From positions 1-34,100 of the forward strand of contig VYAQ01000241.1 in NCBI GenBank assembly GCA_009844885.1: a stretch of DNA of 34,100 nt. The letters run 5' to 3'. Of this stretch, positions 1 to 34,100 are shown one piece after another (positions within the stretch are counted from its first letter, which is position 1; each line of letters begins with the position of its first letter). The position numbers were made by a program, and so were the translations under genes. The notes beneath the pieces were generated by a model. It was not told the origin of the DNA, searched no databases, and saw nothing but the letters and a program-made list of their open reading frames with translations. The stretch is from Gemmatimonadota bacterium. GTDB taxonomy: Bacteria > Gemmatimonadota > Gemmatimonadetes > Longimicrobiales > Gaopeijiaceae.

Positions 1-861
1 GGCGTGTACCGTGTGCGGACCGCTGAGGGCATCGTCGAGGCATCGCTGAGGGGACGCCTCAAATGGACGGGTCCGGTTCCCGGGAAGGTCGTGATCGGGG
101 ATCATGTCGAGGTTGCCGCCGGCGCGGAAGGCGCATTCGTGATCGAGTCCGTGCGTGCGCGGAGGACGTCTCTGTCACGGTGGGCGTCGTCGGGCCGGGT
201 GGCCAAGGTGGTGGCGGCGAACCTGGACAGGCTTCTTGTGGTGGCGTCGGTTGCGGATCCCCGCCCCAGCCGGGAAGTGGTCGACCGCATGCTGGTCATG
301 GGAGAATCGGGGGGCATGGAGGTGCGCCTGGTTCTCAACAAGGTGGACCTGGCGGGGGGCCGCGCGGCGCAGGCCGAGCTGGAGCGTGCGTATCGGGCGG
401 CGGGGTATGCCGTGCTGGCCACGTCCGCGGTGACGGGCGCGGGCATGGAGGCGTTCCGTGCGGTGATCCGCGCGGGGAAGTCGGCCCTGGCGGGGCCGTC
501 GGGGGTGGGGAAGTCGGCCTTGCTCAACGCCGTGGAGCCTTCGCTCGACCTCCGGACCCGCCGGGTCGGCCGACGCTCCAGGATCGGGAAGCACACCACC
601 GTGTCCAGCCGGCTGATCGCCCTGGCCGACGGCGGTCATGTTGCCGACACACCGGGGTTTTCCGATGTCGGACTGGGCGGTGTGGCGCCGGCCGAGCTGG
701 ATGGCTGCTTTGCGGACTTCCGTCCGTTCCTCGGAACATGTCATTTCAAGGACTGCACGCATGTGCACGAGCCTGGCTGCTCCGTGTTGGAGGCGGTGGC
801 GGATGGACACATCCAGCCGGAACGGCACCGGAGCTATCGGTCCATACTCGCGGAGTTGTGA
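1..861 (+). CDS. rsgA: Ribosome small-subunit-dependent GTPase A (5' end cut by window edge)
   Basis: Circularly permuted GTPase that binds the 30S subunit and acts in its late maturation. The G motifs come in the permuted order typical of the family: NKVD (about residues 112-115 counted from the GTG at 4), then the P-loop GPSGVGKS (164-171), a threonine-rich switch GKHTTVSS (about 205) and DTPG (225-228). A C-terminal zinc site follows, with C256, C261, H263 and C269 in the CHFKDCTHVHEPGC pattern. An OB-fold-like N-terminal region precedes the GTPase. A GTG at 4 could be a start, but the first codon (GGC) reads in frame and RsgA proteins normally have a Gly-Val-Tyr stretch here preceded by more residues, so I think the gene begins before the window. 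It ends with TGA 22 bases before the flavin reductase start. Family assignment is very secure; the start is not. Confidence 0.95.
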   Translation, partial: GVYRVRTAEGIVEASLRGRLKWTGPVPGKVVIGDHVEVAAGAEGAFVIESVRARRTSLSRWASSGRVAKVVAANLDRLLVVASVADPRPSREVVDRMLVMGESGGMEVRLVLNKVDLAGGRAAQAELERAYRAAGYAVLATSAVTGAGMEAFRAVIRAGKSALAGPSGVGKSALLNAVEPSLDLRTRRVGRRSRIGKHTTVSSRLIALADGGHVADTPGFSDVGLGGVAPAELDGCFADFRPFLGTCHFKDCTHVHEPGCSVLEAVADGHIQPERHRSYRSILAEL

Positions 862-883
862 GGAAGCTGGCAGGAAGGAGACC

Positions 884-1489
884 ATGAGTCGCGAACCCTC
901 GATTCCAGCAATGGGCGGCGCGGTGTCCGGGCGGGGAGGCTCGTTGCCGGCCGTCGTGGAGGCGTCCAGGTTCCGCAGGATCATGGGACACTATCCCACG
1001 GGAGTGACCGTTGTCACGGCGGTGGACCGCGACGGTACGCCCGTCGGCCTCACGGCAAACTCGGTCACCTCGGTTTCCCTGGATCCCCCGCTGGTGCTGG
1101 TCTGCGTCTCCGAGAAATCGTCCTCTCTGAGCGCGATCCTCGCGAACGGCGCATTCGCCGTGAACATCCTCGGTGCGGGCGCGGCGGCCACAGCGGTCCG
1201 ATTCGCCGAGGAGAAACGCACGGACCGCTTTCACGATGTCCCCTTTACCGTCAGGGAGGGGGGCGGTCCCGTACTCGAAGGCGCGGTGGCCTGGATGACG
1301 TGCGGCCTCTACCGCACCTTCGAGGCTGGGGATCATGTGATTCTGGTGGGCAAGGTGAACGACGGAGAGGCCGCGGGGGGCGATCCGCTCGTCTTCTTTC
1401 TCGGGCAGTACGAAGCTCTGACGGTCGCCGCGGAGCCCGCCGGGCCGCGGCACAGCGGCCCGGTCCAGGCATCGTCGGAGGACCAATGA
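884..1489 (+). CDS. Flavin reductase-like (FMN-binding) domain protein
   Basis: A 201-residue member of the flavin reductase family (HpaC/NtaB-type split-barrel flavoproteins), which use NAD(P)H to reduce free FMN or FAD, often for a partner monooxygenase. The diagnostic N-terminal block is present: GHYPTGVTVVTA (residues about 34-45), GLTANSVTSVSLDPPLVLVC and, later, FAVNIL. The frame is open upstream into rsgA, but the ATG at 884 is preceded by GGAAGGAG (873-880) and places the conserved block about 34 residues in, as expected. No monooxygenase partner lies nearby. Its TGA overlaps the ATG of the downstream membrane-protein gene (ATGA at 1486-1489), which implies translational coupling. The physiological partner is unknown; the family call is secure. 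Confidence 0.88.
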   Translation: MSREPSIPAMGGAVSGRGGSLPAVVEASRFRRIMGHYPTGVTVVTAVDRDGTPVGLTANSVTSVSLDPPLVLVCVSEKSSSLSAILANGAFAVNILGAGAAATAVRFAEEKRTDRFHDVPFTVREGGGPVLEGAVAWMTCGLYRTFEAGDHVILVGKVNDGEAAGGDPLVFFLGQYEALTVAAEPAGPRHSGPVQASSEDQ

Positions 1490-2835
1490 CCAGGGCTCGC
1501 CGCATGCTCTGGATTCCTGCGCTGTTCGTGGGAACCTCCCTTGCGATCGCGATCGCGACGGGTGCGGCCGTCCTTCTCTACGACGCCCAGTGGCTGGTTC
1601 GGGGCGTGGGCGCGGGTACGGCCGATCCCCTGTACGCGGCCGGCCCGGGGGCCGTGCTCGATGTAACGCAGGGTCTGTTGCGGGCCCTGGCGGTGCTGCT
1701 TGGAGTCGCCACCGTCTCGCTGATCGCGGGGCTGTGGGTGGGCAGCGGCAGTCACAGCGAGGAGGCGGTCCCCGCGGCGGCACGTGGATGGGTGGGGCTT
1801 CTGGTGGCCCTGCTCCTGGGGGCCGGCTTCACGGCCGTATGGGAAGCGATGGCCGGATTCGACGGCGGGGCGGTGGCGCAGGGAGCCGGACTCGCGCTGA
1901 CGGCCGCGCTTCCCGCCTACTTCGCCGGCGGGGTTCTTGGCCGGCTCGGCGGTTTCGCGACGGTGCTCGAAACGAGTGGCAGACGGCAGATCGGGCTTGG
2001 CAGTCTCGTCGGCGCGATTGCCGGATCCCTTCTGGCCGCGACCTTTCTGGGCCGTCCGGTCCTGGCGGTCACGGCGTTTCTAGGCGCCACGGTACTGGCT
2101 GCAGCGGGGGCGCGCTGCCAGGGATGGATCTTCGACCGGGTGCCGCGCCGGCGTCTGGTCCTGCACAGCCCGGACCGTCCCGAACTTCGCTTCGAAGCGT
2201 GGCACACCCTGATTCCGGAAACGACGGTTCACCTGCTGCTTGAAGGCGAACGGGACCTGGCGGTCGATCACCCGCCCAAGGGGGACTGGCGCGCGGCGGT
2301 CGAGAGCACGCTGGCCGAGGACGATGCGGTGTTTTTTGTGGGTGCAGGCAGCTGGTCCGCACAGCCGGACGGGCGGGTCTGGACGATGTACGAGCCGGAC
2401 GCGGCCGTACGGGCTCTGGCGTGCAGGGGATTCGGGTGGGACGATGATCGGATGGCATCTGCTCTCGTTCCCGAGATGCCCGGCCTCACGGTCGTGGCCG
2501 AGTGGGGATCTCTGGGTGAGTCCCTGGCTCAGTCGCAACCGCTGGGGGAACTCCTGCGCGCGTTGCGCGATGTAGAGGTCGAACGCGTCTGGATCCGCGG
2601 TCCGCACGGGCGGTTGCCCGACTCGCTCGCGGATGCGGGGTTGGGGGCGGACATGGAAGTCTCCCGCTACGCGGGGGCGGTCGAAGGCTCCTGGGGGCCA
2701 CCCCGCCTGGCGCCGCGGAGGGACGAGCTCTGGTGCTTCAGCAGGCCATCGGCACCGCCGGGACCGCTGCCGGGCATGAAGCCGTGGCCGCTGCCGGGCC
2801 CGGTGGCGGACGGCCGACAGGAGGACCCGGCGTGA
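1486..2835 (+). CDS. Polytopic membrane protein with a C-terminal soluble domain, function unknown
   Basis: A 449-residue protein I do not recognise. The N-terminal half is hydrophobic, with about six likely membrane segments (roughly residues 9-32, 62-86, 101-119, 128-153, 169-187 and 190-209). A basic stretch (PRRR, about 220-223) follows, and then a soluble domain to the C-terminus with a proline-rich tail. The positive-inside rule would put that domain in the cytoplasm. The ATG at 1486 overlaps the stop of the flavin reductase gene, and its own TGA overlaps the GTG start of the Mre11-like gene (GTGA at 2832-2835). It is therefore embedded in a coupled operon and may anchor or regulate the neighbouring Mre11/Rad50-like pair, but that is inference from position only. 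No catalytic motif was seen. Confidence 0.8.
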   Translation: MTRARRMLWIPALFVGTSLAIAIATGAAVLLYDAQWLVRGVGAGTADPLYAAGPGAVLDVTQGLLRALAVLLGVATVSLIAGLWVGSGSHSEEAVPAAARGWVGLLVALLLGAGFTAVWEAMAGFDGGAVAQGAGLALTAALPAYFAGGVLGRLGGFATVLETSGRRQIGLGSLVGAIAGSLLAATFLGRPVLAVTAFLGATVLAAAGARCQGWIFDRVPRRRLVLHSPDRPELRFEAWHTLIPETTVHLLLEGERDLAVDHPPKGDWRAAVESTLAEDDAVFFVGAGSWSAQPDGRVWTMYEPDAAVRALACRGFGWDDDRMASALVPEMPGLTVVAEWGSLGESLAQSQPLGELLRALRDVEVERVWIRGPHGRLPDSLADAGLGADMEVSRYAGAVEGSWGPPRLAPRRDELWCFSRPSAPPGPLPGMKPWPLPGPVADGRQEDPA

Positions 2836-3920
2836 AGCTGGCGCACATCTCGGACTTGCACCTGGGGTACGGGGGTGCCGGGGCGGGACGGGCCCGGGAC
2901 GTTCTGCGGATCTTCGAGACGGCCCTGGTGCGAATCGCGGAGATCGGGGTGGAGCTGGTGGTCGTGTCGGGCGACGTCTTCGACCACCCCGACGTGACCG
3001 CCACGCCCATCGCGGCCTTCGGACGCGCGGTCCGCACGCTGCGCGAGAGGCTCCCCGGGGTGGTGGTCGCGGTGGCGGCCGGAGCGCGGGACACGCCGTT
3101 GGACGCCGACCGTGACGGGCCGCTCACGGTGGTCGGCGCCCTGGAGTCGGTTGAGGTGGCGTCCAATACCGTCCGTCGGCTCAGCCTGCGCGACGACTCG
3201 GTCAATGTCACCCTGGTGCCGCACAGGGCGGTAATGGGGTCGCGCGCCGTCGATTTGTCACCGGACCCGGATGCCACCTGGAACGTGCTTGTCATGCATG
3301 CCGCGCTGGCGTCGGGACGGTCCCACGCGGTGAGGATACCGCTGGACGGATGGGACTACGTCGCGCTGGGATCCAACCACACCTACACCCGCGTCACCGA
3401 GCGCGCCTGCTACGCTGGCTCTCTCGAACGGGTGGGTGCCGATCCCTGGGCCGAGGCCGCGACAGCCAAGGGGTTCATCACCGTGCGGCTCGGGGCGGAC
3501 AAGGCGCAATCCGGTCGTGGCCCCGGGTCGGGCCACGACGTGACCTTCTGGCCCGTGGAGGCGCGGGCCGCCGTGAGCCTGGCGCCCGTGGAAGCCACGG
3601 GTGGCGGGACTGCGACCGTGACGCGGCGGCTGAGCGAGGCGCTGGGCGGGGTCCCCGGGGGCATCGACGGGAAGCTGTTGCGGATTCCGGTGAGGGGCCT
3701 TTCGGCCGACGACCTCGCCGTGCTCGATCGCGAGGTACTGGCGCGGGTACGGCGCCGGGTGGCCGAGCTGAGGATCGACGCGCTGCCCGGACAGGGAACC
3801 TCGCACGGGATTGGTGGTAGAGGGACACGTCGTGGTCATGGCGCGTCTGGTGCCGGGGTGCCCGAACTCGTGGCTTCCGCGCCGGGTGCGGTCCCGGTGG
3901 CAGAGGGGGCGCAGACATGA
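2832..3920 (+). CDS. Mre11/SbcD-like metallophosphoesterase with substituted active-site residues
   Basis: A 362-residue protein with the calcineurin-like phosphoesterase fold of the SbcD/Mre11 nucleases, which pair with SbcC/Rad50 in double-strand-break processing. Visible motifs: HISDLHLG (D8, H10), SGDVFDHPD (D48), VMHAAL (H156) and DYVALGSNHT followed by YAGSLERV, which matches the Mre11 layout. Two motifs deviate. The usual GNHD is GARD (84-87), so the metal-bridging Asn and catalytic His are missing. The usual GHxH is GSNH (180-183), losing its first His. Strong metal-dependent nuclease activity is therefore doubtful. The GTG start at 2832 overlaps the preceding stop and puts the first motif at residue 5; the frame is open further upstream but only as a shadow. 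The C-terminus is low-complexity Gly/Arg/Ala. Its TGA overlaps the next ATG at 3917. Confidence 0.85.
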   Translation: MKLAHISDLHLGYGGAGAGRARDVLRIFETALVRIAEIGVELVVVSGDVFDHPDVTATPIAAFGRAVRTLRERLPGVVVAVAAGARDTPLDADRDGPLTVVGALESVEVASNTVRRLSLRDDSVNVTLVPHRAVMGSRAVDLSPDPDATWNVLVMHAALASGRSHAVRIPLDGWDYVALGSNHTYTRVTERACYAGSLERVGADPWAEAATAKGFITVRLGADKAQSGRGPGSGHDVTFWPVEARAAVSLAPVEATGGGTATVTRRLSEALGGVPGGIDGKLLRIPVRGLSADDLAVLDREVLARVRRRVAELRIDALPGQGTSHGIGGRGTRRGHGASGAGVPELVASAPGAVPVAEGAQT

Positions 3921-5386
3921 AGATCGACGTGCTCCAGGCGGGCCTGCGCGGACCCGTGCTCGACCTTCAGGACGGGCGTGGTCTGGTTGCGTTCGTCGCC
4001 GATGGCGGTCCGCTGTGGGGAGAGTTCATGTCTTCGCTGCGCGAAGGCTTCACGAGGCCGGGTCGGCCTGGGGGACCCAGGGTCCTGGTACGCACGGGCG
4101 ATGGCACGATGGGGGTGGGCAGCCGGGCCTTCGAGAAGGTGCTGGCACCGATACTGACCGCGCACGTGCTCTCCCGGGATGAATACGCGGCCGTGTGGTT
4201 CGGTGGCGGACCCGTCACGACGTGGCTGTCGGCCGCGGCCACGCTTTGCCAGGGTCCCGAGACGACCCGCAAGGTGCGTGAGTTGGGGCGCATTCTGGCG
4301 CCGGAGGGAGACGGTGGCTTCGTGCGCGGCGGGACGCTGGAGGGGTTCGTGCGCCGCATGATTCGCGAGGCGAAGGAGGACGTGGAGCGTCTGGGCCGGG
4401 CCGGTGAAGGTGTGGAAGCGCTGGAAGCGCAGCTGCGGGAAGCGCGTGGGGAAGCGGCGGAGGTTCGCGGGGACCTGGAAGCGGGAATGATGGCGTGGGT
4501 GCGCGAGCGCCAGGACGCCGAGACGAGGCTGTTGCTGTACCGGGATCGCGAGCGCGAGCTGCGGGACCGCCTCAAGCGCCTCGACGAGGAAGGGGACGAG
4601 GCCACGTGCCGCAGCTGTGGCCAGCCGCTGCAGGACCGCGCCCAGGCCGTCCAGAAGGCTCGCCGCGAGGAATGGGAGGCTGTGGTGCAGGACGGGCGCT
4701 GGTGGCGGAGGCGAAGGGATCAGCTCGAACGCAAACCCGACGATCTCAGGGCGATCGAAACCGGAGCGATGGAGCTGGACAGCACCGTGAACGAGCTGTC
4801 CGAGGAACTGGAGCGCCGGAAGATCCGGGGGCTGGAGCTCGAGGCCGCGATCGGTCGTGTGGACGAATTGGCGGCCCTGGAAGCCCGGCTTGGGAGGCGG
4901 CGCGGGAGCGCCGATATGGAAGAGGTTCGGGCCGAACTCGTGCGCGCCACGCGTGAACGCGTCCGCTCGCTTGTTCACGCCAGGGTGCTGACATTGACTG
5001 GAGGGCGCCTGGCCGGGGCCTTCCCGGCGCTCTTCGCCGACTGGGCCGACGGGGGACGCCGCGGCGGGAAGGAATTCGCGGTGCTGGAGCTGGCGGTCAG
5101 GATCGTATTGGCGGAGCTGGCGGTGGATGCCGGCGTACCGCTGCAATCGGTGGTTCTGCCCGCCGGTCTCAACCGTCTCGGGCGGGAGGATGTCCATCGA
5201 GCGCTGGTGGAACTGGTCCGCCTGTCGCGGCGAATCCCCTTGCTCCTGGTCAAGACCACGCACGGGGTTGCTTCGGCGTTCCCGGAGTGCTTCGACCTGC
5301 TATACCGGGTCGAGGACGTGCCCGAGGGGCGCCGCCTGCGCCGCGACCGATCGGGCCTGGGGACGATCTGGCTGCAGGTCGACTAG
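3917..5386 (+). CDS. Rad50/SbcC-like coiled-coil protein with zinc hook but no recognisable Walker motifs
   Basis: A 489-residue protein laid out like a shortened Rad50/SbcC: an N-terminal globular part (1-140), a charged coiled coil (about 141-228), a CRSCGQPL zinc hook (C231, C234), a returning coiled coil (about 240-350) and a C-terminal globular part. Rad50 family ATPases use Walker A and B from the two ends. Here the N-terminal site reads GGPLWGEFMSS (30-40) with no GKS/T, and the Walker B/D-loop position reads SVVLPAGLNRLG (411-422) with no acidic pair. A GGKE remnant of the signature motif (383-386) and a TTH at the H-loop position (447-449) remain. Real SbcC proteins are about twice this length. 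Coupling to the Mre11-like gene by ATGA supports a complex. It probably does not hydrolyse ATP; the role is unknown. Confidence 0.8.
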   Translation: MKIDVLQAGLRGPVLDLQDGRGLVAFVADGGPLWGEFMSSLREGFTRPGRPGGPRVLVRTGDGTMGVGSRAFEKVLAPILTAHVLSRDEYAAVWFGGGPVTTWLSAAATLCQGPETTRKVRELGRILAPEGDGGFVRGGTLEGFVRRMIREAKEDVERLGRAGEGVEALEAQLREARGEAAEVRGDLEAGMMAWVRERQDAETRLLLYRDRERELRDRLKRLDEEGDEATCRSCGQPLQDRAQAVQKARREEWEAVVQDGRWWRRRRDQLERKPDDLRAIETGAMELDSTVNELSEELERRKIRGLELEAAIGRVDELAALEARLGRRRGSADMEEVRAELVRATRERVRSLVHARVLTLTGGRLAGAFPALFADWADGGRRGGKEFAVLELAVRIVLAELAVDAGVPLQSVVLPAGLNRLGREDVHRALVELVRLSRRIPLLLVKTTHGVASAFPECFDLLYRVEDVPEGRRLRRDRSGLGTIWLQVD

Positions 5387-5411
5387 CCTGGTTGGTCAGT
5401 TCGCGGCTAGC

Positions 5412-7793
5412 CTAGCGCTGGACCTCCCCCGTCGGGACCGGAACGGCGCCCAGGCGCGTCCACGCCTCCACGCGGTCCTGCAGTACCGCCATGTCATCCA
5501 CGTCGTCGCGGGCGACGGCGTCCTGGCGGAGCGCGCGGTAGACCCAGGCGTAGTAGTTGGGGATTCCCCGCGTCGAACGGTCCGGCCAGTAGTCCCAGTC
5601 GTCGGGAATCCCGGATCGATGAACGAACACGCTGTCGGCCAGCAGCCGCGTGCGCGGAATGTCCACCCACGGCCCGATCACGCCCGCATAGGGCGAGGTG
5701 CCCAGGCTGGCCGTGACCCCCCGCGACGACAGTTCCACTGGGTCCCCGGGCCACAGGCGGAACGCGAGACCCTGCCGGATGACCTGCGGGCGCAGACCGA
5801 ACGTCTGGGCGGCGCTGCCGCTCGAAGCGAAGTAGACGGGCCGGTCGCCGAGGGAGTTCGCGATCGCCGCAAGCGCGAACTGGTGCCAGGGGTAGAGGTA
5901 CTGGCCCGCTGCCATCCTGGCGGTTACGGCACCCAGGTTCACGTCGCGGGGCTCTTCGATCGGCACGTAGCTGCGCACCACCTGGTCGATGGTGGCGTCG
6001 TCCAGATCTTCACGAAAGATCGCGCGCGTCGGTGCCCGTATCGGCTCGTCCACGAGAAGGGGCACCTTGCCGGCAGCTTCTGCCTCGGCCGGATCGTGGG
6101 TGTACATGGCACCGGTGTTCGCCGCCGTGTACGGACGCTGGCACACGATGCGGGTGGGGTCGGCGTCGGGGTCCTGTTCTCCCGTGCAGGGGCGGGTCAG
6201 GCCGCGCAACTGCTTGACGTACCAGTCGGTGTTCAGGTAGGAGGTGACCGCCACGGTGACGTCGCGCCTGATGCCCTCCACCTCTTGCAGATACCAGAGC
6301 GGAAAGGTGTCGTTGTCGCCGTTCGTGAAGAGGAGCGCGTAGGGCTCGACGCTCATGAGGAGGTTGTAGGCCCAGTCCCGTGCGGCGTAGTCCCCGTCAC
6401 GGCTTGCCCAGCCGAAGTTCAGCACAAGGGGGATCGCCGCCAGCGCGAGCACCGGCGCCGTGTACCCTGCTGGTCGCCCTGACCTGCGCGTCAACCGGTC
6501 CCAAAGGGCCGCGATGCCGATGCCTGCGACAAGACCCCACACGGAGAAGCCGACGACGAAGAAGTAGTCCCGCTCACGCACCTCCTTCACCTGATCCGGT
6601 GTGAGGGCGCCCATCCGGTCCATCGCCCGCTGGAGGTCGTCACCGTCCAGATTCGGCATCGAGTACCCGTACTTGAAGTTCAGATAGAAAACGAGTCCGG
6701 CCGAGAGCACTCCGAAGAGCGAGATCAGGTACAGCCAGCTGGCCCGGTCGCGCCGATAGTGTTCGGCCAGACCGAACACCCCCAGTCCGATGAACAGAGC
6801 CGTCAGCGCGAGCCTGCTGTTGCCGAAGAGGACGTCGTTGGGGGACAGACCACGCGCCCACTGCCAGTCGAAGTACTGAAGCCAGTTCTGTATCTGCGAT
6901 GTGAGATGCGCCTGGCGGGGAAGCAGGGGAGGCTTGTCGTACTGCTCCCGCTGGAGTGCTTCGGAAAGGTCCTCGCACCCGGCGATCCCGTAGGTGACGA
7001 TGCTCCCCAGTGCCTCGCCCACGCCCTCGCAGGTCGGCTCCGCTTCGTTGATCACGGGGCCGAGTCCCGAACGCACGGGAAGGAACAGGTGAATGCTGAG
7101 GCCCGCAACGACTGCCGCGATCCCGACCGGATACAGCCATGTGCTGGCGAAAACGCGGGGGCGGACCGCGAGAACGAAGACGAGCAGCGCGGGGGCCGCC
7201 AGGAATGCCATCAGGTGATTGCCGACCGAGAGCGCAAGGAGGAAGACGATCAGCAGGAGGATGTTGTCGTTTCCGGGCTGGCCGATGCGTTCTCTCCAGC
7301 GGAAGGCGAGCCAGGACAGGAGCGCGATCGTGAACAGCGAGACGGTGTAGACCTTCTCGTTGACGTTGGACTGGTTCCAGACGGTGAAGGCCGTCGCGCT
7401 CACCAGGACCGCCGCCGCGGCCCCGACGAGCTGGAAGCGGTGGCTGTCCGAGAAATGGCGGAGGATGTGGTGCACGACCAGGAACCACAATCCGTGGGAA
7501 AGCGCGCCCATCAGCGCGGAGAAGAGGTTGATGCTCACGGCGGCGGAGAGTCCCAGCGGGCTGAGAATGATCTCCCAGGTCCGCGCCAGGACCACGAACA
7601 GCGGATTCCCGGGCGGGTGGGGTATTCCGAGAATGTGAGCGGTCGCGATGTATTCGCTGGTGTCCCAGAACGCCGTGGTGGGGGCCAGGGTCAGGGCGTA
7701 CAGCAGTCCCACGCTCGTGGCCGCCGCCGCAGCCCAGAGATACGGTGGGCGGCTTTGGGTGGCAACTCCGGAGGTTGTATCCGTCGGACGCAT
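5412..7793 (-). CDS. DUF2723 / TMEM260-type membrane glycosyltransferase (GT-C)
   Basis: A 793-residue integral membrane protein of the DUF2723 (TMEM260) family, related to protein O-mannosyltransferase-like GT-C enzymes that take a lipid-linked sugar donor and act on the outer face of the inner membrane. The hallmark N-terminal block is clear: a first membrane helix (about 18-36), then APTTAFWDTSEYIATA with the acidic pair D44/E47 typical of GT-C loop 1, and GIPHPPGNPLF. About a dozen helices follow. The C-terminal third is soluble and carries the family block DYAARDWAYNLL and NGDNDTFPLWYLQ. The ATG at 7793 has AAGGAGA about 8 bases upstream. It is a single gene, divergent from trpE, with its stop 25 bases from the convergent Rad50-like gene. 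Substrate unknown; in other bacteria relatives modify secreted proteins or cell-surface glycans. Confidence 0.9.
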   Translation of the reverse strand: MRPTDTTSGVATQSRPPYLWAAAAATSVGLLYALTLAPTTAFWDTSEYIATAHILGIPHPPGNPLFVVLARTWEIILSPLGLSAAVSINLFSALMGALSHGLWFLVVHHILRHFSDSHRFQLVGAAAAVLVSATAFTVWNQSNVNEKVYTVSLFTIALLSWLAFRWRERIGQPGNDNILLLIVFLLALSVGNHLMAFLAAPALLVFVLAVRPRVFASTWLYPVGIAAVVAGLSIHLFLPVRSGLGPVINEAEPTCEGVGEALGSIVTYGIAGCEDLSEALQREQYDKPPLLPRQAHLTSQIQNWLQYFDWQWARGLSPNDVLFGNSRLALTALFIGLGVFGLAEHYRRDRASWLYLISLFGVLSAGLVFYLNFKYGYSMPNLDGDDLQRAMDRMGALTPDQVKEVRERDYFFVVGFSVWGLVAGIGIAALWDRLTRRSGRPAGYTAPVLALAAIPLVLNFGWASRDGDYAARDWAYNLLMSVEPYALLFTNGDNDTFPLWYLQEVEGIRRDVTVAVTSYLNTDWYVKQLRGLTRPCTGEQDPDADPTRIVCQRPYTAANTGAMYTHDPAEAEAAGKVPLLVDEPIRAPTRAIFREDLDDATIDQVVRSYVPIEEPRDVNLGAVTARMAAGQYLYPWHQFALAAIANSLGDRPVYFASSGSAAQTFGLRPQVIRQGLAFRLWPGDPVELSSRGVTASLGTSPYAGVIGPWVDIPRTRLLADSVFVHRSGIPDDWDYWPDRSTRGIPNYYAWVYRALRQDAVARDDVDDMAVLQDRVEAWTRLGAVPVPTGEVQR

Positions 7794-7874
7794 CGCGGTG
7801 TCTCCTTCGTTTACATTCCTTGAAGATAGTCAAACGTCTGCGGTCTGAATCATCCCATCGCGGTCCTGCGATCA

Positions 7875-9367
<1,493 letters not shown>

Positions 9368-9371
<4 letters not shown>

Positions 9372-10747
9372 AGCTCAGCCAGTTCGTCGTAGAGGTGGAT
9401 CAGCGTGTCGATCCCCTTTTCGAAGCAGTCCGTCGCGAACCACTCGTTCGGGGCGTGCATGTTCGCACCCGGGAGCGCGAATCCGAGGAGCAGGGAGTTG
9501 GCACCGAGGATTTCCTCGAGTTCCACGACGATGGGGATGCTGCCGCCCTCGCCCGTGAGCACGGGACGGGTGCCGAAGGAGCGCTCCAGCGCATTGGCCG
9601 CCGCGGTGAACAGCGGCCCCTCCGGCTGGGCCAGCCACGGCCGCCCGCCGTGCAGTTCGACGACCGTGACCTCCACGCCGGGGGGTGCCACGCGCGCCAT
9701 ATGCTCCTCCAGCAGCACCTTGACCCGGTCGGGAGACTGATCGGGGACCAGCCGGAAGCTGACCTTGGCGGCTGCCCGTGCCGGCAGAACGGTCTTCGCT
9801 CCCTCGCCCGTGTATCCCGACCACATGCCGTTGACGTCACAGGAAGGCCGAATCCAGAGACGTTCGAGCGGAGAGTAGGCGTGCTCTCCGCCGGCGGGTA
9901 TCGTACCGACCTCGCGGGCGTAGCCGTCTGCGTCGAACGGGAGGCCGCGGATCCCCTCCAGGGTGTCCTGCGGCGGGGTGCGCACGTCGTCGTAAAAGCC
10001 GGGAATGGCGATTCGTCCGGTCTCGTCGTGCAGTTCTCCGATGATCCGGGCCAACGCATTGGCCGGGTTGAGCACCGCCCCGCCGTAGGCACCCGAGTGA
10101 AGGTCCGAGGTGGGTCCCGCGGCGTGGATCTCGAAGTAGGCCAGTCCCCGGAGGGAGAAGAGGAGAGACGGAATCCCGGGGGCGAACATGGCCGAATCGG
10201 AGATGACGACGGTGTCGGCCGCGAGACGGTCGCGGTGTTCCCTGACGAACGGAACGAGGTTGGGCGAACCGACCTCTTCTTCGCCCTCGGCCAACACGAC
10301 GACGTTTACCGGCAACCGGCCCCGGGTGGCGAGGTGTGCTTCCAGCGCCTTGATGTGCAGGAAAAGCTGCCCCTTGTCGTCCGCTGAACCACGTGCGTAG
10401 ATGCGCCCGTCACGGATGTCCGGTTCGAAGGGAGGCGTGTCCCACAACTCCAACGGCTCCACGGGCTGCACATCGTAGTGGCCATAGATGAGGACCGTCG
10501 GGGCCTGTGGGCCGGCGCCGCGCCACTCTCCGACGACCACTGGATGACCCGGGGTTGCGATCACCTCGGCGTCCAGTCCCGCGCTTGCCAGCCGCCCCCG
10601 CACCCAGTCGGCTGCATGGGCCGTGTCGGCGTCGTGCTCCGATTTCGCGGAAACGGACGGAATGCGCAGGAATTCGTCGAGTTCCCGGTAGAACCTCACG
10701 CGTTCCCGCGTGGCGAAGTCGATGGGGTCTTTGATCGCCTCTGACAA
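9368..10747 (-). CDS. M20 family metallo-dipeptidase
   Basis: A 459-residue di-zinc peptidase of the M20 family, the CNDP-like dipeptidase branch related to ArgE/DapE, probably cleaving dipeptides in the cytoplasm. Metal and catalytic residues are visible: GHYDVQP (H90, D92), ARGSADDKGQ (D123, bridging), AEGEEEVGSPN (catalytic Glu plus metal Glu, 156-158), VISDSAMF and the C-terminal GANMHAPNEW (metal His). The start is TTG at 10747; it has GGAGG (10754-10758) six bases upstream and gives the normal family length, whereas no ATG fits. It is the last gene of a minus-strand group, 16 bases after the small membrane-protein gene. Its stop overlaps the trpE stop in the shared CTAG at 9368-9371. 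Exact substrate unknown. Confidence 0.92.
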
Positions 10748-10753
10748 GGGTCG

Positions 10754-10758
10754 CCTCC
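10754..10758 (-). promoter_or_regulatory. Ribosome binding site deciding a TTG start
   Basis: GGAGG on the minus strand lies six bases before the TTG at 10745-10747. It supports TTG as the start of the M20 dipeptidase, which has no suitable ATG. Confidence 0.7.
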
Positions 10759-10763
10759 GCTCC

Positions 10764-11042
10764 TCAGGTGAGGCCCTTGATCCCCCATCGGTAGACCCAG
10801 GTCATCAGCGCGGCGAAGCCGACCGCGCCGCCCATTCCCCCGATGCTGAGCGCGACGGGGTGGTCGAATTCGAAGATGCCCACGCCCAGCATTCCGCCGA
10901 TGACGGCAGCGAATGCGCCGAGGAGGCAGAGGAGGCGCGTATGCCCGGGGGTCGTATCGGGACGCCTTACCACCAGCTTCATGGCGAGCCCGACGACCGC
11001 GCCCATCACGATCCAGATACCTACACCGATCCAGTTTTCCAT
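10764..11042 (-). CDS. Small membrane protein, YeaQ/YmgE/GlsB-like
   Basis: A 92-residue protein with three likely membrane helices (about 4-24, 36-57 and 66-86). Its glycine-rich first helix, WIVMGAVVGLAMKLV, and the later GAFAAVIGGMLGVGIF and GGMGGAVGFAAL recall the GlsB/YeaQ/YmgE small membrane family (sometimes called transglycosylase-associated), whose members are often general-stress proteins. The match rests on pattern, not alignment. The start is ATG at 11042; a GGAAGGAAG lies rather far upstream, so initiation may depend on coupling to the gene before it, which ends 9 bases away. It sits between a PspA-like coiled-coil gene and the M20 peptidase, a grouping that would fit envelope stress, but this is inference. 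Confidence 0.75.
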   Translation of the reverse strand: MENWIGVGIWIVMGAVVGLAMKLVVRRPDTTPGHTRLLCLLGAFAAVIGGMLGVGIFEFDHPVALSIGGMGGAVGFAALMTWVYRWGIKGLT

Positions 11043-11051
11043 GGCCCCAAT

Positions 11052-11702
11052 CTACTTCCTTCCCATACGGCGCTTCAACTCGTCCAGACGCGAGTCGATC
11101 GCTTCCTCCCTGCGCGACCGCTCGAGTTCCTCGTCAAACTCGCCCGCGTCGTCGAAGAGCGAGCTGCCGGCCTCGGCGCCGGCCTCGGTGTCGCCGATCT
11201 TCTCCGCCATGCGGTCCAGTTCCCCGAACAGATCGTCCGCACCGAGGACCGAGTCGCGCGCCTTCGTTCGGCCCGCCTGGGCGGCCAGGGCGCTGCGGTC
11301 GGCCCGTGCCTTCTTGATCTGGGCCAGCATGTCGGCGTACTCGGTTTCGCCGAGGCGGATCTCGGCCTCGATGGCTTTCGCCTTGTCGCTCAACACGCGT
11401 TGCCGGGCGGTGTGCTTTTCCGCAAACTCCGCCGCGACCTCGGCCGTGGCGGTGTCACCGATCTTGCTGGCGAGTTCTTCGCGCCGCCGGCAAACCTCGG
11501 CCTCCCGGCCCTCCGCCTCGGCCCGCTTGCGCGCCCTCGCCAGCTGTTCCTTCAGCCCTTCGAGCCCCGCCCTGGTTGCAACGGCCTCCTTCTGCATTCC
11601 CCGAATGAGCCCGTCCACCGCCTCCGGCACGGCGTCCCGTTCCAGCTCGCGGTTGAAGTTGTCGACGGCCTCCCGGAAGGCCCGGCGCAGATTCTCGAAC
11701 AT
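11052..11702 (-). CDS. Coiled-coil protein, PspA/IM30-like
   Basis: A 216-residue, highly charged protein that is almost wholly helical. It opens with an amphipathic stretch MFENLRRAFREAVDNFN, similar to the membrane-binding N-terminus of PspA/IM30 proteins. Long heptad-rich segments follow (about 45-75 and 85-150), then an acidic linker and a basic tail ending RRMGRK. PspA proteins support the inner membrane under stress. Length (PspA is about 220) and helical layout fit, but I cannot align it confidently, so a generic coiled-coil protein remains possible. It lies 39 bases downstream of the E1-alpha gene on the same strand and 9 bases before the small membrane-protein gene, so they may be co-transcribed. 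Confidence 0.7.
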   Translation of the reverse strand: MFENLRRAFREAVDNFNRELERDAVPEAVDGLIRGMQKEAVATRAGLEGLKEQLARARKRAEAEGREAEVCRRREELASKIGDTATAEVAAEFAEKHTARQRVLSDKAKAIEAEIRLGETEYADMLAQIKKARADRSALAAQAGRTKARDSVLGADDLFGELDRMAEKIGDTEAGAEAGSSLFDDAGEFDEELERSRREEAIDSRLDELKRRMGRK

Positions 11703-11741
11703 GGTTCAAATGTAGCACGCTGACCGGGGTGCGGCGGCCAT

Positions 11742-12860
11742 TCAGTCCAGCCTGTCGGCGAACCCGTGCAGCACGCCGCCCTGAGACACACCCTCGAAGA
11801 GCGCCTGCCGCGGTTCCGGCAACTGCGCGCGCGACTTCAGCGCCCGCTCGGCAGCCGCTTCGACCGCCGCGGTGGCGCTGGCCTCCACCTCGCCGAGGGT
11901 CTCGCTCGACACCCCCTCTTCGAGCAGGTACGCCTCGTACAGTCCGACGGGGTCGCGACGACCCCAGTGCTCGAACAGTTCGGCCGAAAAGGTCTCGCGT
12001 GCTTCGCGCTCGTCGTGCGTCGCGTGGCCGCCCATGCGGAAGGTCTCGGCGATGAGCACCACCGGTCCCTCGCCCTTGAGGCACCATTCACGTGCAATCG
12101 CGGTGGCCGCGTACACGTCCAGCACGTTGTTCCCGTCGCAGTGGAGCGCGGGGATTCCGTGTGCGCGCGGAATGTGCTCCAGGCCGCCGGCGCCGTGCTG
12201 GTCCAGGCGGGTTCCCAGAGCCACCTGGTTGTTCTGGATGACCACGATTGCGGGGACTTGAAGGCGGGCGGCCACGACCAGTCCCTCGTGGCAGGCAGCG
12301 GTACGCGTCGCCCCATCTCCCGTCCATGTGAGCGCGATACGCGGCTCGTCCCGATTCCTGAAGGCGAGAGCGGCGCCGGTAGCGACGGGAACGCTGGTGC
12401 CCATGTGGCTGACGGGCTGGATCACGCCCCTGTCGATATCGCCGTAGTGAAAGTCCCTCCCGCCACTGGGGCTGTCGCCGGTAGCCAGGTAGCTGGTGAA
12501 GCCATGATGGAGCGGCAGGCCCATCATGTGCCCGGCGCCCGCGTTGCGAATCATCGGGATGACCACGTCGCGGTCGCGGTCCAGCGCCGCGACGCACCCG
12601 ACCGTAACCGCTTCCTCGCCCACGCCCAGCCATGCCTTGCTGATCACGCCCTGGCGCACCCAGCGCTTGAGGCCGATGTCCTGCAGTCGCGTGACGAGCA
12701 GGTCGCGATACAGATCCAGAAGCGCGGAGGTCTCCAGGGCTCCGATGGCGGCCGCTCTCCCGGGATCCTCCTCTATGCGGCTGCGGTATTCACGCGTCAA
12801 TGCGGCATCCGGGGCCCAGTTCCGGTATTCCGGGGGGTCGAAGGCGGCGTATCGCTTCAA
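11742..12860 (-). CDS. 2-oxoacid dehydrogenase E1 component, alpha subunit (TPP-dependent)
   Basis: A 372-residue thiamine-diphosphate enzyme of the pyruvate/branched-chain 2-oxoacid dehydrogenase E1-alpha family, which decarboxylates a 2-oxoacid and passes the acyl group to the E2 lipoyl domain. The TPP motif is TGDGATRTAACHEG (GDG at 181-183) ending in VVIQNNQVALGTR (NN at 210-211). GVGEEAVTVG (79-88) and MGTSVPVATGAAL (153-165) also fit. The C-terminal loop reads FRMGGHATHDEREAR where many relatives have H-S/T-x-D-D. The start is TTG at 12860; the Shine-Dalgarno is weak. No E1-beta, E2 or E3 gene is in the window, so this subunit is an orphan here. Length and motifs favour the branched-chain branch, but substrate specificity cannot be read. 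Confidence 0.87.
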   Translation of the reverse strand: MKRYAAFDPPEYRNWAPDAALTREYRSRIEEDPGRAAAIGALETSALLDLYRDLLVTRLQDIGLKRWVRQGVISKAWLGVGEEAVTVGCVAALDRDRDVVIPMIRNAGAGHMMGLPLHHGFTSYLATGDSPSGGRDFHYGDIDRGVIQPVSHMGTSVPVATGAALAFRNRDEPRIALTWTGDGATRTAACHEGLVVAARLQVPAIVVIQNNQVALGTRLDQHGAGGLEHIPRAHGIPALHCDGNNVLDVYAATAIAREWCLKGEGPVVLIAETFRMGGHATHDEREARETFSAELFEHWGRRDPVGLYEAYLLEEGVSSETLGEVEASATAAVEAAAERALKSRAQLPEPRQALFEGVSQGGVLHGFADRLD

Positions 12861-12927
12861 GAGTCGTCCAGGTGTCCTGTCGTTGAATCCGTCCGGGCGC
12901 GGAAGCTAGAAGAACGCGCTCGTGCTC

Positions 12928-12947
12928 GGCAAACCCGGCGGTTTGCC
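12928..12947. repeat. Perfect 8-bp inverted repeat in a divergent promoter region
   Basis: GGCAAACC (12928-12935), spacer CGGC and GGTTTGCC (12940-12947) form an exact inverted repeat. It lies in the 117-base gap between the divergent E1-alpha gene (start 12860) and V4R-like gene (start 12978). There is no T-tract, so an operator is more likely than a terminator. Confidence 0.55.
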
Positions 12948-12977
12948 AGTACTTCGCTCTGTGACGAAATTCGGACG

Positions 12978-13628
12978 ATGGCCGCAATGGCGGCCACTCG
13001 TCTGGCACGCAACAGGACGGACCGTTTGGCAAAAGTCGAAAAGCCTTCGATCGCCGCGAAAGTGGCTCTCGCTATGCTCGAAGCGATCCGCTCGGTGGAC
13101 CGTCCCTCCGAGTGGATCGACGAAGAGGTGGTTTCCCGCACAATGCCGCGCCGGCTTGGCCTGAGCACGGTCATCGAACGCCAGATCCGGCTTCACGAGG
13201 AATACGTTCGGGAGGGCAGGAAACTGACCCTCGACGAACTCGCCGAATTCCTGCGTCTGGTCAACAAACGAGCCGATGCGGCCGAGGTCTTCCTGGAGAT
13301 GGGAAGTCGTCTTGCGGATTCGGCGGGGACTGCGCGCGCCCGGCTCCTTCCGCGCCGCTTGCGGCTGTTTCGTGTCAAGCGCTCGGTGGCCCGCGCGTTC
13401 CCGAAGCTCTTTGGCCGCCGTCTGGGTGGCTTCGTATCCGGCCCGTTCACACTGGAAGTCTCGGCTTCTCCGCTGGTGCAGATCGATTCCAGTGGTACCG
13501 CCTGTCAGATACTGACCGGATTCTGTCAACGTGCGCTCGCCAGGGGCGTGGGGGACGATCTGGAGGTCACCAAGAGCAGTTGCGAGACCTGGGGCGACCG
13601 GTGCTGCCGATGGGCAGTGAAGGAGTAG
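12978..13628 (+). CDS. V4R-like (4-vinyl reductase / haem-NO-binding-like) domain protein
   Basis: A 216-residue protein. The first 120 residues are helical and charged. The C-terminal half ends with TACQILTGFCQRALARGVG and then C202-E-T-W-G-D-R-C209-C210-R-W. This pattern (Cys, then Gly-Asp, then Cys followed by an aromatic) is what closes V4R domains, small ligand-binding folds found beside sensors and in BchJ-like proteins. The match is by eye and moderate. Two Met codons, 12978 and 12987, are possible starts and neither has a clear Shine-Dalgarno; I chose the first. The open frame extends far upstream but only as antisense to the E1-alpha gene. Its TAG directly abuts the stop of the convergent DUF420 gene. 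Possible relation to the divergent E1-alpha gene is suggested only by the shared intergenic repeat. Confidence 0.65.
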   Translation: MAAMAATRLARNRTDRLAKVEKPSIAAKVALAMLEAIRSVDRPSEWIDEEVVSRTMPRRLGLSTVIERQIRLHEEYVREGRKLTLDELAEFLRLVNKRADAAEVFLEMGSRLADSAGTARARLLPRRLRLFRVKRSVARAFPKLFGRRLGGFVSGPFTLEVSASPLVQIDSSGTACQILTGFCQRALARGVGDDLEVTKSSCETWGDRCCRWAVKE

Positions 13629-14060
13629 CTACGCGTATGCGTGGTAGAGCATGTAGTACACGAACAGGCCGGTGATCGAGGTATAGAGCCACGCCGGGTA
13701 GGTCCAGCGGGCCAGGCGACGGTGCGCCTTGAATCGGCGGCGTCCGGCGAGGAAGAGCAGTCGGATGACCAGCGGCAACACGACTACCGCCAGGATCATG
13801 TGGCTGAAGAGGATGGCCAGGTAGAAACGGCGCACCGAATCCGGGCCCGGGAAGCTATGGGTTCCCGTGAGCGCGGCGCGCAGGACGTAGGAGACCAGGA
13901 ACAGGGCCGACGCTGCCACCGCTCCCAGCATGCATCGGCGGTGCAGGCGGATTTCCTTGCGGCGAATGTAGATCAGGCCGGCGACGAGCAGGGTTGCGCT
14001 CGTCAGGTTCAGAACGGCGTTGAAGTGGGCCAGGCCGTCCCCCATGGCCTGGATGTTCAT
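13629..14060 (-). CDS. DUF420 membrane protein
   Basis: A 143-residue polytopic membrane protein of the DUF420 family, commonly found beside cytochrome oxidase and haem A synthesis genes and thought to be linked to oxidase assembly. Four or five helices are visible (about 11-31, 43-61, 79-104 and 119-141), with conserved-looking H12, H40, H69, H87 and the LHRR and AHRRLARWTYPAWLYTSITG stretches. The frame runs open upstream to 14849, but that part is antisense-like shadow over ctaA. The ATG at 14060 overlaps the ctaA stop (ATGA), which fits translational coupling. The last gene of the operon; its stop abuts that of the V4R-like gene with no spacer. Confidence 0.87.
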   Translation of the reverse strand: MNIQAMGDGLAHFNAVLNLTSATLLVAGLIYIRRKEIRLHRRCMLGAVAASALFLVSYVLRAALTGTHSFPGPDSVRRFYLAILFSHMILAVVVLPLVIRLLFLAGRRRFKAHRRLARWTYPAWLYTSITGLFVYYMLYHAYA

Positions 14061-14941
14061 TGCGGCGCTCGCTTCCAACTGTGCGCCGCCATCGCCACGC
14101 CCAGCGTCAGGAGGGTCGCGGCGAGCACGCTGTGCGCGGAAACCCACGGTACGCCGAGCCGGAACGCCACCGAGGCAAAGCCCAGCAGCACCTGACCCAC
14201 GACCCCGATCGCGGCCGCCGCCGCCAGTCGTCTGGAGAAGGCGTCCCGGCTGCGCGTCAGGATCGTGCGTGCGAACATCACCACCGCTACCGCCAGCGCC
14301 ACCCCCAGGACCCTGTGCGCGAAGTGCAGCTGCACGGCCGGGTACTCCAGCGGCGGAATCACCCTTCCCAGACACAGCGGAATGTCGGGACACGCCATCC
14401 CGGCGTCGGTGTGGCGAACCACCGCCCCCACCAGCGACTGCAGGAACACCAGGCCCGTGATCCAGCACCCCACCCGCCACGCCAGGCGTCCGTCGGAACG
14501 CGGGTCCGCGCCACGCTCCGTGACCCCGGGCGCGGTGCGCACCAGCATGACCGTCACGATCCCCAGGAAGACGAGCGCCATGGCGAGATGGGACGTGGAG
14601 ATTGCGTCTGGCAGCCGATAGATGACCGTAAGACCGCCCAGCAGGGCCTGGAAGAAAAGGAGTGCGATGCCAGCGAGGCCCAGCCGAAAGAGCGCCTTCC
14701 GGTCGGGGTGGGCGCGCCGCGTGAGCATCACGGCTGCAGGGAAGAGCAGCAGGAGGGCTCCAGCCCAGAGACGGTGCAGGTGCTCCCAGAACACGCCGCC
14801 GGTCATTTCGGGCATCATCGTGCCGAAGCAGGTGGGCCAGTCGGGGCACGCGAGACTGGATTCCGTCGCGTGCACGATGCTCCCGAGCAGGACCAGGGCC
14901 AGGGTCCAGAGGAGAACCAGCAGCAGGAACGGTCGGGCCAT
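14057..14941 (-). CDS. ctaA: Haem A synthase (CtaA/COX15)
   Basis: A 294-residue, eight-helix membrane enzyme that oxidises haem O to haem A for aa3-type cytochrome oxidases. Two homologous halves are visible. The first has VHATESSLACPDWPTCFG (H24, C32, C38), EHLHR (53-57) and TSHLA; the second has VRHTDAGMACPDIPLCLG, LHFAHR and SAHSVL. These supply the four haem-ligand histidines and the two extracytoplasmic Cys pairs known from Bacillus-type CtaA. The frame is open upstream, but the ATG at 14941 begins directly in helix 1 and shares a base with the stop of the acyl-CoA dehydrogenase gene (TGATG). The DUF420 gene overlaps its end. Presence implies that the host has a haem-A terminal oxidase encoded elsewhere. 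Confidence 0.95.
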   Translation of the reverse strand: MARPFLLLVLLWTLALVLLGSIVHATESSLACPDWPTCFGTMMPEMTGGVFWEHLHRLWAGALLLLFPAAVMLTRRAHPDRKALFRLGLAGIALLFFQALLGGLTVIYRLPDAISTSHLAMALVFLGIVTVMLVRTAPGVTERGADPRSDGRLAWRVGCWITGLVFLQSLVGAVVRHTDAGMACPDIPLCLGRVIPPLEYPAVQLHFAHRVLGVALAVAVVMFARTILTRSRDAFSRRLAAAAAIGVVGQVLLGFASVAFRLGVPWVSAHSVLAATLLTLGVAMAAHSWKRAPQ

Positions 14942-16893
14942 CAGGCCGGCACGGCGCTCGTCGGCCGGGGACGGACTGCCCCGCCTGAGACGCCCTCCGC
15001 GTCCGGGGGTGGCTCGTCGCGGTCGGCTGGCGGCGTCAATATCACACCCGCCTCCAGCCAATCGTAGCGGTCGGCCATGGCTCCGCGCGCCACTTTGTAG
15101 ACGGCGGTGTCGTCGTTCCGGAAGACGGCCCTGAACCGGGTGTCGATCCGGCGGCGCGCAAGCCTGCACGCGGCGTCGGCCAGCTCGAACGGCGTCCGGT
15201 CGCCGGGGTTCTCCTTCACGAGTTTCATCGCGCGAACGCAGCTGGCGATCATGGCCAGCAGGTCCCCGCCGTTGTCGACGAGGCGGCCGAGCACGGCCTG
15301 GCGACGTTCCAGTCCGGGCCCATGCCGGATGATCGCGTGGAAGAGGGTGCGCGCAAGCTTCCGCGACTTGCGGTCAACGTAGCGCATGTGCCCGGCCAGG
15401 CTCCCGAAGGCCCCGTAGCGCGGCCAACGGCCCCATCCCAGCCACCGCCCCGGGTACCATAGGGCGTAGTGTGCCGCGGCCTTCAGGAACGCAGCCGCGC
15501 GTTTGCCGGCCGGCACCCGCGGGTCGATCACGGCTCCTGCCACGGACAGGTGGTAATCCACGGCTTCGCGGGCGATGAAGAGGCGCATGATCTCGCTCGA
15601 TCCCTCGAAGATGAGGTTGATCCGCGCGTCCCGCATGGCGCGCTCGACCGGTATGGGGTCCTCGCCGCGCTGCCGCAGGGAATCGGCGGACTCGTAGCCG
15701 CGGCCGCCGCGAATCTGCAGTGCGTCGTCGATGAGGTCCCACGCCTTCTCGCTGTGCCACAGCTTGGCCATCGCCGCCTCCAGCCGCATGTCGAGCGTTC
15801 CGAGGCCGGACATGGCCGCCGCGAGCTCCACGACAGCTTCCATGGCGTAGGTCTCCGCGGCGATCCTGCCCAGCTTCTGCGCCACGGCATCGTGCTTCCC
15901 GATCGACGCACCCCACTGCACGCGCTCGACCGCCCACTTCCGGCACGCGGCCAGGACGCACTTGCCCGCGGCCGTGCAGAACGCGGGCAACGCCAGCCTG
16001 CCGGTGTTCAGCGTGATCAGCGCGAGCTTCAGCCCCAGGCCCTCGCCCCAAAGCAGGTTTTCGCGAGGAACCTTGACGTTCCGAAAGCGGAGCACCCCAT
16101 TGGAAATCCCCTTCAGCCCCATGAATCGGCAGATCGGGCCGACTTCCACCCCGGACCACGCCGTCTCGACGATGAACGCGCTGATCGGGCGTTTCCCCTT
16201 GACCCCCGGCCGCGGCGGCGTACGCGCCATGACGACGAGCAGATCGGCCCGGGGACCGTTGGTCGTCCACAGCTTCTCGCCGTTGAGGATGTAGTGGGAG
16301 CCGTCCTCGGAGGGTTCCGCGAACGTGGACATGTTGGCCGGGTCCGAGCCGACCATGGCTTCGGTCAGCGCGAAGGCCGAGAGCTCGCCGCCCGCCGCCC
16401 GGGGCAGGTATTTTCGCTTTTGCTGCTCGGTGCCGAAGAGAACCAGGGGCGTGGGGACGCCGATGGACTGGTGCGCCGAAAGGAACGCGGCCGTGGAGGC
16501 GCAGCGGCTGGACACGATGGCCAGGGCCCGGTTGTACGAGGTCTGGGACAGTCCGAGCCCGCCGTATTCCCGGGGGACCTTGATCCCGAAGGCGCCCAGG
16601 TCGGCGAGGCCCTCGAGCACCGCGTCCGGGACCCAGCCCTCGCGGTCGAAGGCGTCGCCGTCCACGTTTTCTTCCGTGAACTGCCGTATCCGCTCCAGAA
16701 ACGGCGCTGCGCGAGCGGCCTCCTCGGGGTCCTGGACCGGGTGCGGATGGACGAGGTCCAGCGAGAGCCTGCCTCCGAAGAGCTCCCGCATGAAGCTCCG
16801 CTTCTCCCATCCGGATTCACGAGCGCCCTCGGCAACATCGCGGGATTCCTGCGCGTTGCTGAACTCGCGGGCGCTTTCCTTACCGGTCGTCAT
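14941..16893 (-). CDS. Acyl-CoA dehydrogenase, VLCAD/ACAD9-like with C-terminal extension
   Basis: A 650-residue flavoenzyme for the first step of fatty-acid beta-oxidation. The catalytic domain spans about residues 45-450: FGIKVPREYGGLGLSQTSYN, FALTEAMVGSDPANMST (FAD loop), YILNGEKLWTTNG and QIRGGRGYESADSLRQR. The catalytic base is E430 in LIFEGSSEIMRLF, the position used by long- and very-long-chain enzymes. A helical C-terminal extension of about 200 residues, as in VLCAD/ACAD9, carries basic patches (KRAAAFLK, RKSRKLARTL) suited to membrane attachment. The ATG at 16893 has GAGGTG six bases upstream; an in-frame extension to 16953 is only overlap with the patatin gene. It overlaps the patatin gene by 14 bases and ctaA by one base. 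Long-chain acyl-CoA is the likely substrate. Confidence 0.93.
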   Translation of the reverse strand: MTTGKESAREFSNAQESRDVAEGARESGWEKRSFMRELFGGRLSLDLVHPHPVQDPEEAARAAPFLERIRQFTEENVDGDAFDREGWVPDAVLEGLADLGAFGIKVPREYGGLGLSQTSYNRALAIVSSRCASTAAFLSAHQSIGVPTPLVLFGTEQQKRKYLPRAAGGELSAFALTEAMVGSDPANMSTFAEPSEDGSHYILNGEKLWTTNGPRADLLVVMARTPPRPGVKGKRPISAFIVETAWSGVEVGPICRFMGLKGISNGVLRFRNVKVPRENLLWGEGLGLKLALITLNTGRLALPAFCTAAGKCVLAACRKWAVERVQWGASIGKHDAVAQKLGRIAAETYAMEAVVELAAAMSGLGTLDMRLEAAMAKLWHSEKAWDLIDDALQIRGGRGYESADSLRQRGEDPIPVERAMRDARINLIFEGSSEIMRLFIAREAVDYHLSVAGAVIDPRVPAGKRAAAFLKAAAHYALWYPGRWLGWGRWPRYGAFGSLAGHMRYVDRKSRKLARTLFHAIIRHGPGLERRQAVLGRLVDNGGDLLAMIASCVRAMKLVKENPGDRTPFELADAACRLARRRIDTRFRAVFRNDDTAVYKVARGAMADRYDWLEAGVILTPPADRDEPPPDAEGVSGGAVRPRPTSAVPA

Positions 16894-18061
16894 GATGCAC
16901 CTCGCGTTCGGGTTCCAGCAGGGCCACCAACTCGGCCTCGCGCGCCTCCGCATCGGCCTCTCCGACCCGGATCAGTTCGGCCAGGTAGTCCGGCTGGAAC
17001 ATGACCAGACTGAGGAAGTCTGGGGCCTTGGTGTCCCTTGTACCAAGTCCCCGGGTCATGAACCGGAAGGCGCGGGGCAACTGCGGCTCGTACTTGTTGG
17101 CCAGTTTTCCCAGGTCCACCGACGGCCGGATCGTCACCCGCCGCACGATTCGCATTCCCATTCGGGACTCCGGGTCCAGCCGGCTCAGCAGCTGGTTGAA
17201 ACGATCCAGGCGCAGGCCGTCCTCGTCGAGGAGGTCCAGGAAGACGGAGTTCATGAGCGTTCCCGCGACCTGGACCGGCGGGGGGTAGCCGCTGACCGTC
17301 GGTTCGTCCGCCTCGTCGAACGTGCGTGCGCGTCGGGTGCTGATGGCGAGGATGCGTTTCGCACCCAGATGAAGAGCGGGAGAGAGCGGCGCGGCGAGCC
17401 GGATCCCTCCGTCTCCGTACCAGTGCTGGCCGATCCGCACTGCGGGAAACACGATGGGGAGCGCCGACGACGCCATGACGTGTTCCACCGAGAGGGTGGT
17501 GATCCGGGAACGGCGGTTGGGGCGCTCCCACTCCTGCACCCCCTCACCCTGGACCCACAGAATGGACTGACCGGTGGAGTAGTTGGTGGTGCTGAGTGCG
17601 GCCGCCTTCAGCCTGCCCGTTTTCAGGTTGTAGCGGATACCGGTCAGCTCCCCGTCGATCGCGTGCATCGTGTCGGTCAGGTACTCGCGCAGCGGCTGCG
17701 TATCCAGGAGACCCCGCACCCTGGGTTCGCCTCCGACACCACCGGACAGAAGCTGGCGGCCCCAACGCATTACGTGGCTGCGCAGGGACCTGAGATCGGT
17801 TCTGAAGACCCTGTCCACGCCGAGGTTCGACCAGAGGTGGGTGAGTTCCTCGGCGCTCTGGGCAAACGTGCCGTGGTGAGCCGCCAGATGGGCCGCGTTG
17901 ATCGCTCCGGCGCTGACCCCGGTCAGGATAGGCACCCTGAGTTCGGGAAAGCGCCGGGAGAGGTACCTTACGACACCGGCCTGGTAGGCGGCCCTTGCGC
18001 CCCCACCACCCATCACGAAGGCCAGGTCGCCGGGGTTTTCGGGGTTCGAATCTGGTGTCAT
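16880..18061 (-). CDS. Patatin-like phospholipase
   Basis: A 393-residue serine acyl-hydrolase of the patatin family, which uses a Ser-Asp dyad to cleave acyl groups from lipids. All family marks are present: the oxyanion loop GGGGARAAYQAG (18-29), the nucleophile elbow GVSAG (S50) and the DGG motif with D217. The C-terminal region (about 220-393) is a variable domain ending in an acidic helix. No signal peptide is evident, so it is probably cytoplasmic or membrane-associated. The ATG at 18061 gives the usual spacing to the oxyanion loop; no clear Shine-Dalgarno is seen and a GTG 45 bases upstream is an alternative. It is the first gene of the operon; released fatty acids would suit the acyl-CoA dehydrogenase encoded next. 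Confidence 0.92.
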   Translation of the reverse strand: MTPDSNPENPGDLAFVMGGGGARAAYQAGVVRYLSRRFPELRVPILTGVSAGAINAAHLAAHHGTFAQSAEELTHLWSNLGVDRVFRTDLRSLRSHVMRWGRQLLSGGVGGEPRVRGLLDTQPLREYLTDTMHAIDGELTGIRYNLKTGRLKAAALSTTNYSTGQSILWVQGEGVQEWERPNRRSRITTLSVEHVMASSALPIVFPAVRIGQHWYGDGGIRLAAPLSPALHLGAKRILAISTRRARTFDEADEPTVSGYPPPVQVAGTLMNSVFLDLLDEDGLRLDRFNQLLSRLDPESRMGMRIVRRVTIRPSVDLGKLANKYEPQLPRAFRFMTRGLGTRDTKAPDFLSLVMFQPDYLAELIRVGEADAEAREAELVALLEPEREVHHDDR

Positions 18062-18075
18062 GGGTCGTGTCGCGT

Positions 18076-18104
18076 TTGAAACGGGCGCCCTGGTCACGTA
18101 TAAC
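18076..18104 (+). promoter_or_regulatory. Sigma-70-type promoter for the octahaem cytochrome gene
   Basis: TTGAAA (18076-18081), a 17-base spacer and TATAAC (18099-18104) closely match the housekeeping consensus. Transcription would start near 18111, giving a leader of about 56 bases before the ATG at 18167. The reverse complement of the -10 box reads GTTATAC and might also serve the divergent patatin gene. Confidence 0.65.
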
Positions 18105-18166
18105 GATTGGCGGAGGGGATTCTCGCCGATCAGATCCGGCAACGTCAACTGGAGAGGTCCGGAGCC

Positions 18167-20458
18167 ATGAACACGGCCAGGCTTGGCGCGGCGGGATTGA
18201 TCCTCGCGACCGGCACCATGCCTCAGACCCCTCCGGGGATCGCGGGTTCCGGGGCCTGCCGTACCTGTCACCAGGAGCAGTACGACGCATGGGCCGGGTC
18301 CACACACGGAACGGCCGGCGGACCGCCCGGCCCGGCCACCGTTATCGCCCCCTTCGACGGATCGGCGATTCGCTTTGCCGATGCGGTCGTGTCCCCGGTG
18401 GTGCGGGACGACGGACGGTACGTCTTCGTGGTCGAACGCAGCGGGCGCCCACCGATGGAGCTCGAGGTGACGGGTGTGGTCGGGCGTGGGCACATGGTTG
18501 GAGGCGGGACGCAGGGCTTCGCGTCCCTGTTTCCCGACGGCACCGAGCGGTTTCTTCCCTTCGACTACTCGGAAGACGGTGACACGTGGTTCTGCAACAC
18601 CGCGTTCGTGGGTGGATTCTGGGTGCCGGGCGCGGACCGGGCGCGGCTGCGGGCCGATGCCGGGTGGCTTCCCATAACCGAAGCGATGCGCCTCACCGAG
18701 TGCGGCGATTGGCCGCCGGTGCGAATCCTGGGGACCAGCCGCCGATTCGCGAACTGCCAGAACTGCCACGGCAGCCAGGTCGAGGTCCGGTACCGGGCCG
18801 ACCTGGCGCGCTATGAGACACAGGCGATGTCGCTCGCGATCAACTGCGAGTCTTGTCACGGGCCGGCCCTCGCGCACGTGGAAGAGGCACGTGCGGCGGG
18901 CGAACCCGGGGCGCTCCCCGCCTCGCTCGCCACGCTGGATGTGGACGCGTCGCTGAGGGTCTGCTTCGAATGCCACGCGCTCAAGCGCGCGATCGGCGTC
19001 GACTCGGGCGATGGGCCACGCGACGGTCCGCAGCAATACAGCCTCGGTCTCCCCCTCATCGGCGACTCGCCCTACCTGCCCGATGGCCGAATCGCCACCT
19101 TCGGCTACCAGCAGACCCATCGCTCCAGCGCGTGCTACCTCTTCGGCTCGATGACCTGCGTCGACTGCCACGACCCGCACGGTCAGGGCTACCGCGATGT
19201 CTTCGGCAACGCGCTCGAGGGCAGGTTCGACGATCGTCAGTGCACGGCCTGTCACGCCAGCAAGGCCGCGGATCCCGAGGCTCACACCTTCCATCCCGCC
19301 GGATCCGACGGCGCGGCCTGCACGTCGTGCCACATGCCTTACGTCCAGCATCCTGAACTGTCACCTGCCATACCGTATGCAAGAGCGGACCATACGATCT
19401 CGATTCCGCGACCGGGCTTCGACGAGGAGGCCGGGCTGCAGTCGGCGTGCTCGGGATGTCACAGCGACCGGTCGCCCGCTGAGCTGGCCGCCCAGGTAGC
19501 CGCGTGGTGGGGTGAAGTTGCGCCGCACCGCGCGGAAGTGGCGGCCCTGGTAACGGCGACCGCACCCGCCGCCTCACCCGGCGACCTTGACCGCGCCGTG
19601 GCCGCGGCCGCCGCGCGGGGACCGCGGCACGGCATCGCCAAGCTGATGGCCATGGACGCCTGGGTACGGGGACGGGCCGCGCAAGGACTCGACGCGGCGG
19701 CCGACCGCAGCACGGGCGGCCTCGATGACGTCCCGGGGCGCGCCCTGGCCACCCTGGTCCGCGACGACGACGAGGACGTGGGCGCGGCAGCCGCAGCCGC
19801 GCTGCACGCCACGCGGGGCGATGATCCCGCCGTGCGCGCGCTCCTGGATGCCGTGACCCGCGGGGCCCCGGATCAGGCAGCGTTCCGGGCGCGGTGGGCG
19901 GCGGCGCTGACTCAGTGGGCTGCCGCTGTGGACAGGGTGGGGGGCCCCGCGGCGGCGCTGCCGTTTCTCCGGCGCGCGCAGGAGGTGCGCCCCACGGCGC
20001 CCGACGTGCTCGTCGCGCTGGGGGCGGGGCTCGCGGCGGCGGGAGACATGGCGCAGGCCGTGCAGGTGTATCTGGAAGCGCTGCGTCACGGTCCCGGCGA
20101 CCCCGTGGCGCTCGTGAACGTGGGGCTCGCCCTCGAGACGCTCGGGCGCGAGGAGGACGCGGCGGCCATGTACGAGGAGGCCGTCCGGGTGCGGCCCACC
20201 GAGGCTCTGGCACACCTCAACCTGGGCAATACGCGCTTCCGGCGCGGCGACTTCGAGGGCGCGATCGCCGCCTATCGCGCCGCGGTCCGCAACGACGCCG
20301 GACTCTCCCGCGCCCACTTCTACCTGGGCGTGTCCCTTGCCAACACCGGCCGTGTGGCGGAAGCGCTCCCGTCGCTCTACAACGCGCTCGAGTTCGCGCC
20401 CGACGACGCCGAGATCCAGGACGTGATTCGCCAGGTCGAGGCCGTGTTACGTTATTAA
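18167..20458 (+). CDS. Octahaem cytochrome c fused to TPR repeats
   Basis: A 763-residue, presumably exported electron-transfer protein. Eight CxxCH haem c sites occur at residues 31-35, 197-201, 227-231, 266-270, 331-335, 359-363, 385-389 and 428-432, spaced like cytochrome c554-type multihaem domains. After a helical, HEAT-like alanine-rich region (about 435-585), the C-terminus has tetratricopeptide repeats (about 595-750), including VALVNVGLALETLGREEDAA and AHLNLGNTRFRRGDFEGAIA. The ATG at 18167 is preceded by GGAGAGG and gives a short hydrophobic N-terminus that could be a weak signal peptide; haem attachment requires export. An in-frame extension to 18107 lies inside the promoter region. 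It starts a run of envelope genes. Redox partner and substrate are unknown. Confidence 0.9.
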   Translation: MNTARLGAAGLILATGTMPQTPPGIAGSGACRTCHQEQYDAWAGSTHGTAGGPPGPATVIAPFDGSAIRFADAVVSPVVRDDGRYVFVVERSGRPPMELEVTGVVGRGHMVGGGTQGFASLFPDGTERFLPFDYSEDGDTWFCNTAFVGGFWVPGADRARLRADAGWLPITEAMRLTECGDWPPVRILGTSRRFANCQNCHGSQVEVRYRADLARYETQAMSLAINCESCHGPALAHVEEARAAGEPGALPASLATLDVDASLRVCFECHALKRAIGVDSGDGPRDGPQQYSLGLPLIGDSPYLPDGRIATFGYQQTHRSSACYLFGSMTCVDCHDPHGQGYRDVFGNALEGRFDDRQCTACHASKAADPEAHTFHPAGSDGAACTSCHMPYVQHPELSPAIPYARADHTISIPRPGFDEEAGLQSACSGCHSDRSPAELAAQVAAWWGEVAPHRAEVAALVTATAPAASPGDLDRAVAAAAARGPRHGIAKLMAMDAWVRGRAAQGLDAAADRSTGGLDDVPGRALATLVRDDDEDVGAAAAAALHATRGDDPAVRALLDAVTRGAPDQAAFRARWAAALTQWAAAVDRVGGPAAALPFLRRAQEVRPTAPDVLVALGAGLAAAGDMAQAVQVYLEALRHGPGDPVALVNVGLALETLGREEDAAAMYEEAVRVRPTEALAHLNLGNTRFRRGDFEGAIAAYRAAVRNDAGLSRAHFYLGVSLANTGRVAEALPSLYNALEFAPDDAEIQDVIRQVEAVLRY

Positions 20459-20463
20459 CCGTC

Positions 20464-20985
20464 ATGACCGGGAAACAGGACCAGCCTTCGTTCGCCGCCG
20501 CCGCGCATCACCGCCTCGCCAGCGCGGTTGCGCCCCTGTTGGCTGCCCTGCTGGCCAGCGCCTGCCACACGTATTCCCCCGTCACCCTGTCCGACGTCAC
20601 GCCGGGCGACCGCGTGCGCACCCTGCTGACGCAAGCCCAGTACGAGGACTTCGACGAGTACCTGCTCGGCGGCGACCGGGTCATGGAGGGAACCGTTATC
20701 GAGGCGGATGCCGGCGCCCTTTTGCTCGAGGTTCCACTCGTCACCGTCGCCGAGGGCATCCGGGTCGACTCGTACAGTCAGCGGCTGAGGATCCCCGCGC
20801 AGGGCGTTGCAGACGTGGAGATCCGATCGCTGTCGCGCGGCAGAACCTATGCGCTCGCCGGCATCCTCGGCGTTGCAGTAGGCGCGATCGCGTGGGACCA
20901 GTTCCGGGGTTCGCGCAGGGGTGAAGCGCGCCCGCCCATTCCGCCCGAAGAAGACATCGCGGTGGTCATCAGGATTTCGTTCTAG
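20464..20985 (+). CDS. Lipoprotein of unknown function
   Basis: A 173-residue protein with a lipoprotein signal: hydrophobic stretch about 19-33 ending LLASAC, so C34 would be lipidated. The mature part looks like mixed beta structure (VMEGTVIEADAGALLLEVP, RLRIPAQGVADVEI), followed by one hydrophobic glycine-rich segment (about 130-147) and an Arg/Pro-rich tail ending in VVIRISF. I do not recognise a family. The ATG at 20464 lies five bases after the cytochrome stop, so the two are probably co-transcribed; the frame is open upstream as a shadow of the cytochrome gene. It is followed within five bases by another small lipoprotein gene. Confidence 0.78.
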   Translation: MTGKQDQPSFAAAAHHRLASAVAPLLAALLASACHTYSPVTLSDVTPGDRVRTLLTQAQYEDFDEYLLGGDRVMEGTVIEADAGALLLEVPLVTVAEGIRVDSYSQRLRIPAQGVADVEIRSLSRGRTYALAGILGVAVGAIAWDQFRGSRRGEARPPIPPEEDIAVVIRISF

Positions 20986-20990
20986 CGATC

Positions 20991-21407
20991 ATGACGGGAA
21001 ACGCGTCACGCCCGCGCGCCCTCGTGGCGTCAATGCTCGCCGCACCGGCCCAGCGCCGCGCGCGCCCCGCCGTTCTGGTGTGCCTGGTCGCCCTCGCGGC
21101 CAGCTGCATCACCGACGACGAGATCGGAACCCCCCTGTCCGTAGAGCTCATCGGGCCCGAGACAGGACTGGTCGGCGACCAGCTGTCCGTGCTCTACAAC
21201 GTCAGCGGCCGCAGCCTGACCGGCATCATCTTCACGTGGGGCGATGGCGCTGTCGACTCCCTCGGTACCGTAGGCGCCCAGACTGCGTCCGGATCGATGC
21301 AGCACGTCTACGAGATGCCGGGGTTGTTCACGGTCAGGGCAGTCGTGGAAGACGCCGTGGAAGGGGTGGCGAGTGCGGAGGTTACCATCAATGTTCAGGG
21401 CCGCTGA
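20991..21407 (+). CDS. Small lipoprotein with a PKD-like domain
   Basis: A 138-residue protein. A long N-terminal region (1-38) with Arg clusters and a hydrophobic stretch ends in LAASC, so C39 would be lipidated. The mature part resembles one immunoglobulin-like PKD repeat: TGLVGDQLSVLYNVSG, IIFTWGDGAVDS (the typical W-x-F/G-D-G strand), HVYEMPGLFTVRAVVED. PKD domains usually mediate surface protein or polysaccharide contacts. Its start lies five bases after the preceding lipoprotein stop, consistent with one operon. The start could also be the Met at residue 15, which would give a more ordinary signal peptide. Function beyond surface display is not known. Confidence 0.78.
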   Translation: MTGNASRPRALVASMLAAPAQRRARPAVLVCLVALAASCITDDEIGTPLSVELIGPETGLVGDQLSVLYNVSGRSLTGIIFTWGDGAVDSLGTVGAQTASGSMQHVYEMPGLFTVRAVVEDAVEGVASAEVTINVQGR

Positions 21408-21450
21408 TTGCGTCGGTGGCGCTGGCTTCCGGCCAATCGCCGCCCCGCCG

Positions 21451-21478
21451 TTGGCGTGGCGCAAATCGAAAGTAGTAT
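21451..21478 (+). promoter_or_regulatory. Possible promoter upstream of the SusC-like gene
   Basis: TTGGCG (21451-21456), a 16-base spacer and TAGTAT (21473-21478) resemble a sigma-70 promoter. It lies in the 182-base gap before the SusC-like gene and would leave a leader of about 105 bases that contains a 12-base palindrome, CCCGGTACCGGG (21544-21555). Confidence 0.35.
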
Positions 21479-21589
21479 GTTCATCGCCAGTCGGATCGTA
21501 CCGCAGGTGCTGGTCGTCTGCGGGACGGGCGGGCCGGGAGCGCCCCGGTACCGGGCCGGCTGCTAACAGGTTTGGCAAGGAGTAGAAGC

Positions 21590-24500
21590 ATGACAAACCG
21601 TTTGTTCGACAGACTCCGCTCGTTCGCGGGCGGAGCGGGCGCCGCGGGGGTCGTCATCCTCGCGGTCGCGCTCGCCGTCCCGGCCGCCGCCCAGGCGCAG
21701 GACGGGGCGGTTACGGGCACGGTCACCGACGAGACGAGCGGCCGGCCGGTGGGGTCCGTTCAGGTGTACCTGGATGGCACCGGCCTTGGAACGCTTTCCC
21801 GTGACAACGGCCGCTTCGTCATCCTCAACGTGCCGGCGGGCGAGTACACGATCCGCGCCGAGCGCATCGGGTTCGCGTCGGCCGAGGCGACAATCACGAT
21901 CAACGAGGGTGCGACGACACAGCACGACTTCGCCATCGCAGCCCAGGCGCTGGGCCTGGACGAGATCGTGGTGACCGGCACCGCGGGGGCCGCGCGCCGC
22001 CGCGAGGTCGGCAACTCGATTTCGCAGCTCGACGTGGAGCAGGAAGTCGTGGGGCCCCCGACCAACGTTGACGCACTTCTGCAGGCGCGCATCCCGGGGA
22101 TGTCCATCACGCAGAGCTCGGCGAGTTCCGGTGGTGGCGCGATGATCCGGTTGCGGGGCAACGTCTCGATGACCCAGTCCAACCAGCCCCTCATCTATAT
22201 CGACGGGGTGCGGGTCCGGAGCGAAGGCTTCGCCAAGAACGTGCCGCCGATCGGGTACTCGGGCCGCAGCAACAACGACGTCTCCAGCCCGCTCAACAGC
22301 ATCAACCCGCAGGACATCGAGCGGGTGGAGGTGATCAAGGGCGCGGCCGCCACCACGCTGTACGGCACCGAGGCCTCGGCGGGGGTGATCCAGATCTTCA
22401 CCAAGCGCGGCTCCGTCGGCGATGCCACCTGGACGGGTCAGTTGGAGCAGGGGGTTTCGCGCAACCTGACCTTCGGCCCCGATCCGTCGCTGCGCCCGCC
22501 TTCCGAGAACCCGACCTCGCTCTCGGGCGGCCGGTCGGATTTCCTCTTCATCAACCCGTGGCTGCGCGGCCACAAGCCGATGTGCGACGATCCGATCGTC
22601 GTTCAGGACCAGCCATGCGACAGTGGCCTCTTCAGCGACATGGGCGCGCACCAGCAGAAGTACGCGCTCAACGTCGGCGGCGGTGCCGAGAACGTGAGGT
22701 ACTTCGTGTCGGCCTCCTACGAGAACGACGACGGCGTGCTTCCCAACGACAACGAGAAGAAGGTCATTCTTCGGGGCAACTTCACGTTCAACCCGATGGA
22801 GTCGCTGCAGTTGCAATGGAACACGTCGTACACCAACGACCAGTTGGGGCACACGGCGGGCGGGAACAACGCCCACGGGATGACGCTGAATACCTTCCGG
22901 CGCGACCGCAACTACCTCAACGACGAGTCCTTCAACGCCATCAACCCCTTCCTGAACCAGGAGATCACCACCCAGATCGATCACCTGATCACGGGGCTGA
23001 CGGCGACGTACTCGCCGCTGGCGAACTTCAGCAACCGCTTAAGCGTCGGATACGACCTGGCCCAGCAGGACAACCGGAACCTGCGGCCCTTCGGGTTCAT
23101 CCGGGCCCCCACCGGGATCCTCGCGACGTCCCGCTACGAGTTCAACACGCTCACGGCGGACTACGTGGGATCTCTGGACTTCGAGTTGCCGATGGGCATC
23201 CGTTCCGCCCTATCGTTTGGCGGACAGAGCGTGACCACGCGCAGCGAGCGTACCACGGCGTACGGCGACAACTTCCCCGGCCCCGGTGACCCGGACGTGG
23301 ACAACGCCGGAAACACGCTGGGTTTCGAGGACCGCACCAGGATCGTGAACGCCGGCCTGTTTGCGCAGAACGTCTTCGACATCTCGAACAAGTACTTCAT
23401 CACGGTCGGACTCCGAATTGACGGCAACTCGGCCTTCGGTGCCGACTTCGGACTCCAGGCGTACCCGAAGGTTTCAGGCTCCTACGTCATCTCGGACGAG
23501 GATTTCTGGGACGAAGGCTGGGGCAGCATGAAGCTGCGGGCCGCCTGGGGTCAGGCGGGACGCGCACCCGGCGCCTTCGACGCGGTCCGGACCTTCGCCG
23601 CCGCCGGTTGGGGCGGGGTGCCGGCCTTCCTGCCCAGCAACGTGGGCAACGCGACGATCGGTCCCGAGACCACCTCGGAGCTCGAGATGGGCTTCGAAGG
23701 TTCGTTCATGGACGACAGGCTCGCCCTGGACTTCACCTACTTCGCGCAAACAACCCAGGACGCGCTCTTCAGCGTGCGCCAGGTCCCGTCGCTGGGCTTC
23801 ACGAGTTCGCAGCTCGCCAACGTCGGCGAGCTGGTCAACAACGGCTACGAGCTCGGCTTGAACTACAGCATCATCCGGAACGACACATGGACATGGGACA
23901 TCAACGGCTCGCTTTCCCTGACCGACTCCGAAGTCACTTCGCTCGGCGACGTGCCCGAGTTCTCGATCGGCGGCTTCGGCTGGGTGACGGAGGGCTATCC
24001 CGCTCCGGTCATCCGGTCCGACTGTGTGACCAATCCCGACGAACGCGCCGACCCGATCATCCTGGACCGGACCGATGAGCAGTGCGTCCACGGACCCAAT
24101 CAGGCGACGACGATCGCGGGCTTCGGCACCACCTTCGGGCTGCCGAAGGGGATCGTGATTACCGCCCGCGGCGAGTACCAGGGCGGGGCTTTCATGTTCA
24201 ACGGGCCACAGGCCGCAGCCACCCGCCGGTCGGTGCGGTGGGCCGGATGCTTCGAGGCCTACAACACCTGGGAGACTCAGGGATACGCGGCGCTGACCGC
24301 CGAGGAGCGGGCGCGCTGTGACCTGAAATTCTATCAGTCAGACTTCGCCGTGCAGCCCGCCGACTTCTTCAAGATCCGCGAGGTCAGCGCGCAGGCGCCC
24401 CTGCCGGACGCCTGGGCAAACATGGTCGGGGCGTCGCGGGCCACCGTCACGCTGTCGGGCCGGAACTTCTTCCGGAGGGTGGATCCCCTCATGCGGACGC

Positions 24501-24610
24501 TGGATCCCGAGGTCGGCGGCAACGTCGGTTTCAACACCCGGGTGCGCAGCATGACCGAGCACGTTCCGCCGCCGGCGTTCTATACCTTCTCAATGCAGCT
24601 CGTCTTCTAG
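21590..24610 (+). CDS. SusC/RagA-family TonB-dependent outer-membrane receptor
   Basis: A 1006-residue outer-membrane transporter that imports large nutrients with energy from TonB and with a SusD-like lid. Order of parts: signal peptide ending AVPAAAQAQ (about 1-36); carboxypeptidase-regulatory-like domain (about 38-118: VTGTVTDETSGRPVGSVQVY); DEIVVTGTAG; plug domain (about 130-285) with PLIYIDGVRV and the hallmark VEVIKGAAATTLYGTEASAG; then a large beta-barrel ending TFSMQLVF, with the aromatic final residue needed for barrel insertion. The ATG at 21590 has AAGGAG eight bases upstream. The SusD-like gene follows after 15 bases. No glycan-active enzyme or anti-sigma factor is nearby, so the ligand could be a peptide or something other than a polysaccharide. 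Confidence 0.95.
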   Translation: MTNRLFDRLRSFAGGAGAAGVVILAVALAVPAAAQAQDGAVTGTVTDETSGRPVGSVQVYLDGTGLGTLSRDNGRFVILNVPAGEYTIRAERIGFASAEATITINEGATTQHDFAIAAQALGLDEIVVTGTAGAARRREVGNSISQLDVEQEVVGPPTNVDALLQARIPGMSITQSSASSGGGAMIRLRGNVSMTQSNQPLIYIDGVRVRSEGFAKNVPPIGYSGRSNNDVSSPLNSINPQDIERVEVIKGAAATTLYGTEASAGVIQIFTKRGSVGDATWTGQLEQGVSRNLTFGPDPSLRPPSENPTSLSGGRSDFLFINPWLRGHKPMCDDPIVVQDQPCDSGLFSDMGAHQQKYALNVGGGAENVRYFVSASYENDDGVLPNDNEKKVILRGNFTFNPMESLQLQWNTSYTNDQLGHTAGGNNAHGMTLNTFRRDRNYLNDESFNAINPFLNQEITTQIDHLITGLTATYSPLANFSNRLSVGYDLAQQDNRNLRPFGFIRAPTGILATSRYEFNTLTADYVGSLDFELPMGIRSALSFGGQSVTTRSERTTAYGDNFPGPGDPDVDNAGNTLGFEDRTRIVNAGLFAQNVFDISNKYFITVGLRIDGNSAFGADFGLQAYPKVSGSYVISDEDFWDEGWGSMKLRAAWGQAGRAPGAFDAVRTFAAAGWGGVPAFLPSNVGNATIGPETTSELEMGFEGSFMDDRLALDFTYFAQTTQDALFSVRQVPSLGFTSSQLANVGELVNNGYELGLNYSIIRNDTWTWDINGSLSLTDSEVTSLGDVPEFSIGGFGWVTEGYPAPVIRSDCVTNPDERADPIILDRTDEQCVHGPNQATTIAGFGTTFGLPKGIVITARGEYQGGAFMFNGPQAAATRRSVRWAGCFEAYNTWETQGYAALTAEERARCDLKFYQSDFAVQPADFFKIREVSAQAPLPDAWANMVGASRATVTLSGRNFFRRVDPLMRTLDPEVGGNVGFNTRVRSMTEHVPPPAFYTFSMQLVF

Positions 24611-24625
24611 GGGAGGGGAGAGACA

Positions 24626-25924
24626 ATGAAGAACATTTCGATGGTTACATCGTACGTCACGCGGCGGGGCGCCCTCCTCTCCGCCGCGTTGCTCGGGTTG
24701 TTGGCGGCCTGCGATACCACGGTCGTCAACCCGGGTCGCGTTCAGGAGGTCTTCCTTTTCGAAACCGAAGCCCAGGAGGCGATCGTCAGCGGGATCGGCC
24801 GCGCCGCCGCAGAGGCCCAGAACTGGGTCGGTTATACAGGCGCCGCGGTCACGCGCGAGGTCCATCCGTCGGGTTCGACGGGGAGTTTCGGGATCAACGT
24901 GGAATGGCAGAACGGCGAACTCGACTACGAGACGGTCAACACCCACTGGAACCTCTCCCAGCGCGCCCGCTGGTGGGGTGACGATGGGATCGCCAAGATC
25001 ATGGAGACGGGCGCCGAGGACCAGGCCAACCTGGCCGAGGCCTACCTGTGGGCCGGTTACGCGTACCGCCTCCTGGGCGAGAACTTCTGCGTTTCGGTGA
25101 TCGACGGCGAGGGCGCGGGGCCGCGCAGCGTCTACTATGACCGCGCCGTCGCCCGCTTCGACCAGGCGGCCTCGCTGGGGTCGGGCGACATGGCCATGGC
25201 GGCGGTTGCGGCACGCGCTTCCGTCAAAGCGTTCATGGGCGACTGGTCCGGGGCGATGTCGGACGCGGCCGGCGTGCCCGACAATTTCGTCTTCCACATG
25301 CCGTACTTCGCGACCGAGGGCAACGCGACCCGCAACCGGATCCAGTTCGCAAGCCAGGCGGAGCCGTACAAAGCTCATACCCAGCGGTTTACGAAGTACG
25401 AAGACTACGCCATGAGCGAGAACAACCCGGACGGTGATCCGAGGGTCCCGTACCGGGTGACCGACGAGACCGGCGACGCCGCCGTGCAGTGCTGCGGCCA
25501 GGTCCCGTGGTGGCCGCAGACAAAGTACGCGGACTCGGGGACGGATATTCCGCTCTCCAAGGGTACCGAGATGCGCCTGATCGAGGCCGAAGGCATGCTG
25601 GTGGCGGGTGACTGGCAGGGCGCCATGGGCAAGATCAATGCGTTGCGCATGGCCGCGGGCGTCGAGCCGGCGATGGCGACGAACACGGCCGAAGCGTGGA
25701 CGGCGCTCAAGTTCGAGCGTGGCGTGGTCCTTTGGCTGGAAGGGCGCCGCCTCGGCGACTTCTTCCGCTGGAACCGCGACAATACGCCCGGCGACCTGCA
25801 TTCGCTGGAGCAGCCGTCGGGGAGCCAGAACGAGGGCTCGCACCTCGTCCAGCAGGACCTTTGCTTCCCGATCGCGCGCGGTGAGGTCGACACGAACCTG
25901 AACATCAACGGGCCCACGGGCTGA
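24626..25924 (+). CDS. SusD/RagB-like nutrient-binding lipoprotein
   Basis: A 432-residue lipoprotein that would sit as the lid over the SusC-like transporter. The signal ends LLGLLAAC, with C29 the lipidated residue. The rest is helix-rich with TPR-like pairs (EAYLWAGYAYRLLGENFC, about 132-150), as in SusD proteins. It has the family-typical C-terminal block: EMRLIEAEGMLVAGDWQGAM, INALRMAAGV, ALKFERGVVLWLEGRRLGD, FRWN and the final CFPIARGEVDTN. The ATG at 24626 is preceded by GGGGAGGGGAGA. It is shorter than many SusD proteins (450-600). Its gene closes the operon: a strong hairpin lies about 40 bases past the stop. Ligand unknown. Confidence 0.92.
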   Translation: MKNISMVTSYVTRRGALLSAALLGLLAACDTTVVNPGRVQEVFLFETEAQEAIVSGIGRAAAEAQNWVGYTGAAVTREVHPSGSTGSFGINVEWQNGELDYETVNTHWNLSQRARWWGDDGIAKIMETGAEDQANLAEAYLWAGYAYRLLGENFCVSVIDGEGAGPRSVYYDRAVARFDQAASLGSGDMAMAAVAARASVKAFMGDWSGAMSDAAGVPDNFVFHMPYFATEGNATRNRIQFASQAEPYKAHTQRFTKYEDYAMSENNPDGDPRVPYRVTDETGDAAVQCCGQVPWWPQTKYADSGTDIPLSKGTEMRLIEAEGMLVAGDWQGAMGKINALRMAAGVEPAMATNTAEAWTALKFERGVVLWLEGRRLGDFFRWNRDNTPGDLHSLEQPSGSQNEGSHLVQQDLCFPIARGEVDTNLNINGPTG

Positions 25925-25965
25925 GGCTGACGCGCCCAGGCCCACCGAGCTCGCCGAGCAGGATA

Positions 25966-25997
25966 GAGAGGGCCCCTCGTTCGCGGGGGGCCCTCTC
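25966..25997 (+). terminator. Strong hairpin after the SusC/SusD operon
   Basis: An exact 11-bp stem, GAGAGGGCCCC (25966-25976) with GGGGCCCTCTC (25987-25997), and a 10-base loop follow the SusD-like gene. No long T-tract follows, so it may be a non-canonical terminator or an RNA-stabilising stem. Confidence 0.7.
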
Positions 25998-26049
25998 AGC
26001 GTCTCCCCCTGACTGTCCAACTGATCAGGACCACTTTCACTGCCATCCC

Positions 26050-26056
26050 AAGGAAG
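26050..26056 (+). promoter_or_regulatory. Ribosome binding site deciding a TTG start
   Basis: AAGGAAG lies seven bases before the TTG at 26064 and supports that start for the plug-like gene. The GTG at 26085 is the alternative and lacks such a site. Confidence 0.55.
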
Positions 26057-26063
26057 ACGGGAA

Positions 26064-26447
26064 TTGAAACGAAGACGGAGACGGGTGAAACCAATCGTCG
26101 CGCGCCTCGCACTCGCGGCCATGGTGGCCTTGATGACCCACGCGTGCGTGTCGACGGGCGAAGGTACAGCCCTGCCGAGACGCACGGGTGACATCACACC
26201 GGCCGAGCTGGAGGGGATTTCCGCCACTCATGCGATGGATGCCCTCATACTCCTGCGTCCACAGTGGCTCCGGGCGCGCAACGGATTGGCCACAGTGGTC
26301 ATCAACGCTCAGCCCAGCAATCGGGAGCGGCTTGCCGAGATTCCGATCCGGTCGATCGCACGGGTTACCTTCATGACCCCGGCGGATGCCACGACACGGT
26401 TTGGAACGGGTTTCTTCAACGGGGCGATTGTCGTCACCCTGCGCTAG
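26064..26447 (+). CDS. Small exported protein resembling a TonB-receptor plug domain (copy 1)
   Basis: A 127-residue protein: basic start MKRRRRRVK, hydrophobic stretch (about 10-25), Cys at 28 as a possible lipidation site (THAC, a poor lipobox), then about 95 mature residues. The end, IARVTFMTPADATTRFGTGFFNGAIVVTLR, has the layout of the last plug strand of TonB receptors (compare VEVIKGAAATTLYGTEASAG in the SusC-like protein of this window). Earlier, DITPAELEG and DALILLRPQWLRAR are shared with the paralogue at 27130-27522. No barrel follows, so it cannot be a transporter itself. The start is TTG at 26064. It lies downstream of the SusC/D terminator hairpin, and its stop is 18 bases from that of the convergent membrane-protein gene. 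Confidence 0.78.
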   Translation: MKRRRRRVKPIVARLALAAMVALMTHACVSTGEGTALPRRTGDITPAELEGISATHAMDALILLRPQWLRARNGLATVVINAQPSNRERLAEIPIRSIARVTFMTPADATTRFGTGFFNGAIVVTLR

Positions 26448-26465
26448 CGTCAGGCGGGCCCTCTT

Positions 26466-26858
26466 CTACATGGTGCTCTGCAGCACGCCCCGCCCGATCG
26501 CCATGGTCCCGGCCGCGACCAGCGCCAGCGCTGCCAATGCCCCCATGAGGTGGGGTCCGTAGCTTCTCTGCTCGGGCGGGCGGCGCTTCGTCACGCTTGT
26601 GGTGAACTGCAGTACCGCCGCGGCCAGGAGCATCAGGAAGAAGTGGCCGATCATCTGCGTGTAGAACGGTCGCGAAAAGAGCGTGGCGACACCCGTCAGC
26701 ACCTGCAGATGCATCAGCCCGGTGAAGACCGTGGCCAGTCTGGCCATCGCGGTCGAGTACTCGCGCTTTCCGAAGAATCCGACAAGCGCGTAGAGCACGA
26801 CGAAGAGGCCGGCCACCAGCACGAGGTAGCGCAGGCCCGAGTGAGCTGCGAAGAGCAT
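26466..26858 (-). CDS. Four-helix membrane protein with conserved-looking histidines
   Basis: A 130-residue integral membrane protein with four likely helices (about 8-28, 36-55, 60-80 and 102-124). Histidines lie near or in the helices (H6 in AHSGLRYLV, H42 in GLMHLQVL, H63 in IGHFFLMLL), an arrangement seen in small haem- or quinone-interacting membrane proteins, but no motif proves haem binding. I do not recognise a named family. The ATG at 26858 has GGAG about 10 bases upstream; an in-frame extension to 26996 is polar and unlikely. It stands alone on the minus strand between two paralogous plug-like genes on the plus strand, and probably has its own promoter in the 271-base divergent gap to the right. 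Confidence 0.77.
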   Translation of the reverse strand: MLFAAHSGLRYLVLVAGLFVVLYALVGFFGKREYSTAMARLATVFTGLMHLQVLTGVATLFSRPFYTQMIGHFFLMLLAAAVLQFTTSVTKRRPPEQRSYGPHLMGALAALALVAAGTMAIGRGVLQSTM

Positions 26859-27129
26859 GAATTGTGACTCCGGCGTCTGAATGTGATGCTGGCCGATCCG
26901 CTGCATTCGAGGGCGCGTCCGGCCTTCGGAGTTTGCTGCCTCCGCGTGCGGCGGGCAATGAGTGGCATGGTGCGGGCGACGGCCGGACTTTCTCAACCGC
27001 GCCTTCTTGCTCTACCTTGGGGACCTGTTCCCTCAACGGTTACGGGGACTGCGGGTGTCAACTCCGGGGAAACGGGTTCAACCGGTCTGCGGTCGCCGGC
27101 CTGTCAGGGGAGAAAAGACGAGGTGCAAC

Positions 27130-27522
27130 ATGCTGACGCGAGCCCATTCACACCTGCTTGTGGCGGCGGTGCTCCTTGCGACGGGTTGCGCGTCGTCGGG
27201 AGAATCCGGTCCTCGCCGGTCCAGAGACGTGATCACCTCGGAAGAGTTGATGGAGGTCCCGCACAGCACCGTGTTCGACGCGGTCAGGGCGCTGCGTCCG
27301 CGATGGCTCCAGCCCCGCAACATGGGATCGCTGCGCAGCCAGGTGCAGCAAACCCCGAGAGTGTACGTGGACGGCCAGTTCCGCGGAGATCTCGTCGAGC
27401 TGTCCCGGTACGCGCCGAACGAGGTGGAGGAGATCCGCTACATGAACGCGTCGGACGCCACCACCCGTTTCGGCACCAACCATGTGGCTGGCGCGATTAT
27501 CGTCACCACCAGGCGCCGCTGA
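27130..27522 (+). CDS. Small lipoprotein resembling a TonB-receptor plug domain (copy 2)
   Basis: A 130-residue lipoprotein: signal peptide ending LLATGC (C20), then a Ser/Arg-rich linker and a domain similar to a TonB-receptor plug. The domain contains DAVRALRPRWLQPRN, PRVYVDGQFRG (compare PLIYIDGVRV in the SusC-like plug) and VEEIRYMNASDATTRFGT, ending GAIIVTTRR (compare the receptor sequence VEVIKGAAATTLYGT). It is a paralogue of the protein at 26064-26447; both share LRP-x-WL, DATTRFGT and GAI-V-T. The ATG at 27130 has GAGGTG six bases upstream; the in-frame extension to 26962 is shadow. The outer-membrane barrel gene follows after 28 bases. It may bind a partner barrel or a TonB-like protein; that is inference. 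Confidence 0.82.
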   Translation: MLTRAHSHLLVAAVLLATGCASSGESGPRRSRDVITSEELMEVPHSTVFDAVRALRPRWLQPRNMGSLRSQVQQTPRVYVDGQFRGDLVELSRYAPNEVEEIRYMNASDATTRFGTNHVAGAIIVTTRRR

Positions 27523-27550
27523 TGCAGGCATGGCCTGATCGGCTTCCCAC

Positions 27551-28933
27551 GTGCTGAGCCGGACTGAAGCGCCGCGTCTTTTGCGCGGTTCGGCGGCTTC
27601 GTGCGCGTTGTTTGCCGGCTTGCTCGCCCTGGCCCTGTTCGCGGGCTCCGCGACGGGCCAGCAGCCGGTGACAAACCAGCAGGGAGCCGGGGCCAACGGC
27701 GAGTGGATCAGCGTCTTCCTGGACTGCGCGAGCCGCAACTGCAACCAGAACTACTTTCGGACCGAACTGCCGTGGGTGAACTGGGTGCGTCTCCCCGAGG
27801 ACTCGGACGTCCACATGATCATGACCAGCCAGGCCACCGGCGCAGGAGGGCGCGAATACCGGCTGGACTTCATCGGCTCGGGAGACTTCGGGTATGAGCG
27901 TCAACTGTCGTACCTGGCGCCGCCCACCAACACGGACCGCGAAACGCTGGACGAGGTCGCCCGCACGATCGGCGTGGGGCTGCTGCACTTTGCCACGGTC
28001 AACGGGTTTTTCGACGACATCGCGGCCTTCCAGGAAGTCAGCACCGTGCTGCTGAATGGGCAGGGTCCCGATCCGAAGGAACGCGTTGTGGCTCAGGAGG
28101 AGGTGGACGATCCCTGGGACTTCTGGGTCTTCCGGCTGGGTGGACGCACCGAACTCCAGGGCGAGCAGACGCGTCGCACTCAGCGGATCGACGGCAGTTT
28201 CAGCGCCTCGCGGGTGACACCCACGTGGAAGATGAACTTCCGCGGAAATGTCAACTACAACCAGCGGGAAATCGACCTCGCCGACGAGTCTACGTTCACC
28301 GATTCCCGGACCGATTGGGGATTCAGCCATCTCATCGCGTATTCGCTCGCGGACCACTGGTCGATCGGGGTCCAGGGCGAGATGCGACGGATCGTGCGCT
28401 TCAACCAGGCGTTCCGCGCCGAGATGACCCCGGCGCTCGAATACAGCTTCTTCCCCTACGAAGAGGCCACCCGGCGGGCGCTGACGGTATTCTACCAGAT
28501 CGGACCGGCCTACCGGCGCTACATCGAGCAGACGCAGTTCCTGCAGACCGCCGAGACCCGCTGGGAGCAGTCGCTCGAATTCGAACTCTCGCAGAGGCAG
28601 CAGTGGGGCGACGCCTCCATCAGCATGACCGGGTCACACTTCCTCCACGACATCGGCCTCTACAACGTGAGGCTGGGGGGTGAGATCGATTTCCGGATAG
28701 CGCGGGGAGTCAGCATCAACGCCGAAGGCAACATCTCGTGGGTCAACGACCAGATCTACCTGTCGGCCGAAGGCGCGACCGACGCCGAAGCGCTCCTGAA
28801 CCTCCAGCAGCGCTCCCAGGACTTCAACTACTCGCTCCAGCTCGGCTTTTCGTTCCAGTTCGGCTCGATCTACAACAACGTCGTCAACAACCGCTTCAGC
28901 GGCGGCGGCGGCGGGTGGTGGTGGTTCCGCTAG
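27551..28933 (+). CDS. Outer-membrane beta-barrel protein, conserved hypothetical
   Basis: A 460-residue exported protein. A signal peptide (about 1-37, ending ALFAGSATGQQ) is followed by a small globular part (about 48-175: GEWISVFLDCASRNCNQNYF with paired Cys, then SDVHMIMTSQATG and GREYRLDFIG). A region of alternating amphipathic strands follows (about 185-450), typical of an outer-membrane barrel. The last strand, NYSLQLGFSFQFGSIYNNVV, is followed by an unusual RFSGGGGGWWWFR tail, so the barrel signal is internal rather than terminal. I know no function for this family. The start is GTG at 27551, chosen because it gives a good signal peptide; Shine-Dalgarno is weak. It lies 28 bases after the plug-like lipoprotein gene and is probably co-transcribed. 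Confidence 0.8.
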   Translation: MLSRTEAPRLLRGSAASCALFAGLLALALFAGSATGQQPVTNQQGAGANGEWISVFLDCASRNCNQNYFRTELPWVNWVRLPEDSDVHMIMTSQATGAGGREYRLDFIGSGDFGYERQLSYLAPPTNTDRETLDEVARTIGVGLLHFATVNGFFDDIAAFQEVSTVLLNGQGPDPKERVVAQEEVDDPWDFWVFRLGGRTELQGEQTRRTQRIDGSFSASRVTPTWKMNFRGNVNYNQREIDLADESTFTDSRTDWGFSHLIAYSLADHWSIGVQGEMRRIVRFNQAFRAEMTPALEYSFFPYEEATRRALTVFYQIGPAYRRYIEQTQFLQTAETRWEQSLEFELSQRQQWGDASISMTGSHFLHDIGLYNVRLGGEIDFRIARGVSINAEGNISWVNDQIYLSAEGATDAEALLNLQQRSQDFNYSLQLGFSFQFGSIYNNVVNNRFSGGGGGWWWFR

Positions 28934-28967
28934 ACGGAGCGAGACTTGCCTGGCGTAGGTGGTTACA

Positions 28968-28990
28968 TCATCATGTATACATCATGATGA
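28968..28990. repeat. Inverted repeat over the start of the toxin-antitoxin operon
   Basis: TCATCATG (28968-28975) and CATGATGA (28983-28990) are exact inverted repeats with a seven-base spacer. The core ATGTATACAT (28973-28982) is itself a perfect palindrome. It overlaps the antitoxin start codon, as expected of an autoregulatory operator bound by a ribbon-helix-helix antitoxin. Confidence 0.6.
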
Positions 28991-29226
28991 CCAGAACTCA
29001 ATTGTCGTTTGAGCGCGAGATGTTGCGCGAAGCGCGGGAGCGTGCGGACGGGCTTGGGATTTCCCTCGCCGAATACGTGCGGCGACTGGTAGCGGCCGAC
29101 CTCGAGGGCGAAGCTCCCGACGTCGATCCGAGCGCGGTCTTCAACCTGGGTTCGTCGGGCGGCTCGGACATCGCCCGCGACAAGGACCGAATGGTTCGGA
29201 AGGCCTTCGCCGGTCTGGGGGAATGA
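28984..29226 (+). CDS. Ribbon-helix-helix antitoxin (VapB-type)
   Basis: An 80-residue protein. The N-terminus, MMTRTQLSFEREMLREARERADGLGIS followed by LAEYVRRLVAADL, has the strand-helix-helix pattern of the ribbon-helix-helix (CopG/Arc-like) DNA-binding fold: the polar TRTQLSF strand inserts in the operator. The C-terminal 35 residues are acidic/glycine-rich and would wrap the toxin. Two adjacent ATGs (28984 and 28987) can start it; neither has a clear Shine-Dalgarno, and the start lies within an inverted repeat, so autorepression is likely. The stop overlaps the toxin start (ATGA at 29223-29226), which is the standard arrangement for such pairs. Confidence 0.82.
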   Translation: MMTRTQLSFEREMLREARERADGLGISLAEYVRRLVAADLEGEAPDVDPSAVFNLGSSGGSDIARDKDRMVRKAFAGLGE

Positions 29227-29636
29227 GCCTGTTCGTGGACACGTCGGTCTGGTACGCCGCGGCCGACACCTCCGACGCCAGCAACGCCCGGGCGCGCGAG
29301 ATCCTGAGCGAAGGCGGCAGGCTGGTCACCACCGACCACATCCTGGTGGAAAGCTGGGTGCTGCTGCGCTACCGGATTCACCGGGCGGTCGCGGAAGCCT
29401 TCTGGGACGGTCTCCGCAATGGTGTCGCGCGGGTCGAACCGGTGGGCGGCCCCGATCTTGAGGCCGCCTGGGCCATCGGCCGCGCCTTCCCGGATCAGGA
29501 CTTTTCCCTGGTGGACCGAACCAGCTTCGCGGTCATGGAACGGCTGCGCATCCACACGGCGGCGGCGTTCGACAACGACTTCGCGATCTACAGGTTCGGG
29601 CGCGGGCGCTCGCGTGCCTTTACGGTGGTCCGGTAG
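29223..29636 (+). CDS. vapC: PIN-domain toxin (VapC-type ribonuclease)
   Basis: A 137-residue PIN-domain protein, the usual toxin of VapBC modules, which cleaves tRNA or rRNA with Mg2+. The acidic residues of the PIN site are present: D6 in LFVDTSVW, E43 in HILVESW, D98 in FSLVDRTSFAVM and D117/D119 in AAFDNDFAIY. The order and spacing match active VapC proteins, so it is probably functional. It is translationally coupled to the antitoxin gene by ATGA. The gene ends 42 bases from the convergent stop of the large Asp-box protein. Base composition looks like the surroundings, so there is no obvious sign of recent transfer. Confidence 0.9.
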   Translation: MSLFVDTSVWYAAADTSDASNARAREILSEGGRLVTTDHILVESWVLLRYRIHRAVAEAFWDGLRNGVARVEPVGGPDLEAAWAIGRAFPDQDFSLVDRTSFAVMERLRIHTAAAFDNDFAIYRFGRGRSRAFTVVR

Positions 29637-29678
29637 AGGTGGAGGCCGACGCCGATCGCGGCGAACATCTGACGAACA

Positions 29679-32606
29679 TCACTGCGCCACCAGTCCCTGC
29701 CGCCGCAACGCGCGCCTGATTCGCTCCAGCTGCTCTCGCTGAGTGGTTGTTGGGGGGTGGAGGGTGCCCTGGCGCACGCCGCCGCCGTTGATGGCGCCGT
29801 ACAGTTGCATGAGGTCGCGGCGGTGGGCGGAAGCGGCGTCCCCGGCGTCTTCGAGCTGGTCGCCCAGCTCCAGGATCTCGAGCAGGAAGGCTTCGCGCTC
29901 GCGGTAGTCTTCCACGGTGAGGGGCAGATCGGGGTCGCCCCCGACCGACACGTTGCCGGCATGCACCTCGCCTCGCGCCGACAGCTCCACCGTGTAGACG
30001 CCCGGCGATACGAACGGACCGCGCTGGCCGAGCGGGCGGGGCACCACGGTGGGATCGTGCGCGGACCACTCGTCGTCGTCCCCTGCGCTCGGCAGGCCGT
30101 GGCGCAGGTCCCAGTCGACCCGGTGCAACCCCGGCCCGGACGGCACGGCCATGCTGCGAACCACCTCGCCGGCGGCGTTGCGCACGGTGAGTTGGGCCGG
30201 CCCCGAACCCGGGCCGAGACGGTAGGTGACGAGCGTGCCGTCCACGGGGTTGTCGCCCATGAACGTGGCCTGGGCCCGGTACGAGGTGTCTTTCCAGTAG
30301 TTCATGATCCGGCCGGGCCCGGCGTCGTACAGCGCGACCGCGTCGGCGGCGGTGGCGCCGTACCGGGCGAGCGGCCCCACGTCGTCGATGATGATGATCG
30401 AGCGGCCGTGCGTGCCGAGCACCAGGTCCTTCTCGCGCGGGTGAACGACCATGTCGTCGTAGGCGGTGGTGGGCAGGCCTGGCCAGCGCGCCCACGAGGT
30501 GCCGCGGTCGGTGCTGGCGAAGACGTGGTGCTCGGTGCCGATGAAGAGCACGTCGGCGTTGTCGGGATGCTCGACGATCACATTGATTGACCCCGCCGGG
30601 AGGTCGTCGTCTGCGGAGGGCAGGCCGCCGTGCAACGGGGTCCAGGTGGCGCCGTAGTCCTCGGTGCGGTAGACGAACGGGCGGAAGTCGCCGTCGCGGT
30701 GCGCGTCGAAGGTGGCGTACGCGGTGCCGGGCGCCTGCCCTGAAGCGAGCACGCGGCTGACGTAGGTGCCGTCCGGGAGGCCGGGCGCGTTGCCCGAGAC
30801 CTCGTTCCAGGTGCGGGCGCCGTCCACCGAGACCTGCACGTTGCCGTCGTCGGTGCCGACCCAGAGCACCGCCGGGTCGTGGGGTGACTCGGACATGGTG
30901 ACGATCTCGCCGTACGATGAGGTGCCGTCGTTGCGCGAGAGCGTGATGTCGGCGCCGCGCACGCCCATGATCTCGAGCTCGTCGCGGTCCTGGCCCCGCG
31001 TGAGATCCTCGGTGCGCGTGAAGCTGTCGCCCCGGTCGCGCGATACGAACAGCCGATTGCCGCCAACGTACACCGTGTTGGGATCGTGCCGGGAGATCAG
31101 ACTCGGGCTTACCCAGTCCCAGCGATACGGCTCCTCGCCTTCGGGCGCGGACAGGCGCAAGCTCATCATGTCGCCCGTCCTGTTGTCAAAACGAGTCCAG
31201 CCCCCGTTCTGGGTGTTGATGTAGATCGTGCGCCCGTCCGGGTCGGCCTGCTGGTACATCCCGTCGCCGAAGCCGCTCTGCCGCCATTCGTCGTCCACGA
31301 TCCCGTCCCACGAGCGCGTCGCCGAGGGCCCCATCCAGGAGTGATTGTCCTGCATGCCGCCGTAGATCCAGTACGGGTCCCGGTTGTCGACGGTGATCCC
31401 GTAAAACTGCCCGATGGGCAGGTTGTTGATGCGGCGGAAGGTGACGCCCCGGTCGTAGGTCTCGTGCAGCCCGGCGTCGCCCGCGAGGTAGAAGTGGTCG
31501 GGGTCGGCCGGATTGATCCACATCGTGTGGTGGTCGGCGTGCACGCCCACGTCGTAGGTCGGGCGTTCGGCGATCTCGACGAAGGTGCGGCCGCCGTCCT
31601 CGCTGCGGTGCGAAGAGGTGGCCAGCGTGTAGACGCGGTCCTCGTTGGTCGGGTCGATGAAGACGTGGGAGTAGTACATCGGCCGGATGTTCTGGTCGCT
31701 AACCTTCTCCCAGCTCTCGCCGCCGTCCTCGCTGCGGTAGCCTCCCGATTCCGTGGAATGCTGAACAAGAGCGTTAAGTATTTGGGGATTGGTGGGCGCG
31801 AGCGCGATCCCGATGCGCCCCTTGTCGCCGTCGGGCAGCCCGTTGGTCAGCTCGCGCCAGCTGTCGCCGCCGTCGACGGTCTTGTAGACGCCGCTGCCGG
31901 GGCCGCCGCCGTTGAAGCCCCAGGTGCGCCTCTGCCGCTGGTACATGGCCGCGTAGAGCACGTCGGGGTCCGACGGATCGATCACCAGGTCGATTGCGCC
32001 GGTGTGCTCGTCGACGTACAGGACCTTGGCCCAACTGCGGCCGCCGTCGCGCGAGCGGTACACGCCGCGGTCCGGGGTGGAGCGCCACAGGTTGCCGAGC
32101 GCGGCCACGTACACGATGTCGGGATCTGTGGGGTGCACCTGCACGCGGCCGGTGTGATGCGTGTCGCCCAGGCCCAGGTGACGCCAGGTGGCGCCCGCGT
32201 CGTCGGAGCGGTAGACGCCGTTGCCCCACGACGTGCTCTGCCGGTTCTGCTGCTCGCCCGTGCCGGCGTAGAGGATGTCCGGGTAGGAGGGCGCGATGGC
32301 CAGATCGCCGAAGGTGCTGACCGGCATGTGTTCCCACAGGTTGGTCCAGGTGATCCCCCGGTTGACGCTCTTCCACAGGCCGCCCGACGCGGTTGCGACG
32401 TAGATGGTGGAGGGGTCGTACGGAAGCGCCTCGACATCGTGAATGCGCCCGCCGGTCACCGCCGGCCCGACGTGCCTTGGCTGGAATGCGGCCAGCTCGG
32501 CTGCGGTGATGGCCTGTTGGGCGGTCAGGGGCGATGCCAGGGCCAGGCCGGCGAGAGCGGGCAGGGCCAGGAAGTGGCGGTGGGTGGGCGGTTTCAGCGG
32601 CGTCAT
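29679..32606 (-). CDS. Exported sortilin/VPS10-like beta-propeller protein with Asp-box repeats
   Basis: A 975-residue secreted protein of the VPS10/sortilin, glycosyl-hydrolase-like type common in soil and marine bacteria. Signal peptide: MTPLKPPTHRHFLALPALAG then a cut near SPLTAQQ. About ten Asp-box (BNR) motifs with the S/T-x-D-x-G-x-T/S-W/F pattern are visible, including YRSDDAGATW, YRSRDGGRSW, YKTVDGGDSW, YRSEDGGESW, HRSEDGGRTF, VSRDRGDSF, YRTEDYGATW and STDRGTSW, plus WKSVNRGITW with Asn. They form two propellers. DLVLGTHGRSIIIIDD (about 730) closes the propeller region; the C-terminal 240 residues look like a beta-sandwich then a helix. The ATG at 32606 has AGGAG about 11 bases upstream; an extension to 32729 is shadow. 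Catalytic activity is uncertain. Confidence 0.9.
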   Translation of the reverse strand: MTPLKPPTHRHFLALPALAGLALASPLTAQQAITAAELAAFQPRHVGPAVTGGRIHDVEALPYDPSTIYVATASGGLWKSVNRGITWTNLWEHMPVSTFGDLAIAPSYPDILYAGTGEQQNRQSTSWGNGVYRSDDAGATWRHLGLGDTHHTGRVQVHPTDPDIVYVAALGNLWRSTPDRGVYRSRDGGRSWAKVLYVDEHTGAIDLVIDPSDPDVLYAAMYQRQRRTWGFNGGGPGSGVYKTVDGGDSWRELTNGLPDGDKGRIGIALAPTNPQILNALVQHSTESGGYRSEDGGESWEKVSDQNIRPMYYSHVFIDPTNEDRVYTLATSSHRSEDGGRTFVEIAERPTYDVGVHADHHTMWINPADPDHFYLAGDAGLHETYDRGVTFRRINNLPIGQFYGITVDNRDPYWIYGGMQDNHSWMGPSATRSWDGIVDDEWRQSGFGDGMYQQADPDGRTIYINTQNGGWTRFDNRTGDMMSLRLSAPEGEEPYRWDWVSPSLISRHDPNTVYVGGNRLFVSRDRGDSFTRTEDLTRGQDRDELEIMGVRGADITLSRNDGTSSYGEIVTMSESPHDPAVLWVGTDDGNVQVSVDGARTWNEVSGNAPGLPDGTYVSRVLASGQAPGTAYATFDAHRDGDFRPFVYRTEDYGATWTPLHGGLPSADDDLPAGSINVIVEHPDNADVLFIGTEHHVFASTDRGTSWARWPGLPTTAYDDMVVHPREKDLVLGTHGRSIIIIDDVGPLARYGATAADAVALYDAGPGRIMNYWKDTSYRAQATFMGDNPVDGTLVTYRLGPGSGPAQLTVRNAAGEVVRSMAVPSGPGLHRVDWDLRHGLPSAGDDDEWSAHDPTVVPRPLGQRGPFVSPGVYTVELSARGEVHAGNVSVGGDPDLPLTVEDYREREAFLLEILELGDQLEDAGDAASAHRRDLMQLYGAINGGGVRQGTLHPPTTTQREQLERIRRALRRQGLVAQ

Positions 32607-32664
32607 TGGTTTGTCTGCTCCTGGCAGAAGTGGGGGAGCGATTGTGGGGGCGCGGCTGACATGG

Positions 32665-33438
32665 CTAGCCCGTCCTCGCGAGCGCCTGGCCGACCGCCTC
32701 CAGCACCTCGGTCGGCATGTCGTCGGCACCCATCATCCATTCCAGGTAGTCGGGGGCCGACCGGGCGACCTCGCCGAGAAGCGAGCCCTTGTGCTTGCCC
32801 CGGTTGAACCTCAGGCCGTCCGGGGTGTCGGAGAACCAGCGGTCGAACTCGCTGAGGAAGGGGTCCCGCTCGTCGCAGTAGGCGTGCAGCCCGTCCATGT
32901 TGCGGGGGAGGTGGCCGTACCTCTGCAGCTGCGCGGTCAGCACGGCCGCGGTCGTGCGGATGTCGCCCAGCGCGGTGTGGGCGTCCTCGTGGTCGCGCGC
33001 CAGGTAGAAGCGGGCGGCCGCCGACAGGTCGCGCGGCTCCTCGCGGTGGAAGATGATCTTCATGTCGATCAGGCGGCGGTCCCTGACCTCGAAGGTCACC
33101 CCGGCCCGGCGAAACTCGGCGAGGAGGATGGGCAGGTCGAAGCGCCGGATGTTGAAGCCCGCCAGGTCGCACGGCTCCAGCAGCCGGGCCAGGGATTTCG
33201 CGGTCGCGCGGAAGGGGTGTTCGTCGGCCACGATTTCGTCGGTGATCCCGTGCACGGCGGCGGCCTCGGCGGGGATCGGCATCTCGGGGTTGTAGCGGCG
33301 TACCTTCTCGAAGACGTCGCCCTGCGGGGACACCCTGATGATCGCCAGCTCGACGATTCGGTCGCGGGACAGGCTGAGGCCGGTGGTCTCGAGGTCGAAG
33401 AACGTGACGGGGCGGTCGAGGTCGAATGGGAGTTTCAT
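32665..33438 (-). CDS. DEDDh 3'-5' exonuclease with ExoX-like C-terminal motif
   Basis: A 257-residue exonuclease of the DnaQ/RNase T superfamily. All five catalytic residues are visible: D15 and E17 in FFDLETTGLS, D101 in GFNIRRFDLP, H154 and D159 in EDAHTALGDIRTT. The C-terminal part contains LRFNRGKHKGSLLGEV and PDYLEWMM (about 207-234), like the FGKYKG-then-YLxW block at the end of exonuclease X. It would remove nucleotides from DNA 3' ends in repair or proofreading. The ATG at 33438 has no Shine-Dalgarno; a TAGAAT box lies 8 bases upstream, so the transcript may be leaderless. Its stop is 58 bases upstream of the Asp-box protein start. Confidence 0.92.
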   Translation of the reverse strand: MKLPFDLDRPVTFFDLETTGLSLSRDRIVELAIIRVSPQGDVFEKVRRYNPEMPIPAEAAAVHGITDEIVADEHPFRATAKSLARLLEPCDLAGFNIRRFDLPILLAEFRRAGVTFEVRDRRLIDMKIIFHREEPRDLSAAARFYLARDHEDAHTALGDIRTTAAVLTAQLQRYGHLPRNMDGLHAYCDERDPFLSEFDRWFSDTPDGLRFNRGKHKGSLLGEVARSAPDYLEWMMGADDMPTEVLEAVGQALARTG

Positions 33439-33446
33439 GGCGGACT

Positions 33447-33452
33447 ATTCTA
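33447..33452 (-). promoter_or_regulatory. Candidate -10 box, leaderless start of the exonuclease gene
   Basis: TAGAAT on the minus strand ends 8 bases before the exonuclease ATG at 33438. Transcription would begin at or next to the A of ATG. No convincing -35 box is seen. Confidence 0.4.
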
Positions 33453-33478
33453 ACCGCTCGGAGTCGGGCGCACACGCA

Positions 33479-33487
33479 TGGTACATT
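33479..33487 (+). promoter_or_regulatory. Candidate extended -10 box, near-leaderless start of the oxidoreductase gene
   Basis: TGG followed by TACATT (33482-33487) resembles an extended -10 promoter element. The ATG at 33495 follows 7 bases later with no Shine-Dalgarno between, so a leaderless transcript is possible. Confidence 0.35.
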
Positions 33488-33494
33488 ACCAGCC

Positions 33495-34100
33495 ATGCGA
33501 GCCGTCATCATCCCCGAATTCGGCGAACCGGACATTCTGCGCCTCGAATCCGTGCCGGACCCCGAGCCGTCGAGCCGCGAGGTGCTGGTCAGGGTGGGCG
33601 CGTCGGGTGTGAACCGGGCTGACCTGCTCCAGCGTCGCGGGCTGTATCCGCCGCCGCCGGGGGCATCGGAGGTGCCGGGGCTGGAGTTCGCGGGGGTGGT
33701 GGAGGAGGTGGGCGCCGTGGTGACGCGGTGGGAGCCGGGTGACCGCGTGATGGGGATCGTGGCGGGTGGCGGATACGCCGAGCGCGTTGTGGTGGCCGAG
33801 CGGGTGGCCGTGAGCGTGCCGGCCGGGATGGACATGACCGTCGCCGGAGCGATCCCCGAAGTCTACATGACCGCCTGGGACGCGGTCTTTCGGCAGGCCG
33901 GGCTGAAGCGCGGGGAGACGCTGCTGGTCCACGCGGTGGGAAGCGGTGTCGGGACCGCGGCCGTGCAGCTGGCGCAGCGGGCGGGGGCGCGCACGATCGG
34001 GACGTCGCGCACGCCGTCCAAGCTGGCGCGGGCCGCCGAGCTGGGTCTCGGGCTGGGCCTGGACGGTGGGGACGCGTGGGCCGAGGCCGTGATGGCCGCG
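33495..34100 (+). CDS. Quinone oxidoreductase, PIG3-like MDR family (3' end cut by window edge)
   Basis: The first 202 residues of a zinc-independent medium-chain dehydrogenase/reductase of the NADPH:quinone oxidoreductase PIG3 (TP53I3) type. Motifs: GVNRADLLQRRGLYPPPPGA (39-57), which is the PIG3 hallmark, PGLEFAGVVEEVG (61-73), GDRVMGIVAGGGYAE (82-96), AIPEVYMTAWDAVF (119-132) and the nucleotide-binding LLVHAVGSGVGTAAVQLA (143-160). It reduces quinones or related carbonyls with NADPH. The reading frame is open to the last base, so the C-terminal third is missing. The ATG at 33495 gives the normal family N-terminus. It is divergent from the exonuclease gene across a 56-base gap. Confidence 0.92.
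   Translation, partial: MRAVIIPEFGEPDILRLESVPDPEPSSREVLVRVGASGVNRADLLQRRGLYPPPPGASEVPGLEFAGVVEEVGAVVTRWEPGDRVMGIVAGGGYAERVVVAERVAVSVPAGMDMTVAGAIPEVYMTAWDAVFRQAGLKRGETLLVHAVGSGVGTAAVQLAQRAGARTIGTSRTPSKLARAAELGLGLGLDGGDAWAEAVMAA

Follow-up and report, generated by a model that had tools for sequence, protein, structure and literature searches.

Bacteria of one family, mostly uncultured Gemmatimonadota, carry a relative of Mre11–Rad50 in which the second metal site, the catalytic acid and the ATP motifs have been lost family-wide, and in which the first metal site (in most lineages), the folds of the heads and the hook arm have been retained. We lean towards the view that this pair descended vertically from a canonical archaeal-type pair at the same locus and was turned, in this one family, into a non-catalytic, hook-centred scaffold. 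The window, the whole stretch of 34,100 nucleotides that we analysed, contains the two genes, here called D and C, among these features:

4-861, + strand: RsgA GTPase, a syntenic marker upstream of D–C
839-1489, + strand: flavin reductase, a syntenic marker upstream of D–C
1492..2835, + strand: Memb, a predicted multi-pass membrane protein upstream of D; a syntenic neighbour and possible partner
2832..3920, + strand: D, an Mre11/SbcD-like phosphoesterase with capping domain, 362 aa, GTG start
3917..5386, + strand: C, a short Rad50-like protein, 489 aa, ATG start at 3917
4508..4744, + strand: hook core of C, residues 198-276 (RQDAET...KPDD), with CRSC as residues 231-234
5412-7793, - strand: TMEM260/DUF2723-like gene, a syntenic marker downstream of D–C
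7875-9371, + strand: TrpE, a syntenic marker downstream of D–C

D and C are separate genes in the window, where the stop of Memb overlaps the start of D and the start of C (ATG 3917) overlaps the stop of D by 4 nt; the first-pass annotation had the coordinates of the overlapping genes right. We compared them with sequences from 59 genomes (the window's own and relatives), 121 genomes of the family, and the best 80 of 195 related loci, all of which belong to Gemmatimonadota or a taxon within it, several to Longimicrobiales, and three of which are loci from sister families. Most of the family genomes are drafts, 60-100% complete, and a single absence among them carries little weight. Contamination of the bin is an unlikely source of the window, because the D–C locus recurs in other genomes.

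The nuclease half has kept its fold and one of its metal sites. Window D matches Pfam Metallophos (E 1.7e-5) and, weakly, the SbcD/Mre11 models (TIGR00619 at 31.7 bits, below the NCBIfam cut-off of 77.65), and has the Mre11 phosphoesterase and capping fold. The first-pass annotation had read GARD for GNHD and GSNH for GHxH, and alignment with canonical relatives puts these motifs in the same columns; the two-metal active site with its catalytic His is absent from window D. With ligand roles and numbers as in Pyrococcus Mre11 (D8, H10, D49 and H208 for the first metal; N84, H173 and H206 for the second; H85 as catalytic His), window D keeps all four first-metal ligands and, at the second site, H173, but has lost N84 and H206, and its H85 has become Arg (residue 86 of D). 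Across 69 family D rows the first-metal ligands are found in 68 (D8), 67 (H10), 66 (D49) and 64 (H208), and those of the second metal in 0 (N84), 39 (H173, window included) and 4 (H206); the H85 position holds Arg in 67 and Ser in 2. The earlier claim that the nuclease has lost its catalytic motifs therefore holds for the catalytic His and part of the second site, but not for H173 or the first-metal ligands. We reject misalignment of the motifs, because each replacement keeps to one column throughout the 69 D rows and in alignment with the canonical sisters. Two of the rows are incomplete: G013 runs into a contig end, and G115 has a broken D whose H173, H206 and H208 positions are no evidence against the motif. 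In G115 (L106 / L141) the nuclease half is a fragment of 200 aa where relatives have a fusion, through either decay or an assembly error.

Some lineages have gone further. In G104-G106 (L095, L096, L097; one genus) D49 and H208 are lost too, and in G023 D8, H10 and H208; the first metal is therefore not needed everywhere, and in G104-G106 the metal pocket is probably gone with the fused protein still kept. From about residue 320 of window D, where the Rad50-binding helices would be expected, inspection finds a low-complexity tail, and the window protein seems to have lost these helices; in the model of a fused homologue the cap is followed by two helices, and the alignment with 3tho_B extends to model residue 358. 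The proposal that the two proteins form a complex is favoured by the coupling of their genes and by natural fusions in relatives, but with the Rad50-binding helices apparently lost, a D–C complex in the window is not assured.

Window C, which has no Pfam match up to E 1, has the Rad50-type ABC head fold. Its GGPLWGEFMSS aligns with the Walker A stretch GPNGAGKST and its SVVLPAGLNRLG with the Walker B/D-loop LLILDEVFGSLD, its signature motif is altered as well, and its CRSC is, by alignment with relatives, a CxxC zinc hook on a coiled coil. A pattern check of all 70 family and 13 sister C rows, with CxxC sought anywhere in the row, found Walker A and the strict Walker B/D-loop pattern each in 0/70 family rows, SGG[EQ] within the last 200 residues in 2/70 (G113, G114), and CxxC in 67/70, the other three being fragments of 102-161 aa; Walker A, Walker B/D-loop and CxxC are all present in 12/13 sister rows, and the thirteenth, G058, ends before Walker B. 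The column alignments for Walker and signature motifs held 59 family and 4 sister rows, with 7 family and 8 sister rows left out where the boundary pattern failed and the early-ending G058 not entered. Among the best 80 of 195 loci, only the three canonical sisters have Walker A, and all 80 have CxxC. The hook Cys are invariant in two alignments of C homologues (A2, A3); window C (CRSC) and most of its counterparts in the genus have lost the proline of the CPxC hook. The first-pass annotation, which had described an ATPase without Walker A or Walker B but with zinc hook and coiled coil remaining, and motif loss in both partners, was right on each point, the replacements recurring across 69 D and 70 C family rows. 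Aligned as it had proposed at the metal, Walker, signature and hook motifs, the family homologues are non-canonical and keep the hook.

Within the family, no part of C is more conserved than the hook core. Mean pairwise identity among 66 family rows (four C fragments, G008, G013b, G032 and G034, being left out) is 0.57 in the hook arm and 0.24 and 0.31 in the heads, and among sisters (n=12) 0.55 in the hook arm and 0.78 and 0.84 in the heads; because the family set is broader than the sister set, hook and heads are to be compared inside each set. Constraint has moved from the heads in the canonical sisters to the hook arm in the family. Complete, separate C proteins of the window's genus measure 426-509 aa, versus about 800-815 aa in sisters.

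Sister families have a canonical Mre11–Rad50 pair at the syntenic locus, with canonical D in 14/15 rows. The exception, G054 (L047 / L201), has a nuclease with GDRD and GHHP and a Rad50 partner that keeps its motifs, a change probably independent of the loss in the family; its contig C23 has further SbcD-like and SbcC-like matches. In a D tree without outgroup, family and sister rows lie on the two sides of one branch (100/100), although long branches meet between the sisters and the window's clade; with one SbcD and one YhaO-like row as outgroup each group is recovered at 97/94, with a weak root (89/81) and very long outgroup branches. G013 and G115 were omitted from both trees and G031b, whose D is ended by a contig end, from the outgroup-free tree (it is labelled split in the other); X letters were removed. 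The order RsgA – flavin reductase – Memb – D – C – DUF2723-like – TrpE recurs to the extent that the contigs cover it: among the best 80 of 195 loci, three of them sister loci, RsgA is found in 56, the DUF2723-like gene in 50, flavin reductase in 48 and TrpE in 36, and among 11 sister loci flavin reductase in 9, the DUF2723-like gene in three and TrpE in two. For two sister C proteins the best NCBIfam model is Rad50 PRK03918, below its cut-off. Given the split in the D tree, the recurring locus and this best model, the dead pair is most likely a vertical descendant of a canonical archaeal-type pair.

Relatives often carry D and C as one protein. A single open frame encodes both in 31 of 40 additional genomes of the family (picked from those with a C match, outside the window's genus and spread over genera), in G003, G015, G027 and G031 of an earlier genome set, and in 47 of the 77 D-bearing loci among the best 80 of 195, which overlap the genome sets. 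On the D tree the pair switches between fused and split six times; well-supported branches force five of these switches, and gains of fusion are indistinguishable from losses.

Judged from sequence, D–C may have a structural or regulatory role, and we infer that a passive, hook-dimerised tether or scaffold fits the pattern of retention better than a relic or a working nuclease, because one metal site (in most lineages), a near-fixed Arg, both head folds and above all the hook arm have been retained. D would bind DNA ends, branches or another phosphate ligand through a pocket of one metal (plus Arg) and would not cut; C would do without ATP-driven switching between closed and open states; and two units would be joined constitutively by Zn(Cys)4 at the hook, serving either as a passive tether or as a platform for other repair factors. 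More tentatively, the pair could be an ATP-independent, nuclease-free zinc-hook MR tether whose pocket still grips DNA ends with an Arg in place of the catalytic His and the second metal; it would have become a single chain repeatedly and would be the sole descendant of this MR lineage in most of the family.

The dead pair might instead tune a live nuclease, with the hook and coils of C pairing with SbcC or a YhaN-like protein, or with D competing for ends, and the window genome has candidates for such a target. The first-pass annotation had raised the question of a second, canonical sbcCD, and at C221 lies an SbcD–SbcC pair with, by inspection, GNHD, GHIH, Walker A, CPVC hook, signature and Walker B; its SbcD scores above the curated cut-off and its SbcC below, as in 13/14 control genomes. 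C162 holds a second pair, which is YhaO/YhaN-like. SbcD above cut-off is present in 39/121 family genomes, namely all 23 of the window's genus, all 11 of genus g12 and five others. A search with C of G028 found a C homologue in 94/121 genomes (G090 a marginal match, E 5.5e-4); SbcD is above cut-off in 23 of these 94 and in 16 of the 27 without a C match, although G008 and G013, counted among the 27, carry fragments of the pair. The remaining 71 of the 94 have no SbcD above cut-off and therefore, in most cases where the pair occurs, no such SbcCD to tune, although a YhaO-like partner could still serve there. Moreover, the hook arm of C resembles, by inspection, that of sister-family Rad50 and not the CPVC hook at C221, and we regard a tuning role as unlikely. 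In the window's genus (g1) SbcD proteins above cut-off fall into two alternative score classes, one at E about 1e-51 to 1e-56 and the other at 1e-34 to 1e-40, perhaps through replacement by transfer. At C221 SbcD is preceded by an ORF that by eye resembles a HerA ATPase, with no match to Pfam at 0.01 (L058:839-3571); G041 has a comparable ORF upstream of its canonical pair (L203:4459-6546).

A pocket with first-metal ligands kept in 64-68 of 69 D rows and Arg in 67 could also belong to a changed but active phosphoesterase with one metal, whose conserved Arg would bind or activate the phosphate of a new substrate. Known two-metal phosphoesterases, however, need both metals, and here the second-metal Asn and the catalytic His are gone in 69/69 rows, the first-metal ligands are lost too in one lineage, and the partner has no ATP motifs; we consider retained activity unlikelier still.

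In 56 of 72 loci the gene next upstream of D is Memb, and in 55 its stop lies between -5 and +8 nt from the D start; the 72 come from the 77 D-bearing loci among the best 80 of 195, the other 5 having <900 bases upstream, and include three sister loci (L191, L193, L194), none with adjacent Memb. Two relatives scanned show a weak spermidine-synthase/methyltransferase-like C-terminal domain in Memb, and some copies are short, with the membrane part only (upstream genes, L115-L190). This adjacency would suit a membrane-anchored scaffold, with Memb, D and C as one unit holding DNA or the chromosome at the membrane, but sister pairs have a Memb homologue upstream as well, in 10/11 loci (one match being weak), where the distance to D is mostly at least 170 nt but about 15 nt in G037; the neighbourhood therefore predates the motif loss. 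Several fused loci, furthermore, have no Memb, and G009 has Memb without D and C, which leaves membrane anchoring improbable. Memb as a partner gained with the motif loss is rejected, its homologues lying near sister pairs and one of them about 15 nt from D.

The D–C pair is under selection. Measured against three close relatives, window D has a dN/dS of 0.12-0.15 and window C one of 0.13-0.18, with RsgA (0.13-0.17) and TrpE (0.13-0.16) as yardsticks at the locus; the DUF2723-like gene has 0.09-0.10, Memb 0.14-0.23 and flavin reductase 0.25-0.29. D and C are no higher than canonical SbcD (0.18) and SbcC (0.29-0.30), for which two relatives were comparable. Other pairs within the genus give 0.12-0.46, the upper value for C (G006/G010). 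D–C is thus under purifying selection in the window's genus, and the recurrent replacements, the housekeeping-like dN/dS and the second, canonical-looking sbcCD bear out the earlier view of a conserved subfamily and not decay. The pair is nevertheless dispensable: at the G009 locus (L220, G009:C19) RsgA, Memb, the DUF2723-like gene and TrpE stand in order with D and C absent, so that a loss has occurred inside the window's genus (the locus yielded no flavin reductase either), and the C search gave no match in G011 or in the 11 genomes of g12. Slow decay of a redundant pair heading to loss would accommodate these absences and the broken or further degraded pairs in G115, G023 and G104-G106, but is very improbable beside dN/dS values like those of housekeeping neighbours, a near-invariant new Arg and open frames throughout a deep family tree.

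D–C shares with canonical Mre11–Rad50 and SbcD–SbcC the fold of both subunits, coupled genes and a coiled coil with CxxC hook, but lacks a full second metal site, the catalytic His, Walker A, signature and Walker B. The phosphoesterase-fold B subunits of eukaryotic replicative polymerases also have an Mre11-like fold and became structural after loss of catalysis; unlike D–C, they have no Rad50-like hook partner. LmuB of Lamassu is likewise a Rad50-like protein with a coiled coil, and a PADLOC scan of three window proteins matched it to C (E 2.2e-5, residues 156-342); the match is, however, limited to the coiled coil and leaves out the heads of C, which have no ATP motifs, and we do not favour C as a Lamassu component. 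Mre11/Rad50 fusion proteins are already known, bacteria included; the Mimivirus R555 fusion is reported to have Walker A, Walker B and D-loop, and two other fusions to be without one P-loop segment (PMC3175470). Many family members are similarly Mre11-like and then Rad50-like in one chain, but unlike those fusions they are without any ATP motif, and the window pair is unfused; the known fusions appear sporadic, whereas fusion and splitting alternate here within one bacterial family.

The open PMC literature that we searched held no direct precedent for a catalytically dead Mre11–Rad50 pair. Whether MR has a structural or tethering role separate from its cutting and its ATP cycle is a question mostly addressed with mutants. 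In this family evolution appears to have made that separation itself and to have kept it throughout, with canonical syntenic sisters as built-in controls, which would allow the hook to be studied without working heads. The pair also calls for caution, as a gene annotated as Metallophos- or SbcD-like need not encode a nuclease. Elsewhere in the window, an ORF at 10710-11723 (+ strand) has dN/dS of 1.2-1.9 against close relatives and is probably a wrong-frame reading of a real gene.
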